Under the pieces are notes generated by a model. It was not told where the DNA came from and searched no databases. It saw only the letters and a list, made by a program, of their open reading frames with translations. This document shows positions 1 to 64,000 of a stretch of 64,000 nt of DNA, in pieces; position 1 is the stretch's first letter; every line of letters starts with the position of its first letter. A program made the translations under genes and the position numbers. The stretch covers positions 62,001 to 126,000 of the forward strand of contig NZ_WOSV01000003.1 in the NCBI RefSeq assembly GCF_011516655.1. Reading direction: 5' to 3'. This DNA comes from Acetobacter thailandicus (lineage in GTDB: Bacteria; Pseudomonadota; Alphaproteobacteria; Acetobacterales; Acetobacteraceae).

Positions 1-249
1 GATCCGACTTCACTTTCTGGTGATCAGGTGAAGTTTGGTGCGACCATTACTGTTGTTGACGAAGATACCGATAAAGAAATGACCTATCAGATTGTTGGCA
101 TGCATGAAGCCGACATCAAACAGGGCCTTCTGTCTGTCTCTGCTCCGCTGGCAAAAGCCATGATTGGCAAAAGCGAGGGAGATACCGTGTCTGTTCCTGC
201 CCCCGGTGGTGACCGGACCTACGAAATCCTTTCAGTGAAATTCATCTGA
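1..249 (+). CDS. greA: Transcription elongation factor GreA, C-terminal part (5' end outside window)
   Basis: The open frame runs from the first base of the window to TGA at 247-249, so the start lies upstream. GreA binds the secondary channel of RNA polymerase and stimulates cleavage of backtracked transcripts. The visible 82 residues are the C-terminal FKBP-like domain: a beta-rich segment with VKFGATITVVDEDT, a YQIVG core, the conserved stretch ISVSAPLAKAMIGK-like (here LLSVSAPLAKAMIGK), and the terminal GGDRTYEILSVKF. The N-terminal coiled coil that enters the polymerase channel is not in the window. A GTG at 28 is an internal valine and not the start. The threonine dehydratase gene begins one base after the stop, so the two are probably co-transcribed. 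Confidence 0.93.
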   Translation, partial: DPTSLSGDQVKFGATITVVDEDTDKEMTYQIVGMHEADIKQGLLSVSAPLAKAMIGKSEGDTVSVPAPGGDRTYEILSVKFI

Positions 250-250
250 T

Positions 251-1447
251 ATGATTACTTTTGAGGATATCTCAGCAGCCGCAAAACGGATCGAAGGGAA
301 AGTTATTCGTACCCCGACAATTCCGTCTCATGCGCTTTCCAGAGCGACGGGTGCTGAGGTTACCCTTAAGCTTGAAAATCTTCAGGCTGTTGGCTCTTTT
401 AAAGAGCGTGGCGCGGCCAATAAACTGGCGCTCCTCTCTGCCGAAGAACGCGAACGTGGTGTTATTGCAGTTTCAGCGGGCAATCATGCGCAGGGTGTCG
501 CCCGGCATGCCAGCCTGCTGGGTATTGATGCTGTAATTGTTATGCCCCGCTTTACCCCCGCCGGTAAGGTTGTACGCACCCGCAACTGGGGCGCCCGTGT
601 TGTGCTGGAAGGTGAGAGCTTCGCAGAAGCTGTTCTCTTCGCCAAAGAACTTCAGGAACGTGAGGGACGGACTTTTGTTCATCCCTATGATGACCCTGCT
701 GTTATGGCCGGCCAGGGTACCTGCGCACTTGAGCTGCTTGAAGATGCCGGCCCGCTGGACATGCTGATTGCGCCGATTGGCGGGGGTGGCCTGCTGGCAG
801 GCTGTTCTGTTGCAACCCGCGCGATGCGCCCTGATGTTGAGCTGATTGGTGTACAGGTTGAGAGCTATAACTCTCTCTCCGCCTTTCCTGGCCCGGCAAC
901 ACACCCGGTGGGTGGAGCGACCATTGCCGAAGGTATTGCCGTTTTGCAAATTGGTCAGCAAACCGACGAAGTCATTCGCGATATGGTGTCACAGGTACTG
1001 ATTGTGCCTGAAGCTGCAGTTGAAAACGCCATTACGCTGCTGGCTGAGGGGGCAAAGCAAATAAGTGAAGGTGCCGGTGCGGTCTCTCTCGCTGCCATGC
1101 TGACTTATCCTGATATCTTCCGCGGCAAAAAAGTTGCCATGCCTGTCAGTGGCGGCAATATCGACAGCCGGATTCTGGCCAACACGCTGCTGCGCGCTAT
1201 GCTGCGCGATGGCCGGATTCTACGCCTGATTATGGAAATTCCTGACCGGCCTGGCGTTCTGGCTGACATTTCAGGCAAAATCGGTAAAGCCGGTGGTAAT
1301 ATTATTGAAGTCTCACACAGAAGGCTGCTCTCTGCCCCCTCTGTACAGGCAGCAGAACTTGAAGTCATGATCGAAGCACGCGACCCTGAGCACGCTATTT
1401 CGATCACAGCTGAGTTACGTCAGTTTTATACCGTTAAATACGCCTGA
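251..1447 (+). CDS. ilvA: Threonine ammonia-lyase (threonine dehydratase), ACT-like C-terminus
   Basis: The 398-residue protein is a PLP-dependent fold-type II enzyme that deaminates threonine (and often serine) to 2-oxobutyrate, the entry step to isoleucine. The PLP lysine is K51 in SFKERGA, and the glycine-rich phosphate-binding loop GGGG lies at about 177-180. Residues from about 326 form an ACT-like regulatory domain (IMEIPDRPGVLADI...GGNIIEVSH). The single short ACT unit matches the shorter TdcB/IlvA class rather than the roughly 510-residue E. coli IlvA with its double regulatory domain, so the type of feedback control cannot be read from sequence. It starts with ATG one base after greA stops, which implies coupling. 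Serine specificity is possible, but the length and ACT domain favour threonine. Confidence 0.9.
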   Translation: MITFEDISAAAKRIEGKVIRTPTIPSHALSRATGAEVTLKLENLQAVGSFKERGAANKLALLSAEERERGVIAVSAGNHAQGVARHASLLGIDAVIVMPRFTPAGKVVRTRNWGARVVLEGESFAEAVLFAKELQEREGRTFVHPYDDPAVMAGQGTCALELLEDAGPLDMLIAPIGGGGLLAGCSVATRAMRPDVELIGVQVESYNSLSAFPGPATHPVGGATIAEGIAVLQIGQQTDEVIRDMVSQVLIVPEAAVENAITLLAEGAKQISEGAGAVSLAAMLTYPDIFRGKKVAMPVSGGNIDSRILANTLLRAMLRDGRILRLIMEIPDRPGVLADISGKIGKAGGNIIEVSHRRLLSAPSVQAAELEVMIEARDPEHAISITAELRQFYTVKYA

Positions 1448-1463
1448 GTTTTATCGTTTTATA

Positions 1464-1525
1464 AATTAAAGACTGCATCTGCTTATTATCATCATTATAA
1501 TGATCTGGTAGTGTGGTCTTTAATT
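1464..1525. promoter_or_regulatory. Nested inverted repeats in the ilvA-gpmI gap
   Basis: A perfect 10-base inverted repeat (AATTAAAGAC at 1464-1473, GTCTTTAATT at 1516-1525) encloses a separate perfect 14-base palindrome, ATCATTATAATGAT, at 1491-1504. The repeat ends 25 bases before the gpmI start codon. The structure could be a regulator binding site or a folded leader. It lacks the G+C-rich stem and U-tract of an intrinsic terminator. No function is assigned. Confidence 0.45.
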
Positions 1526-1549
1526 ATAAAATCAAAAAGGCGTAGTACT

Positions 1550-3094
1550 ATGACAGTCCAGTCTCACTCTCACGCACATCGTCCTGTTATGCTTGTCATT
1601 CTCGATGGTTTTGGATGGCGCGAACATGATTCTGATAATGCTGTCAGGCTGGCGCGTACGCCTGTTTTTGATAAATTATGGAACAGTAACCCTCACGCTT
1701 TTCTGCGTACCTGTGGCGATGATGTTGGTCTGCCCGATGGTCAGATGGGAAACTCAGAGGTCGGGCATCTGAATATCGGTGCCGGTCGCGTTGTTATGCA
1801 GGAACTCCCCCGTATTTTTAAAGCACTGCATGATGGCTCTGTCGCTCGCAGCCCGATTATGCAGAAATTTATCAGCACATTAAAAAGCACCGGCGGGACG
1901 TGCCACCTTGCCGGGCTGGTCTCCCCAGGTGGGGTTCACTCTCACCAGGAACATGCTGCTGCCCTAGCAAAAATTCTGACAGAGGCTGGTATTCCTGTTA
2001 CATTTCATGTCTTTACTGACGGACGTGATACAGCCCCACGCTCAGCCGCTGATTACATCAAAACATTGCAGCAGGAGCTGCCTGATGGTGTGAAAATTGC
2101 AACGGTTTCAGGCCGCTACTATGCCATGGACCGTGATAAGCGCTGGGAACGTGTCGAGCTTGCCTACAATGCCATTGTCTCAGCACAGGGTCCGAAAGCA
2201 GCAACAGCCGAAGACGTGATATCCTCAGCCTACACAAATGATCTCTCTGACGAGTTTATTCTCCCCACTGTCGTGGGTGATTATGCTGGCATGAAAGACG
2301 GTGATGGCCTTCTGACTTTCAATTTCAGAGCTGACCGTATACGCCAGCTTCTTGATGCCCTGGCAGAACCTGAGTTTGATGGGTTTAAACGCCGGAAAGT
2401 TATCAGCTTTGGTGCTGTTATGGGCATGACCCATTACAGCGACACACTTGCTAAGCGTCTTTCCATACTTTTTCCGCCACAGACCCTTGAAAATATTCTG
2501 GGAGAAGTTGTCTCTAAGGCTGGCCTTAAACAGCTGCGTATGGCCGAAACTGAAAAATACCCCCATGTGACATATTTTCTCAATGGTGGACGTGAGGAGC
2601 CATTCGCAGGCGAAGATCGTATCCTTGTTCCTTCCCCCAAAGTCGCAACCTATGACCTTCAGCCAGAAATGTCTGCCCCTGAACTTACCGACAAAGCTGT
2701 AGAGGCTATTGCAAGCGGCACCTACGACCTGATTATTCTGAACTTTGCCAACCCTGATATGGTAGGGCATACCGGCATCCTCTCTGCTGCGATTAAAGCT
2801 GTTGAAACTGTTGATACGGGCCTGGGGCGGATTGTTGAGGCCCTGGAAAAACAAAATGGTGCATTACTGGTCACAGCTGACCACGGTAATTGTGAAACAA
2901 TGAAAGACCCTGAAACAGGTCTGCCGCACACCGCACATACCCTCAACGAAGTACCTCTGATTGCCTTTAACACCGGGACAAAAACGCTGAACAGTGGCCG
3001 CCTCGCCGATCTGGCGCCTACTCTTCTTGCCCTGCTCGACATACCCCGGCCAGCAGATATGGGCGGCTCTTCTCTGCTCGCTCCTCAGGCCTGA
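1550..3094 (+). CDS. gpmI: 2,3-bisphosphoglycerate-independent phosphoglycerate mutase
   Basis: The 514-residue enzyme interconverts 3- and 2-phosphoglycerate in glycolysis and gluconeogenesis using two divalent metal ions (usually Mn2+) and a phosphoserine. Visible catalytic elements are D19 in LVILDGFG, the phospho-accepting serine S69 in MGNSEVGH, GGVHSHQEH, HVFTDGRDT, and the metal-binding D444-H445 in ADHGNCE. The length is normal for the family. I chose the ATG at 1550, which has AAAAGG nine bases upstream. A GTG 13 codons earlier is open but would place the start inside the inverted repeat. The next gene starts six bases after the stop. Confidence 0.95.
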   Translation: MTVQSHSHAHRPVMLVILDGFGWREHDSDNAVRLARTPVFDKLWNSNPHAFLRTCGDDVGLPDGQMGNSEVGHLNIGAGRVVMQELPRIFKALHDGSVARSPIMQKFISTLKSTGGTCHLAGLVSPGGVHSHQEHAAALAKILTEAGIPVTFHVFTDGRDTAPRSAADYIKTLQQELPDGVKIATVSGRYYAMDRDKRWERVELAYNAIVSAQGPKAATAEDVISSAYTNDLSDEFILPTVVGDYAGMKDGDGLLTFNFRADRIRQLLDALAEPEFDGFKRRKVISFGAVMGMTHYSDTLAKRLSILFPPQTLENILGEVVSKAGLKQLRMAETEKYPHVTYFLNGGREEPFAGEDRILVPSPKVATYDLQPEMSAPELTDKAVEAIASGTYDLIILNFANPDMVGHTGILSAAIKAVETVDTGLGRIVEALEKQNGALLVTADHGNCETMKDPETGLPHTAHTLNEVPLIAFNTGTKTLNSGRLADLAPTLLALLDIPRPADMGGSSLLAPQA

Positions 3095-3100
3095 CCGATA

Positions 3101-4636
3101 GTGCAGCCCCCCTTACCTGCTTTTCTGCACGTTAAGATAACGGGGCTGATGCTGCTGTCATGCTGCACACTCTCAGGCACTGCTCTGGCCACAACCAGAA
3201 CGACTGAGCACCATAAGGTGCGGACATCTCAGCATCATCCCTCGTCAAAGCCACCACAAAAAAGCAGCCATAGAAAAGTAACACCCCAGGCCACGCATCA
3301 GCCGGCAATGACCCGCAATGAGCTTAATGCTGAAAAATCTGTAAAACAGGCGCGCGACGCACTACAGGCGGCACAAACACAGCGTAATGCCGTAAAACAG
3401 CAAACAGCGGCACAGGTCGCTGCGGTTAAAACTTTTGAGGTCAGAAATGAAACCGCGCAGACACAGGCACGACAAAGCGCCGCTGTTGCTGCCACATTAT
3501 CTGCTGCGGCCTCCTCCGCTGCAGCAACATTGCAAAGTACAGAGCAAAATATTTCTGACCTTGAAACTCAGATTGCAGATATCCGCAAAGAGCAGGAAGA
3601 GTTACGCGCTGACCTGATCCAGAAAGGTAAAGCCCTCTCTCCTGTTCTGCCACTGGCGGAACATCTCTCTCTTTACCCCTCTGATACGCTGGTTACGGTC
3701 CCACTCCCCCAGGACAAGGCCATAACCGGCTTTCTTGTTATCAAAGGCATCTCTCACGGGCTCGAAAGACAGGCGCAGGAAATGCGCGGACAGCAGGAAA
3801 AGCTGACATTGCTTGATGCTGAGCAATCAAAAAAACTAGCCACTCTGACGACTCTTCAGCAAACACAGGCCCGGCAACGCGACGTTGTAAAACAGCAGGC
3901 GACTAAAGCCCGGACTGCCCAGCTAAAAGCCGGGAGAGCGGCAAAAGATGCGGCCCGACAGCTTGAAAATGCCACAAGAAAAGCCTCAAGCCTTCAGGAT
4001 GCTGTCGCCCGGCTTGAATCTCTTGAAAGCTCTGCCGAGGCTTCTTTACAAAAAGAACTCGCCTCTGCCGAAAAAGCACATAAAGATGCGCGGGATGCAG
4101 CGGCCCGAGCTCTGGCTCAGCAACGGGCTGAAGCCGCAAAACGCAAATTACTGGCCCTGCAAAAACAATCAGGACCAGGCCTTTCTGCACGAAGTGCTGC
4201 CTCTTCACAGTCAGCCGGCTCATCTGCTCAGCAGGCATCGACATCATCAGCACCGGCAGTATCTTCTGTTGCCGGCAATGGTCCTGAAAGCGGATCTCGT
4301 CCGGTAGCGGGCCATATTCTCACAGCATGGCATGCTTCAACAGAATCGGGACCCGCTACAGGTATTACTTATCGTACACCATCAGATGCAGGCGTACGCG
4401 CACCCTGTACCGGCCAGGTCGATTTTGCTGGCAGCTTTCGCACCTACGGCCAGATGGTCATCTTAAATTGTGGAAAACATTACCGTTTTGTTATCGCTGG
4501 TCTGGGAGAACTTTCCGTTAATACAGGGCAGGCACTCACCAGAGGTGCGCCTGTTGGCTCTATGGGAAGCCATAATTCTCTGTTTGTGCAACTTCGTCAT
4601 GCTCAGACACCTATTAATCCTGCACCTTTCCTTTAA
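3101..4636 (+). CDS. EnvC-like murein hydrolase activator with degenerate LytM domain
   Basis: The 511-residue exported protein starts at GTG six bases after gpmI. Residues 1-31 form a signal peptide with a hydrophobic core (LMLLSCCTLSGTALA). A basic, His/Lys/Ser-rich linker follows. Long Ala/Gln/Lys/Glu-rich coiled-coil stretches occupy roughly 70-180 and 225-360, then a Ser/Ala-rich linker. The C-terminal 100 residues (about 410-511) have a LytM/M23 fold signature (VRAPCTGQVDFAG, TYGQMVILNCG). The zinc-binding HxxxD and HxH motifs of active M23 peptidases are absent. This is the pattern of EnvC, which activates amidases during septal peptidoglycan splitting and does not cut itself. Its place beside the CtpA protease and YibQ-like genes supports an envelope role. 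The amidase partner is unknown. Confidence 0.8.
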   Translation: MQPPLPAFLHVKITGLMLLSCCTLSGTALATTRTTEHHKVRTSQHHPSSKPPQKSSHRKVTPQATHQPAMTRNELNAEKSVKQARDALQAAQTQRNAVKQQTAAQVAAVKTFEVRNETAQTQARQSAAVAATLSAAASSAAATLQSTEQNISDLETQIADIRKEQEELRADLIQKGKALSPVLPLAEHLSLYPSDTLVTVPLPQDKAITGFLVIKGISHGLERQAQEMRGQQEKLTLLDAEQSKKLATLTTLQQTQARQRDVVKQQATKARTAQLKAGRAAKDAARQLENATRKASSLQDAVARLESLESSAEASLQKELASAEKAHKDARDAAARALAQQRAEAAKRKLLALQKQSGPGLSARSAASSQSAGSSAQQASTSSAPAVSSVAGNGPESGSRPVAGHILTAWHASTESGPATGITYRTPSDAGVRAPCTGQVDFAGSFRTYGQMVILNCGKHYRFVIAGLGELSVNTGQALTRGAPVGSMGSHNSLFVQLRHAQTPINPAPFL

Positions 4637-4815
4637 GAATTAGACAGCAAAGAGTTTTCCTGCACGGCAGAAACCGCTATTCTACCCCACACGGGTCGCA
4701 AAATATTATCTGTGCCCCTGTAAAAACGCCTGGCTACTATGGCTTGCAAGAACTGATAATTGTTAGAAAATGCTTTCAGCACGGGATACAGCCCGGCGAC
4801 AGGAGATTAAAAAAT

Positions 4816-6306
4816 ATGAAGTTTCGCACAGGCCTGATGCTCGGTGCCACGTTTCTCACGGGCCTTGCCGTAACCTCTCCCTCCGGTTTATTCCATGCAG
4901 GCAGTAACAACTTCCTGCAATCCGCTTTCGCCGCACCTGCTTCTGACACTGCGACAGAGCAACACCCACAGGCTAAAGCAGCTGACGATTCACCCACAAA
5001 AAATCATGCCGAAACCTACCGCCTGCTAACTCTGTTTGGCACGGTCATGGACCTTGTCCGCTCTGATTACGTTGAACCTGTTTCAGATAAAGATCTGATT
5101 ACTAACGCCCTTAACGGTGCCCTGTCCGGTCTGGACCCTCACAGCTCATACATGACTGAAAAACAGTATGATGACATGATGACCCAGATGAAAGGAGAGT
5201 TTGGCGGCCTGGGCCTGGAGCTGCAGCAGCAGGACGGACATATTCGCGTTGTCTCTCCCATTGACGGCACCCCTGGTTTTCGTGCCGGTGTTAAATCTGG
5301 TGACTATATTATTGCTGTTGATGGTCGCCCGGTTGATGGCGTACCTCTGGATGAAGCCGTCAAAAAAATGCGCGGCAAACCCAACACGAAAATTAGCCTG
5401 ACGCTTGTCAGAGCTAAGACACCCAAACCTATTATTCTGACGCTGACCCGCGAAAATATTCATATTGATGTCGTGAAATCAGCTCTTTATGGCCGCATAG
5501 GGTATATCCGCATCGCTCAGTTCAATGAAGAAACTGAAAAAGCTCTTGTCAGTGCGTACGACAAACTGAAACGCGATGCAGGAGGGAAACTGGCTGGCCT
5601 GGTTATCGACCTTCGAAACAATCCCGGGGGGCTGCTTGACCAGGCAATTAAAGTCTCCTCCAGCTTTATCCGATCAGGTGCTATCGTTTCGACACGCGCC
5701 CGCAACCCTAAAGACAGCCAGTTGTGGAATGCTCATGGCGAAGACATGACCAACGGTATGCCTATCGTCGTGCTGATTAATGGTGGCTCTGCCTCAGCAT
5801 CTGAAATTGTCTCAGGCGCGTTGCAGGACCACGGCCGCGCTGTGGTGATGGGAACCCGCTCTTTTGGTAAGGGTTCTGTTCAGTCCATCATTCCGATTCC
5901 TGGAAATGGTGCAATCCGCCTGACAACCGCACGCTATTACACGCCGTCAGGCCGCTCAATTCAGGCAAAAGGCATTACACCTGATATCGTTGTAAAAGAA
6001 ACCCGCGAAGACCCGGGCTTTAGCATGCATGAAGCTGACCTGGAGCACATCCTTAAAAACCAGGGTGGTAACCAGACCAAGCGCCAGCCTCGCAATGACC
6101 TTCCCTCCGTTGCCAAAGATATTCCTGGTGAACCACCAGCAAACTGGCCGGAATTTGACTACACGAAACCAGAGACTGATTTTCAGCTGCAGGAAGCTCT
6201 GAGGGTTGTTAAATTTATGGCAAACCTGCCAGCACCTGACCCGGTTGCTTCTCTCCCCCCGGTAAAAACTGACGCCAAAAAAAGCGAAATTAAGAAAAAA
6301 CCCTGA
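4816..6306 (+). CDS. ctpA: S41 carboxy-terminal processing protease (CtpA/Prc type)
   Basis: The 496-residue periplasmic serine protease trims C-termini of exported proteins. An N-terminal signal/anchor segment (FRTGLMLGATFLTGLAV) is followed by a helical region, a PDZ domain at about 125-200 (GLGLELQQ...GVKSGDYIIAVDG), and the S41 core. The likely catalytic pair is S327 in GSASASE and K352 in FGKGSVQ. Their spacing of 25, with Q356 four residues after the lysine, matches characterised CtpB/D1P enzymes. The C-terminal tail is Lys/Pro-rich. The ATG at 4816 is preceded by AGGAGA and gives a proper signal peptide; an open TTG 24 codons upstream does not. The 179-base gap after the envC-like gene may hold a promoter, but I could not define one. 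Confidence 0.92.
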   Translation: MKFRTGLMLGATFLTGLAVTSPSGLFHAGSNNFLQSAFAAPASDTATEQHPQAKAADDSPTKNHAETYRLLTLFGTVMDLVRSDYVEPVSDKDLITNALNGALSGLDPHSSYMTEKQYDDMMTQMKGEFGGLGLELQQQDGHIRVVSPIDGTPGFRAGVKSGDYIIAVDGRPVDGVPLDEAVKKMRGKPNTKISLTLVRAKTPKPIILTLTRENIHIDVVKSALYGRIGYIRIAQFNEETEKALVSAYDKLKRDAGGKLAGLVIDLRNNPGGLLDQAIKVSSSFIRSGAIVSTRARNPKDSQLWNAHGEDMTNGMPIVVLINGGSASASEIVSGALQDHGRAVVMGTRSFGKGSVQSIIPIPGNGAIRLTTARYYTPSGRSIQAKGITPDIVVKETREDPGFSMHEADLEHILKNQGGNQTKRQPRNDLPSVAKDIPGEPPANWPEFDYTKPETDFQLQEALRVVKFMANLPAPDPVASLPPVKTDAKKSEIKKKP

Positions 6307-6327
6307 TTTATCAGAGGAATAAAGAGC

Positions 6328-7449
6328 ATGACGATAACATCCCACTGGCAACAAATGCCTTCCTCCGGACGTATGTTTGTCCGTTTCTGGGGGGGATGTT
6401 TCGTATTGACCGGTATTCTTGTCATCAGCCTTCAGGTCATGGGCCCTCCCCGGCTGGACGGGGATGATATTGATGTCGCCTCTTCTAACCTCAATCCTGG
6501 CTCCCGCAATGTTATTCCGGCCCCCTTACCTGAACTGCAGGAAAAACACCGGGGTCCGAATGGCTTTCCTCTTCCCAAAAAAGACGCAAAGGGACGCACA
6601 CCACGCCTTGCTTATGCCTCTCCTACTGTTGAGGTCCCGCCGGGTAATGCTGAAGTCGCTCTTGTTATTACCGGCATAGGGGATGCCAGAAACCTGACAA
6701 ATGAAGCTATGGCTTCTCTGCCGGCACCGGTCACATTTGCTGTTTCGCCTTATGCTCCTGAAATGAAAAAATTGCTCGAGCAGGCACGTCTTAACAACCA
6801 CGAGACACTTCTTGCCCTCCCTGTTCAGCAGGATTCAAAATATGATCCGTCTGCCGGAGAAGATGTGACAGGCTCTTATGCGCTTGGCCCTGGCCTCTCT
6901 CCGGAGGAAAATCTCCAGAATTATAAATGGGCTCTTTCCAGCCTCAGTGGCTTTATTGGTGTCACAAACGGCTTCCCCGGTTCCGGCACTGAAAGCTACA
7001 CCCTTTCCAATGCCTTCTCACCCATTCTTAAAGATATTGACGACCGCGGTCTGATTTATCTGAATGCCACGCCTGAAACCACACCCAGAACAAACGGCCC
7101 TGGCGGCACAGTAGACGTCAACATCAATACAGATACTGACATTATTAAAATTGACATTCAGCTGCTCAAGCTCCAGCAGGCAGCCCGCCGCAACCATAGT
7201 GCCATCGGGATTATTGGGCCGCTGCGGCCGGTTGCTCTGGCCTGCCTGAGAGCATGGATCCCTCACCTGGAAGATGTCGGCATTACCCTTGTGCCTCTTA
7301 GCATGCTTGCCAAAACCCCTGATATTAAGGCAACAGCATCTGACGCCGGAGCCAATACTCAGGACGCATTACCACATAAAACAATCTTTCATATTGACCT
7401 GAATAACCACATGCAGCCAGCCGACAGTGCTCAGTCACCTCAGCCTTAA
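6328..7449 (+). CDS. Divergent polysaccharide deacetylase family protein (YibQ-like)
   Basis: The 373-residue protein has one N-terminal hydrophobic segment (about 12-36) that anchors it in, or exports it across, the inner membrane. A Pro/Lys-rich linker then leads to a domain typical of the divergent polysaccharide deacetylase family: ALVITGIGDARN, PAPVTFAVSPYAPEM, HETLLALPVQ, GLIYLNATPETTP and GIIGPLRPVALACL. The family has the barrel fold of NodB enzymes but mostly lacks their metal-binding triad, so activity is not established. The first motif here reads ALVITGIG, where many relatives have an acidic residue (VIxDxG). The start has AGAGGAATA upstream. It sits between ctpA and rppH, an order common in alphaproteobacteria. 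Confidence 0.85.
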   Translation: MTITSHWQQMPSSGRMFVRFWGGCFVLTGILVISLQVMGPPRLDGDDIDVASSNLNPGSRNVIPAPLPELQEKHRGPNGFPLPKKDAKGRTPRLAYASPTVEVPPGNAEVALVITGIGDARNLTNEAMASLPAPVTFAVSPYAPEMKKLLEQARLNNHETLLALPVQQDSKYDPSAGEDVTGSYALGPGLSPEENLQNYKWALSSLSGFIGVTNGFPGSGTESYTLSNAFSPILKDIDDRGLIYLNATPETTPRTNGPGGTVDVNINTDTDIIKIDIQLLKLQQAARRNHSAIGIIGPLRPVALACLRAWIPHLEDVGITLVPLSMLAKTPDIKATASDAGANTQDALPHKTIFHIDLNNHMQPADSAQSPQP

Positions 7450-7483
7450 GCCCTTACTTCAGTTTATAAGATGCAGGATAATT

Positions 7484-8011
7484 ATGATGCGCGACTCTTC
7501 CGGTTACAGCCTGCCATATCGCCGTAATGTCGGAGCTCTGATTTTTCGTGCAGATGGTAAAATTCTCATAGCCCGGCGGGCAGATATGCCAGGAGCAGGC
7601 GGGCCTTTGTCAGAAGGTGTCTGGCAGTGCCCCCAGGGTGGTATTGATAATGATGAAGCTCCGGATAGTGCGGTACTACGCGAAGCTGAAGAAGAGATCG
7701 GCACGACTAAGCTTTGCATCGTGCAGGAATGCTCTGACTGGATAAGCTATGACTTTCCTGACCATCTGATTGGAAAAGCCATGGGCGGGCGTTTTCGCGG
7801 GCAGACACAAAAATGGTTTGCGCTGGCTTTTAGTGGTTCTGACAGCGACATTAACCTGAACCTGCAAAACCCACCTGAGTTTGATGCTTTTCGATGGATT
7901 GAACTGGAAGCTCTGCCTGAGCAAAATGTTGGGTTTAAAAAACCCGTTTATGAGAAGCTGGTTGCTTATTTTTCAAAGCATCCACTCATTTACCCTGCTG
8001 CGACACGCTGA
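7484..8011 (+). CDS. rppH: RNA pyrophosphohydrolase RppH (Nudix)
   Basis: The 175-residue Nudix hydrolase removes pyrophosphate from the 5' triphosphate end of mRNA and so opens it to RNase E decay. The Nudix box, GX5EX7REUXEEXGU, is complete at about residues 52-74 (GGIDNDE...REAEEEIGT). Other family features are YRRNVGALIF near the start, ISYDFPDHL, and GQTQKWFAL, which are typical of RppH rather than other Nudix enzymes. Two consecutive ATGs (7484, 7487) follow AGGA; either could be used. An upstream frame extension overlapping the yibQ-like gene has no ribosome site. A bidirectional hairpin terminator lies about 120 bases downstream. Confidence 0.93.
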   Translation: MMRDSSGYSLPYRRNVGALIFRADGKILIARRADMPGAGGPLSEGVWQCPQGGIDNDEAPDSAVLREAEEEIGTTKLCIVQECSDWISYDFPDHLIGKAMGGRFRGQTQKWFALAFSGSDSDINLNLQNPPEFDAFRWIELEALPEQNVGFKKPVYEKLVAYFSKHPLIYPAATR

Positions 8012-8133
8012 CAGCATTATCTCTTCTCTGGGTTCCAGCGCAGACATCGGGCATAAATCCCGTCAACTTTAACAGCACTCTTAAACATCAGGGGTATGAT
8101 AAACACCCTCATCGTTGCTTGCGCAGCCTTACT

Positions 8134-8160
8134 AAAAAAGGCCGCCGAAGCGACCTTTTT
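8134..8160. terminator. Bidirectional intrinsic terminator between rppH and emrB
   Basis: AAAAAGG, an unpaired C, and CGC pair across a CGAA loop with GCG, an A, and CCTTTTT. The A-tract on one side and T-tract on the other give a terminator in both directions. This suits the two convergent genes that end on either side. The rest of the gap (8012-8167) shows no gene. Confidence 0.8.
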
Positions 8161-8167
8161 CAGTAAA

Positions 8168-9745
8168 TTAATGAGCTGGTTTTGCCTTACCGTCTCCTTT
8201 AAGAGGAGACAGCAGGTAACATAGTGGCACGCATAAAAAAGCACCGATACCCAGTGTCATAAAGACCTCGTTATACGTCAGAATAGAGATCTGACGTGAG
8301 AACTCACTGAACAGACTATGCTGCGCAACAGCAGCCGCAGCCTGATGTGTCGCCCCTCTGGCCTGGGCAGCAGCCTGCACCTGATTGAGGTAATCGTTAT
8401 AAGGCTGATGATAAGGGGTCATCCAGTGCACCATATGAGCCTGATGAGCCTGCCGGCGTTCTGTCAGCAAAGCCGTCGCACCCGAAATTGCCAGTGACCC
8501 CAGCACGTTACGCGCCATTGAAAAGAGAGCAGAAGCATCAGAGTTAAGATGCTTAGGAATAGTCGAGTAAGCAATAGTCGAAAGTGGCACAAACAGAAAT
8601 GCAAGACAGGCTGTCTGACTCATACGGAAAAGCACAAGATGCCTGAAATCGAGGGTCGGCACGAGGTCGGCTGAGAAAAAGAACGAGCATCCCATAAGCG
8701 TAAAGCCCAGCGCGATAACATTACGCACACTGGTCTTCGTCATTAATTTGCCGACCAGCGGGATCAGAAAAATCACAGCAACCCCGCCCGGAGACAATAC
8801 CAGGCCTGACAATGTTGCCGTATACCCCATCACCTGCTGTGCAAACTGAGGCACAATTAACGCTGAGGCATAAAGCAGCGCTCCCATAGCCCCCATCAGA
8901 GTTGTGGCAACAGCAAAATTGCGGTCTTTAAAGACGCGCAGATCAACTGCAGGGCGTTTTGCACGCAGCAGCCAGAAAATAGCGCCTCCTAAACCCAGAA
9001 CCGCCATAACGGCCATAATACGAATAAAGTCTGAACCGAACCAGTCCGCATCTTCTCCGCGGTCAACCATGACCTCAAGACAACTGAAACCAAGCGTAAT
9101 CAGACAGATACCAACTGTATCAATAGGAGATTTCTGCTTTACTGCCCACGGCGGATCATCAACTGTGAGAATCACACCAAGAGTTGTCAGAAAACCAAAA
9201 GGCACATTGATAAAAAAGATCCAGCGCCATTCAAAGTTATCCGTGATCCAGCCACCAAGCGTCGGCCCGATAACTGGTGCCACTACTGTTGCAATGGCTG
9301 TCAGACCAAAAGCAGCGGCACGTTTTGCCGGAGGGAAACTGTCAAGAATGATCGACTGCTGCACCGGCTGCAAACCACCCCCGAAGAACCCCTGCATCAT
9401 GCGGAACACGATAAGCTGGGTCAGCGATGTCGCCATGCCACACAGAAACGAAGACACTGTGAACATGGTGATACAGATCATAAAATAACGTTTGCGCCCG
9501 AAGACCTTACCCAGCCAGCCAGAAATTGTCAGCACAATGCCATTGGCAACCAGGTAAGCTGTCAGCGTCCACGTCGCATCGTCATATGTGCTCGACAGGC
9601 TACCCGCAATATGTGGCAACGACACGTTTACAATGGTCGTGTCCAGAATTTCCATAAATGCGGCCATGGTCACTACAAACGCCACAATCCAGGGATTATG
9701 GCGGGGCTTCCACTCTGCCGCAGATGTTCCGGGCTGTGTACTCAT
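8168..9745 (-). CDS. emrB: DHA2-family drug:H+ antiporter (EmrB type)
   Basis: The 525-residue inner-membrane protein has the length and about 14 hydrophobic segments of the DHA2 branch of the major facilitator superfamily. Signature stretches are FMEILDTTIVNVSLPHIAG at the start of helix 1, a WxLTAYLVANG helix 2, the loop WLGKVFGRKRYF, and the motif-C-like GLTAIATVVAPVIGPTLGGWI. With EmrA it would export hydrophobic toxic compounds, driven by protons. Its ATG overlaps the emrA stop by one base (TAATG), so translation is coupled. No outer-membrane partner gene is adjacent. The substrate cannot be deduced. Confidence 0.93.
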   Translation of the reverse strand: MSTQPGTSAAEWKPRHNPWIVAFVVTMAAFMEILDTTIVNVSLPHIAGSLSSTYDDATWTLTAYLVANGIVLTISGWLGKVFGRKRYFMICITMFTVSSFLCGMATSLTQLIVFRMMQGFFGGGLQPVQQSIILDSFPPAKRAAAFGLTAIATVVAPVIGPTLGGWITDNFEWRWIFFINVPFGFLTTLGVILTVDDPPWAVKQKSPIDTVGICLITLGFSCLEVMVDRGEDADWFGSDFIRIMAVMAVLGLGGAIFWLLRAKRPAVDLRVFKDRNFAVATTLMGAMGALLYASALIVPQFAQQVMGYTATLSGLVLSPGGVAVIFLIPLVGKLMTKTSVRNVIALGFTLMGCSFFFSADLVPTLDFRHLVLFRMSQTACLAFLFVPLSTIAYSTIPKHLNSDASALFSMARNVLGSLAISGATALLTERRQAHQAHMVHWMTPYHQPYNDYLNQVQAAAQARGATHQAAAAVAQHSLFSEFSRQISILTYNEVFMTLGIGAFLCVPLCYLLSPLKGDGKAKPAH

Positions 9746-10926
9746 TATTTTGTATTTTCAGTCACCGTTGATGGAACTGGCTGTGCAGCAGATGTTGTCC
9801 GGGGCGGAACACCATCCGGACGTCCGGGAGTATCAACATGCACAACCGGCTCGACTGACAGACCAAGCGCCAGCTGCTGTTCAGGGTTCAGTCCTTCATC
9901 AATGATGATTTTAACCGGAACACGCTGAACAATTTTAACATAGTTACCCGTAGCATTTTCGGGAGGGAACGCACTGAATGTTGCTCCCGTTCCCTTTTGC
10001 AACGAATCAATATGCCCTTTCAGCTTAAGTGACGGATACGCATCAACATGAATATCCACTTTCTGGCCGGGTCTCATATCAGTGATCTGGGTTTCTTTAT
10101 AGTTAGCGACAACCCACACTTCAGGCTCTACAACTGACAACACATGCTGACCCGTTGCAACATAATTACCCTGTTCGATATTACGTTCTGAGATCCAGCC
10201 ATCACATGGCGCACGAAGCTCTGTCCAGCCAAGGTTGAGAACAGCGTTATCAAGCCTGGCCTGAGCTGTTTTAACCTGACCTTCCTGCTGGCTGACCTGA
10301 ATTTTGGTATTCGACACATTAGGCTGCACCGGCTCGGCGATCTGCAGAAGACCTTCAGCCTGCATAACCTGCGCCTTTGCCGCATCAAGAGCAGCCCGTG
10401 CGTAATCAATATCCTGCTGCGATGTTGCAGCACGCTGCACACGCATCTGACGTTTATAATCGGTCTCAGCTTTAAATACCTGAGCCTTCGCTGCGGCAAG
10501 GCTGCCCTGAGCTTCAACCAGATGCCCGGGATACGTTTTCTGAGCAACCAGATACATCATCTGAGATGCTTCAAAAGCAGCCTGCACCTGCTCAAGGTTA
10601 CCCACGGCTTCATCGCGCTGTGCTGTCCAGTCCCGCGGGTCAATACGCGCAAGCAGCTGCCCTTTGCGAACAAACTGGTTATCATTGACATAAAGACCAA
10701 CGACATAACCACTGACATGCGGTGCGACAGACACAGCCCGGCCGGCGGTAAAAGCATCGTCCGTCTCGACTTCATTACGTGTGAGATAAAAATACACGCC
10801 TGCCAGAACAGCCAGAGCAACAATAACAATTGTCAGAACAACCTTACGCGTTCCGCTTTTCTTTGGGGGTGCACTATTTTCTTTTGCAGATACTTCTTCA
10901 GACTGTTCACTATGGACTTCGGCCAT
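9745..10926 (-). CDS. emrA: HlyD-family periplasmic adaptor of EmrAB-type exporter
   Basis: The 393-residue membrane-fusion protein has a Lys/Glu-rich cytoplasmic start, one transmembrane helix at about 28-48 (LTIVIVALAVLAGVYFYLT), a biotinyl-lipoyl-like half (VSGYVVGLYVNDNQFVRKGQLLARID), a long alpha-helical hairpin (about 95-210), a second lipoyl half (LRAPCDGWISERNIEQGNYV) and a beta-barrel segment. It would link EmrB to an outer-membrane channel encoded elsewhere. The Pro-rich C-terminal tail after about 365 is variable in the family. It is the first gene of a two-gene operon, downstream of a TetR-like dyad. Confidence 0.93.
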   Translation of the reverse strand: MAEVHSEQSEEVSAKENSAPPKKSGTRKVVLTIVIVALAVLAGVYFYLTRNEVETDDAFTAGRAVSVAPHVSGYVVGLYVNDNQFVRKGQLLARIDPRDWTAQRDEAVGNLEQVQAAFEASQMMYLVAQKTYPGHLVEAQGSLAAAKAQVFKAETDYKRQMRVQRAATSQQDIDYARAALDAAKAQVMQAEGLLQIAEPVQPNVSNTKIQVSQQEGQVKTAQARLDNAVLNLGWTELRAPCDGWISERNIEQGNYVATGQHVLSVVEPEVWVVANYKETQITDMRPGQKVDIHVDAYPSLKLKGHIDSLQKGTGATFSAFPPENATGNYVKIVQRVPVKIIIDEGLNPEQQLALGLSVEPVVHVDTPGRPDGVPPRTTSAAQPVPSTVTENTK

Positions 10927-10995
10927 TCTGCTCCCCGCTTTTCAACATACACCGTGTAGATTTTCCGACTCACGGCACATTCAACACCACACCGC

Positions 10996-11014
10996 TGACC
11001 GATCGGTTCGGTCA
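10996..11014. promoter_or_regulatory. TetR-like operator dyad upstream of emrAB
   Basis: TGACCGA and TCGGTCA form a perfect 7-base inverted repeat around a 5-base centre. The left part also contains the perfect palindrome ACCGATCGGT (10998-11007). Sites built on ACCGATCGGT-like cores are common for TetR-family repressors of efflux genes. The dyad lies about 70-90 bases before the emrA start codon (10926). No regulator gene is adjacent, so the binding protein would be encoded elsewhere. Function is inferred from position and symmetry only. Confidence 0.5.
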
Positions 11015-11104
11015 TTTTGTGGCACGATCATCAAACCACTTCAAGCAGTACTATGCAGAATGTTAACGCTGCCCTATTATAAATGATAGCGTTTTTCATA
11101 AAAA

Positions 11105-11126
11105 AATTATTTAAAAACAAATAATT
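11105..11126. repeat. A+T-rich inverted repeat downstream of the ABC exporter gene
   Basis: AATTATTT and AAATAATT flank a 6-base loop. Read on the minus strand, the stem runs straight into a run of T, and it lies 30-50 bases after the ABC exporter stop codon. It may be a weak terminator, but the stem has no G or C. The remaining bases of the 10927-11155 gap hold only the emrA promoter region. Confidence 0.35.
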
Positions 11127-11155
11127 ATACTTTTTACCATTCCTGAAAAGACACT

Positions 11156-13033
11156 CTACTGCTCCAGACTTTGCGTACGTACAAGACGGGCATATAAACC
11201 ATTTTTCTCCATAAGAGTGTCATGGTTACCCTGCTCAATAGCCCGCCCGTCCTGCATCACCACAACCAGATCAGCGGCTCTGACTGTAGAAAGCCGGTGC
11301 GCCACGATAATTGTTGTCCGGTCATGGCGAATACGTGCAAGAGCCTGCTGCACGGCGGCTTCATTTTCACTATCAAGCGCACTGGTCGCTTCATCAAGCA
11401 GCAACAGCCGCGGGTTACGCAAAAAAGCCCTCGCCAGAGCAATGCGCTGACGCTGACCACCTGACAGGAACTGACCGCCGGAGCCGACACAGGTTTTATA
11501 TCCCTCAGGTAACTCAAGAATAAAAGCCTCTGCCGCGGCTGCCCGGGCGGCTGCATGCACTTCAGCCTCGGATGCATCCGGCTTACCCAGAAGAATGTTC
11601 TCATAAACCGGAAAATCAAACAGAATCGGGTTCTGGCTCACATAGGCAATGGCTTTACGCAGGCTCTCAATCTGCAAATGACGAAGATCCTGCCCATCAA
11701 GCAGAATACTGCCAGATGTCACATCATGCAGGCGTGGCACCAGTGATAAAGCTGTTGATTTACCCGCACCCGACAAGCCCACGAGAGCGACGACCTGACC
11801 AGCCTGAGCCTCAAAACTAAACGAATCAAGTCCAACACGCCCGTCATTATAAATAAAACCAACATCTTTAAATATCAGATGTCCGCCGCCAGCAGGTAAA
11901 GGAACAGCATCTGAAGCCTCAGTCACCGCAGGTTTTTCATCGACAACACTGAAAATTCTGACCAGTCCGGCCAGCCCCTCCTGCAAGGCGGCGTGAAGAG
12001 CCCCTAATGCTCTGAGAGGACGTGCCGCCAGCAGCAAAGCCGCAACGAACCCGGAAAAATCACCCAGCGTTGTGCCAGACATAGCAGCCCGCCAGCCGGC
12101 AAAACCAAGAACCGCAGCCACTGCTGTTCCCCCCAGCACTTCAAGCAGAGGGTCAACTCTGGCACGTCCCTGGGTAATGCTCAGCATCGCCTTATGAAGA
12201 CGCTCGAAAGATGTAACTGCGCGCGCTGTTTCTTCCTGCTCCATACCGTAGACCCGCACTGTACGGGCCTGAGAAAAGCTCTCTGTCAGAAACGCCGCAG
12301 TCTCCCCGATCTGCTCCTGCATCCCGCCTGAAGCCCGTCTGACCTTTTTACCTAATTTCTGAATAGGTACGACCGCAACCGGATACAGTAACGCAGCAAT
12401 CAGGCTCAGCTCCCAGTCCATATAGAACATTGAGACAATAAGGCCTGCAATTGTGACCGTATCCCCCAGGGAGTTAACAACCTTAATCATCGCTTCACGA
12501 ATAGAAACAGCGTCTGTTGTAAAGCGTGCGGCCAGTTTTGCCGGTGCTTCCTGCTCTATCCGGGTGACATCTGCCTGTATCAGGTGGCTGAACATGATAT
12601 TTTGCAGGTCACGAATAACCACCAGCACAAGCCCCTGCGCTGCCAGTGTCTGCGCATATTGTGACACAGCTTTTGATGCTGTCACAATCACCACGAGCAT
12701 CGGTACCTGATACAGAATACGCGGATCATGCGAGGCAAACATATCCAGCGCGCGCTGAATAACCAGCGGATAAAGCGCCGTGAGGGCCGCCATCACAACA
12801 GTCAGCAGCAAAACAGCCAGAATACGCCCCGGGTAGTGCCTGACCTGCCCCCCCCATAACCGGCGCAGCAGCGCACGGGTATCATCCGGAGATAAAACCT
12901 TACGCGCAGGTTTTTGTTTTTTCTTTCGCTTACGTCCACGAGGAGCATGCTCTGTATCATCAGATACCGAATGAGCCTGAGAAGCGGAAGACGCAGAATG
13001 TGTACCAGAAGCGGAGGAGCGTGAAGACATCAT
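11156..13033 (-). CDS. ABC exporter, fused permease and ATPase (MsbA-like)
   Basis: The 625-residue half-transporter would work as a homodimer in the inner membrane. The N-terminal 65 residues are Ser-rich and then strongly basic (RGRKRKKKQK) and are unusual for the family. Six membrane helices fill about 70-355. The ATPase domain (about 375-625) has Walker A GLSGAGKST near 418, the signature LSGGQRQR near 522, Walker B LLLLDEATSALD near 540, and the switch histidine in IVAHRLSTV. MsbA-type exporters flip lipid A, other lipids or drugs; the substrate here is unknown. Tandem ATGs (13033, 13030) follow GAGGAA. It lies 59 bases after cca on the same strand and may share its transcript. Confidence 0.9.
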   Translation of the reverse strand: MMSSRSSASGTHSASSASQAHSVSDDTEHAPRGRKRKKKQKPARKVLSPDDTRALLRRLWGGQVRHYPGRILAVLLLTVVMAALTALYPLVIQRALDMFASHDPRILYQVPMLVVIVTASKAVSQYAQTLAAQGLVLVVIRDLQNIMFSHLIQADVTRIEQEAPAKLAARFTTDAVSIREAMIKVVNSLGDTVTIAGLIVSMFYMDWELSLIAALLYPVAVVPIQKLGKKVRRASGGMQEQIGETAAFLTESFSQARTVRVYGMEQEETARAVTSFERLHKAMLSITQGRARVDPLLEVLGGTAVAAVLGFAGWRAAMSGTTLGDFSGFVAALLLAARPLRALGALHAALQEGLAGLVRIFSVVDEKPAVTEASDAVPLPAGGGHLIFKDVGFIYNDGRVGLDSFSFEAQAGQVVALVGLSGAGKSTALSLVPRLHDVTSGSILLDGQDLRHLQIESLRKAIAYVSQNPILFDFPVYENILLGKPDASEAEVHAAARAAAAEAFILELPEGYKTCVGSGGQFLSGGQRQRIALARAFLRNPRLLLLDEATSALDSENEAAVQQALARIRHDRTTIIVAHRLSTVRAADLVVVMQDGRAIEQGNHDTLMEKNGLYARLVRTQSLEQ

Positions 13034-13092
13034 ACCGTTCCTCTACCAGCCTCACGACAAGAGGTAAAATCCGTCAGCAAAAAATTCTGCTG

Positions 13093-14325
13093 CTATTTTA
13101 TCTGCCTCAGGTTCATGGCTTGTTTAAGGCATGCCTCCAGCCCCGCCTGACACCCATGCTGTTGCCACCACTGGCGCACCTCTGTGAGAACACGACCAAT
13201 ATCCGGGCCGGTAGCAAGTCCTGCGTCGCACAGATGTTTACCTGCCAGCGGAAAAACCGGTACGGGCATATCGCGGATGCGCGCCCTCAGAGCGATAAAC
13301 GATTCTGCCAAAACAGATGGTGAGAATGACGCGTCAGCCTGCGCAAGCCAGACCAGAGCAAGTAGCAGGTCTTTAGATTTATCAGATAAGAGATAACGTA
13401 ATGCATCATCGCTGATATCAGTCGCGGGTGCCTTGTTACACGACACTGCTACCAGATAGCGCGTTTCTGCACGTGACAGTTTCAGGCGTCTGGCCAGCCC
13501 GGAAGGATCTTCCGCAATTAATGCAGCCAGTCGCAAAACCGGATCGGCGGGGGCGCCAGCTGCAAGTAGCGCATCGAAACGGGAAATCGTAACACCTGAA
13601 GGAAAAAGAACAGACAGCACGCCCGTCTCCTCCATCAGGCGAACCTGACCCCGGGCCCCCTGTCCGGTTAGTATTTTCTGCATTTCCGACCAGATGCGCT
13701 CAACAGATAAACGCTTAAGCCAGTCTGCATTCTCCCTGATCGCACTTATCGCCTCAGCATCAGGCTCAGTACCACCATAACGTCCCTGAAAACGAAAAAA
13801 TCGTAAAATCCGCAAAGCGTCTTCACGGATGCGTGCAGATGCCTCTCCCACAAAGCGCACTCTGCCAGCGGCAAGGTCTGCCTGACCACCGAAATAATCC
13901 GTCAGCTGCCCATGACGGTCACGAAACATCGCATTAATCGTAAAATCACGCCGCTTTGCATCCTCTGCCCAGTTGCTGGTCCAGCAGACAGAGGCATGAC
14001 GCCCGTCAGTCGTGACATCGCGCCGCAATGTCGTAATTTCATAAGGCTGCCCCTCCATCACAGCTGTAACTGTTCCGTGCGCCAGGCCGGTGGGTACGAC
14101 TTTAATACCCGCAGCTTTAAGGCTGGCCAGAACCTCTGCCGGAGGCTCTGGTGTCGCGAGATCAATATCAGACACAGGCCGCCCCGCCAGCAGGTCTCGC
14201 ACAACACCACCAACCAGACGCGCCTGAGGCAAAACACGCCACAAGGCAGTCAAAGCATTACGCTGCTTCGTCGTAAGCCCGGTACTCCCCTTTGAATAAT
14301 CCTCTGACACGCCAGGCTGCATCAT
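13093..14325 (-). CDS. cca: CCA-adding enzyme (tRNA nucleotidyltransferase)
   Basis: The 410-residue class II nucleotidyltransferase adds or repairs the 3' CCA end of tRNAs. Motif A is intact (LVGGVVRDLL and DIDLAT with the two metal-binding aspartates). So are ITTLRRD, the RRDFTINAMF segment and the head-neck motif IREDALRILRFFRF. The C-terminal body (about 240-400) is diverged and I see no HD phosphohydrolase motif. It starts at ATGATG overlapping the upstream DUF1285 stop by four bases. Poly(A) polymerase I is related, but the size and the RRDFTINAM context favour CCA addition. Confidence 0.9.
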   Translation of the reverse strand: MMQPGVSEDYSKGSTGLTTKQRNALTALWRVLPQARLVGGVVRDLLAGRPVSDIDLATPEPPAEVLASLKAAGIKVVPTGLAHGTVTAVMEGQPYEITTLRRDVTTDGRHASVCWTSNWAEDAKRRDFTINAMFRDRHGQLTDYFGGQADLAAGRVRFVGEASARIREDALRILRFFRFQGRYGGTEPDAEAISAIRENADWLKRLSVERIWSEMQKILTGQGARGQVRLMEETGVLSVLFPSGVTISRFDALLAAGAPADPVLRLAALIAEDPSGLARRLKLSRAETRYLVAVSCNKAPATDISDDALRYLLSDKSKDLLLALVWLAQADASFSPSVLAESFIALRARIRDMPVPVFPLAGKHLCDAGLATGPDIGRVLTEVRQWWQQHGCQAGLEACLKQAMNLRQIK

Positions 14326-14957
14326 GCTTCAGGTTCTTCGGGGGGCATTAACGAGAGAGGAAAAAAGCTGTCACAGCTCCACACCCCCATGCAGGGGATA
14401 CCATGACACTGCCCGGGCTCAGCCAGTGCTGCCAGCTCATACCACACAGAGCGCGACAGGCGCGCCTCAACAGGAAAAAGACCATCACCGGCACGTACAG
14501 TCAGGTAAGGCGGACAGGCACCCTCTGCACAAAAATCAGAAGAAATTTGCCATCTGGTCCGAATCGGATGCTCACGGTCAGCAACAACAGGCTCATCTGT
14601 ATTTGTGCAAAAACACAGTTTCTGCATGCGGCCACACCCCGACCACTCAAGCTTCACAGCCTGAAACGGAGCATCCTCCACATCAATATATCCTGTTTCA
14701 ACAGGTGTACGAAGCAGATAAGCCCCCTCCGAATCACGAGTCAGAACAGAGCCAAACAGACACACCATCGCCTTACGATTTAAAGGCTCTCCTTTGTACA
14801 GCCACTCCCCGTTTCTTTTAATCAGAAACGGCAGCTTTCTGACCTGCGAACCTGAAGCAGACCGATCAGAGGTTGTATCAGAACAAGAATGTGTCGTGTT
14901 CAGGTGTAGATCTTCTTCATCGCGCACTGACAGATAATCCTGTAATAACTGTTTCAC
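14322..14957 (-). CDS. DUF1285 domain protein
   Basis: The 211-residue protein of unknown function has a DUF1285 domain from about residue 40 (PFLIKRNGEWLYKGEPLNR, LFGSVLTRDSEGAYLLRTPVE, YIDVEDAPFQAV) through PPYLTVRAGDGLFPVEARLSR and VWYELAAL. The first 38 residues are acidic and Ser/Thr-rich and look disordered. There is no signal peptide or membrane segment, so it is probably cytoplasmic. DUF1285 genes are commonly found next to MoxR/DUF58 genes in alphaproteobacteria, as here in divergent orientation. It is translationally coupled to cca. Confidence 0.85.
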   Translation of the reverse strand: MKQLLQDYLSVRDEEDLHLNTTHSCSDTTSDRSASGSQVRKLPFLIKRNGEWLYKGEPLNRKAMVCLFGSVLTRDSEGAYLLRTPVETGYIDVEDAPFQAVKLEWSGCGRMQKLCFCTNTDEPVVADREHPIRTRWQISSDFCAEGACPPYLTVRAGDGLFPVEARLSRSVWYELAALAEPGQCHGIPCMGVWSCDSFFPLSLMPPEEPEA

Positions 14958-14973
14958 TGCTCAGGACATGATA

Positions 14974-14989
14974 TAGGGTGAATACCCTA
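14974..14989. promoter_or_regulatory. Perfect dyad between DUF1285 and moxR
   Basis: TAGGGT and ACCCTA form a perfect 6-base inverted repeat around GAAT, in the 68-base gap between divergent genes. TATAGG at 14972-14977 overlaps its left arm and resembles a -10 box for moxR. A repressor or activator bound here could act on both directions. The sequence AATACCCTAC (14981-14990) recurs exactly at 24992-25001, in another divergent promoter gap. Confidence 0.35.
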
Positions 14990-15025
14990 CTTGATGTAAG
15001 ACCCATATCTGCACAGACTGGACAC

Positions 15026-16048
15026 ATGGCCGTATCAGACAAAAAACATTCCGCTGCTCTCTCTCCTTCTGCCCCACCAGATGTCAGAAAAGCTGATGAT
15101 CTGTGTGAGCACCTCAAAGCTGTGCAGCAGGAAATCTCGCGCATCATTTTTGGTCAGGACCAGGTTGTTAACCAGACCCTGATCACTATCCTCGCCGGAG
15201 GGCACTGCCTTCTGGTTGGTGCACCGGGACTGGGCAAAACATTACTGGTGACAACGCTGGGCACCGTGCTGGGCCTGGATACACGACGTGTACAGTTTAC
15301 TCCTGACCTGATGCCTTCTGACATCACCGGCAGCGAAATTCTCGATGAAGATAACTCAGGGCGACGCAGCTTTCGCTTTGTACCCGGGCCGGTATTCTGT
15401 CAGCTGCTGATGGCAGATGAAATTAACCGTGCCAGCCCCCGCACACAATCTGCTCTGCTTCAGGCCATGCAGGAACATCAGGTGAGCGTTGCCGGCACCG
15501 AGCATCAGCTACCCGCACCTTTTCATGTGCTCGCCACGCAAAACCCGATGGAGCAGGAGGGAACCTATCCGCTGCCAGAAGCACAGCTCGATCGCTTCAT
15601 GCTGCAAATTCCACTCACCTTCCCTGATGAAGCGGCTGAAAGAGCTATGCTGCTGGCAACCACCGGCACAGAAAAAGCCACCCCTGAACGCATTATCTCC
15701 ACCGAAATTCTCAGCGAAGCGCAGGCACTGGTCCGTACGCTGCCAATTGGCGAAAAAATAGTCGATGCTATTTTAAAACTGACCCGTGCCGCCCGCCCCG
15801 AGACAACCAGAGATGAAACTCTGCGCCGTCATATTGCCTGGGGTCCTGGTCCGCGCGCAGCACAAACCCTTATGCTGGCAACCCGCGCACGGGCGCTGCT
15901 GAATGGTCGCCTCTCTCCCAGTATAGATGACGTCATTGCCCTTGCACGCCCGGTTATGGCTCATCGTATGGCACTGACTTTCGCCGCCCGCGCAGACGGT
16001 GTGCAGATTGACTCTGTCATGACACAGCTTTTAAAAATTCTGGACTAA
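15026..16048 (+). CDS. moxR: MoxR-family AAA+ ATPase
   Basis: The 340-residue ATPase has Walker A GAPGLGKT, Walker B LLMADEINRASPRTQSALLQAMQE, sensor 1 VLATQNPMEQEGTYPLPEAQLDRFM and a C-terminal helical lid with sensor 2. MoxR proteins act as chaperones that mature or activate protein complexes, often with VWA-domain partners. Here the DUF58 gene follows within seven bases and two VWA-like membrane proteins come after it. I prefer ATG 15026; a GTG at 14978 is open but lies inside the dyad and probable promoter. The biological target of this cluster is not known. Confidence 0.92.
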   Translation: MAVSDKKHSAALSPSAPPDVRKADDLCEHLKAVQQEISRIIFGQDQVVNQTLITILAGGHCLLVGAPGLGKTLLVTTLGTVLGLDTRRVQFTPDLMPSDITGSEILDEDNSGRRSFRFVPGPVFCQLLMADEINRASPRTQSALLQAMQEHQVSVAGTEHQLPAPFHVLATQNPMEQEGTYPLPEAQLDRFMLQIPLTFPDEAAERAMLLATTGTEKATPERIISTEILSEAQALVRTLPIGEKIVDAILKLTRAARPETTRDETLRRHIAWGPGPRAAQTLMLATRARALLNGRLSPSIDDVIALARPVMAHRMALTFAARADGVQIDSVMTQLLKILD

Positions 16049-16054
16049 AGTCTC

Positions 16055-17095
16055 TTGAGCACACCGGTCCTGCGCCTCAGAAATTTTCTCGGGCGCCTTT
16101 CCTCCAGAGGCAGGCAGAGCGTCGCTGATGATTTTACACATACAGCCTCACAGCCTCCCTCATCGGGACATGCACCAGCTGATGGCTCTCTGTCAGGGTT
16201 TATAGCCTCTCAGGCTGACGATCTGGCTTCGCGCCTGCCTGCGCTTCTGCTTGAAGCCAGTCATGTCGCAGCCTCTCTGAGCACCGGGCAGCACGGCCTG
16301 CACCGTGCGGGCAGCGGCGAAAGTTTCTGGCAGTATCGCCAGGCTCAGCCTGGTGAACCTGTCTCACAGATCGACTGGCGCCAGTCAGCACGCAGCCAGT
16401 ATGCTTATGTACGCGAAACCGAAGCAGAAGCACCACAAACAGTTCTGCTCTGGTGTGATTTATCAGCCTCCATGCAATGGCGTTCTGCCTCAGACCTGCC
16501 TGAAAAACGGGACCGGGCCCTGCTCCTGCTTCTTGCCACCGCCAGCCTGCTTTTACGCAGTGGTGAGCGCGTACGCATCCTTACACCATCAGGTCAGGCT
16601 ACACGCCATGCGACAGGGACCCCTCTTGAACGTCTGGCTCTTGGTCTGCTTGAAACCTTACGAAACAATGGTGGCCAGGTGCCCGCCCTACCAGCGGCAG
16701 CACTCATACCCCGCTATTGCAGACTGATTATAGTCAGCGATTTTTTATGTGATGACACCGAACTGGGCAAACTGCTCAGCCACTGTGCCGGCCAGCAGGT
16801 CAGAGCACATCTGGTGCAAATTGGAGACCCGGCCGAACGTACACTCCCTTACAAAGGGCACATTACCTTTGAGGGACTTGAGCAGGAACCTGAGCTCGAC
16901 CTGCAGCATGTTCAGTCTTTGCAGGATGCCTATCAGTACCAGGTCAGACTGCGTGAGACAGCTCTCACCGCCCTGGCAACACGCCACAACCATTCGCTGA
17001 CAGTACATAACACTAACAACTCCCCCCTGCCGGCACTTATGAGCATACAGGCGCATATGCATAATAAAGGTCAACTGACAGAGGTGCCTGCATGA
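16055..17095 (+). CDS. DUF58 domain protein
   Basis: The 346-residue protein begins at TTG, the only usable start before the conserved region, seven bases after moxR. The DUF58 hallmark is the stretch RAGSGESFWQYRQAQPGEPV followed by IDWRQSARSQYAYVRETE (about residues 87-125). A VWA-like fold follows with a degenerate MIDAS (LLWCDLSASMQW, i.e. DxSxS) and IIVSDFLCDD. No membrane helix is evident. DUF58 proteins are the standard partners of MoxR ATPases. The gene overlaps the next by four bases (ATGA). Confidence 0.88.
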   Translation: MSTPVLRLRNFLGRLSSRGRQSVADDFTHTASQPPSSGHAPADGSLSGFIASQADDLASRLPALLLEASHVAASLSTGQHGLHRAGSGESFWQYRQAQPGEPVSQIDWRQSARSQYAYVRETEAEAPQTVLLWCDLSASMQWRSASDLPEKRDRALLLLLATASLLLRSGERVRILTPSGQATRHATGTPLERLALGLLETLRNNGGQVPALPAAALIPRYCRLIIVSDFLCDDTELGKLLSHCAGQQVRAHLVQIGDPAERTLPYKGHITFEGLEQEPELDLQHVQSLQDAYQYQVRLRETALTALATRHNHSLTVHNTNNSPLPALMSIQAHMHNKGQLTEVPA

Positions 17096-19863
17096 TTTTT
17101 CTTGCTCCCCTGGCTTTATGTGGCCTTCTGACCCTGCCACTGGTCTGGTGGCTGCTCAGGGCAACCCCGCCACGCCCACGCCAGATGCGCTTTCCGCCAT
17201 TGCAAATTCTGCGCACGCTGCGCCCGACCGAAAATGATGCAGCCAAATCTCCCCTGTGGCTGCTGATTTTACGCTTACTGGCTGTCAGCCTGCTCATACT
17301 GGGCCTGTCACAACCTGTTATTACCGGCACACCGCTGCCTGTTTCAGGCAATGGTGCCATAGCTCTCGTTATTGATAACGGTATGCTGACAGCCCCTGAC
17401 TGGAGCAAACGTCTGAGAACGGCCTTAAATATCGTTGATAACGCCGCTCTGACCAGACGTCAGGTTTCACTCATTCTCACTGCGACGAGCAATACAGCAG
17501 ACACGGCAACCTCACCTTTCACGCCCCGGCCGGCTGAGACTGTCAGACGCACACTCACCCAGTTACGTCCTGTGCCGTGGGGTGTGCGACGGGCTGAAAT
17601 AGCAAAACTCTCAAAAATCCACCCGCCTGGTCATTTTGGCACCGTTATTTATCTGTCAGATGGTGTGGCGTCCGAAGGTGATGCTGCTTTTGCTCAGGCA
17701 TTACAGACGATGGGGCCTGTACGGGAGATCCGTTTTCCTGATGCACCGGTTTATGTGCTCAAACCTGCGACCGGGGCTCATAATACGGCGATAGCTCAGC
17801 TTGTCACTCTGCCCGCACCACATCCGCGCCAGATAACTGTACGCCTGCACACGCAGGAAGGTGGCACACTGGCGACTATTCCCCTCACTCTGCCGGCCAG
17901 TGCCACGCAGGCTGATATTTCTGCCAGCCTGCCTTCAGCAGTAATGAACCGTATTGACCGCATCACGCTTAACGGGCTGCCAGGCGCAGCCTCTGCCTTC
18001 CTCCTTGATGAAGGTGACCGTATGCACCCTGTCGGGCTGATTACGTCAGGAGCATCTGACACCCGCCTGACAGGCCCCTTATTTTACCTGCGGCGTGCCC
18101 TGAGCCCAACGGCAGAACTGCACGAAGGCACAGGGGCGTCACTCCTCCAGCAGTCACTTTCCGTCATTATCGCTCCTGATGGCACGCTGTCTGACCCGGC
18201 CGTACGTCATACAATGGCTAAATGGATTGAACAGGGTGGCACCCTTATTCGTTTTGCAGGCCCCACCCTGGCCGGGCACAATCAGGAAAATGCACAAAAT
18301 ACTGAAGCTGCCAGAACTGCTGACGCAGCAACTGATCTTCTCCCGGTTCCCCTGTTGTCAGGAGCACGGCAACTGGGGGGCACCATGACCTGGGGCACTC
18401 CACAAAAGCTTGCTGCGTTTGATACGACATCGCCCTTCCACGGCTTGCAGGTACCGGCAGATGTCACGGTCTCACGGCAAATTCTCGCGAGCCCCGTTGC
18501 TGATCTGTCATCCCATAACTGGGCCAGACTGCAGGATGGCACTCCGCTTGTTACCTACACGACACTGGGGAAAGGCACGATCATACTCTTTCACGTCAGC
18601 AGCACAGCCGACTGGTCCTCACTGCCACTCTCAGGCCTGTTTGTCAGTATGCTTCAACGTCTTATTGACCAGGCAAATGGTGTCAGTGCCCCGGCAGATA
18701 ACAGCCTTCTTGCTCCGGTCTTAACACTTGATGGTGACGGCGTGCCAGGCCTGCCACCACCCGAGGCACGCAGCCTGAGAGCCGATGCCTTTACCAGCAC
18801 ACCTGTTTCTGAGCAGCACCCTCCGGGGCTTTATGGTCCCAAATCTATGAGACTAGCCCTGAATGCCGGCACAGCCCTGCCAGCGTTAAAGGCTGAAAAG
18901 CCCGCCGGCCCGCTGCTTGATCCGTCGGGTCACAGACCAGACACGCACCTTGCAGGCTTTTGCCTGGCAGGGGCACTCATACTGCTTTGCCTCGACACAA
19001 TGCTTACATTGCTGCTTCGCTCAGGCTTTCCGGGCACAAAACGATCTGTTAAATCAGGAGCCTCTCTCCTTGCCTGTTTCATCATGCTCTCTCCCTCAGC
19101 CAGAGCACAGGAAGCAATGCAAAACACACCACCTGCTGCTCTTGAAACCAGGCTGGCCTACATCATCACAGGGCATAAAGAAGTTGACGATGTCTCTCGT
19201 CAGGGGCTGCAGGGTTTGTCTGACTACACCAATGCCAGAACATCAGCCCGCCTCGGCTCTCCTGACGGAGTTATACCAGGTAAAAGTGACCTGAGTTATT
19301 ACCCCATGATTTACTGGCCGGTCACGGCTGATGCGCAGGTCACTCCCGCACAGACGGCTGCCCTGACATCTTTTATGGCACATGGCGGCATTCTGTTTAT
19401 TGACACTCAGGGACAGGATATGAACGACCAGAGTGCTGGTAGTTCGTCAGAGAATTTTGCCGGCGATGCTCCGGGCACTGCTGCGGCATTACGCCGTGTT
19501 ACAATTGGCCTGCCTATCCCTCCGCTGACAGAAATGACCGACCACCATCTGCTGGCTCATACTTTTTATCTGCTGCACGAATTTCCTGGCCGGTATGCCG
19601 GGCAACCGGTTTGGGTCACCCGCGAGGGAGAAGCAGAAAATGATGATGTAAGCCCGGTCATTATCGGTTCAGCCGACTGGGCCCATGCCTGGGCTGTCGA
19701 TGATACCGGCAACTCTCCCTATGCTGTTATTCCGCAGGGAGCTGCGCAGCGAAAAACAGCATATCGCTTTGGTGTGAATGCGGTGATTTATGCTCTGACC
19801 GGTAATTATAAAGCAGATCAGCTTCATGTACCTGCTCTGCTTAAACGACTGGGAGGGGAGTAA
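17092..19863 (+). CDS. BatA-N/DUF4159 membrane protein
   Basis: The 923-residue inner-membrane protein has two N-terminal helices (about 3-22 and 57-77) typical of the BatA N-terminal domain (PLVWWLLRATPPRPRQMRFPP). A large extracytoplasmic region follows, with a VWA-like start (IALVIDNGMLT) that lacks the serine-based MIDAS. Another helix lies at about 618-641. A hydrophobic segment ending LSPSARAQ precedes the C-terminal DUF4159 domain (about 683-923: LAYIITG, LSYYPMIYWPV, FMAHGGILFIDTQG, LLHEFPGRYAG). Such proteins accompany MoxR and DUF58 in many alphaproteobacteria. The cellular role is unknown. The next gene starts three bases after the stop. Confidence 0.82.
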   Translation: MIFLAPLALCGLLTLPLVWWLLRATPPRPRQMRFPPLQILRTLRPTENDAAKSPLWLLILRLLAVSLLILGLSQPVITGTPLPVSGNGAIALVIDNGMLTAPDWSKRLRTALNIVDNAALTRRQVSLILTATSNTADTATSPFTPRPAETVRRTLTQLRPVPWGVRRAEIAKLSKIHPPGHFGTVIYLSDGVASEGDAAFAQALQTMGPVREIRFPDAPVYVLKPATGAHNTAIAQLVTLPAPHPRQITVRLHTQEGGTLATIPLTLPASATQADISASLPSAVMNRIDRITLNGLPGAASAFLLDEGDRMHPVGLITSGASDTRLTGPLFYLRRALSPTAELHEGTGASLLQQSLSVIIAPDGTLSDPAVRHTMAKWIEQGGTLIRFAGPTLAGHNQENAQNTEAARTADAATDLLPVPLLSGARQLGGTMTWGTPQKLAAFDTTSPFHGLQVPADVTVSRQILASPVADLSSHNWARLQDGTPLVTYTTLGKGTIILFHVSSTADWSSLPLSGLFVSMLQRLIDQANGVSAPADNSLLAPVLTLDGDGVPGLPPPEARSLRADAFTSTPVSEQHPPGLYGPKSMRLALNAGTALPALKAEKPAGPLLDPSGHRPDTHLAGFCLAGALILLCLDTMLTLLLRSGFPGTKRSVKSGASLLACFIMLSPSARAQEAMQNTPPAALETRLAYIITGHKEVDDVSRQGLQGLSDYTNARTSARLGSPDGVIPGKSDLSYYPMIYWPVTADAQVTPAQTAALTSFMAHGGILFIDTQGQDMNDQSAGSSSENFAGDAPGTAAALRRVTIGLPIPPLTEMTDHHLLAHTFYLLHEFPGRYAGQPVWVTREGEAENDDVSPVIIGSADWAHAWAVDDTGNSPYAVIPQGAAQRKTAYRFGVNAVIYALTGNYKADQLHVPALLKRLGGE

Positions 19864-19866
19864 ATC

Positions 19867-21996
19867 ATGCTTAACCGTCTTATGCACGAAGCAGACTTCT
19901 CTCCTCTGCTGCCGCTCTGGTTTCTCATCTGTCTCGGCATTCTGGCCTTTGCGCTATGCTGCTATGCCATTATGCGCCGCACAAAGGGAGCCCTGTTCAG
20001 GCTTGCTGGCATTCTGCTGGTTCTGCTCTGGCTGAGCGGACCACAGAAACTACATGAACACTGGCGCCCACTGCCACAAACTGCCCTGCTGGTTGTCGAC
20101 AACTCCCCTTCCATGCATATCAGAAACCGCGAACAGCTGGCGCAGCAGGCGGCGCATATTCTCACACAGGCCAAAACTGAAGGTCTTACACTACGCACAG
20201 TAACACTTAACAGCCCACCGCAGGACGGAACCCGCCTGTTTGACGCCCTTGAACAGGCAGCTGCCGATATTCCGGCAGACCAGTTTGCCGGGGCAATTAT
20301 GCTCACCGATGGCCAGGTCTCTGATATTCCTCACACGCTGCCAGAACGTTTCACAGCAACGTCACAGGATGGCGTAACAACGCACCTGCCTCTGCACCTG
20401 CTGCTGACAGGCAAAGGCGAAGAAACTGACCGCCGCCTGCGAATATTGCAGGCTCCGCCCTACGCCATTATCGGACAACCTGTATCGTTACGCGTGCAGG
20501 TAGATGACAGCGGACCAGGTACTGCACCTGACACAAAAGCAGAGCTGAAAATACAGGTGAATGGTGAGGCTCCCTTCACCATTCCTGTTCTGACTGGCAA
20601 ACCACAGGATATTTCAATCCCTGTTTCTCACACAGGGCAACTGCTTGTCAGCCTCACGGCTTCTCCTCTCGAGGGTGAAGCCTCTTCTCTCAATAATCAG
20701 ACCACCGTTAATATGAACGGCATTCGTGACCGCCTGCGTGTACTGCTGATTTCAGGCACACCAAACCAGGGTGAGCGGGTCTGGCGCCGTCTGCTTAAAG
20801 CTGATCCTTCTGTTGACCTGATTCACTTCACCATTCTGCGGCCACCGGATAAAGACGACGGCACCCCGATTTCTGAGCTGGCTCTGATCGCTTTTCCGGT
20901 AAAAGCCCTGTTTCAGGATAAAATTGATCAGTTCGACCTCATTATCCTTGATGGTTTTGAGAATATGAACATTTTACCCTACGAGTATCTGGATAATATT
21001 GCCAGGTTCGTAAAAAAAGGCGGTGGGCTGCTTCTTACAGGCGGACCTGAATTTACAGGTAATGGCTCGCTGCAGGACACTCCTGTAGGCGGCATTCTGC
21101 CTGCACATGTCTCTGGCATAACCCAGCAGGCTTTCCGTCCACAGCTCACAGATGCGGGGCGCAAACACCCGGTCACAGCAAACCTGCCCGGTGCGCCGGC
21201 ACCCGGGGTGAAAACGCCAGCGGAAAAAACGATACCTGGTCAATGGGGCCCGTGGTACCGCGCTCTCAAAGCTGACAGCACTCACGGGCAGGTGCTGCTA
21301 AGCGGCCCTGACAGCAGCCCTCTGCTCGTGCTGAACAGAGAAGAAAATGGCAGGGTTGCTTTCCTGCTTTCTGATCAGATCTGGCTATGGTCGCGCGGTG
21401 AAGGCGGTGGCGGCCCGCAGGCTGAGCTGCTCCGCCGTATTTCCCACTGGCTGATGAAAGAACCAGAACTGGAGGAAGAACAGCTGCACGCCAGCCTTCA
21501 TGACGGCACTCTGAGCGTCGTACGCCGCAGTGCAGCAGATAAAAACGCCATAACGGTTCAGGTGCACGCACCTGATGGCCAATCTTCAGAGCTGAAACTC
21601 CGCGAAACCGGGCAGACCAGTGGCACTACGCATGGTCAGATGCAGGCTGAGCAGGCAGGGATATGGGAAGTAAGCGACGGCACACATAAAACTTTTACTG
21701 CACCTGCCCCTCTGAATACTGAAGAGTTCGCTGACCTGCGCGCAACGGCCGACAATATGAAAGCAATAGTACAAAAAAGCGGTGGCCATATTTTCTGGAC
21801 GGGTGATCACCCCACTGAAAAGACGCTGCCCGGCCTTACGCTTGCACATGCTCCATCTGATTCGCTGAGTTTTCCACACAGAAATGCTCATATTGTAACC
21901 GAGCGCACAGCGACACCGTTGCTGCCATCATGGGCTATCCTTTTTGTATCTTTAGCTTTTTTATTTGCAGGCTGGTGGCGGGAAGGACGTCCATGA
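19867..21996 (+). CDS. Large membrane protein with VWA-like and glutamine-amidotransferase-like regions
   Basis: The 709-residue protein has two N-terminal membrane helices (about 15-36 and 41-58), a large probably periplasmic part and a C-terminal helix (about 684-702). A VWA-like segment starts at LLVVDNSPS, with a DxSxS metal-site motif at D78, and continues to GAIMLTDGQVSD. A region around 355-420 (FDLIILDGFENMNILPYEY, FVKKGGGLLLTGGPE) resembles the class I glutamine-amidotransferase-like fold but has no catalytic cysteine in the usual place. It is the fourth member of the moxR cluster and is presumed to be a membrane partner. Function unknown. Confidence 0.78.
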   Translation: MLNRLMHEADFSPLLPLWFLICLGILAFALCCYAIMRRTKGALFRLAGILLVLLWLSGPQKLHEHWRPLPQTALLVVDNSPSMHIRNREQLAQQAAHILTQAKTEGLTLRTVTLNSPPQDGTRLFDALEQAAADIPADQFAGAIMLTDGQVSDIPHTLPERFTATSQDGVTTHLPLHLLLTGKGEETDRRLRILQAPPYAIIGQPVSLRVQVDDSGPGTAPDTKAELKIQVNGEAPFTIPVLTGKPQDISIPVSHTGQLLVSLTASPLEGEASSLNNQTTVNMNGIRDRLRVLLISGTPNQGERVWRRLLKADPSVDLIHFTILRPPDKDDGTPISELALIAFPVKALFQDKIDQFDLIILDGFENMNILPYEYLDNIARFVKKGGGLLLTGGPEFTGNGSLQDTPVGGILPAHVSGITQQAFRPQLTDAGRKHPVTANLPGAPAPGVKTPAEKTIPGQWGPWYRALKADSTHGQVLLSGPDSSPLLVLNREENGRVAFLLSDQIWLWSRGEGGGGPQAELLRRISHWLMKEPELEEEQLHASLHDGTLSVVRRSAADKNAITVQVHAPDGQSSELKLRETGQTSGTTHGQMQAEQAGIWEVSDGTHKTFTAPAPLNTEEFADLRATADNMKAIVQKSGGHIFWTGDHPTEKTLPGLTLAHAPSDSLSFPHRNAHIVTERTATPLLPSWAILFVSLAFLFAGWWREGRP

Positions 21997-22007
21997 GCAG
22001 CTTATCC

Positions 22008-22036
22008 TTGGATCATCACACCCGTTGTGCTAGAGT
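22008..22036 (+). promoter_or_regulatory. Candidate promoter overlapping a GANTC site
   Basis: TTGGAT (22008-22013), a 17-base spacer and TAGAGT (22031-22036) resemble a sigma-70-type promoter. The -10 box overlaps GAGTC (22033-22037), a site for CcrM, whose gene lies just downstream on the other strand. It would drive the small ankyrin-like gene. The call rests on motif resemblance and spacing. Confidence 0.35.
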
Positions 22037-22064
22037 CAGGAGATATTATTCCCTGCATGGACAC

Positions 22065-22664
22065 ATGATGACACGTTTATTGCGTACTTTTCCTCTCGTT
22101 ATAGCGTGTTCTGGTTTTTTTCTTACGGTGCTGCCGGATCTTTCACACGCTCAGAGCGCCCGTGACCAGGAAGCACAGGCTGAGGCGGCTGAAGCTGCTC
22201 AGAAAGCCGAAGCTGCTAAAGCTGCCAAAAGAGCTGCTCCGCCATCAGCCATTCCTGGCGCGGCAGAAGAAGACGGCGAGGATGAACATGGTAGTGGTGA
22301 TATCGAGCCCACAGCAGCATTGTTTGATGCCATTAACCGCGGCAGTACGCCATCTGCTAAAGAGTCAATCAACCGTGGAGCAGATCTGAACGGGCGCAAC
22401 ATCCTGGGGCAGACCCCCCTGGAGATGTCGATTGACATGAACAGAAATGCCATCACATTTCTTCTCCTGTCGATGCGTGGACAAAATACCCGTGCATCAA
22501 CGGTATCCTCTGTCAAAGAAACCGTTGCCTCATCAGGAGACCAGCCTGACTCAGGAAGAAAAATAAAACCTGAAAAGTCAGTTGCAAAACCTGGGAAATT
22601 ACCCGACCAGTCGGGCGGGAAACCACAGCCATCCGTTGGCTTCCTTGGATTTAGTGGCAGTTAA
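22065..22664 (+). CDS. Exported ankyrin-repeat-like protein
   Basis: The 199-residue protein has a signal peptide (MMTRLLRTFPLVIACSGFFL... cleaved near LSHAQS). A charged Ala/Glu/Lys-rich coiled stretch (about 30-60) is followed by one or two ankyrin-like units (TAALFDAINRGS, SINRGADLNGRNILGQTPLE, AITFLLLSMRG) and a basic Gly/Pro tail. An alternative ATG at 21993 overlaps the previous stop by four bases and has a good GGAAGGA site, but it would put about 24 residues before the signal peptide. Both starts may be used. It closes the moxR cluster and may be a periplasmic accessory. Function unknown. Confidence 0.7.
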   Translation: MMTRLLRTFPLVIACSGFFLTVLPDLSHAQSARDQEAQAEAAEAAQKAEAAKAAKRAAPPSAIPGAAEEDGEDEHGSGDIEPTAALFDAINRGSTPSAKESINRGADLNGRNILGQTPLEMSIDMNRNAITFLLLSMRGQNTRASTVSSVKETVASSGDQPDSGRKIKPEKSVAKPGKLPDQSGGKPQPSVGFLGFSGS

Positions 22665-22674
22665 ATCAGTTCAG

Positions 22675-22708
22675 AAAAAGCCGGGGAAATTTCTTCCCCG
22701 GCTTTTTT
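22675..22708. terminator. Bidirectional intrinsic terminator between moxR cluster and ccrM
   Basis: A perfect 14-base-pair stem (AAAAAGCCGGGGAA with TTCCCCGGCTTTTT) closes a 5-base loop and is followed by T on both strands. It separates two convergent operons. The ccrM stop is four bases beyond it. Confidence 0.92.
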
Positions 22709-22711
22709 GTA

Positions 22712-24486
<1,775 letters not shown>

Positions 24487-24492
24487 CAGTCA

Positions 24493-24527
24493 TGGTACGA
24501 CTCGATGTTATTTCACGAGTCGTACCA
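24493..24527. promoter_or_regulatory. Stem-loop 1 of the GANTC cluster
   Basis: A perfect 12-base inverted repeat (TGGTACGACTCG at 24493-24504, CGAGTCGTACCA at 24516-24527) has an 11-base loop. Each arm carries a GANTC site (24499-24503 and 24517-24521). It ends six bases before the annotated rnhB ATG, so in RNA it would sit next to the start codon. TTGCTT-N17-TACGAC on the minus strand would place a -10 box in the upstream arm; that promoter is only a suggestion. Confidence 0.6.
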
Positions 24528-24581
24528 ATCGCGACTCCGTAAAGCAAGGAGAATCACTTTTTGCGACTCAGGGCAAGAGTC
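24499..24581. promoter_or_regulatory. Cluster of six GANTC methylation sites upstream of rnhB-ccrM
   Basis: GANTC occurs at 24499, 24517, 24533, 24551, 24565 and 24577. By chance about one would be expected per 256 bases. Five of the six share the longer core CGACTC/GAGTCG. In Caulobacter the ccrM promoter contains GANTC sites and responds to its own methylation. The cluster here is denser and sits before rnhB, the first gene of the pair. It is the likely control region of the operon. Confidence 0.65.
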
Positions 24582-24583
24582 GC
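24563..24583. promoter_or_regulatory. Stem-loop 2 of the GANTC cluster
   Basis: GCGACTC (24563-24569) and GAGTCGC (24577-24583) are perfect inverted repeats around a 7-base loop, each containing one GANTC. No T-tract follows on either strand, so a terminator is unlikely. Together with stem-loop 1 it forms a symmetrical arrangement around GANTC sites 3 and 4. Confidence 0.5.
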
Positions 24584-24587
24584 ATCA

Positions 24588-24611
24588 AAAAAAAGTTCAG
24601 GAACTTTTTTT
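24588..24611. terminator. Bidirectional hairpin terminator overlapping the CsbD-like gene end
   Basis: AAAAAAAGTTC and GAACTTTTTTT form a perfect 11-base inverted repeat around AG. It has A and T tracts on both sides. The last codons and the stop of the CsbD-like gene (24597) are encoded within it, so termination would happen right at the end of the coding region. It would also separate that gene from rnhB-ccrM. Confidence 0.65.
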
Positions 24612-24902
24612 ACGCGGGAAAATCAGCCAGCTCAGAATAAGAGCAACACCTGAGACAATCCCCAGAGAAAGAAGAGGTTTATCACGCACAAAAGTTGTGG
24701 CTTTTTCTACAAACCCTTCACCTTCTTCATAAAGATCGGCAAAGTCCTGACGTGCGCCACCGGCAAACTGGTCAAACTTACCCTCAGCCTGAAGACCAAT
24801 ATCACCTGTCAGACCACCAACCGCATCCTTAGCGCGACCTTTAGCTTCCGTAGCCAGTCCTTCAACTTTATTCGCTACGACTTTAAGTTTATCATCAGCC
24901 AT
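24597..24902 (-). CDS. CsbD-like protein with C-terminal membrane anchor
   Basis: The 101-residue protein combines a CsbD-type N-terminal region (NKVEGLATEAKGRAKDAVGG, LTGDIGLQAEGKFDQFAGGA) with a C-terminal hydrophobic helix and short basic tail (LSLGIVSGVALILSWLIF, then PRKKSS), as in YqjD/ElaB proteins that tether ribosomes or other partners to the inner membrane. CsbD proteins are general-stress proteins of unknown activity. GGAG lies about ten bases before the ATG. It diverges from the DHA2 exporter gene. A smaller relative of the YqjD type occurs at 36455-36682. Stress-related expression is an inference from the family. Confidence 0.75.
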   Translation of the reverse strand: MADDKLKVVANKVEGLATEAKGRAKDAVGGLTGDIGLQAEGKFDQFAGGARQDFADLYEEGEGFVEKATTFVRDKPLLSLGIVSGVALILSWLIFPRKKSS

Positions 24903-25019
24903 CTGGATTTTTCTCCATTCTGTGGTTAACGACCATCAGCATACACTTAAATTTTATTAATACCACATATTGAATCCACTCTTTTTCTACCAATACCCTA
25001 CACGAGTTCATGATTAATT

Positions 25020-26411
25020 ATGCAAAAGCCTCTTAATTTACCTCTTATCGTTTTACTTATAGCCAGCACTGTTTTTATGGAGCAGCTTGACGCAACAATA
25101 CTAACAACAGCCCTGCCCTCTATTGCTCATACCCTTCACGTCAGTATAGTTGACACGTCAGCCACATTAACGGCGTACCTCATCGGCCTGACCATTTTTA
25201 TTCCGGCATCCGGCCCGCTGGCAGACAGACTGGGCAGCCGCACCACCCTTTGTATGGCGCTGTTTATTTTTATTACTGCTTCTGTTGCCTGCGCCTCAGC
25301 ACAAAGCCTCAGCTTTCTTGTCGCTATGAGAACATTACAGGGCTTTGGCGGCGCCCTGATGTTTCCGGTCGGGAAACTCATTATCCTGCGCATTACGCCC
25401 AAAGATAAGCTGGTTTCGACCATGACATGGATGATGCTGCCCGTCGCGCTCGGCCCTCTTCTCGGCCCGGCCGCGGGTGGCTTTATTACTACATATTATT
25501 CATGGAGATGGGATTTTTATATTAACATACCCTTTTGCCTCATAATAATTCCTATGATTTATAAATTTGTACCTGAAATAAGAGTAAAAAATGCAAAATC
25601 ATTCGATATAAAAGGATTCATTATTACTGCATCCGGACTGACCTGCATCGCAATATCCATTGAATTATTTAGCCACAACCAGACATCCAAACTCATATCA
25701 CTCGCGCTTTTTGCTACCGGCGCCTGCTGTGCCGGCTTATATAATTGCTACACGCACAATCCATTTCTTGACTTTACTCTTCTCAGGCTAAAAATTTTCA
25801 GACTGGCTTTTATTGGAGCCGGCGCCTCACGCATTGCTCTGGGAGCATTCCCATTTCTGCTACCTTTATTTTTACAAAGCATTGCCGGACTGACACCCGC
25901 CCGAAGCGGCATCATGATCTCCTTCGCACCCATCGGTGCTATTGCAATGACACCTTTCATACCGCGCCTTCTGCGCAGATTTGGCTTCAGATACACTCTT
26001 ATGCTCAACGGCTTTTCAGCTGCCATTCTTGGCACACTCATTACGTTCTTCCACAGAGGAGAAGCATTATGGGGACTTATGCTGATTATTTTTACAGCAG
26101 GCGTGTGTCAGGCAGTTTTATTCTCCGCCTATAATTCCATCGCCTATTCTGACGTCCCCCCTCAACGGATAAGCAGCGCAACCAGTTTTTACTCAACCAT
26201 GGAGCAGATACTCGTTGCCTTTGGCATTTCAATTGCGGCAGGAACACTGACTTTTTCTTCGCAGTTTCATCACAATACAGTTCCGGCCGCAGCAGATTTT
26301 GCAGCATCTTTTGTTATTGTCGGTATTGTTTCTTCAGTTGCCGCACTTGCGGCCTTCAGACTGCCGCACAATACCGGACTACTCCTCAACAAAAGAGATA
26401 TAACTAAATGA
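25020..26411 (+). CDS. DHA2-family multidrug exporter (MFS)
   Basis: The 463-residue inner-membrane protein has MFS hallmarks: FMEQLDATILTTALPSIA in helix 1, ATLTAYLIGLTIFIPASGPL in helix 2, the loop ADRLGSRTT, and ALGPLLGPAAGGFI (antiporter motif C). It is about 60 residues shorter than the EmrB homologue above and more like the MdtD/HsrA group. Its middle part uses many A+T-rich codons (ATA, AAA, TTA), unlike the neighbours. There is no adaptor gene directly beside it, but an RND operon follows after an A+T-rich gap. Substrate unknown. Confidence 0.88.
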   Translation: MQKPLNLPLIVLLIASTVFMEQLDATILTTALPSIAHTLHVSIVDTSATLTAYLIGLTIFIPASGPLADRLGSRTTLCMALFIFITASVACASAQSLSFLVAMRTLQGFGGALMFPVGKLIILRITPKDKLVSTMTWMMLPVALGPLLGPAAGGFITTYYSWRWDFYINIPFCLIIIPMIYKFVPEIRVKNAKSFDIKGFIITASGLTCIAISIELFSHNQTSKLISLALFATGACCAGLYNCYTHNPFLDFTLLRLKIFRLAFIGAGASRIALGAFPFLLPLFLQSIAGLTPARSGIMISFAPIGAIAMTPFIPRLLRRFGFRYTLMLNGFSAAILGTLITFFHRGEALWGLMLIIFTAGVCQAVLFSAYNSIAYSDVPPQRISSATSFYSTMEQILVAFGISIAAGTLTFSSQFHHNTVPAAADFAASFVIVGIVSSVAALAAFRLPHNTGLLLNKRDITK

Positions 26412-26856
26412 TATGGAATAAAAATTAAGTAACTCAACCACTTTAGCTCCCCCAAAAAACATAAAATGTTAATTAAATTTTAATTTTATATTAAAAATGC
26501 AAAATCTAAAAATAAATTAATAAATGATGTTTTGTTTAAATAAATATAAGAAATTATAATAATACAAAATTGATTTTTTTTAATTATAAGGATTATATTT
26601 TTATTTATGTATTAAAAATTTACTTCTACTGCCTGATAAATATTTATTTAAAACATAAGGCATGTATAAAAATAAAAATTATATAAAAATATCAAAGTAA
26701 TAGTTGCGAAACAACGATACGTATGCTTTATGTTTAAACGAGAATGGTATTTTGATACTGAATTTCACATCAGTGAAATACCCGGCCCTTCCTCAGGGAA
26801 GCACTCCTGCACTGAGGCGGGCAACAATAACTTTGGCGGATGACACTGACCCTCTT
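26412..26856. other. Extremely A+T-rich intergenic region ahead of the RND operon
   Basis: I count 27 G/C among the 240 bases 26461-26700, about 11%, against roughly half elsewhere in the window. There is no gene here. The last 100 bases (from about 26760) return to normal composition and remain open in the adaptor frame from a TTG at 26704. The region probably holds the promoter and perhaps binding sites for a nucleoid silencer. Short features include the palindrome ATACGTAT near 26720. Confidence 0.6.
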
Positions 26857-28101
26857 ATGGATAATGATCTCACAGATTACCCTCAACATATGTCACCGCC
26901 ACCAGAGCCGCCATCTTCAGATAAGCGGATCACGGTGCGGACGATTATTATTATTGCCGTTGTATGCCTGCTGGCTCTGGGTGTGAAATCCTGCTTTTTT
27001 CACGCACCCTCACACCCAAAGAATCAGCCAGGTAATACCTCTTCTGAAAATGATGATACTCAGCCTGTAGCTGTGACCGCTGCCAGGCGCGGGTCGATCC
27101 CTGTCAACCTGATTGAACTGGGTACGGTTGTCCCCATTACAAACGTCACTGTTCAGACACGTGTCGAAGGGTACCTGACTGATGTTCTGTTCACTGAAGG
27201 GCAGCACGTACATAAAGGGGACCTTCTGGCAATTATTGATCCGCGCCCTTACCAGGTTCAGCTCGAGCAATATGAAGGACAGCTTGCACGTGATCAGGCC
27301 CAGCTTGGTCAGGCTCGCGTTGATAATGCCCGCTACCAGCGCCTGATTAAACAGGACAGTATCGATGCAAAAACAGCACGTGACCAGCAATTTCAGGTTG
27401 AACAGCTTGAGGGAACAGTAAAGGCTGACCAGGCTCAGGTTGATAGTGAAAAGCTACAGCTTATTTACTGTCATATTGTTGCACCTGTTGATGGTCGTAT
27501 CGGTATCCGTGCAGTTGACCGGGGGAATTTTCTGTCTGCCGGGCAATCAGGCGGACTGGCCATTCTGACACAGATGCAACCCATCTCGGTTGTCTTTACA
27601 CTCCCGCAGGAGCAGCTGCCTGAGGTTGCAACCCAGCTAAGAGAGAAAAGAGAGCTGAAGGTTGCTGCATGGGACAGCTCTAACACACATAAAATTGCCG
27701 ATGGTATTGTTAGCGCCCTCGATAGTCAGATTGATACCTCAACAGGCACAGTGCGCCTGCGCGCCATTTTTGCCAATGAAAATGAACATTTATTTCCTAA
27801 CCAGTTTGTGAATGCTCATCTCCTGGTTAAAACCCTCGATAATGTCGTTCTTGTACCATCAAATGCTTTGCAAACCGGCCCTTCAGGACGTTTTGTCTAT
27901 ATTGTCAATAATAATGACACCGTTGATATTCGAAGAGTTGTTCCCGGCGTTTCAAACGAAACCACAACGGTTATCAGCTCAGGTCTGAGAGGCGGAGAGC
28001 GTGTCGTCACTGATGGCACTGACCACCTGCGTATTGGTACGCATGTGACTATTCCGGTCGCTGAGAAAACTGACCTCTCTCCAGGCTCTTCAACACCGTG
28101 A
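26857..28101 (+). CDS. mdtA: RND efflux periplasmic adaptor (MdtA-like)
   Basis: The 414-residue membrane-fusion protein has one N-terminal helix ([15 protein letters not shown]). Paired lipoyl halves follow ([31 protein letters not shown] and [20 protein letters not shown]) around a helical hairpin, then a beta-barrel and the membrane-proximal domain ([20 protein letters not shown]). The motif GNFLSAG and the two permeases that follow fit MdtABC architecture. The ATG at 26857 is chosen for length and composition, but it has no clear ribosome site. The frame is open to a TTG at 26704, so the start is uncertain. The stop overlaps the GTG of the next gene. Confidence 0.88.
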
Positions 28102-31100
28102 ACCCTTCAGCTCTTTTCATACGCAAACCGGTTGCCACGACTCTTCTGATGATCGCCATCATGATGGCGGGCATGCTGGGGTATTATTTTCTGCCTGTTT
28201 CAGCACTACCGCAGGTTGATTACCCGACTATCACAGTCGAGACCTTCTATCCCGGGGCCGGGCCGGAGGTTATGGCCACATCAATCACGGCTCCCCTGGA
28301 AACACAGTTCGGGCAGATGTCAGGTGTTGATCAGATCACCTCACGTTCCTCAGGTGGCGCATCCATCATTACGATGCGCTTCAGCCTGTCGATGACAATG
28401 GATGTTGCTGAGCAGGAAGTACAGGCCGCAATTAATAACGCCAACTCACTTCTGCCCTCCGACCTGCCTGCGCCTCCGGTTTATGCAAAAGTTAACCCTG
28501 CTGATACCCCGGTTATCACTCTGGGCATTACGTCAGCGACAATTCCTTTGCCTGAAGTTGAAGACTATGTGGATACACGTCTGTCTCAAAAAATCAGCCA
28601 GATTTCGGGCGTTGGTCTCGTAACTCTGTCAGGAGGCAACCGTAAGGCCATTCGTGTGCGCGTTAATGTGCCAAAACTCACCTCTTATGGTGTGGACATG
28701 GATACACTGCGCACCACCATTGGCAACGTCAACGTTAACTCTCCGACCGGCACATTTAACGGTCAGGAACGGGCTGTTACATTACGCGTAGATGGCCAGA
28801 TTTCCTCAGTGGATATGCTGCTTAACCAGGTTATTGCCTATCAGAACAGCGGACCGGTTCGCGTACGGGATATCGCCAGCGTTGTCATCGGTGCTGAAAA
28901 TAGCCAGCTGGCAGCATGGGCCAATCTGACTCCTGCTCTGATTATGAACGTACAGCGTCAGCCCGGAGCAAATGTCATTGATGTTGTCGATAATATTAAA
29001 GCAGCCCTCCCTCAGCTCCGTCTGTCATTACCTCCCGGCATTGATATTACCCCCCTCACTGACCGTACGACCACAATCAGGGCTTCAGTCGCAGACGTTG
29101 AATTTGAGCTGTTTCTGGCTCTGCTCCTCGTAGTAGGCGTCATTTTTATCTTTTTGCGTAATATCCCAGCAACAATTATCCCCAGCCTGTCTGTTCCCCT
29201 GTCAATCGTCGGCACATTTGCTGTGATGTACCTGATGGGCTTCTCGCTCGATAATCTTTCTCTCATGGCTCTGACAATCGCAACGGGTTTTGTTGTCGAT
29301 GATGCCATCGTAATGATCGAAAATATCTCGCGCTATATCGAGCTGGGTGAAGACCGTATGACCGCCGCTATAAGAGGCGCCGGTGAGATCGGTTTTACTA
29401 TTATATCACTCACAATTTCACTGGTGGCAGTTCTTATTCCGCTGCTGTTTATGGGAGATGTTGTCGGACGGCTTTTTCATGAATTCGCCATGACACTGGC
29501 TGTGACCATCATACTCTCAGCCATCGTGTCTCTGACACTTGTCCCCATGATGTGTGCTTATATTCTCAGTGAGCGCATTCATAACCCGCACCTCCCCCAA
29601 ACGGCCTTTCAGCGCTGGTCTCAGAGTGTTGAAAATGCAACTGAGCGCCTCATTGCTTTCTATGGTCGCGGGCTGGATATCGTTCTTGAACATCGTGGCC
29701 TCACATTATGTGTCGCCACAGCTACGGTCGTTCTGACATGCGTGCTGGCAATTATTATTCCCAAGGGTTTTTTCCCTGATCAGGATACCGGTGTTATTCA
29801 GGGCGTTTCGGTGGCCTCTCAGAGCATTTCTTTTGAAAGTATGAAACAGCACCAGCAGGAACTGGCACGTATCATCCTTAAAGACCCTGATGTCGCCTCC
29901 CTCTCCTCTTTTGTTGGCATTGACGGACAAAACTCTACCCTTAATCAGGGGCGTTTTCTGATCAATCTTAAAGATCGGGAGCAACGCTCCGGCAGTGCAG
30001 CAGAAATTGCCAGTCGCCTGTCACAAACCACAGCGAAAGTTGTTGGTATTAAACTGTATATGCAGCCGGTTCAGGATCTGACACTGGATACAACAGTAAC
30101 TGCCACACAATATCAGTTTCTGCTTGAAAACCCCGATCCAAAGCTGTTCGACACCTGGATCCCGCTTCTGCTGCAACGTCTGCGTAAGGAGCCGGCACTT
30201 TCTGAAGTCACGTCAGATCTTCAGGCACAGGGGCTGGTTGTTAAGGTTGTGCTCGACCGTACAACGGCCGCGCGTTACTCAATTACTCCCCAGACAATTG
30301 ATAATATTCTTTATGATTCTTTTGGCCAGCGCCAGATTTCAACCATTTACACACAAGCCAACCAGTACCGTGTGATTATGGAAGCAGATCCCCTGCTTCA
30401 AACCAGCCAGAAATCTCTCAACCAGCTTTATCTGCCTGGCATTAGTGGCAATTCTGGTGAGAGCGTATCGGGCCCGACCCGTTCACCAACATCCGGCCTG
30501 GTGCCCTTACCTGCGGTAACACAAATTCAGCATAAGACTGCACCCTTACTGATCACACATTTTGGCCAGTTTCCGGCCACGACTATTTCGTTCAACCTGT
30601 CGGACGGATACTCGCTGGGGGATGCTACAGCCGCTATCCGCAGAGTAGAAAAAGACATTAAGCTCCCTCCGTCTTTTCAGACATCATTTCAGGGCACAGC
30701 AGCAGCTTTTGAAGGCTCCCTGGGAAATGAGCTTTTTCTGATCGGTGCAGCACTTGTGGCGGTCTATATTGTACTTGGCGTACTCTACGAAAGTTTCATC
30801 CACCCGGTTACTATTCTTTCTACTCTGCCTTCTGCTGCTATCGGCGCACTTCTGGCTCTCATGATCTCAGGGGCTGGGCTCGATATCATGGGTATTATTG
30901 GTATTGTCCTGCTGATAGGCATTGTAAAGAAAAACGCCATCATGATGATTGACTTTGCTTTAGAAGCCAGTCGTGTATACGGCATGGACTCTCTGCAGGC
31001 GATCAGACAGGCTGCTCTCCTGCGTTTTCGTCCTATTCTGATGACCACACTTGCCGCAATGCTCGGCGCATTGCCTATGGTGCTTGTACACGGTAACGGA

Positions 31101-31268
31101 GCAGAACTGCGCTATCCGCTGGGTCTGTCGATTATCGCCGGTCTGGCTATGTCACAGATACTGACACTGTTTACCACTCCGGTAATTTATCTGGCTCTCG
31201 ACGGATTGAGTAACCGCTGGAAAACCTGGCGTAACGGCAAAAGCATGCCGGAGCCAGAAGCACCGTGA
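28098..31268 (+). CDS. mdtB: RND multidrug efflux permease 1 (MdtB-like)
   Basis: The 1056-residue inner-membrane proton-driven pump begins with a GTG overlapping the adaptor stop (GTGA). It has the RND plan: helix 1 ([20 protein letters not shown]), a large periplasmic loop, helices 2-6, a second loop and helices 8-12. The proton-relay aspartates D401-D402 ([10 protein letters not shown]) are present, as is [20 protein letters not shown] in the second half. Together with the next gene it would form a heterotrimer as in MdtBC. A short Ser/Gly-rich insertion occurs near 785-800 ([18 protein letters not shown]). Substrates are unknown. Confidence 0.93.
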
Positions 31269-34200
31269 GCTCAGAAAAACCATTCAGCGTATGCCGTGTT
31301 TTTATTGAAAGACCTGTTGCAACGGTCCTTCTGGCACTGGCTATGGTCCTGACAGGCATTATGGGGTTTGTTCGCCTGCCTGTTGCCGACCTGCCGAATG
31401 TTGATTTTCCGGTTATTGTTGTACAGGCCAGTCAGCCTGGCGGGTCTCCCGAAGAAATTGCAAGTTCTGTCGCGGCCCCCCTTGAGCGTCACCTGGGGCA
31501 GATCGCCGGACTTTCAGAAATGACCTCCCGATCATCTGAGGGTGAAGTACGTATTATTCTTCAGTTTGACCTGTCTCGCGACATTAATGGCGCAGCAAGA
31601 GACATTCAGGCAGCTTTACAGGCCTCCCACGCCGACCTGCCGACCTCTCTGCGTTCAAACCCGTATTACTATAAAGCCAACCCCAACGCAGCACCTGTGT
31701 ACGTTCTGGCACTGACCTCTGATATACATACACAGGCACAGATGTATGAATATGCCTCTAATGTTCTGGTGCAGCAGATCTCACAGATTGAGGGAGTAGG
31801 ACAGGTTGATATTGGCGGCAGCTCTCTGCCGGCCGTGCGTGTTGAGCTTAATCCCAAACCACTTTTTCAGTATGGTATCGGTTTTGAGGATATTCGCGCA
31901 GCACTGGCCTCAGCCAATGCGAACACCCCAAAAGGTGTTATAGATAATAATGGCGTGCGCTTTACCCTGCAAACCAACGACCAGGCACGCGATGCCAAAG
32001 CTTACCGTGACCTTATTATTGCCTGGCGCAATAACCGCCCGGTCAGGCTGGCCGACGTCGCAACCGTAGAAAATAATGTTGAGGACATTCACAACAGCGG
32101 TTTTTTTGGTCAGGCTCACTCTGTCATTGCGCTGGTTTTACCTCAGGCTAATGCCAATGTCATTGAGCTTATCGATAAAATACGACAAAAAATCCCACTC
32201 ATGCGCAGTGCTCTGCCCGGCGGTGTTGATCTGCATATCGGGCTTGACCGCTCTCTGACAATCAGAGCCGCGCTGGCGGACACAGAGTTTACGCTGATTA
32301 TTTCAGTTATTCTTGTCACGCTTGTTGTTCTGGCGTTCCTTAACTCTCTTCGTATGACGCTTATTCCGGCACTCGTCGTACCTACTTCTATTATCTCAAC
32401 ATTCGCTGTCATGTGGCTGCTGGGCTATTCACTCAACAACATGTCCCTCATGGCGCTTACGGTTTCAACCGGCTTTGTTGTTGATGATGCCATTGTCGTT
32501 GTCGAAAATATTGCACGCTACCTTGAAAAGGGCTTCTCCCCCCGGGAGGCATCGCAGAAAGGATGTGATGAGGTCGCTTTTACTGTTGTGTCTATTTCTA
32601 TCTCTCTCATTGCCGTTTTTATACCGATTATGTTCCTGAGCGGACTTTCAGGCCGTCTGTTTCATGAATTCACAATGACACTGACTGTGTCTATTTTTAT
32701 CTCCATGATTTTGTCATTAACGCTGACACCAATGATGGCGTCTCAGCTGCTTAAAGCACATGATGAAACCGGAAAAAAACTCAGCCCGCCACTACAAAAA
32801 TTTATTGATATCATTCTCTGCCCTCTGAACTGGATTGAAAGAGTGTATGCCTCAACACTCGAAATCGCCCTGCAACACAGGCGCATTACACTCTGGTCCC
32901 TGCCGGCATCATTTATTTTAATTGCTATTCTTTTAGTCAGTCTGCCAAAAGGGTTTATTCCTACCTCAGATACTGGTCTGGTTATTGGTCATGTTAAGGG
33001 AAGCCAGAGCATATCTTTTGCCCAGCTTTCACAAAAACTGCTCTATATTCAGAAAATCATTGGCGAAGATCCGGATGTTGAGGACGTTGCAAGTTTTGTA
33101 GGTGGACAACATGACGCCCTCAATGCCGCAACTATGTTTTTACGCCTGAAAGATAAAACATTACGCCCCGACACGGGGGCCCACATGATAACCCGCATAG
33201 AAAAAAAGCTTAAAAACCTCGTAGGGGCAGAGCTGTTTCTGGTAGAGCCTGGTACAATTCACTCAAGCGCCAGACAAAGCGACGGATCGTATCAGTATAC
33301 GCTCCAGGGAGGGAATGCTCAGGAGCTTTACCAGTGGACTAAGAAACTAACGGCTGAACTTCAGCGCCATAAACAGCTTCAGTCCATCTCATCAGACGTC
33401 GATGAAGGTGCTCCTGCTATCGGTGTGCACATAACACGTGATACAGCAGCCCGCTTTAATCTGACCCCGCAAATGATTTCTAATACATTATATGACGCTT
33501 TTGGGCAGCGTGCGGTCTCTATTATTTATAACTCTATGAATCAGTACCGTGTGATCATGGAGGCTAATCCGCTCTACTGGTCCTCACCTGAAATGCTTAA
33601 ACAGGTATGGGTCAGTGTTTCTGGTGGTTCAGCCGGTGGTGGTACAAAATCAAACACTATTCGTGTCAGAAAAGCGAGCGTAACAAGCTCATCTGGTGGC
33701 AGTGGTACGACAGAGGCTGATCTCAGCCAGGCCTCCTTTAAAAACCAGATTGCGAACTCTCTGGCCGGTGGCACCGGGGCATCAAATGGTTCTGCTGTTT
33801 CTACATCAAAAGAAGCAATGCTTCCTTTAACCTTTGTCTCTCAGATTAATGACACAATTGCTCCCCTGACGGTTAACCATCTGGGGCAATCTGTGGCGAC
33901 AACCATTTCGTTTAATCTGGCAGATCATACTTCACTCAGCCAGGCAATCCATATTATTCGCCGGGCCGAGCTCAGAATGCACATGCCCCACACTATCCGG
34001 GGAAGTTTTATCGGCAATGCTGCACAACTTAAAAAATCTGGCGTTACCCAGTCTCTTACTCTGATAGCAGCTCTGGCTGCTGTCTATATAACTCTTGGTA
34101 TTTTATATGAAAGCTATATTCACCCACTGACTATTCTTTCAACACTTCCTTCTGCCAGCTTAGGTGCCCTTATTGCATTACGATTATTTGGCCAGGAACT

Positions 34201-34576
34201 TTCTTTAGTCGCGGGGCTGGCAATTATTATCCTGATCGGCATTGTAAAGAAAAATGCTATTATGCTGGTCGACTTTGCTCTCGACACCGAACGCACTGAT
34301 GGTACGCCAGCTCTGCAGGCTATAAAAATGGCGTGCCTTTTACGTTTTCGTCCTATCTTTATGACGACACTGGCTGCAGCCTGTGGCGCTTTACCGCTCG
34401 CCCTTGCACATGGGTATGGTTATGAAATCCGCCGCCCGGTCGGCATCGCCCTTATGGGGGGGTTAATCCTCAGTCAGGCACTTACTCTGTACACAACACC
34501 GGTTGTTTACCTCCTTCTTGATAAACTCCGTATGCGACCAAAACCCAAAACTAAACCGCGGCCCGTATCATCATGA
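31265..34576 (+). CDS. mdtC: RND multidrug efflux permease 2 (MdtC-like)
   Basis: The 1103-residue partner starts at GTG overlapping the preceding stop (GTGA). It retains the proton-relay pair D407-D408 ([10 protein letters not shown]) and the second-half motif [13 protein letters not shown]. It is about 80 residues longer than typical MdtC. Most of the excess is a low-complexity Gly/Ser/Thr segment at about residues 781-850 ([35 protein letters not shown]), in the second periplasmic loop. This insertion may face the docking or porter domain; its role is unknown. It overlaps the outer-membrane gene by four bases (ATGA). Confidence 0.92.
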
Positions 34577-36171
34577 CAGGCAAGCCAGCTGAGACACACA
34601 AGATGAAGCCTCTATTCTTCCACCTGCTTTCTCGCCGTCTATACCTTCTTCTGGGCCCACTGGTCCTTGCGGGCTGTATGGTAGGACCGGACTATAAACG
34701 TCCTAAAGCCATTGTCTCAGCTAAATTTAAAGAGCTGCAACCCTCTGAAGGGTGGAAATATGCGGCACCTGGTGCGGCTGAAATTCCTAAAGGGGCATGG
34801 TGGACAATGTATCACGACCCGGTTCTTAACGAACTAGAGGAACAGGTTGCCATTAATAACCAGAACGTTAAGCAGTATGAAGCACGATATCATTCTGCCA
34901 GGGCTTATATTAACGCTGTTAAAGCACAGCTCTACCCGACCCTGAGTTCATCTGCTGCGTTTAACCGCCAGAGTACAGGGCGTGGAACGTCTGACAGTGT
35001 CGCGGCCCTGCCATCAAATACAACCAAGAACAACTATAGCCTTGGTCCTTCTGCCTCATGGGACCTTGATTTGTGGGGAAGAATTCGTCGTCAGATCGAA
35101 GGACAGGTTTCAGAAACCCAGGCCTCAGCAGCTGATCTTGCAAATGCCAAACTCTCATACCAGGCTCAGCTTGCCAGCGCTTATTTTAATATGCGTTATC
35201 AGGACAGTCTCTTTGACCTTCTTGACCGCAATACAAAGTTTTATCAGCGCTCATACGAGATCACTCACAACCAGTATGAAGCCGGCACGGCTGACCCTAC
35301 AACATTGTTTCAGTCAAAAACACAGCTGGAACAAACACGTGCTCAAACCACGGCCACAAAAATTGCCCGTGCGCAATATGAACACGCGATTGCTGTCTTT
35401 ATAGGAAAAGCACCTGCCGACTTATCCATTCCTCACGGTGCGCTGACACGTGAGGTGCCGGCAATACCGGTTTACATGCCATCTCAGCTCCTTGAGCGTC
35501 GTCCGGATATTGCTGCAGCTGAGCGCCGTATGGAGGAATATAATGCGCAGATCGGTGCGGCTGAAGCAGCTTTTTACCCACAGGTCACATTAAGTGCGTC
35601 TTACAGCTATGCAGGCGATCCTATTGGTTCGCTCATTCAGGTAGCCAACCGCGCATGGTCTCTCGGTGCATCTGCCTCTGAAACACTTTTTGCCGGCGGA
35701 AGTCGTACGGCTGACGTACGTCAGGCCGAAGCCAACTATGATTACTATGTTGCAAATTATCGTCAGACCGTTCTGACTGCCTTACAAAATGTAGAAGATC
35801 AGCTTTCTAACCTGCGCCTTCTCGCCCAGCAGGCCGATCAGCAGCAGATGGCAGTTGAAGCCGCTAACCGTGCCGTACAGGTCTCTCTTAACCAGTATAT
35901 GGCGGGTACACAAATCTACACCAGCGTCGTAACTGCTGAAGCAACTGCACTTTCAAATGACCAGACTGCCCTGCAAATTCAGCAGGGACGCATTATTGAC
36001 AGCGTATCTCTGATCGAAAATCTGGGAGGAGGATGGGACGCTTCAGAAATTCCCGACAAAGATTCAATGCAACGGGATATCCCTCTTCTGCCCAGCTTTA
36101 TTCAGAAAGACAAAAATTATCTGCCTAACGATAAAGAACAACAAAAAGCGGCAGTGAAGAAGCAGAAATAA
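34573..36171 (+). CDS. Outer-membrane efflux lipoprotein (NodT/OprM family)
   Basis: The 532-residue protein has an N-terminal signal with the lipobox LAGC (Cys35, or Cys25 if the ATG ten codons in is used). The family N-terminus MVGPDYKRP follows, then two repeats of coiled alpha-hairpin and beta strands (LEEQVAINNQNVKQYEARY, ASWDLDLWGRIRRQIEGQ, LLERRPDIAAAERRMEEYNAQIG, GASASETLFAGGSRTADVRQ). It would form a trimeric channel with the adaptor and permeases, giving a complete tripartite pump in one operon. The C-terminus is Lys/Gln-rich. A hairpin terminator follows immediately. Confidence 0.93.
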   Translation: MTGKPAETHKMKPLFFHLLSRRLYLLLGPLVLAGCMVGPDYKRPKAIVSAKFKELQPSEGWKYAAPGAAEIPKGAWWTMYHDPVLNELEEQVAINNQNVKQYEARYHSARAYINAVKAQLYPTLSSSAAFNRQSTGRGTSDSVAALPSNTTKNNYSLGPSASWDLDLWGRIRRQIEGQVSETQASAADLANAKLSYQAQLASAYFNMRYQDSLFDLLDRNTKFYQRSYEITHNQYEAGTADPTTLFQSKTQLEQTRAQTTATKIARAQYEHAIAVFIGKAPADLSIPHGALTREVPAIPVYMPSQLLERRPDIAAAERRMEEYNAQIGAAEAAFYPQVTLSASYSYAGDPIGSLIQVANRAWSLGASASETLFAGGSRTADVRQAEANYDYYVANYRQTVLTALQNVEDQLSNLRLLAQQADQQQMAVEAANRAVQVSLNQYMAGTQIYTSVVTAEATALSNDQTALQIQQGRIIDSVSLIENLGGGWDASEIPDKDSMQRDIPLLPSFIQKDKNYLPNDKEQQKAAVKKQK

Positions 36172-36173
36172 AA

Positions 36174-36203
36174 AAGTCTCTGTCTTTTTTAAGACAGAGA
36201 CTT
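36174..36203. terminator. Hairpin terminator between RND operon and the DUF1328 gene
   Basis: AAGTCTCTGTCTT and AAGACAGAGACTT form a perfect 13-base-pair stem around TTTT. Read on the minus strand it runs into a T-tract and would end the importer/DUF1328 transcript. On the plus strand it follows the outer-membrane gene by two bases, but the downstream T-run is short (CTTCTTATG). Confidence 0.75.
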
Positions 36204-36223
36204 CTTATGAAAAGAAAGGAGGG

Positions 36224-36400
36224 TTATTTCACCATAGCCCGACCAAAAAGCAAAGCAGCGACAAGAAACACCACAAACAAGATAATGGCTATAAAGAACA
36301 GTATTTTAGCGACACCTGCTGTCGCAGCCGAAATGCCGGTAAAACCAAACAAACCCGCGATAAGAGAGACTATAAAAAAGAAAAGTGCCAGCCTGAGCAT
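36224..36400 (-). CDS. DUF1328 (YtjA) small membrane protein, 58 aa
   Basis: Reading the minus strand from ATG 36398-36400 to TAA 36224-36226 gives 58 residues. Two hydrophobic helices ([19 protein letters not shown] and [20 protein letters not shown]) are separated by a short turn, [10 protein letters not shown], and end in FGRAMVK. This matches the DUF1328/YtjA family, small inner-membrane proteins of unknown function linked to general stress. GGGAT lies about ten bases before the start. The gene is easy to miss because it is short and the opposite strand is open. It is probably the last gene of the transcript that ends at the hairpin beyond it. Confidence 0.85.
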
Positions 36401-36454
36401 ATCTTATGATCCCAACAAAAGAGAAAAGTAAAAAAGAGAACTAAAGAAAACAGA

Positions 36455-36682
36455 TCAGCGCCGACGTAAGAGACGCCCTGTAAAAAATACAATAAATGCA
36501 GCTGCCGCCAGACTCACAAAGGGTCTGTCAACGACAACATCTCTCACTGCGTCAGCAAAAGGAAATTTATCAGATGCTTCATTACCGCCTCCGGCCTGGC
36601 TGAACAAACCCTCAGCACCATCCTGAAGGCGGCCCACCCCTTCTTCAAGTTTAAACTGTGCCGTTTCACTTTTTACAGTCAT
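36455..36682 (-). CDS. Small YqjD/ElaB-like membrane-anchored protein
   Basis: The 75-residue protein begins at ATG 36682 with AGAGGA upstream; longer open starts overlap the ABC ATPase gene. An amphipathic Gly/Glu-rich N-terminal half (LEEGVGRLQDGAEGLFSQ) precedes a C-terminal hydrophobic helix and Arg-rich end (RPFVSLAAAAFIVFFTGRLL, then RRR). This layout is the YqjD/ElaB/DUF883 pattern of inner-membrane stress proteins. It lies 13 bases after the importer ATPase stop and may be co-transcribed with it. Function is not established. Confidence 0.7.
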   Translation of the reverse strand: MTVKSETAQFKLEEGVGRLQDGAEGLFSQAGGGNEASDKFPFADAVRDVVVDRPFVSLAAAAFIVFFTGRLLRRR

Positions 36683-36695
36683 TTTACAGATCCTC

Positions 36696-37460
36696 TTATC
36701 TAGCTGTGTTAACTGATACACCGGCAATCATAGAACGCAACTGCAACACGGCCTGTTTGAAAGGAACAGACTCTGCTTCCTTCATTTCTGCCGTAACATT
36801 GAGACAACCAGCAATTTTTGCCGGAGCTCCGGCCAGAACAACAATACGCGTAGCAAGCTTTAAGGCTTCTTCTATATCATGGGTAACAAACAAAATTGTT
36901 TTATGTGTCTGCTCCCAGATTTTCAGAAGCTCATCCTGCAAAGTATGGCGTGTAATCGGATCAAGAGCACCAAAAGGTTCATCCATTAACAAAAGATCCG
37001 GGTCAACGGTCAAAGCCCGCGCAACCCCGACACGTTGCCGCTGGCCACCTGAAAGCTTACGTGGCCAGCGATCAGCCTCAGCAGTCAGACCAACCAGACG
37101 CAAAGCACTCTCAATACGATCCTGCTTTTCCTGCCTGGTCAGAGCAAGCCCCTCCAGGCCAAAAGCCACATTTGCAGCGACACTACGCCAGGGGATAAGA
37201 CGGGCATCCTGAAAAACCAGAGCATTCTTACGCCGCCTGGGATCGGGTGCGGCAGAGACCTCATGAACAGCTCCCTCCAGAGGGACCGTAAGCCCCATGA
37301 CAACCCGTAATAATGTTGACTTACCAACACCTGAGGGGCCAAGCAGCGCAACAAACTCACCTCTTCTGAGAGAAAGTGTTACGTTACGCAGAATAAAATG
37401 TGCCCCCTGATCGTAGGACAAACCTATATTGTCGAGGGAAGCAACCAGATCATCATTCAT
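36696..37460 (-). CDS. ABC importer ATPase (SsuB/TauB/NrtD type)
   Basis: The 254-residue ATPase energises the neighbouring permease. Walker A is GPSGVGKST (41-49), followed by the Q-loop in ALVFQDARLIPW, signature LSGGQRQRVG, Walker B LLLMDEPFGALD and H-loop FVTHD. The phrase EPFGALDPITR and IEEALKLATRIVVL are typical of the nitrate/sulfonate/taurine importer family. The ATG at 37460 overlaps the permease stop by four bases; the longer open frame inside the permease gene is not real. Which anion is carried cannot be told from this subunit. Confidence 0.9.
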   Translation of the reverse strand: MNDDLVASLDNIGLSYDQGAHFILRNVTLSLRRGEFVALLGPSGVGKSTLLRVVMGLTVPLEGAVHEVSAAPDPRRRKNALVFQDARLIPWRSVAANVAFGLEGLALTRQEKQDRIESALRLVGLTAEADRWPRKLSGGQRQRVGVARALTVDPDLLLMDEPFGALDPITRHTLQDELLKIWEQTHKTILFVTHDIEEALKLATRIVVLAGAPAKIAGCLNVTAEMKEAESVPFKQAVLQLRSMIAGVSVNTAR

Positions 37461-38221
37461 ACCTGCCACCGAAGCACGTATCTTCTTACAAAACCAAACA
37501 GAAAATCTGTTAAGGCATAAAGCAAAGCCATTGTCAGCATATAAACAACAACAACATCGGTAGCGAGCAAACTCGAAGCCTGCATCATACGCGCACCAAT
37601 ACCCGGCACACCAAACAGCTCGGCCGCTACTACCGACATCCACCCCTGCCCGAGGCCTGTACGCAAGCCAGCCATGATACCAGGTGCTGAAGCGGGTAAC
37701 GTGATCTTAAATAAACCTGCCAGAAAGCGACCATGACCAAATGCGGCAGCAAGCTCGTAAAGTTCAGGATCAACGCTCTTGACGGCACCATATGCCGCAT
37801 AAAAATTGATCCAGAACACTGAAATAGCGATAACAAATGTTGCGCCAGCCGTATTAAGGCCAAACCATAAAATGGCAAATGGCACCCATGCAAGGCCAGG
37901 CACCGGGCGCAACAGGCGGATGACCCCTTCAAGAAGACCATCAAGCAGCTCAAGCATACCGCACAAGATGCCAAGGAAAGCCCCAAAGACTGAACCGATC
38001 AGAAGACCAAGAACATAATGCGTTAAACTATCGCAAATCGCCTGCTGCCAGAACCCGCTGCGCACCTCATCAAGCCATGCGGGCCAGAGTGTGCCCGGAG
38101 CAGGCACCATGCCGGAAGGTAAGACGCCACTTGTAACGGCGAACTGCCAGCCAGAAAAGAAAACAATAAGCCCGACTGCTGAAAGTAAAATATGCCGTCT
38201 GTGCGAAACTTTTCTGATCAC
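37457..38221 (-). CDS. ABC importer permease (SsuC/TauC type)
   Basis: The 254-residue inner-membrane subunit has about six helices and the EAA-like loop ELAAAFGHGRFLAGLFKITLP, followed by ASAPGIMAGLRTGLGQGW, characteristic of aliphatic sulfonate, taurine and nitrate importers. I used the GTG at 38221, which overlaps the binding-protein stop as GTGA, in line with the other couplings. A GTG six codons earlier (38239) is also open. It sits between the binding protein and ATPase genes. Confidence 0.88.
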   Translation of the reverse strand: MIRKVSHRRHILLSAVGLIVFFSGWQFAVTSGVLPSGMVPAPGTLWPAWLDEVRSGFWQQAICDSLTHYVLGLLIGSVFGAFLGILCGMLELLDGLLEGVIRLLRPVPGLAWVPFAILWFGLNTAGATFVIAISVFWINFYAAYGAVKSVDPELYELAAAFGHGRFLAGLFKITLPASAPGIMAGLRTGLGQGWMSVVAAELFGVPGIGARMMQASSLLATDVVVVYMLTMALLYALTDFLFGFVRRYVLRWQV

Positions 38222-39261
38222 TTTTGAATCTGCCGCCACATATCGAGGTCAAAGAGCGCATCAACAGGCTCAGTCTTACGAAGAAGCCCCTGCTCTGCTT
38301 CAAAGTTCTGAAGCTCTGCCACACCTTTAACAATGCGTTGCGGATCACTGATAAAGTGCGATGAGGCATGAGTGAGAGCCTGTGTCATAATGCTCTCGCT
38401 CAGAAGCCCCCCACCCAGTACTTTCGTCACAAAAGGTGCCGCCTCCTCAGGATGCTCAGATAAAAATGTTGTTGCGCGCACAAAAAGCTGACCAAGCTTC
38501 AGTGTCCAGTCACGATGTGCCGGGTCTTCAGGTGCAACCACGGCCAGCACTGAACCTGGCTGATCTGGCATCAGATCATGGCCGGTGGCTAAAATTTTAC
38601 TCTCAGGCAACCGATTACGAATAACGGTCAAAGCTGGCTCACGCAAAATAGCCGCATCAACAGCCCCTGCCAGAAAAGCCTGCTGTGCCGCATCAATATC
38701 GACACCGACAACAGAAACACTGTTTGTAAGAGGCGGTGATATCTTTACCTGCTGAAGCAGCCAGTACCGCAAAACGGTATCAGGTACAGACCCGGGAGGC
38801 TGAGCTGCGATACGCACATTTCGAGACTGTTGCTTTTTAAATGTTTCAAAAAGCGTTTTTACATCAGCAGATGCTGGTGTTTTTTCTTCATTTTGCGTCA
38901 GTAATGCAGCCAGAGAGCCCCGTGAAATAACTTCAAGCTCTTCGACTGAGGCCGCTGTAATTACCTTAACATCCACACCATGAGCGCGCGCCTGAAGCAA
39001 AGGCAGGACACCGGCCACATAGGCATCTATCCGACCAGAGACCAAAGCCTGTAAAGCCTGTGGGCCAGAAGTGAAACGTACAGGCTGCAGGGTCAGACCG
39101 GCATCATGTGCCCATCCCTTGCCATCAATTACGAAAAGAGCGGAAGAGCCTATAACAGGTATATAGCCTATACGGATTGGTTCTGCTGCACGGGCAGAAA
39201 ACGCGAAAATCTGCACGGTAAAAACACATAGCAGTATCGCTTTTAAAGAAAATCGCTTCAT
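38218..39261 (-). CDS. ABC importer substrate-binding protein (SsuA/TauA/NMT1-like)
   Basis: The 347-residue periplasmic protein begins with a signal peptide (KRFSLKAILLCVFTVQIFAF, cut near ARAAEP). The mature part has the family start EPIRIGYIPVIGSSALFVIDGKGW and conserved ALVSGRIDAYVAGVLPLLQARAHGVDVKVI, AAQQAFLAGAVDAAILREP and HDLMPDQPGSVLAVV. These proteins bind sulfonates, taurine, nitrate or thiamine precursors. There is no adjacent monooxygenase (SsuD, TauD), so sulfonate use is unproven. Two upstream ATGs (39297, 39279) are open, but the chosen start gives the best signal peptide. Confidence 0.85.
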   Translation of the reverse strand: MKRFSLKAILLCVFTVQIFAFSARAAEPIRIGYIPVIGSSALFVIDGKGWAHDAGLTLQPVRFTSGPQALQALVSGRIDAYVAGVLPLLQARAHGVDVKVITAASVEELEVISRGSLAALLTQNEEKTPASADVKTLFETFKKQQSRNVRIAAQPPGSVPDTVLRYWLLQQVKISPPLTNSVSVVGVDIDAAQQAFLAGAVDAAILREPALTVIRNRLPESKILATGHDLMPDQPGSVLAVVAPEDPAHRDWTLKLGQLFVRATTFLSEHPEEAAPFVTKVLGGGLLSESIMTQALTHASSHFISDPQRIVKGVAELQNFEAEQGLLRKTEPVDALFDLDMWRQIQK

Positions 39262-39536
39262 TTTTTCACGACCATTCATTGTGTGTTGCAGAGACATTAC
39301 ACAAATTTGTCTGTGATAAAACGATTATACTAAAATTTTATAAAAATAATAACTCATGAAACATGAAAAATGCCCATAGCAGAACATTATTAACACGCTG
39401 AGCTTCTGTATTAAATATTACAGGAAATCTGCGTTAAAAACGCATATATTTTTAGTAATCACCAGATTACGGAAAACACGATAAAACGGCAGGGTCTCAC
39501 CAGAGACTGAAAGCCTCTGGTGATGAAAACCTTAAA
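39262..39536. other. Gap between importer and rplQ: no gene seen
   Basis: The gap is A+T-rich and contains no convincing open frame. It should hold the importer promoter. Small perfect dyads are ACAAATTTGT (39302-39311), TGCGTT/AACGCA (39430-39444) and GTAATC/GATTAC (39455-39470), followed by the hairpin after rplQ. I assign no function to the first three. Confidence 0.5.
39497..39523 (-). terminator. Hairpin after rplQ, candidate operon terminator
   Basis: TCACCAGAG and CTCTGGTGA form a perfect 9-base-pair stem with a 9-base loop, 14 bases beyond the rplQ stop. The T-run on the minus strand is not immediate (GACCCTGCCGTTTTA), so termination may be partial or Rho-aided. Confidence 0.5.
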
Positions 39537-39962
39537 TCAGGCTGCGATGTCCTGATCTTCTGTTACTTCAGGGCGAGGACCGCTGTCCTGGCCTTTTGCG
39601 CTGACATCACGGTCAACCAGCTCAATAACAGCCATATCTGCTGCGTCACCATAGCGTACGCCAGCACGCATAACGCGGGAATACCCACCTGTGCGGCCTT
39701 TATAGCGATCAGCAATTGTAGAAAACAGTTTTTTCACGATTGCATCGTCACGCAGCATAGCGAATGCCTGACGACGAGCATGAAGATCACCACGTTTACC
39801 AAGCGTGATCAGTTTTTCTACAACCGGGCGAAGTTCTTTCGCTTTTGGCAGTGTTGTAGAAATCTGCTCATGTTTGATCAGTGCAACAGCCATGTTGCGA
39901 AACATAGCTGCACGGTGAGTTGAGGTTACGCCGAGTTTACGGCCGGCAATACGATGACGCAT
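39537..39962 (-). CDS. rplQ: 50S ribosomal protein L17
   Basis: The 141-residue protein shows the L17 core ([78 protein letters not shown]). L17 lies near the peptide exit tunnel. An acidic tail of about 25 residues after VIELVDRD extends it past the E. coli length, as is usual in alphaproteobacteria. It is the last gene of the alpha operon, 28 bases after rpoA. Confidence 0.97.
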
Positions 39963-39990
39963 AGTTTATTCCTAGTCGTAAGAAGACGGC

Positions 39991-41010
39991 TTAAAACGAC
40001 TCATCAAGCCGTTTAGCCATATCTTCAATATTTTCCGGTGGCCAGGCCGGCACATTCATACCCAGAGAAAGCCCCATAGACGTCAGAACTTCCTTGATTT
40101 CATTCAATGATTTGCGGCCAAAGTTAGGCGTGCGCAGCATTTCCTGTTCGCTCTTCTGAACGAGATCACCGATATAGATGATGTTATCGTTCTTAAGGCA
40201 GTTTGCACTACGAACAGAAAGCTCAAGCTCATCAACCTTACGCAGCAGATTCCGGTTAAAGGGAAGATCATCCTGCGGCTCTTCAGGCTGTACGCGGCGT
40301 GGCTCATCAAAATTGATAAACAGCTGCAGCTGATCCTGAAGAATACGAGCTGCCAGAGCAACTGAATCTTCCGGAGAGATCGCTCCGTTAGTTTCAACTG
40401 TCAGAAGCAGCTTATCAAAGTCTGTTACCTGACCAACGCGGGTTGGCTCAACCTTGTAAGACACACGCTTAACAGGAGAGTAAATCGCATCAACAGGAAT
40501 CAGACCAATCGGTGCATCTTCCGGACGGTTAGCCGCAGCAGGAACGTAGCCTTTGCCCATTCCGACCAGGAACTGCATGCCCAGTTTAACACCTTCATCA
40601 AGCGTACAGATAACCAGGTCAGGGTTCATGATTTCAATATCATGACCTGTCTGGATCTGGCTTGCACGTACTTCGCCAGGGCCAGTAGCCGTCAGCACCA
40701 TACGCTTTGGGCCCTCGCCATGCATACGCAGAGCGAGCTGCTTAATGTTCAGAACGATGTCTGTAACATCTTCACGAACACCTGCGACTGAAGAGAACTC
40801 ATGCAACACGCCATCAATCTGAATGCCGGTCACGGCGGCGCCCTGAAGAGAGGACAGCAGAACACGACGCAGTGCATTGCCCAGTGTCATACCAAAACCG
40901 CGTTCAAGCGGCTCAGCAACAACTGTTGCAATACGTGCTGGTTCAACTCCAGGTTCAACCTCAAGTTTTTCAGGCTTGATCAGAGATTGCCAGTTTTTCT
41001 GAAGGACCAA
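39991..41010 (-). CDS. rpoA: RNA polymerase alpha subunit
   Basis: The 339-residue subunit assembles RNA polymerase. The N-terminal dimerisation domain (about 1-235) includes [20 protein letters not shown] and the C-terminal domain (about 255-325) includes [21 protein letters not shown] and [16 protein letters not shown], which contact UP elements and activators. The start is TTG (VLQKNWQSL), with AAAGG nine bases upstream and no ATG near the conserved N-terminus. A terminator-like hairpin lies between this gene and rpsK. Confidence 0.97.
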
Positions 41011-41077
41011 GGTACCGGCCTTTCAATAGGAGGAACAACTGCTAAACAGAAGTTTCTCTAGCTTACACACAAACCGA

Positions 41078-41112
41078 AAAAATGGTGGCTGAACAGGCAG
41101 CCACCGATTTTT
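41078..41112 (-). terminator. Terminator-like hairpin between rpsK and rpoA
   Basis: GGTGGCTG and CAGCCACC pair perfectly across AACAGG. On the minus strand the stem is followed by ATTTTTTCGG, the layout of an intrinsic terminator, seven bases beyond the rpsK stop. It would attenuate rpoA and rplQ unless bypassed or regulated, or rpoA has its own promoter in the remaining 70 bases. Confidence 0.6.
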
Positions 41113-41118
41113 CAACTC

Positions 41119-41511
41119 TCAGACGCGACGACGCTTACGCGGACGGCACCCGTTATGGGGAACCGGTGTCATGTCACGAATAGAGGTAATGGAGAACCCG
41201 ACAGCCTGAAGCGCGCGCAGTGCACTTTCACGACCTGACCCAGGACCGGAAACTTCGATTTCCAGCGTTTCCATACCGTGTTCACGGGCCTTACGACCTG
41301 CATCCTCAGCAGCAACCTGTGCAGCATAAGGTGTAGATTTACGTGAGCCTTTGAAGCCCTGAGCACCGGCTGAAGACCAGGAAATAGCATTTCCCTGAGA
41401 GTCAGAAATGGTGATCATTGTGTTGTTAAACGTGGACAGAACATGTGCCACGCCAGAAATAATGTTCTTGCGCTCTTTTTTACGAATGCGCTGCACTGCG
41501 GCTTTCGCCAT
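41119..41511 (-). CDS. rpsK: 30S ribosomal protein S11
   Basis: The 130-residue platform protein contains [42 protein letters not shown] and the conserved end [18 protein letters not shown]. It binds 16S rRNA with S18 and S6 and lines the mRNA exit. It lies 66 bases after rpsM. Confidence 0.97.
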
Positions 41512-41577
41512 ATTTTTTTACCTCAGTCCCTGCCCAGAAGCCCTCTAAAGCCATCCGGAGTTTTTCAACAAATCGGA

Positions 41578-41955
41578 TTAGCGTGTAACTTTTTTCTTAC
41601 CTGCAATCGCAACAGCTTTACCCTTACGGGTACGAGCGTTGGTATGCGTACGCTGACCACGAACCGGCAGACCGCGACGATGACGCAGACCGCGGTAGCA
41701 GCCCAGATCCATCAGACGCTTGATGTTCATAGCGACTTCACGACGAAGATCACCTTCAACGCGATACTGGGTATCAATCAGTTCACGCAGCTTTGTGATT
41801 TCGTCATCACTCAGCTCATTAACGCGTTTTGCATCAGCAACACCAGCAGCAGAGCAGATCTGCTGAGCTTTAGTTGCACCAATCCCGTATATGTACTGAA
41901 GCCCGATAACAACACGTTTGTTGCTAGGGACATTCACGCCGGCAATACGTGCCAC
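41578..41955 (-). CDS. rpsM: 30S ribosomal protein S13
   Basis: The 125-residue head protein has the family start [20 protein letters not shown], the helical region [15 protein letters not shown], and the end [20 protein letters not shown] and a basic tail that reaches the P-site tRNA. The preceding 144-base gap after adk holds a GTGGCCG/CGGCCAC hairpin (42032-42055). No rpmJ (L36) gene is found there, although it sits beside rpsM in many bacteria. Confidence 0.97.
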
Positions 41956-42031
41956 GCCTTATACTCCTGTAAAAATCTGCCCTCACAGACAGATTCCCAT
42001 GCGCTTTCACCAGGAAAGCAGATTTCACTTA

Positions 42032-42055
42032 GTGGCCGCGAAATATACCGGCCAC
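42032..42055. repeat. Hairpin in the adk-rpsM gap
   Basis: GTGGCCG and CGGCCAC are a perfect 7-base inverted repeat with a 10-base loop. No T-run follows on the minus strand, so it is more likely an RNA processing or stability element than a terminator. Confidence 0.35.
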
Positions 42056-42099
42056 CACAATAAGTCAACGAAAGCTGATCACTTTTTCGTGATAAGCTT

Positions 42100-42747
42100 C
42101 TATTTAGTCACAAACTGTTCAATTTGTGCCGCAACTTCCGCTGCAGGCGCCATGCCGTTAACGGTCCGCAAACGCCCGCTCTCCCGGTAAAAAGGCAGAA
42201 TCGGTGCTGTCAGATTACGGTATTCCTGAACACGTTTTACGACAGTTTCCCGCGTGTCGTCAGAACGTCTTTTAAAGTCATGACTTCCACATACATCACA
42301 TGTGCCTTCCTTTGCAGGAGGGCTGGAAACTTCGTTATAAGTAGTACCACAATTAACGCAAGTGTAACGCCCGGCTATACGATCAGCCAGTGTATTTTCG
42401 TCAACGTCGAGAAACAGAACGACATCTATCGTCTTGTTGTCAGCTGCCAGCATAGCATCAAGTGCTTCTGCCTGCCCGGCAGTACGGGGAAATCCATCAA
42501 GGATAAACCCATGACGACAATCAGGCTGCTCAATTCTGCTTTGCAGCATTGAAATGATCAGAGCATCGGGAACAAGTTTACCGGCTTCCATAAGAGCCTT
42601 AGCCTGTTTTCCGGTCTCTGAATTTTTTGCAACTTCTGCACGCAGCATATCACCGGTAGAAATCTGCACCAGCCCGTGACGTTCTTCAAGACGTTTAGCC
42701 TGAGTGCCTTTCCCTGCTCCGGGAGGGCCAAGAAAGATAATATTCAT
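42100..42747 (-). CDS. adk: Adenylate kinase
   Basis: The 215-residue enzyme converts ATP and AMP to two ADP. It has the P-loop GPPGAGKGTQ at residues 7-16, the AMP-site FILDGFPRTAGQAE, and a long lid with a four-cysteine zinc site (CVNCG ... CDVCG), which many Gram-negative homologues lack. Its ATG overlaps the secY stop by four bases. The position after secY is usual. Confidence 0.96.
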   Translation of the reverse strand: MNIIFLGPPGAGKGTQAKRLEERHGLVQISTGDMLRAEVAKNSETGKQAKALMEAGKLVPDALIISMLQSRIEQPDCRHGFILDGFPRTAGQAEALDAMLAADNKTIDVVLFLDVDENTLADRIAGRYTCVNCGTTYNEVSSPPAKEGTCDVCGSHDFKRRSDDTRETVVKRVQEYRNLTAPILPFYRESGRLRTVNGMAPAAEVAAQIEQFVTK

Positions 42748-44105
42748 CGACGAGAGATCCTTTGTTTTCTTCCGCCGCGAGAACGTTTCATAAGTCCCTG
42801 ATACTGGTGTGCCACCAGATGAGACTGAACCTGAGTTACAGTATCAATTGTCACAGAAACAATAATGATCAGACTTGTTCCACCAAAGTAGAAAGGCACA
42901 TTGTAACGACTAATCAGAATTTGCGGCAATAAACAGACAAGCACCATATAGGCGGCGCCGATAGTTGTCAGTCGAGTCAAAATTTTGTCAAAATATGTAG
43001 CTGTTGCGGCCCCGGGACGAATACCTGGAATAAACCCTCCCTGTTTACGCAGATTATCAGCCGTTTCCGGCGGATTAAACGTAACTGCTGCATAAAAATA
43101 GGAGAAAAACACAATCATCGCTGCATAAATGAATAAATAAAGAGGCTGACCCTGCCCCAGTGCATCTCCAAGAAATGAGAGCCAGTGCGGCATATTTTTA
43201 CCGTTCATAAAACCAGAAACGGTGGCCGGCACCAGAAGAACTGAAGAAGCAAAAATAGGAGGGATAACCCCTGCCGTATTGACCTTTAGTGGCATATGCG
43301 TGGAGTCACCACCAAACATCCTCTGCCCCATCTGGCGCTTAGGATACTGAATAACAACCCGGCGCTGTGCCTGTTCCATAAAGACAATGAAGGTAATTGT
43401 CGCTGCTGCAAGCAGTAAGAAAAGCGGGACGAATACAGGAGAACGTGCTCCGGTATAACCCAGCTGAAACAGAGACATCATTGCCTGTGGAAGGTTAGCT
43501 ACGATACCAGCAAAAATAATGAGGGATATCCCGTTACCAACACCACGTGACGTAATCTGCTCCCCAAGCCACATCAGGAACATTGTGCCGCCGACAAGCG
43601 TAATGACACAGGAAACCAGAAAGAAAACGCCAGGATGCACAACCGCAGCTGCACCAGTCGCTGTACGCATTGTCTCCAGCCCGATGGCAATGCCATAAGC
43701 CTGAAAAACAGCAATTAACACTGTCAGATAACGAGTATACTCATTAAGCTTTTTACGACCCTGCTCACCCTCTTTCTTCAAAGCTTCAAGAGAAGGTAAA
43801 GCCGTCGACATCAGCTGAACAATAATAGAAGCTGATATGTAGGGCATGATGTTCAGAGCAAAAACGGTCATACGACCAAGAGCGCCACCTGAGAACATGT
43901 TAAACATGCCCAGAATGCCACCCTGATTCTGAGCAAGAAGCTGCCCCATCACGGTCGCATCAACACCAGGAACAGGAATATAGGTTCCCAGGCGATAAAT
44001 AATCAGCGCACCAAGCGTAAACCAGATCCGTTTTTTGAGTTCTGTAGCTTTTGCAAAGGAGCCCACATTAAAGTTGGCAGCCAGTTGTTCGGCCGCGGAA
44101 GCCAT
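42744..44105 (-). CDS. secY: Protein translocase subunit SecY
   Basis: The 453-residue protein is the channel of the Sec translocon, with ten membrane helices. Typical segments are IWFTLGALIIYRLGTYIPVPG, GMFNMFSGGALGRMTVFALNIMPYI (plug and helix 2), GNGISLIIFAGIVA, QYPKRQMGQRMFGG and the C-terminal cytoplasmic SYNVPFYFGGTSLLI-like stretch (here RYNVPFYFGGTSLIIIVSV). It follows rplO after 147 bases with no gene, a longer gap than the neighbours. Confidence 0.97.
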   Translation of the reverse strand: MASAAEQLAANFNVGSFAKATELKKRIWFTLGALIIYRLGTYIPVPGVDATVMGQLLAQNQGGILGMFNMFSGGALGRMTVFALNIMPYISASIIVQLMSTALPSLEALKKEGEQGRKKLNEYTRYLTVLIAVFQAYGIAIGLETMRTATGAAAVVHPGVFFLVSCVITLVGGTMFLMWLGEQITSRGVGNGISLIIFAGIVANLPQAMMSLFQLGYTGARSPVFVPLFLLLAAATITFIVFMEQAQRRVVIQYPKRQMGQRMFGGDSTHMPLKVNTAGVIPPIFASSVLLVPATVSGFMNGKNMPHWLSFLGDALGQGQPLYLFIYAAMIVFFSYFYAAVTFNPPETADNLRKQGGFIPGIRPGAATATYFDKILTRLTTIGAAYMVLVCLLPQILISRYNVPFYFGGTSLIIIVSVTIDTVTQVQSHLVAHQYQGLMKRSRGGRKQRISRR

Positions 44106-44252
44106 GCATCCGTCCTTTCACACAAACAGCGCCACCACAATTTAATGCGGGACGCTGGTATGATAATCGTCTGAAAAGTTTAAGTCAGAAAACTTTCTGA
44201 GAAACAGACCGAAAGGAGAAGAGAGAAATACCCCCTTCCCCTTTCTTATGTG

Positions 44253-44741
44253 TCAGGAAGCGCTAACTTCAGGTGCCTTAGCAGCAAGAACTTTAACAGA
44301 GCCACCGGCTTTTTCAATTGCTGCAATAGCAGCAACAGAAGCACCAGAAACTTCGAAAGTTACTGCGCGTGTCAGTTCACCTTCACTCAGAATACGCACA
44401 CCAGCATATTTACCTGTACCAACAAGACCTGCATTTTTCAGCAGCTCTTCTGTCACAGTTGCACCAGCTTCAATTTTACCTTCTGCAATAGCTTTTTCTA
44501 CTGCACCGAGGTTAACCGGTGCGTAAACTTTGCGGAAGATGTTCTTAAAGCCGCGCTTAGGCAAACGACGATACAGCGGAAGCTGACCACCCTCAAAGCC
44601 GTTCAGAGACACGCCTTCACGTGCTTTCTGACCTTTTACGCCTCGGCCTGAAGTTTTGCCTTTGCCAGAGCCGATACCACGCCCCAAGCGTTTTTTGCGG
44701 TAACGAGAACCCTCATTATCGCGAAGCTCATTCAAGTTCAT
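44253..44741 (-). CDS. rplO: 50S ribosomal protein L15
   Basis: The 162-residue protein shows the Gly/Arg-rich start of L15 ([40 protein letters not shown]), then [14 protein letters not shown] and a C-terminal domain with [14 protein letters not shown]. It binds 23S rRNA late in assembly. One base separates it from rpmD. Confidence 0.96.
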
Positions 44742-44742
44742 A

Positions 44743-44928
44743 TCAATCCTCCACCTTCACAAGGTGCGCCACTTTACGGACCATACCACGTGTTGAAGGA
44801 GTATCTTCCAGAACCCGTTCACGACCGATTTTATTCAGACCGAGACCGACCAGAGTTGCCTGCTGGCCAGGTTTACGACCGTTACCAGATGCGATCTGGA
44901 TAACTTTGAAAGTTTTCGTATCAGACAT
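44743..44928 (-). CDS. rpmD: 50S ribosomal protein L30
   Basis: The 61-residue protein begins at ATG 44928 ([20 protein letters not shown]), eight bases inside the rpsE end, and continues with [20 protein letters not shown] and [10 protein letters not shown]. This is the usual length for bacterial L30. A longer open frame upstream is in the wrong frame of rpsE. Confidence 0.95.
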
Positions 44929-45499
44929 CTGCAGTTTCTCCTGCCGGTGCATTCTGATCACGCTTGCCGAAAATTTCAGCAACCTTCTTACCACGACGGT
45001 TAGCAATAGAGCGTGGGCTTGCACAACGGGTCAGAGCGTCAAACGTCGCTTTAACCATGTTATGCGGGTTACGAGTGCCGAGAGATTTAGCGACAACGTC
45101 GTTAATTCCCAGGCTTTCGAACACTGCACGCATTGGACCACCAGCAATGATACCTGTACCGGCTTCAGCCGAACGCAGGATAACTTTACCAGCACCAAAG
45201 TGACCAGAAACGTCATGATGCAGTGTGCGACCTTCTTTCATCGGCACACGAATCATTGCACGTTTTGCACGCTCAGTTGCTTTACGGATAGCTTCAGGCA
45301 CTTCACGTGCCTTACCTGCACCGTAACCGACGCGACCTTTCTGATCACCAACAACAACCAGCGCAGCAAAAGCAAAGCGACGACCGCCCTTAACAACTTT
45401 TGCAACGCGGTTGATCGTGACCAGCTTGTCGATCAGTTCATCGCCTTCACGTTCGCGATCACGGCCGCCACGACCGCCTTCTCTTGGTTCACGAGCCAT
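44921..45499 (-). CDS. rpsE: 30S ribosomal protein S5
   Basis: The 192-residue protein has a charged Arg/Glu/Gly N-terminal extension ([20 protein letters not shown]), the double-stranded RNA-binding fold ([40 protein letters not shown]), and [19 protein letters not shown]-like core (here [19 protein letters not shown]). It controls decoding accuracy with S4 and S12. Confidence 0.96.
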
Positions 45500-45514
45500 T
45501 ACGTGATCCTTTCC

Positions 45515-45877
45515 TCAGAAGGAGAGACCACCCTCGCGGGCAGCCTCCGCCAGGGCTTTCACGCGCCCATGATAAAAATATTCTCCACGGTCAAATACAA
45601 CCTGAGAAACGCCTGCTGCGACTGCACGCTGAGCAACGAGTTTGCCAACAACGTTAGCACTCTCTTTAGTTGCCCCTGTTTTCAGGGTCTCACGCAGCTC
45701 TTTATCAAGACTGGAAGCAGAGGCGAGTGTACGTCCCTGCACATCGTCGATAACCTGCGCATAAATGTTTTTTCCAGAACGGAAAACCGACAAGCGCGGG
45801 CGACCACCAGCCTTGTGACGGAGCTGGTAACGGAGACGGGCGCGCCGCCGGTTCCGCAGTTCCTGCTGAGTGCTCAT
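45515..45877 (-). CDS. rplR: 50S ribosomal protein L18
   Basis: The 120-residue 5S rRNA-binding protein contains [40 protein letters not shown] and the end [20 protein letters not shown] with EGGLSF. The ATG overlaps the rplF stop by one base. Confidence 0.96.
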
Positions 45878-46410
45878 TATTTCTTCTTGCCTTCCTTACG
45901 ACGAATGGTTTCCGTTTCGTACCGTACACCTTTACCTTTATAAGGCTCTGGTTTGCGGTAGCTGCGAATATCAAGAGCAACCTGCCCTACACGCTGTTTG
46001 TCGATACCTTCAACGACAATCGCGGTCGGACGTGGTGTGGAAATCTTGATACCCTGCGGGATCGGATAAACCACATCATGAGAAAAACCGAGATTCATCA
46101 CAAGGTTGGATCCCTGAACAGCAGCACGGTAACCCGTTCCGCTGATTTCAAGAGTTTTTGAAAACCCTTCAGAAACACCTTTAATGAGACTTGCGATCAG
46201 CGCACGGGTTGTACCCCACATCATACGCGCCTGAGCAGCGGTTCCCACCGGAGAGACTGCGATCTGGTCGCCTTCAATTTTCGCTTCAATGTGAGAAGAA
46301 AGCGGCAGCGTAAGTTCGCCGAGCTTTCCTTTCGCTTTGAAAACACCGTCAGCAATAGAAACGGTGACCCCGCCAGGAACAGTGACAGGATATTTGCCTA
46401 CACGTGACAT
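45877..46410 (-). CDS. rplF: 50S ribosomal protein L6
   Basis: The 177-residue protein begins at ATG 46410 ([15 protein letters not shown]) after GAGGGATAC; a longer frame upstream overlaps rpsH. It has the two L6 repeats and the C-terminal signature [19 protein letters not shown]. It binds near the sarcin-ricin loop and the factor-binding site. Confidence 0.96.
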
Positions 46411-46420
46411 GTATCCCTCC

Positions 46421-46819
46421 TCAGAATACGCGGCAGAGAACTTCGCCGCCAACATTGGCAGCGCGAGCCTCTACGTCAGAAAGAACACCACGTGGAGTAG
46501 ACAAAATCGAAACACCAAGACCTGCACGAACACGTGGCAGCTCTTTAATCTTCGAATAAACGCGACGTCCAGGACGGGAAACACGGTTAATTTCTTTAAT
46601 AACCGGTTCGCCTTCAGAGTATTTCAGCTCAATATGAAGCTGAGCAACACCTTTACGGACTTCTTCACGTTTGTAGCCACGGATGTAGCCTTCGCGCTGA
46701 AGTGCTTCAAGCACATTCAGGCGCAAATTAGAAGCCGGAGACACACAGGAGGCATGACGCGCACGCTGTGCGTTACGGATGCGGGTGAGCATATCACCCA
46801 ACGGATCAGAAAGTGACAT
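46421..46819 (-). CDS. rpsH: 30S ribosomal protein S8
   Basis: The 132-residue protein contains the family start [35 protein letters not shown] and the end [20 protein letters not shown] followed by [10 protein letters not shown]8 is a primary 16S rRNA binder and often represses the spc operon by binding its own mRNA; no such site was identified here. Confidence 0.97.
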
Positions 46820-46828
46820 TACGCGCCC

Positions 46829-47134
46829 TTACCAGCTTGCTTTAACCAGACCTGGGATCTGACCACTTGAAGCCAGATCACGCAGTGCGATACGGCACAG
46901 CTCGAATTTACGATAGTTACCGCGTGAACGACCTGTCAGCTTGCAACGCAGACGGACACGAACCCGTGAACCGTTGCGAGGCAGCTCAGCAAGCTTGAGA
47001 GACGCATCAAAACGATCTTCTACAGGAAGAGTGCGGTCCATAATGATATTTTTCAGCGCCGCACGCTTATCCTTGTCACGTGCAGCCAGACGAGTACGTC
47101 TGGCATTCCGCGTGATGGCAGAAGTTTTAGCCAT
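46829..47134 (-). CDS. rpsN: 30S ribosomal protein S14
   Basis: The 101-residue form is the long type without the zinc-binding CXXC pairs. It shows [40 protein letters not shown] and the end [14 protein letters not shown]. It lies ten bases before rpsH. Confidence 0.97.
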
Positions 47135-47217
47135 ATAATTCTATCCTCCGGAACCCTTCGAAAACCTTCGACGGTTTTCCAAGACAACAACACCTGAAAC
47201 CAGGTAAAGAATTTCCC

Positions 47218-47787
47218 TTAAGCAACAAAGGGAAGATCAAATGCTTTAAGAAGCGCTTTGGCTTCAGCATCTGTCTTAGCACTCGTCACAAACACAACGT
47301 CCATACCACGGATGTCTTCGATTTTATCATAATCGATTTCCGGGAAAACGATCTGCTCTTTCAGGCCCAGCGCAAAATTACCGCGACCGTCGAAACCCTT
47401 ATTGGCAGGCAGACCACGGAAGTCACGGATGCGAGGCATAGCAATGGTTACCAGACGGTCGAGGAACTCATACATCTGAACGCGACGCAGAGTAACTTTA
47501 CAACCAATCGGCAGACCTTCACGAATCTTGAAGCCCGCAATAGCTTTTTTAGCCACTGTCTTAACTGGCTTCTGACCAGCAATCAGTGTCATTTCAGCAA
47601 CTGCAGCGTCAAGTTTTTTCTGATCGCCAGCAGCCTCACCTACGCCCATATTCAGGACGATTTTTTCAAGGCGAGGTACCTGCATGATGTTTTTGTAACC
47701 AAACTGCTCACGAAGCTTGGCACGCAGTTCATTCTGATAACGTTCCTGAAAACGGGGAACGGAACGAACACCTGTAGATCCAGTCAT
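47218..47787 (-). CDS. rplE: 50S ribosomal protein L5
   Basis: The 189-residue 5S rRNA-binding protein includes [59 protein letters not shown] and [16 protein letters not shown]. The alternative methionines upstream are not available, and the start is close to rplX (11-base gap). An 83-base gap separates it from rpsN. Confidence 0.97.
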
Positions 47788-47797
47788 TCTTACCCCC

Positions 47798-48118
47798 TCA
47801 GCCTTCGATCACTTCGCCAGTTGCCTTGGCAACACGCGCTTTCTGGCCATTTTCCAGAACACGGAAACCAACGCGGGTTGGTTTTTTCGATGCAGGATCA
47901 ATCAGCTTGAGGTTGGAAAGGTGAATCGGAGCTTCACGAGCAATGATACCGCCTTCTTCACCCATACGTGTTGCACGACGGTGACGCTTTGCAATCGCTA
48001 CGCCACGAACAACAGCGCGGTTTTCAGCCGGACGAACAGAGAGAACTTCGCCCTGCACGCCTTTTGAAGAACCGGTGATAACAACGACTGTATCGCCTTT
48101 TTTAATACGCGCAGCCAT
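47798..48118 (-). CDS. rplX: 50S ribosomal protein L24
   Basis: The 106-residue assembly-initiator protein has the KOW motif near the N-terminus ([20 protein letters not shown]), the basic [15 protein letters not shown] and [20 protein letters not shown]. Its ATG overlaps the rplN stop by one base. Confidence 0.96.
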
Positions 48119-48486
48119 TACAGCACCTCCGGTGCCAGAGAGATAATTTTCATGAACTTACGCGCACGCAGTTCACGAACAACCGGGCCAAAAATACGTG
48201 TGCCAATCGGTTCCTGCTGTTTGTTAATCAGAACAGCAGCGTTCTTATCAAAACGGATCGCACTGCCGTCGGCGCGGCGAACCGGATATGATGTACGAAC
48301 GATAACAGCTTGGTGGACGTCGCCCTTTTTTACCTTCCCACGGGGAATGGCTTCCTTAACGGAAACGACGATCACGTCGCCGACCGAGGCAGACTTCCGC
48401 TTGGAACCGCCCAGCACCTTAATGCACTGCACCTGACGGGCACCGGAATTATCTGCCACGTCAAGGTTGGTCTCGGGATGGATCAT
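48118..48486 (-). CDS. rplN: 50S ribosomal protein L14
   Basis: The 122-residue protein contains [60 protein letters not shown] and the end [20 protein letters not shown]. It contacts 16S rRNA at bridge B8. Confidence 0.97.
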
Positions 48487-48504
48487 TTTCTAGATACCCT
48501 TACC

Positions 48505-48777
48505 TTACACCGACACGCCGACGACAGATGCGTCAACAACTTCGCCGTTACGAGAAACGACAGCCCATGTCTTACGACGGGAGATCGGTGTACACTCGAT
48601 GATACGGACGGTATCACCGATTTTACAGATATTTTCTTCATCATGCGCCGCATATTTTTTAGAACGACGAATGAATTTCTTATACAGCGGATGCATAACC
48701 CGACGATCGACAAGAACCGTTACGGTCTTGTCCATCTTGTCACTGGTTACACGTCCGGTAAGGACGCGCCTTGGCAT
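48505..48777 (-). CDS. rpsQ: 30S ribosomal protein S17
   Basis: The 90-residue protein starts at ATG 48777 ([20 protein letters not shown]). It has [20 protein letters not shown] and [20 protein letters not shown], both S17 signatures. The longer open frame upstream overlaps rpmC and is not real. Confidence 0.96.
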
Positions 48778-48790
48778 CGTCCAACTCCCT

Positions 48791-49027
48791 TCAGGAAATG
48801 GCAACAGATGTTTTTGCACCTGCTGCGGACTTCTCATTCTGCGACACGATCGTTTTGATGCGCGCAATCTCACGACGAACGACACGAATGCGGCTCTGGC
48901 CTTCGTTTTGTCCGGTAGCCTGCTGGAAACGCAGATTAAGCTGCTCACGCTTCAGATCAAGAAGAAGCGCATTCAGTTCGTCTGATGTTTTGGCACGCAG
49001 GTCAGCTGGCTTTGTTGCCTTTGCCAT
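48791..49027 (-). CDS. rpmC: 50S ribosomal protein L29
   Basis: The 78-residue helical protein lies at the tunnel exit. It contains [32 protein letters not shown] and [16 protein letters not shown]. The ATG 49027 (MAKATKPAD) has GGAG nine bases upstream. An ATG three codons earlier is too close to that site. The Ala/Ser tail is slightly longer than in E. coli. Confidence 0.95.
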
Positions 49028-49028
49028 C

Positions 49029-49445
49029 TCACGCATCTCCGATTCGGGTCACAAACTTCGTTTTGATCGGCAGCTTCGCTGCACCGAGAGCGAGCGCTTC
49101 ACGTGCAACTTCTGGCGGTACACCTTCGATTTCGAAGATAATACGACCTGGCTTTACACGGGCAACCCAGTACTCGGGGGATCCTTTACCAGATCCCATA
49201 CGCACTTCTGCTGGCTTTGTCGAGACCGGAAGGTCAGGAAAAATACGAATCCATACGCGACCGGCACGTTTCATAGCACGAGTAATGGCACGACGTGATG
49301 CTTCGATCTGACGTGCAGTAATACGTTCGGGCTGAAGAGCCTTCAGGCCGAATGTTCCAAAATTGAGCGTAGTCCCGCTTTTGGCAAGGCCGTGAATACG
49401 ACCTTTATGTGCCTTACGGAATTTTGTACGCTTTGGAGAAAGCAT
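49029..49445 (-). CDS. rplP: 50S ribosomal protein L16
   Basis: The 138-residue protein is needed for the peptidyl-transferase centre and A site. It starts [20 protein letters not shown] and includes [40 protein letters not shown] and [19 protein letters not shown]. It ends one base before the rpmC start. Confidence 0.97.
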
Positions 49446-49463
49446 TATATTCTATCCTTCGCC

Positions 49464-50141
49464 TCAGCGCTGAGGGGCCTGTTCGGCCGCCCGGCGATCC
49501 AGAGCCATCGGGTCATGCGCAAGGATCTCGCCTTTGAAGATCCAGACCTTCACACCACAGGTACCGTATGTGGTATGAGCTGTTGCTGTCCCGTAATCGA
49601 TATCAGCACGCAGAGTGTGCAATGGCACGCGGCCTTCACGATACCACTCGATACGTGCAATTTCTGCGCCGCCCAGACGACCGGAGCAGTTAATACGAAT
49701 ACCCTGTGCGCCAAGACGCATAGCTGACTGAACAGCACGCTTCATAGCACGACGGAAAGCAACACGACGTTCCAGCTGCTGAGCAATGTTGTCAGCTACC
49801 AGAGTTGCATCGATTTCAGGTTTACGGATCTCAACGATATTCAGCGCTACTTCTGTACCCGCCATGCGGGTCAGCTCTTTGCGCAGAGCGTCAATATCCT
49901 GACCTTTTTTACCAATAACAACACCTGGACGTGCTGCGTAAATCGTAACGCGAGGCTTTTTAGCAGGACGTTCGATAACAACACGAGCAACACCAGCACC
50001 TGCAAGCTTACGACGAAGGAAAGCACGCAGTTTCAGGTCTTCATGCAGCAGACGAGAATAGTCTGCGTCAGCGTACCAACGGCTATCCCATGTGCGATTA
50101 ATGCCGAGCCGGAGCCCGATTGGATTGACTTTATGTCCCAT
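49464..50141 (-). CDS. rpsC: 30S ribosomal protein S3
   Basis: The 225-residue protein has the N-terminal [20 protein letters not shown], the KH domain ([20 protein letters not shown]) and the C-terminal S3 domain ([40 protein letters not shown]). It forms part of the mRNA entry site and its helicase activity. It follows rplV by three bases. Confidence 0.97.
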
Positions 50142-50144
50142 ACG

Positions 50145-50555
50145 TCAGGCCGCCTTCTGTTCGCTAGCAGCTGCCTCAGGTTCCGCAGCCCGTTCAGCAA
50201 CAACAATCTTCAGATGGCTGAAGAATTTTTCCACACGAGCGGAACGACCACGACCACGTGCGTGAAAACGCCGCATAACCGTAGCTTTTCCAACTTCCAC
50301 AATCTTAACTACCAGCTGATCAACATCAAGCTGATGGTTATTTTCTGCGTTTGCGATTGCGCTTTCCAGAGTCTGTTTCACCTGCTGAGCGATACGACGT
50401 TTAGAAAACGTCAGTGTCGCAACAGCCTGTGATGCTGGCTTATTACGAATAAGGGCAGCAACAAGATTCAGTTTACGGGGACTAACCCGGATATTACGCG
50501 TAATTGCTTGCGCTTCTGTTTCCGCGAGCATGCGCGGGTGATTAGGCTTGCTCAT
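50145..50555 (-). CDS. rplV: 50S ribosomal protein L22
   Basis: The 136-residue protein lines the exit tunnel. It starts at ATG 50555 one base after rpsS; the longer frame overlaps rpsS. It shows [36 protein letters not shown] and the loop [20 protein letters not shown]. The Ala/Glu-rich tail is a usual extension. Confidence 0.95.
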
Positions 50556-50556
50556 T

Positions 50557-50835
50557 TTAGCCCCGCTTTGACTTCTTGTCGGCCCCATGACCATGGAACG
50601 TACGGGTTGGTGAGAACTCACCAAACTTATGTCCCACCATGTTTTCCGTTACCTGCACTGGCAGGAACTTCTGACCATTATAAACACCGAACGTCAGCCC
50701 AACGAACTGCGGAAGAATTGTTGAACGACGTGACCAGATTTTGATCACTTCGTTACGGCCTGAAGCGCGAGACGCTTCAGCCTTATTCAGCAGATACCCG
50801 TCGACGAACGGGCCTTTCCAGACGGAACGTGCCAT
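50557..50835 (-). CDS. rpsS: 30S ribosomal protein S19
   Basis: The 92-residue head protein has [40 protein letters not shown] and [20 protein letters not shown], followed by [11 protein letters not shown]. Thirteen bases separate it from rplB. Confidence 0.97.
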
Positions 50836-50848
50836 CTTCTATTGCCCC

Positions 50849-51679
50849 TTACTTGCCGGTCTTGCGACGACGGATAATCAGACTGTCCGTACGCTTATTG
50901 ACCCGAGTTTTATAACCTTTGGTAGGTTTGCCCCATGGTGTAACCGGATGACGACCACCAGATGTACGGCCTTCACCACCACCATGCGGGTGATCAACCG
51001 GGTTCATCACAACGCCACGGTTATGTGGGCGACGACCCAGCCAGCGTGCACGGCCGGCTTTACCAAGGTGCTGGTTCATGTTGTCAGGGTTAGACACGGC
51101 ACCAACTGTTGCCATGCATTCACCACGAACAACACGCAGTTCACCAGACTGCAGTTTGATCTGTGCATAACCGGCATCTTTACCAACCAGCTGCGCATAG
51201 GTTCCGGCTGAACGAGCCAGCTTGCCACCGGCAGCCTGCTTCAGTTCAATATTGTGTACGATCGTACCAACCGGAATAGATGCCAGCGGCATAGCATTGC
51301 CTGGTTTGATATCAACGCGATGACCCGCGATAACATTATCGCCAACCTTCAGACGCTGCGGAGCCAGAATATAATTCAGCTCACCATCTTCGTACTTAAT
51401 CAGCGCAATAAATGCTGTACGGTTCGGATCATATTCCAGACGCTCAACTACACCCTGAACGTCGAATTTACGACGCTTAAAGTCGATGTAGCGATAAGAC
51501 TGTTTATGACCACCACCACGAAAACGAGAGGTTGTACGACCGTTATTGTTACGGCCACCCGTTTTGTTTTTACCTTCGGTCAGCTGCTTAACCGGCTTGC
51601 CTTTCCAGAGGTCGGCGCGGTCAATCAGAACCGTGCCACGAAGGCTCGGTGTAACGGGATTAAAGTGCTTCAATGCCAT
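50849..51679 (-). CDS. rplB: 50S ribosomal protein L2
   Basis: The 276-residue protein is essential for peptidyl transfer and subunit joining. It contains [40 protein letters not shown], the OB-fold core [20 protein letters not shown], and the region around the conserved histidine [20 protein letters not shown]. Confidence 0.98.
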
Positions 51680-51695
51680 CTGTTTCTACCTCACG

Positions 51696-52031
51696 TCACG
51701 TCAGGCTGGTGGTCAGATCGATAGACTGACCTTCTGCGAGCTGAACGAACGCTTTCTTAATATCGGAACGCTGTCCCAGACGACCTTTAAAGCGTTTAGC
51801 CTTACCCTTCTGAACAAGAGTGTTCACGTCAACGACTTTAACACCAAAAAGCGTCTCTACAGCCACCTTGATTTCAGGCTTCGTGGCTGTCATTGCAACC
51901 TTGAAAACAACCTGATTTTTCTCTGAAAGAGCTGTCGCTTTCTCTGTGATATGCGGCGTACGAATGATGTCGTACAGCGCTTCACGTGAAAGACGCTCAG
52001 CCTTCTTACGAATTGCTAGAACGTTGGTCAT
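51696..52031 (-). CDS. rplW: 50S ribosomal protein L23
   Basis: The 111-residue protein docks trigger factor and SRP at the tunnel exit. It contains [40 protein letters not shown] and [21 protein letters not shown] 15-20 residue N-terminal extension precedes the family start. Its ATG overlaps the rplD stop by four bases. Confidence 0.96.
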
Positions 52032-52642
52032 ACCAGACGCTCCTTCAGGCCTTCAAGGCCAGCTTGTGTAATTGCCAGAACTTCATGATTCAGGATATCA
52101 TAAACGTTGGCACCAATCGTTGGCAGAACATCAATCTTGGGCAGATTGCGGGCTGCACGAACAAAACCTTCATCAACTGCTGCATCAACAATGAGAGCAG
52201 ATTTCAGACCGAGGTTTTTCAGCTTAACAGCCAGTTCGCTTGTGCGAGTCACGCCAGAAGCAGACTGCAGAACAACAAGCTTACCTTCCTGTGCTTTCTG
52301 AGAAAGAACAGAGATCAGACCCAGACGACGTACTTTTTTCGGCAGATCATAGCCATGGTCGCGAACAACCGGACCATGAACAACACCACCGGTGCGGTAC
52401 TGAGGCGCACGGAGTGAGCCCTGACGTGCACTACCGGTACCTTTCTGACGATAAGGCTTCTTGGTTGTGCCTGAGACTTCGCTCATGCCTTTAACTTTGT
52501 GCGTACCAGCGCGGCGTTTTGCCAGCTGCCAGTGCACAACGCGCGCCATGATGTCAGCACGTGGGGCAACAGCAAACAACTCAGCAGGAAGCGTCACAGA
52601 ACCGGCGCTGCCATTATCGAGAGTTTTGATTTCAATTTCCAT
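52028..52642 (-). CDS. rplD: 50S ribosomal protein L4
   Basis: The 204-residue protein has the tunnel loop [20 protein letters not shown] and [20 protein letters not shown]. The C-terminal domain includes [19 protein letters not shown] and [20 protein letters not shown]. In E. coli L4 represses the S10 operon through its leader; the leader here is not comparable, since tuf precedes rpsJ closely. It lies four bases after rplC. Confidence 0.97.
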
Positions 52643-52646
52643 GACT

Positions 52647-53330
52647 TCAGGCCTCCGCCGTCACGAGAGCAGCCGGGTAAGGCGCATCCGCATGGCGGGC
52701 TTTTTTGATCGCATCACGAATCAGAACAGTGCCGTTTTTAGCTCCTGGAATAGAGCCGCGCACCATGATCAGATTCTTTTCCGGATCAATTGCTGCAATT
52801 TCAAGATTGAGGGTCGTCACGCGTTCATCGCCAAGATGACCAGCCATCTTTTTATTCTTAAAAGTTTTACCAGGATCCTGACGGTTACCGGTAGAACCAT
52901 GAGAACGATGGGAGATGGAAACACCATGCGTTGCTTCCAGACCAGCAAAGTTCCAGCGCTTCATAGCACCTGCGAAACCTTTACCCTTACTGGTACCAGT
53001 GACGTCGACTTTCTGACCAACAACAAAATGAGAAGCAGAAAGTGTTGCGCCAACTTCAAGTGCTGCATCTTCTGCAACACGAAATTCACGTACAACCTTT
53101 TTAGGCTCTACTTTTGTGCGGGCAAAATGACCACGATTTGGTTTGGTAACATTTTTTACCTTGGCGCTGCCCATACCAAGCTGAACAGCCGTATAGCCAT
53201 CCCGCTCCTGAGTACGGACATCAACAACCTGCAGTGCATCCACATGCAGGACTGTAACGGGCACATGAGTGCCGTCTTCCTTGAAAAGTCGGGACATTCC
53301 CAACTTTTTTGCAATTAATCCGGTGCGCAT
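52647..53330 (-). CDS. rplC: 50S ribosomal protein L3
   Basis: The 227-residue protein begins at ATG 53330 ([20 protein letters not shown]), ten bases after rpsJ; the longer frame runs into rpsJ. The C-terminal half carries the signature [20 protein letters not shown] and [20 protein letters not shown]. It initiates 50S assembly. Confidence 0.97.
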
Positions 53331-53340
53331 CGTCTGGACC

Positions 53341-53649
53341 TTAAAGTTTGATCTCGACATCCACGCCAGCGGCGAGGTCGAGTTTCATGAGGGCGTCCAC
53401 GGTCTGCGGAGTTGGCTCAACAATGTCGAGCAGGCGGCGATGAGTTCTGATCTCGAACTGCTCGCGACTTTTCTTATCCACGTGGGGGGAACGGTTAACC
53501 GTAAACCGTTCAATATGCGTCGGCAGCGGGATAGGACCCCGAACCCGCGCACCCGTACGCTTCGCCGTGTTTACGATCTCTTTTGTGCTGTTGTCAAGCA
53601 CCCGATGATCATACGCCTTCAGGCGAATGCGGATGTTCTGGTTGTCCAT
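53341..53649 (-). CDS. rpsJ: 30S ribosomal protein S10 (NusE)
   Basis: The 102-residue protein contains [40 protein letters not shown] and [20 protein letters not shown]. Besides its place in the 30S head, it acts with NusB in transcription antitermination and with NusG in coupling. It is 106 bases after tuf, with a hairpin between. Confidence 0.97.
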
Positions 53650-53705
53650 TTATTTTCTAGTCCAACACCTTACTTGTCCGGAGTAACCCGGGCCGCCAAA
53701 TAAGA

Positions 53706-53729
53706 CCCCAGCTAAACAATTAGCCGGGG
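53706..53729 (-). terminator. Hairpin between tuf and rpsJ
   Basis: On the minus strand CCCCGGCTA pairs with TAGCTGGGG (one G-U pair) around a 6-base loop. It is followed by TCTTATTT, a weak U-run, 26 bases after the tuf stop. It could end part of the tuf transcripts and so set a lower level for the S10 operon. Confidence 0.45.
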
Positions 53730-53755
53730 CCCTACAGTCTTTGGCTTTTTCCGAA

Positions 53756-54946
53756 TTACTCGGTGATAGAAGCCACTACACCTGCACCAACGGTACGGCC
53801 GCCTTCACGAATAGCGAAACGCAGACCTTCGTCCATAGCAATAGGTGCAATCAGCTCAACGTCCATAGCACAGTTATCGCCTGGCATTACCATTTCTGTA
53901 CCTTCTGGCAGGTGAACAACACCTGTTACGTCAGTTGTACGGAAATAGAACTGAGGACGATAGTTTGTGAAGAATGGTGTATGACGACCACCCTCTTCTT
54001 TCGTCAGGATGTAAGCTTCAGCTTTGAATTTTTTGTGCGGCGTAATTGAGCCTGGCTTTGCCAGAACCTGACCACGCTCAACGTCTTCACGTTTTGTGCC
54101 ACGCAGAAGCGCACCAATGTTGTCGCCAGCTTCACCGCGATCAAGCAGCTTACGGAACATTTCAACACCGGTAACGGTGGTTTTAACAGTGTCACGCAGA
54201 CCAACGATTTCTACTTCGTCACCAACGTTAACTGCGCCACGCTCAACACGGCCGGTAACAACTGTACCACGACCAGAAATTGAGAATACGTCTTCGATCG
54301 GCATCAGGAACGGACGATCAATCGGACGCTCTGGCTGAGGAATGTACGCGTCAACCGCTTCCATCAGCTCAAGAACGCGATTTTCGCCAACTTCTGCATC
54401 ACCATCTTCGAGGGTAACCAGAGCAGACCCTTTGATTATGGGGATATCGTCGCCAGGGAACTGGTAAGAAGACAGAAGCTCACGAACTTCCATTTCTACG
54501 AGCTCGAGCAGCTCAGGATCATCAACCTGGTCAACTTTGTTCAGGAACACAACCAGAGCAGGCACACCAACCTGACGAGCAAGCAGGATGTGCTCACGTG
54601 TCTGAGGCATTGGGCCGTCAGCAGCAGAAACAACCAGAATTGCGCCGTCCATCTGAGCAGCACCGGTGATCATGTTTTTCACATAGTCAGCGTGTCCGGG
54701 GCAGTCAACGTGAGCGTAGTGACGCTTCGCTGTTTCGTATTCAACGTGAGCTGTAGAAATGGTGATTCCACGAGCGCGTTCTTCAGGTGCAGCGTCGATC
54801 TGATCATATGCCTTAAACTCAGCACCACCAGCTTTCGCCAGGGTCTTTGTAATAGCAGCTGTCAGAGAGGTTTTGCCATGATCAACGTGACCAATGGTAC
54901 CAATGTTACAGTGCGGTTTATTCCGCTCAAATTTAGCCTTAGCCAT
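53756..54946 (-). CDS. tuf: Elongation factor Tu
   Basis: The 396-residue GTPase delivers aminoacyl-tRNA to the ribosome. The start [20 protein letters not shown] leads into G1 GHVDHGKT (19-26), then [28 protein letters not shown] and the SAL motif; domains 2 and 3 follow with [20 protein letters not shown]. Five residues of extra open frame before this ATG are not needed. The gene follows rpsG directly; the usual fusA gene is not between them. A second tuf copy elsewhere cannot be excluded. Confidence 0.98.
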
Positions 54947-55034
54947 TTTTCCACTCCACACTTCCGGTTAAACCGGAAGCCGTTTCAAAATACACTTCAC
55001 TGAACTCCACCGGGGAGCCAGCGCACGCAAACAG

Positions 55035-55511
55035 TTACCAGCGATAATGACTGAAAGCTTTGTTTGCTTCAGCCATACGATGGGTATCTTCACGCTTTTT
55101 TACAGCAGATCCACGATTGTTAACCGCATCAAGCAGCTCATTAGACAACCGGTCCTGCATGGTGTTTTCTCCCCGTTTGCGGGAGGCATCAATCACCCAG
55201 CGAATGGCCAGCGCCTGACGGCGTTCTGCACGGACTTCCACAGGAACCTGGTACGTCGCACCACCAACGCGGCGTGAACGAACCTCTACTGCAGGCTTAA
55301 CGTTATCCAGAGCATTGTGGAACAATGCAACCGGATCAGCAGAAGCTCCACTACGACGCACAAGCGCCTCGAGAGCTCCATAGACAATCCCTTCCGCAGT
55401 GGATTTCTTGCCATCATACATAAGCGCATTCATGAAACGCGTGATGACAATATCTCCGAACTTCGGATCGGGAAGAATTTCGCGCTTAACAGCGCGGTGA
55501 CGGCGGCTCAT
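55035..55511 (-). CDS. rpsG: 30S ribosomal protein S7
   Basis: The 158-residue head-assembly protein has [36 protein letters not shown]-like (here [20 protein letters not shown]), and [20 protein letters not shown]. It ends [20 protein letters not shown]-like ([20 protein letters not shown]). It follows rpsL by 14 bases. Confidence 0.97.
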
Positions 55512-55525
55512 ACCTTAACTTTCCC

Positions 55526-55897
55526 TTACTTCGGACGCTTAGCGCCATAAAGCGAACGACGCTGGCGACGCTTCGCGATACCCTGGGTATCAAGTACACC
55601 ACGAAGGATATGGTAACGCACACCCGGAAGGTCTTTTACACGACCGCCACGAATTAACACAACGCTATGTTCCTGAAGGTTATGACCTTCACCAGGAATA
55701 TAGCTCACCACCTCATAGCCATTCGTTAAACGCACCTTAGCAACTTTACGCAGTGCAGAATTAGGCTTCTTTGGTGTCGTTGTATAAACGCGGGTGCAAA
55801 CACCGCGCTTTTGCGGGCATGCCTGCAGTGCAGGCACTTTGTTGCGCTTGACTGCGGGCTTACGCCCCTTGGCAATGAGCTGGTTGATGGTCGGCAT
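55526..55897 (-). CDS. rpsL: 30S ribosomal protein S12
   Basis: The 123-residue decoding-centre protein starts at ATG 55897 ([14 protein letters not shown]). The streptomycin-related lysines K43 ([11 protein letters not shown]) and K88 (GRVKDLPGV) are both the wild-type residue, which predicts sensitivity at this target. It heads the str cluster. Its leader is about 190 bases long and contains hairpins. Confidence 0.97.
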
Positions 55898-56180
55898 GCG
55901 CCTTTCCCGATCCTTACACAATTGAGCCGGAAGGCCTTTTTATCGGCCACCGACTGTCATTTAAAAATCCCATCAGGCAAAACACCCGTATGGGGCTATG
56001 TTAACATCCGACCCCGCTTCTTACAGAAGCCAGTCGCATGTTTTACAAGTGAATTCGACATACCCCGCTCTCACAGGCAGAGCGGAGCCGAGGGCTGTTT
56101 CGTAACGCCTTGACCAGATGAAGTCAAGACAATACGGCCGATTCCTCTAAGCTTTCTCCCATTTTACTTAACAGACAAAA
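55898..56180 (-). promoter_or_regulatory. Promoter and leader region of the str/S10 cluster
   Basis: The 338-base gap between rpsL and rpoC holds no gene. A candidate promoter on the minus strand is TTGACT (56122-56127), a 17-base spacer, and TACGAA (56099-56104). A CTTGAC/GTCAAG dyad (56109-56128) overlaps its -35 box. Two perfect hairpins follow in the leader: CCGCTCT/AGAGCGG (56065-56085) and GCTTCT/AGAAGC (56016-56030). They may be ribosomal-protein or growth-rate control elements, but no known motif was recognised. Confidence 0.35.
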
Positions 56181-56208
56181 AAAAACCGGGGCGCAAACCC
56201 CGGTTTTT
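56181..56208. terminator. Intrinsic terminator after rpoC
   Basis: AAAAACCGGGG and CCCCGGTTTTT form a perfect 11-base-pair stem around CGCAAA, with A and T tracts on both sides. It ends rpoBC transcripts on the minus strand, 27 bases beyond the rpoC stop, and separates them from the rpsL promoter. Confidence 0.9.
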
Positions 56209-56235
56209 ATCTTTAACGCACACTGTAAAGGCGAA

Positions 56236-59200
56236 TCATTCAGCTGCTGAAGAACGCCCTACACGCTGACGGTCCTGAGATGCTGCAATCGCACGAAGGC
56301 GATTCATAACACTACCTGTACCGGCCGGGATCAGACGACCGACAATGACGTTCTCTTTAAGACCATTCAGACGATCAACCTTGCCAGCTGTCGCTGCTTC
56401 AGTGAGCACTCGTGTGGTCTCCTGGAAGGAAGCGGCAGAGATGAACGACTGCGTCTGCAGAGACGCTTTCGTAATACCCTGAAGAACAGGCATCGCAAGA
56501 GCCGGACGCTCACCAGCGTTCAGGCACTTCGTATTTTCAATATCAAACTCAATACGATCTACCGTCTCACCGATAAGATAAGTTGTGTCGCCTGGCTCCA
56601 GAATCTCAACTTTCTGAAGCATCTGACGCACGATAACCTCAATATGCTTATCATTAATCTTCACACCCTGAAGACGATACACATCCTGAATCTCGTTCAC
56701 CAGATAGTCAGACAGCGCCTCTACACCCATGACTTTAAGAATGTCATGTGGCACACGAGGACCATCAACCAGCGGATCGCCCTTCTCGACAAAGTCACCT
56801 TCCTGAACGGAAACGTGCTTGCCTTTGGGGATCAGATATTCTGTCTCTTCGCCTGTCTCGTCGTTTTTAACGATAATACGGCGTTTAGACTTATAATCCT
56901 TCCCGAACTCAACGCGACCTTCCATTTCTGCAATGATCGCATGGTCTTTTGGACGGCGAGCCTCGAACAGTTCAGCAACACGTGGCAGACCACCCGTAAT
57001 ATCACGGGTTTTAGACCCTTCACGTGGCAGACGGGCAAGCACGTCACCAGCATGAACTTCTGCACCATTCTCAACTGAAAGCAGTGTTTCAGGTGACAGG
57101 AAGTAACGGGCGTCATTACCATTGGCCAGTTTAATCACTTCACCGTTTGGACCTGTCAGCTGCAGACGCGGACGCAGATCAACGCCCTTCCCTGCCTGCT
57201 TATAGTCCACCACCACTTTAGATGTCAGACCGGTCACTTCGTCCATACGCTCAACGAGTGTAATGGAGTCAATCAGGTCAAGATATTCAATCTTACCGGC
57301 TTTTTCTGTGATGATTGGCAGTGTGTAAGGGTCCCACTCTGCCAGCTTCTGACCACGGGCAACGGCTTCACCTTCTACTGTCAGCAGACGGGCACCGTAA
57401 GGCACACGGTAGCGCGCTCTTTCAACGCCTGCATCATCTGTCAGCAGAATTTCACAGTTACGCGCCATAACAATCGGAACGTTCTGAGAGTTATGAACCA
57501 CGTTACGGTTACGGATCACAACCTTACCATCACGTGATGCTTCAATCATTGACTGCTCAGCACCACGCTGCGCTGCACCACCAATATGGAAGGTACGCAT
57601 TGTCAGCTGCGTGCCTGGCTCACCAATAGACTGAGCGGCGATAACACCAACGGCTTCACCAATGTTAACCGGTGTGCCGCGTGCAAGGTCACGGCCATAG
57701 CAATGACCACAAACACCAACGCGACTGTCACAGGTCAGCACGGAACGGATAAAGACAGATTCAATACCTGCTTTCTCAATCCGCTCTGCCTCAGCTTCTT
57801 CAATCAGGCTGTTACGAGGCACAATGACCTCTCCTGATGTCGGATCAGCAATATCAACAGCTGCCGTACGACCAAGAATACGCTCGGACAGAGACGCTAC
57901 GATCTCACCGCTGTCCATAACCGCACGAACAGTCAGACCACGCTCTGTACCACAATCTTCCTCAATAATGATGCTGTCCTGCGCAACGTCAACCAGACGG
58001 CGGGTGAGATATCCTGAGTTAGCTGTTTTAAGCGCTGTATCAGCCAGACCTTTACGGGCACCATGGGTTGATGTGAAGTAATCGAGAACCGACAGGCCTT
58101 CTTTAAAGTTAGCGATAATAGGCTGTTCGATAATTTCACCTGATGGTTTCGCCATCAGACCACGCATACCAGCAAGCTGTTTCATCTGTGCCGGTGACCC
58201 ACGAGCACCGGAGTGGCTCATCATCCACACAGAGTTAATTGGTTTACCAACTTCCTGACGGGAAATTTCTTTGGTCATTGCAGCCTGCACTTCGTCAGTG
58301 CAACGTGACCAGGCATCAACCACTTTGTTATAGCGTTCGCCGGCGGTAATCAGACCATCCTGATACTGCTGTTCGAACTCTTTCACTTCAGCAGCTGTAC
58401 GCTCTACCAGAACTTTCTTCTCTTCAGGGATGATCATGTCATCTTTACCGAAGGAAATACCAGCTTTAGCAGCGTGCCTGAAACCAAGAGCCATCAGACG
58501 GTCACAGAATATAACAGCTTCTTTCTGACCACAGTGACGGTAAACCGTATCAATTACGTCAGAAACAGCTTTCTTTGTCAGCTGTTTATTGATGAGAGAG
58601 AACGGAATAGCTTCATTTTTGGGCAGAATCTGCGCAATCAGTACGCGACCTGGCGTGGTCACAACAGTCTGATAGACAGTCTTGCCGTCTTTTATCGTCT
58701 CAAAGCGGGCACGGATTTTATCATGCAGCTTCAGAGCACCATCATTGAGCGCATACTCAACTTCACTAATGGAAGAAAATGATGGTGCACCCTTAACCAG
58801 AATTTCACCCGTTGTTTCATCATAGGTGTTTTTATCTGGTGTCAGCGCGTATTCCGGCAGCTCAAGGCTGAGATAATACAGACCCAGAACAATATCCTGA
58901 GACGGCACGATAATTGGCTTACCATTTGCCGGGCTGAGAATGTTGTTGGTCGACATCATCAGTACGCGTGCTTCAAGCTGAGCTTCGAGGCTCAGTGGCA
59001 CATGCACAGCCATCTGGTCACCGTCAAAGTCAGCGTTAAACGCTGTACAGACGAGCGGATGAAGCTGGATAGCTTTACCTTCGACCAGGATCGGTTCGAA
59101 CGCCTGAATACCAAGACGATGCAATGTTGGTGCACGGTTAAGCATAACAGGATGTTCACGGATAACCTCTTCGAGGATATCCCACACTTCCGGACGTTCT

Positions 59201-60411
59201 TTCTCAACCATACGCTTTGCAGCTTTAATGGTTGTCGCGTGACCATATTTCTCCAGCTTGGAGTAAATAAAGGGCTTAAACAGCTCCAGCGCCATCTTTT
59301 TGGGCAGGCCGCACTGATAAAGCTTCAGCTCCGGACCAACCACAATAACTGAACGGCCTGAATAATCGACGCGCTTACCAAGAAGGTTCTGACGGAAACG
59401 ACCCTGCTTGCCCTTAAGCATATCTGAAAGAGATTTAAGCGGACGTTTGTTCGCACCAGTAATCGCACGGCCACGTCGACCGTTATCAAACAGAGCGTCA
59501 ACGGCTTCCTGAAGCATACGTTTTTCGTTACGCACGATAATATCGGGCGCACGCAGCTCCATAAGACGTTTCAGACGGTTATTACGGTTGATAACACGAC
59601 GATACAGGTCATTCAGATCTGATGTTGCGAAACGACCACCATCAAGTGGTACCAGTGGACGCAGCTCAGGTGAAATAACCGGAACATAGTCAAGCACCAT
59701 CCACTCAGGACGTGAACCGCTTTCTGCAAAAGCTTCAACCAGTTTCAGACGCTTAACGAGTTTTTTGCGTTTTGCTTCTGAGGAGGTTTCTTTCAGTTCC
59801 TGACGCAGGTGAACCTTTTCGGCATCACAGTCAATACGCTCAAGAACCTTCTTAATAACCTCAGCACCGATACCAACCTCAATGCCTTCTTCACTATATT
59901 CATCAAGAACATCAAGGTACTGGTCTTCAGTCAGCAGAGAATACTGCTTCAGTGGTGACGTACCTGGCTCAAGAACAAGATAGTTTTCGAAATAAAGAAC
60001 TTTTTCAAGATCTTTAAGCGTCATATCGACCATAAGACCGATACGGCTAGGCAGAGATTTTAAAAACCAGATATGTGCAACAGGGCTGGCCAGCTGGATA
60101 TGCCCCATACGCTCACGGCGTACTTTTGCCAGAGTAACTTCAACACCACATTTTTCGCAGATAATACCGCGAAACTTCATGCGTTTATATTTACCGCAAA
60201 GGCACTCATAGTCCTTAATAGGACCAAAAATACGGGCACAAAAAAGGCCATCACGCTCAGGCTTGAACGTACGATAGTTAATCGTCTCGGGCTTCTTAAT
60301 TTCACCGTAAGACCAGGAGCGGATCTGCTCCGGTGATGCCAGCTGAATTTTAATCTGATCGAAGGTCATCGCCTGGCCGGTCTGACCAAGGATTTTCATG
60401 AGTTCATTCAT
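56236..60411 (-). CDS. rpoC: RNA polymerase beta' subunit
   Basis: The 1391-residue subunit carries the catalytic Mg2+ triad in [10 protein letters not shown] (about 456-463), the first zinc site ([20 protein letters not shown]), the second ([16 protein letters not shown]), the rudder and bridge-helix regions, and the trigger-loop segment with [20 protein letters not shown]. It ends with [19 protein letters not shown] and the omega-binding tail. Length and order are standard for alphaproteobacteria. It starts 102 bases after rpoB, with a hairpin in the gap. Confidence 0.98.
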
Positions 60412-60442
60412 GTGCTGAAGCCCCCAGAGGGAAAGTGAAAGC

Positions 60443-60464
60443 AGCCGGGGTGTTTGCCCCGGCT
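60443..60464. repeat. Hairpin in the rpoB-rpoC gap
   Basis: AGCCGGGG and CCCCGGCT form a perfect 8-base-pair stem around TGTTTG, 32 bases before the rpoC start. No T-run follows on the minus strand (GCTTTCACTTTCC). It could be an RNase III processing site or a translation-control element. Confidence 0.45.
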
Positions 60465-60513
60465 ACTTCTGCAAAACAAAAACTGAGAATAGCGGCTGTT
60501 AAAGCTGGTGCGC

Positions 60514-63500
60514 TCACTCTGACTCAGCCCCCTGCTCCAGCTCAACATTCAGACCCAGAGATTTGAGCTCTTTGATCAGAACGTTAAAGCTTTCAGGGAT
60601 ACCCGCTTCAAAGTCATCCTGCTCACGCACAATCGCTTCATACACTTTGGTTCGACCGGAGACGTCATCCGATTTCACCGTCAGCATTTCCTGAAGTGTG
60701 TAAGCAGCACCATAAGCCTCAAGTGCCCAGACCTCCATCTCACCGAAACGCTGGCCACCAAACTGAGCTTTACCACCCAGAGGCTGCTGCGTTACCAGAG
60801 AGTATGGACCAATAGAACGGGCATGGATCTTATCATCGACAAGGTGATGCAGTTTAAGCATGTAAATATAACCAACTGTGGTTTTACGCTCAAACGGTTC
60901 ACCTGTACGACCATCAATCAGCTGAGACTGACCTGATTTATCAAGACCTGCTTTTTCAAGCATCGCTTCGATATCAGGGATAGACGCACCGTCAAACACA
61001 GGTGTTGCTATTGGAACGCCCTTACGCAGGTTATTCGACAGCTCTATCAACTCATTATTGTTCATATTGGCAATAGCGTCATCATAGACTTTCTCGCCAT
61101 AAACATCTTTGAGTGAATCAAGCAGTTCCTGGCGTTTCTCACCTGTGCGCTGGTATTCATCAACCAGATCACCAATGCCGCGGCCAATATTAGCACATGC
61201 CCAGCCAAGATGTGTCTCAAGAATCTGCCCCACGTTCATACGTGAAGGCACACCCAGCGGGTTCAGAACGATATCGACCGAAGTACCATCCTCAAGGAAC
61301 GGCATATCCTCAACCGGAACAACCCGGGAAACCACACCTTTGTTACCATGACGGCCGGCCATTTTGTCACCAGGCTGAAGCTTACGCTTCACAGCAACAA
61401 AGACTTTAGCCATTTTCATAACGCCAGGGAGCAGCTCATCACCGCGCTGAAGCTTCTCGACCTTGCTTTCGAAACGTGCCTGAATTTTCTGAATTGATGC
61501 ATCGAACTCACGACGCAGCACTTCCAGCTCAGCCATAACCGTATCAGAATCAACGACGATGTGACGCCATGCACCACGAGGATGCTCAGCCAGAACCTCA
61601 GCTGTAATTTCCGTGCCAGAACGAATGCCTTTATAGCCCGCACCAGCTACCTGACCGACAAGCTTTTCGCTCAGACGGCTGTAGAATGAACGCTCCTGAA
61701 TACCACGCTCATCATCACGGTCTTTAGACAGACGTTCAATTTCTGCGCGCTCGATTGCCATCGCACGCTCGTCTTTATCAACGCCACGGCGAGAGAACAC
61801 ACGCACATCAACAACCGTACCCGTCGTACCTGGCGGCAGACGCAGAGACGTATCACGGACGTCAGAAGCTTTTTCACCAAAGATCGCACGCAGAAGTTTT
61901 TCTTCTGGTGTCATCGGGCTTTCACCCTTTGGTGTTACCTTGCCGATCAGAATATCGCCAGGGTTAACCTCAGCACCGACATATACAATGCCTGCCTCGT
62001 CAAGATTGCGGAGCGCTTCTTCACCAACGTTAGGAATATCGCGGGTAATCTCTTCCTGACCCAGCTTCGTATCACGAGCCATGACTTCAAATTCCTCGAT
62101 ATGAATCGAGGTGAAAACGTCATCTTTCGCAATACGCTCGGAGATCAGAATTGAATCTTCGAAGTTGTAACCATTCCAGGGCATAAACGCGACCAGAATA
62201 TTACGACCCAAAGCCAGTTCACCAAGCTCGGTTGACGGACCGTCAGCAATAATATCACCAGCTTTTACCAGATTACCTACGTGCACCAGCGGACGCTGGT
62301 TAATGCAGGTTGACTGGTTAGAGCGCGAGTATTTGCGCAGACGGTAAATATCTACACCCTGTGTCGCACCAGAAGAATCTGTTGCACGCACAACGATACG
62401 GGCACCATCAATCTGGTCAACGATACCATCACGTTTTGCAACGATCGTGGCACCTGAGTCATGAGCTACAGCAGCTTCCATACCCGTACCAACCAGAGGC
62501 GCATCAGAACGCACCAGCGGCACAGCCTGACGCTGCATGTTTGATCCCATCAGTGCACGGTTTGCGTCATCGTTCTCAAGGAACGGAATGAGCGCAGCAG
62601 CAACTGAAACCAGCTGTTTTGGCGAAACGTCACAGGCTGTCACGTCAGTTGGCGCCACCAGACGGAAGTCACCACCACGACGAACAGAAACCAGCTCATC
62701 AGTCAGTGCACCAGCAGCATCCTGCTTCGCATCAGCCTGTGCAACGACCAGCTTTTCTTCTTCCATAGCGGAAAGATATTTCCAGCCATCCTGAAGAACG
62801 CCATCTTTAACAAGACGATAAGGTGTTTCAATAAAGCCGTACTTGTTCACTTTGGCATAAGTTGCCAGAGAGTTAATCAGACCAATATTCGGGCCTTCAG
62901 GCGTTTCAATCGGGCAGATACGACCGTAATGTGTTGGATGAACGTCACGCACCTCAAAGCCGGCACGCTCACGGGTAAGACCGCCCGGGCCAAGCGCTGA
63001 AAGACGACGCTTGTGCGTTACTTCTGACAGCGGGTTGGTCTGATCCATAAACTGGCTGAGCTGCGATGACCCAAAGAACTCACGCACAGCAGCCGCAGCT
63101 GGCTTTGCGTTAATAAGGTCATGCGGCATAACAGTGTCAATATCGACTGAGCCCATACGCTCACGGATCGCGCGCTCCATACGAAGCAGGCCGATACGAT
63201 ACTGGTTTTCCATAAGCTCGCCAACAGAGCGAACACGACGGTTACCCAGATTATCAATATCATCAATCTGACCGCGACCGTCTTTAAGGTCGCACATCAC
63301 TTTAATGGTGCGCAGAATATCTTCTTTACGCAGCACACGCAGATCATCCGGAGCATCCAGATCAAGACGCATGTTGAGTTTTACACGACCAACAGATGAC
63401 AGGTCATAGCGATCAGCATCAAAGAAGAGACCACGGAACATAGCCTCAGCGGTTTCAGCCGTCGGCGGCTCACCTGGACGCATAACACGATAAATATCGA

Positions 63501-64000
63501 TCAGCGCTTCATCACGTGAACTGTTTTTGTCAACTGTGAGCGTGTTGCGGATCCACGGACCATTCGCTGCATCAATTGCCAGCACAGGGAATTCGGTAAT
63601 CCCGGCTTCTTCAAGAGCTGCGAGACGTGCCTCGGTGATTTCTTCACCGGCTTCGCCGTAAATTTCACCGGTTTCATAATTGACGATATCACTGGCGATA
63701 AAACGACCGATCAGATCAATGTCACCGACAAGAACTTCACGTGTTTTTTCAGCAATTTTACGAACAGCACGGGCTGTCAGCTTAGCTTCTGCCTCAGCAA
63801 CAACCTCACCCGTCTCGGCGTCAACCAGCGGTGCAAGCAGCTTAAGACCACGGAATGATTCCGCATCGAAAGGACGTGCCCAGCCTTTAGGGGTTTTGGT
63901 GAATTTCACCGTACCATAGAAGCTTGCCAGGATCTCGTTGTCGTCCATCCCCTTGATATCGAGAATGTCAACATCACCACCTTCAGCCAGCTTAGCTTCA
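60514..64000 (-). CDS. rpoB: RNA polymerase beta subunit (N-terminal part outside window)
   Basis: The frame stays open to the last base, so the N-terminus of about 230 residues is missing. An internal ATG at 63948 is not the start; residues [15 protein letters not shown] precede it in frame. The rifampicin pocket is present: [20 protein letters not shown] and [20 protein letters not shown], with the Asp, His and Ser positions most often mutated in resistant strains all wild type. Downstream motifs include [40 protein letters not shown] and [20 protein letters not shown]. The C-terminus is Glu-rich. Confidence 0.97.

Follow-up and report, generated by a model that had tools for sequence, protein, structure and literature searches.

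Introduction

CcrM methylates GANTC. To our knowledge, it is poorly understood how bacteria other than Caulobacter restrict CcrM to a brief period of the cell cycle. The Caulobacter ccrM promoter contains GANTC and is transcribed only from hemimethylated DNA, as stated in the available parts of a modelling paper (PMC2217572) and a review (PMC10073500); all papers below are likewise cited for the parts of their text available to us. GANTC located between the -35 and -10 elements has been linked with timing (PMC4287350). In E. meliloti a promoter that contains GANTC need not be under cell-cycle control (PMC8725594), and Brilli 2010 (PMC2877005) counted GANTC in the promoters of cell-cycle genes, with 37 genomes in the CtrA analysis, and stated that control was not derivable from the count. 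Our literature search, by titles and the beginnings of abstracts and mostly outside subscription journals, returned nothing on a class-wide ccrM array or an rnhB leader dyad, and nothing on rnhB together with ccrM. Methylation control of ccrM has already been described in Caulobacter, and what appears to be new here is the class-wide density of the sites and the leader of the clade.

We describe an array of GANTC sites in front of rnhB-ccrM in a 64-kb stretch of DNA, referred to in its full length as the window. The array is conserved in place as GANTC in the Acetobacter/Gluconobacter clade, and GANTC is enriched upstream of ccrM across the Alphaproteobacteria. An earlier note on this DNA had proposed a methylation-controlled switch of CcrM; what stands of it is a methylation-linked cis element at ccrM, supported by conservation, density and class-wide enrichment. 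From these sequence comparisons we consider it likely that the region is the promoter and 5' leader of rnhB-ccrM, and that the methylation state of its CcrM sites sets its activity as a feedback in cis.

Results

A GANTC array in front of rnhB and ccrM

By letter count in the window, six GANTC sites fall within 83 bp (24499-24581) just 5' of rnhB-ccrM (Table 1). Five of them share CGACTC/GAGTCG as their core and the remaining one reads GAATC, a recount that agrees with the earlier note. Four of the six lie within two perfect inverted repeats, for which arms of 12 and 7 bp had been given; the first length is correct and the second is 8 bp. The methylase encoded is of the CcrM type, with a match to the solved CcrM 6pbd at E 2.3e-148. 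The ORF finder places the rnhB start at 24486, which is probably incorrect, and the ATG at 24471 is the better candidate, being conserved in 34 aligned relatives and preceded by a stretch that resembles a ribosome-binding site. On the other side of the array, an A/T-rich 11-bp inverted repeat (24588-24611) lies at the end of the CsbD-like gene; it has a minus-strand T run and is possibly the terminator of that gene.

Table 1. Features of the rnhB-ccrM upstream region, in window coordinates and in the order of transcription. Columns are those of the 34-row clade alignment.
Feature	Position	Strand	Remarks
CsbD-like gene	24902-24597	-	precedes the array, then rnhB, ccrM
Promoter inverted repeat	24562..24584	-	8-bp arms 24562-24569 and 24577-24584, 100%, flanking the -35-like element
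GANTC site 1	24577..24581	-	abuts 5' end of -35-like TTGC; columns 10-14
Putative -35-like element TTGCCC	24571..24576	-	TTGC invariant 34/34; columns 15-20
GANTC	24565..24569	-	right arm (as transcribed) of promoter inverted repeat; columns 22-26; not conserved
Putative -10-like T-rich block GATTCTCC	24548..24555	-	conserved; columns 36-43
GANTC (GATTC as transcribed)	24551..24555	-	within the T-rich -10-like block; columns 36-40
Leader GANTC	24533..24537	-	columns 54-58; GA-TC invariant
Leader inverted repeat	24493..24527	-	12-bp arms 24516-24527 and 24493-24504, 100%; 11-nt loop
GANTC, leader dyad left arm (as transcribed)	24517..24521	-	CGACTCG invariant 34/34; columns 69-75
GANTC, leader dyad right arm	24499..24503	-	CGAGTC invariant 34/34; columns 87-92
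Putative ribosome-binding site, purine-rich	24474..24484	-	5' of the conserved ATG
rnhB (RNase HII)	23842..24471	-	start revised from 24486
ccrM (N6_N4_Mtase and RAMA domains)	22712..23845	-	4-base overlap with end of rnhB

Density of the array against the GANTC background

GANTC is scarce in the window, with 86 occurrences against 230 expected from dinucleotide shuffles, a 2.7-fold depletion; GANTC depletion has been reported for Alphaproteobacteria (PMC3973325). We sampled 464 kb of the 2.8-Mb genome (17%), made up of the window and 20 stretches of 20 kb and containing 627 GANTC. The array is the sole place in this sample with at least five sites per 100 bp, and one other place has four, so that the genome-wide count of GANTC density suggested in the earlier note leaves the array unmatched in the sampled 17%. 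The runner-up (L156:6002-6096, four GANTC in 95 bases) lies inside an ORF, 5659..6450, that appears ClpP-like by eye.

A Poisson model at the mean GANTC rate predicts 9e-6 clusters of this kind per 64 kb; were the rate fourfold everywhere, it would predict about one per genome, and because of this second figure we regard conservation as stronger evidence than density. The same figure is what speaks for chance or compositional clustering. Such an origin, or one from a dispersed repeat, is nevertheless extremely improbable, given that the sites are invariant in relatives, that the genome has one full copy only, and that none of the other 15 palindromic 5-mers is enriched upstream of ccrM more than 2-fold. 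A REP-like dispersed repeat was rejected on the matches within this genome, where the full-length copy is found only at the array itself; the other matches are a 35-bp inverted self-match and four of 14-24 bp (E 0.5 or worse).

Conservation of four sites in the clade

We surveyed our genome and 36 relatives of the same genus for CcrM homologues and the DNA upstream of them. All four conserved GANTC occupy the same places in 33 of these 37 genomes, and the four-site array is absent from the remaining four (G012, G016, G020 and G031) despite their having CcrM. The 33 regions and that of Acetobacter fallax (L035) form an alignment of 34 rows. The four sites, through their G, A, T and C, account for 16 of its 30 invariant columns. 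Site 1 has GA-TC in 34/34 rows and reads GACTC in 32 and GAGTC in two, the leader site at 24533 reads GAGTC in 28 and GAATC in six, and both arms of the leader dyad have a fixed middle base. The two window sites not common to the clade are those at 24565 and 24551, the latter being GANTC in 8 of 34 rows (L001-L008). Comparison with related genomes, which the earlier note had also suggested, thus upholds four sites by position and not these two. Most relatives also lack a promoter repeat in which each arm bears GANTC.

The alignment excludes the regions without the four-site array (L022, L111, L115 and L116), L034 (Gluconobacter morbifer), in which GANTC is retained but rearranged, and L037 with the other Acetobacteraceae-like named loci (L033, L036, L038-L045); L033 and L036-L045 have at most two GANTC per 100 bp. 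Two named Acetobacter records, L031 and L032, are also outside it and both show the array. L111:686-808 (G031) has retained a -35-like TTGCGC block and lost every GANTC upstream of rnhB, and L022:640-900 (G020) has retained a 10-bp leader hairpin before rnhB-ccrM and lost the leader GANTC sites. L173 and L174, from another genus of the same family, have one GANTC in common, located in a TTTGCGACTCGTTGAGTAT block ahead of rnhB; this block, about 690 bp before ccrM, may be a one-site version of the promoter.

Constancy of GA-TC together with variation of the middle base would be expected under selection for a methylatable site. The invariant middle base of both dyad arms would also suit the binding site of some other repressor or activator, its recognition sequence happening to be CGACTCG; the inverted repeat with its 18-bp spacing suits a dimer, and MucR, which covers GANTC sites in Caulobacter (PMC5172544), is encoded in our genome. 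We regard this explanation as improbable, since the third leader site and the sites found across the class vary in the middle base and keep GA-TC, which a single protein site does not predict.

Layout of the presumed promoter and leader

The order in the clade appears to be site 1, TTGC as the -35 element, T-rich block, leader GANTC, dyad, ribosome-binding site and ATG of rnhB, and in the clade alignment the T-rich stretch at columns 38-43 stands 17 bases further along than the -35 element. A consensus promoter scan of the region found no promoter, and the candidate -10 is weak. The promoter consensus of Gluconobacter is lax, ttGnnn and nAtnnn (PMC5756330); the candidate -35 fits it and the candidate -10 fits it poorly.

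Two structural candidates were rejected. Neither perfect repeat can be taken for an intrinsic terminator, as no T run follows the stem on the transcribed strand, and the match of the terminator scan at 24551-24569 is a different stem. The promoter inverted repeat is weak as a general structure, with 68% of cells paired against up to 57% in a slid version, and it was not found in several lineages.

Enrichment of GANTC upstream of ccrM across the class

The best 80 of the named loci were kept, and 79 of them extend 300 bp or more upstream of ccrM. For 51 of these 79, a single 100-bp interval was denser in GANTC than any other in the entire stretch and fell within those 300 bp. We framed a promoter-like motif, TTGAC-N2..4-GANTC-N4..6-GANTC, after viewing part of the named loci; it is found upstream of ccrM in 41 of the 79, its defining set, and nowhere else in 1.03 Mb on both strands. 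The shorter TTGAC-GANTC form is found upstream of ccrM in 51 of the 79 and elsewhere five times. At the loci with the motif, the GANTC pair lies between and over the presumed -35 and -10.

CcrM was present at E <=1e-100 in 109 of 153 genomes of the class. With our genome and ten genomes listed earlier excluded, 80 of 98 were taken, of which 78 were usable. The 300 bp upstream of ccrM contain on average 3.5 GANTC in these 78 genomes, where the remainder of each stretch predicts 0.54; the number exceeds the genome's own background in 66, and 11 have no site. Three or more sites are present in 53 of the 78 (range 3 to 8), and the density of our array, which had been thought to go beyond analogy, is consequently less unusual than the earlier note supposed. 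The motif stands upstream of ccrM in 20 of the 78 and nowhere else in 418 kb. Loci of one genus are related, and the class counts are to be read as counts of non-independent events; the sample is partly dependent in a further way, L187 being from the same genome as named locus L097 and two more being near relatives. Removal of these three loci gave 3.49 against 0.54, with 63 of 75 above background, 51 having three or more sites and 11 none, and the motif upstream of ccrM in 19 of 75 and nowhere else.

In the same stretches, the GANTC frequency of noncoding DNA is 27.3 per kb upstream of ccrM and 2.08 per kb elsewhere; in coding DNA, defined as ORFs of 150 aa or more, it is 1.98. When all 16 palindromic 5-mers whose middle base is free were compared over 154 loci, GANTC was enriched 7.2-fold and the next, AANTT, 2.0-fold; over 151 loci the values were 7.2-fold and 1.9-fold. 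At the first core site, the middle position is A in 22, G in 11, C in six and T in two of the 41 motif loci, and G in eight, C in seven, T in three and A in two of the 20 further ones.

In some of the 11 genomes free of GANTC, transcription may start in front of an operon gene that precedes ccrM. Two loci of one genus, L249 and L251 (G177 and G067), have CcrM, lack GANTC in the 2.5 kb before ccrM and are without a GcrA match; this interval is also free of GANTC in L191, but its genome has GcrA.

The leader dyad as RNA or DNA structure

In the 34-row alignment, 86.9% of the leader dyad cells are paired, against 27-40% when the arms are slid, and 42 cells are changed on both sides compared with 18.8 in shuffles. 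Mismatches on the sense strand are G-T in 35 cells and A-C in 9, an excess that points to RNA, and the RNA fold of 24480-24610 has a z of -6.25. These values, like the 10-bp hairpin that L022 retains without GANTC, favour an RNA leader element, that is, a hairpin that stabilises the mRNA or gates translation and in which GANTC is incidental. By the two measures that the covariation program rates least inflated by relatedness, covariation does not exceed the shuffles: six pairs are changed on both sides against 5.2 (199 of 500 shuffles as high), and further pair types number 18 against 17.4 (236 of 500 as high); slid versions give 2-4 and 5-13, respectively, both below the true register. The RNAalifold covariation term is small (-0.52), and an Rfam search of 24300-25000 gave no match at E up to 1, hence no known RNA family. 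Furthermore, the six core pairs never vary while the outer pairs do, which indicates that more than pairing constrains the sequence; the dyad contains just two of the four conserved sites, and of the other two, one precedes the presumed start; and L034 has GANTC where no dyad is visible by eye. An RNA element with incidental GANTC is thus, in our estimate, a poor candidate for the array as a whole.

The contrast between L022 and L034 makes the constraints on hairpin and GANTC look separable, and the clade dyad CGACTCG...CGAGTCG may act as an mRNA hairpin in addition to bearing methylation sites. Among the structures named in the earlier note, RNA folding keeps some ground, the dyad being somewhat more like a hairpin of the sense RNA with mixed statistics; nothing favours a DNA cruciform, though the single-strand DNA fold is also stable (z -7.3).

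Candidate regulators

A regulator that we take, by its signature, to be CtrA-like is present in our genome, and a domain search of the genome for SciP (PF06627, DUF1153) found none. A CtrA-controlled promoter of the Caulobacter kind was rejected for lack of TTAA-N7-TTAA in the 34 aligned rows. Across the class, three or more GANTC stand upstream of ccrM at 102 of 154 loci, as against full TTAA-N7-TTAA sites at four (3/151 after pruning). Our genome lacks GANTC both in the 300 bp in front of gcrA and in the 500 bp in front of ctrA, and the sole GANTC in the 500 bp upstream of its ftsZ, at about -500, is inside the preceding gene; among the few Caulobacter-type targets examined, ccrM therefore stands out.

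GcrA (PF07750) is encoded in our genome at G000:C1:272647-273240 and in 36 of 36 same-genus relatives searched. An extended GcrA motif, YGAKTCG, is attributed to Haakonsen 2015 in PMC7987155, and three of the six window sites match it, compared with 59 of 541 GANTC in 400 kb of the genome. Both observations would fit a GcrA-sigma70 promoter, in which GcrA binds methylated CGAGTCG and recruits RNA polymerase, so that methylation would activate rnhB-ccrM in a positive loop. We hold this to be possible but rather unlikely. Array density is not associated with GcrA over the 78 class genomes, three or more sites being found in 43 of 61 GcrA-positive and 10 of 17 GcrA-negative genomes (Fisher p 0.39, in a presence/absence test by which a divergent GcrA could be missed), and GcrA as an obligatory reader is accordingly unsupported. 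Two of the three YGAKTCG matches belong to the leader dyad and are thereby downstream of where the core promoter is presumed to be, G012, G016, G020 and G031 have GcrA and no array, and the available part of PMC7987155 reports no extended motif in B. subvibrioides.

Discussion

If the array is a methylation-linked element in cis, its sites would be methylated by CcrM, the passage of the replication fork would leave them hemimethylated and allow rnhB-ccrM to be expressed, and newly made CcrM would restore full methylation, upon which expression would fall again. That the hemimethylated state is the active one and the fully methylated state the less active one is suggested by analogy with Caulobacter ccrM, and we give this direction a slight preference. 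The array could be read by RNA polymerase itself, by CcrM occupying its own sites, or by GcrA where present. In the clade, the dyad would add, as an mRNA hairpin before the ribosome-binding site, a second and separable layer. Self-control by CcrM is the most likely function, but its simplest models fit poorly with a density that does not track GcrA, with the absence of CtrA sites here, and with the four of 37 same-genus genomes without the array. A bolder proposal, which we put forward only tentatively, is that of an ancestral self-switch of GANTC sites shared by the class, working without GcrA or CtrA and read by RNA polymerase or CcrM, with the bases of the clade doubly coded as GANTC in DNA and as a hairpin in the leader RNA.

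Should the array be a switch, few targets of methylation by CcrM would be as widely retained as the ccrM promoter, and acetic acid bacteria would possess a compact feedback element. The motif TTGAC-GANTC-N6-GANTC could be used to find promoters of this kind.

Among described systems, the array resembles the ccrM promoter of Caulobacter crescentus in having GANTC sites in front of the same gene. That promoter has two GANTC (PMC10073500), whereas the array has six; it is activated by CtrA, whose TTAA-N7-TTAA occurs here in 0/34 rows; and no counterpart of the leader dyad is described for it in the available parts of PMC2217572 and PMC10073500. The core CGACTC is shared with the Caulobacter ftsZ and mipZ promoters, where it is needed for activity and for activation by CcrM (PMC3708114); these have one conserved motif each, and ftsZ is most active when fully methylated. 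Agrobacterium repABC-Ch2 also has several GANTC, three of them in the promoter, and some mutations of them alter activity (PMC11514494), but it controls a replicon and not ccrM. The GATC clusters of E. coli oriC and the dnaA promoter are likewise dense targets of an orphan methylase with a timed hemimethylated state (PMC10073500); in contrast to the array, they belong to another methylase, are read by SeqA and do not stand upstream of the methylase gene.
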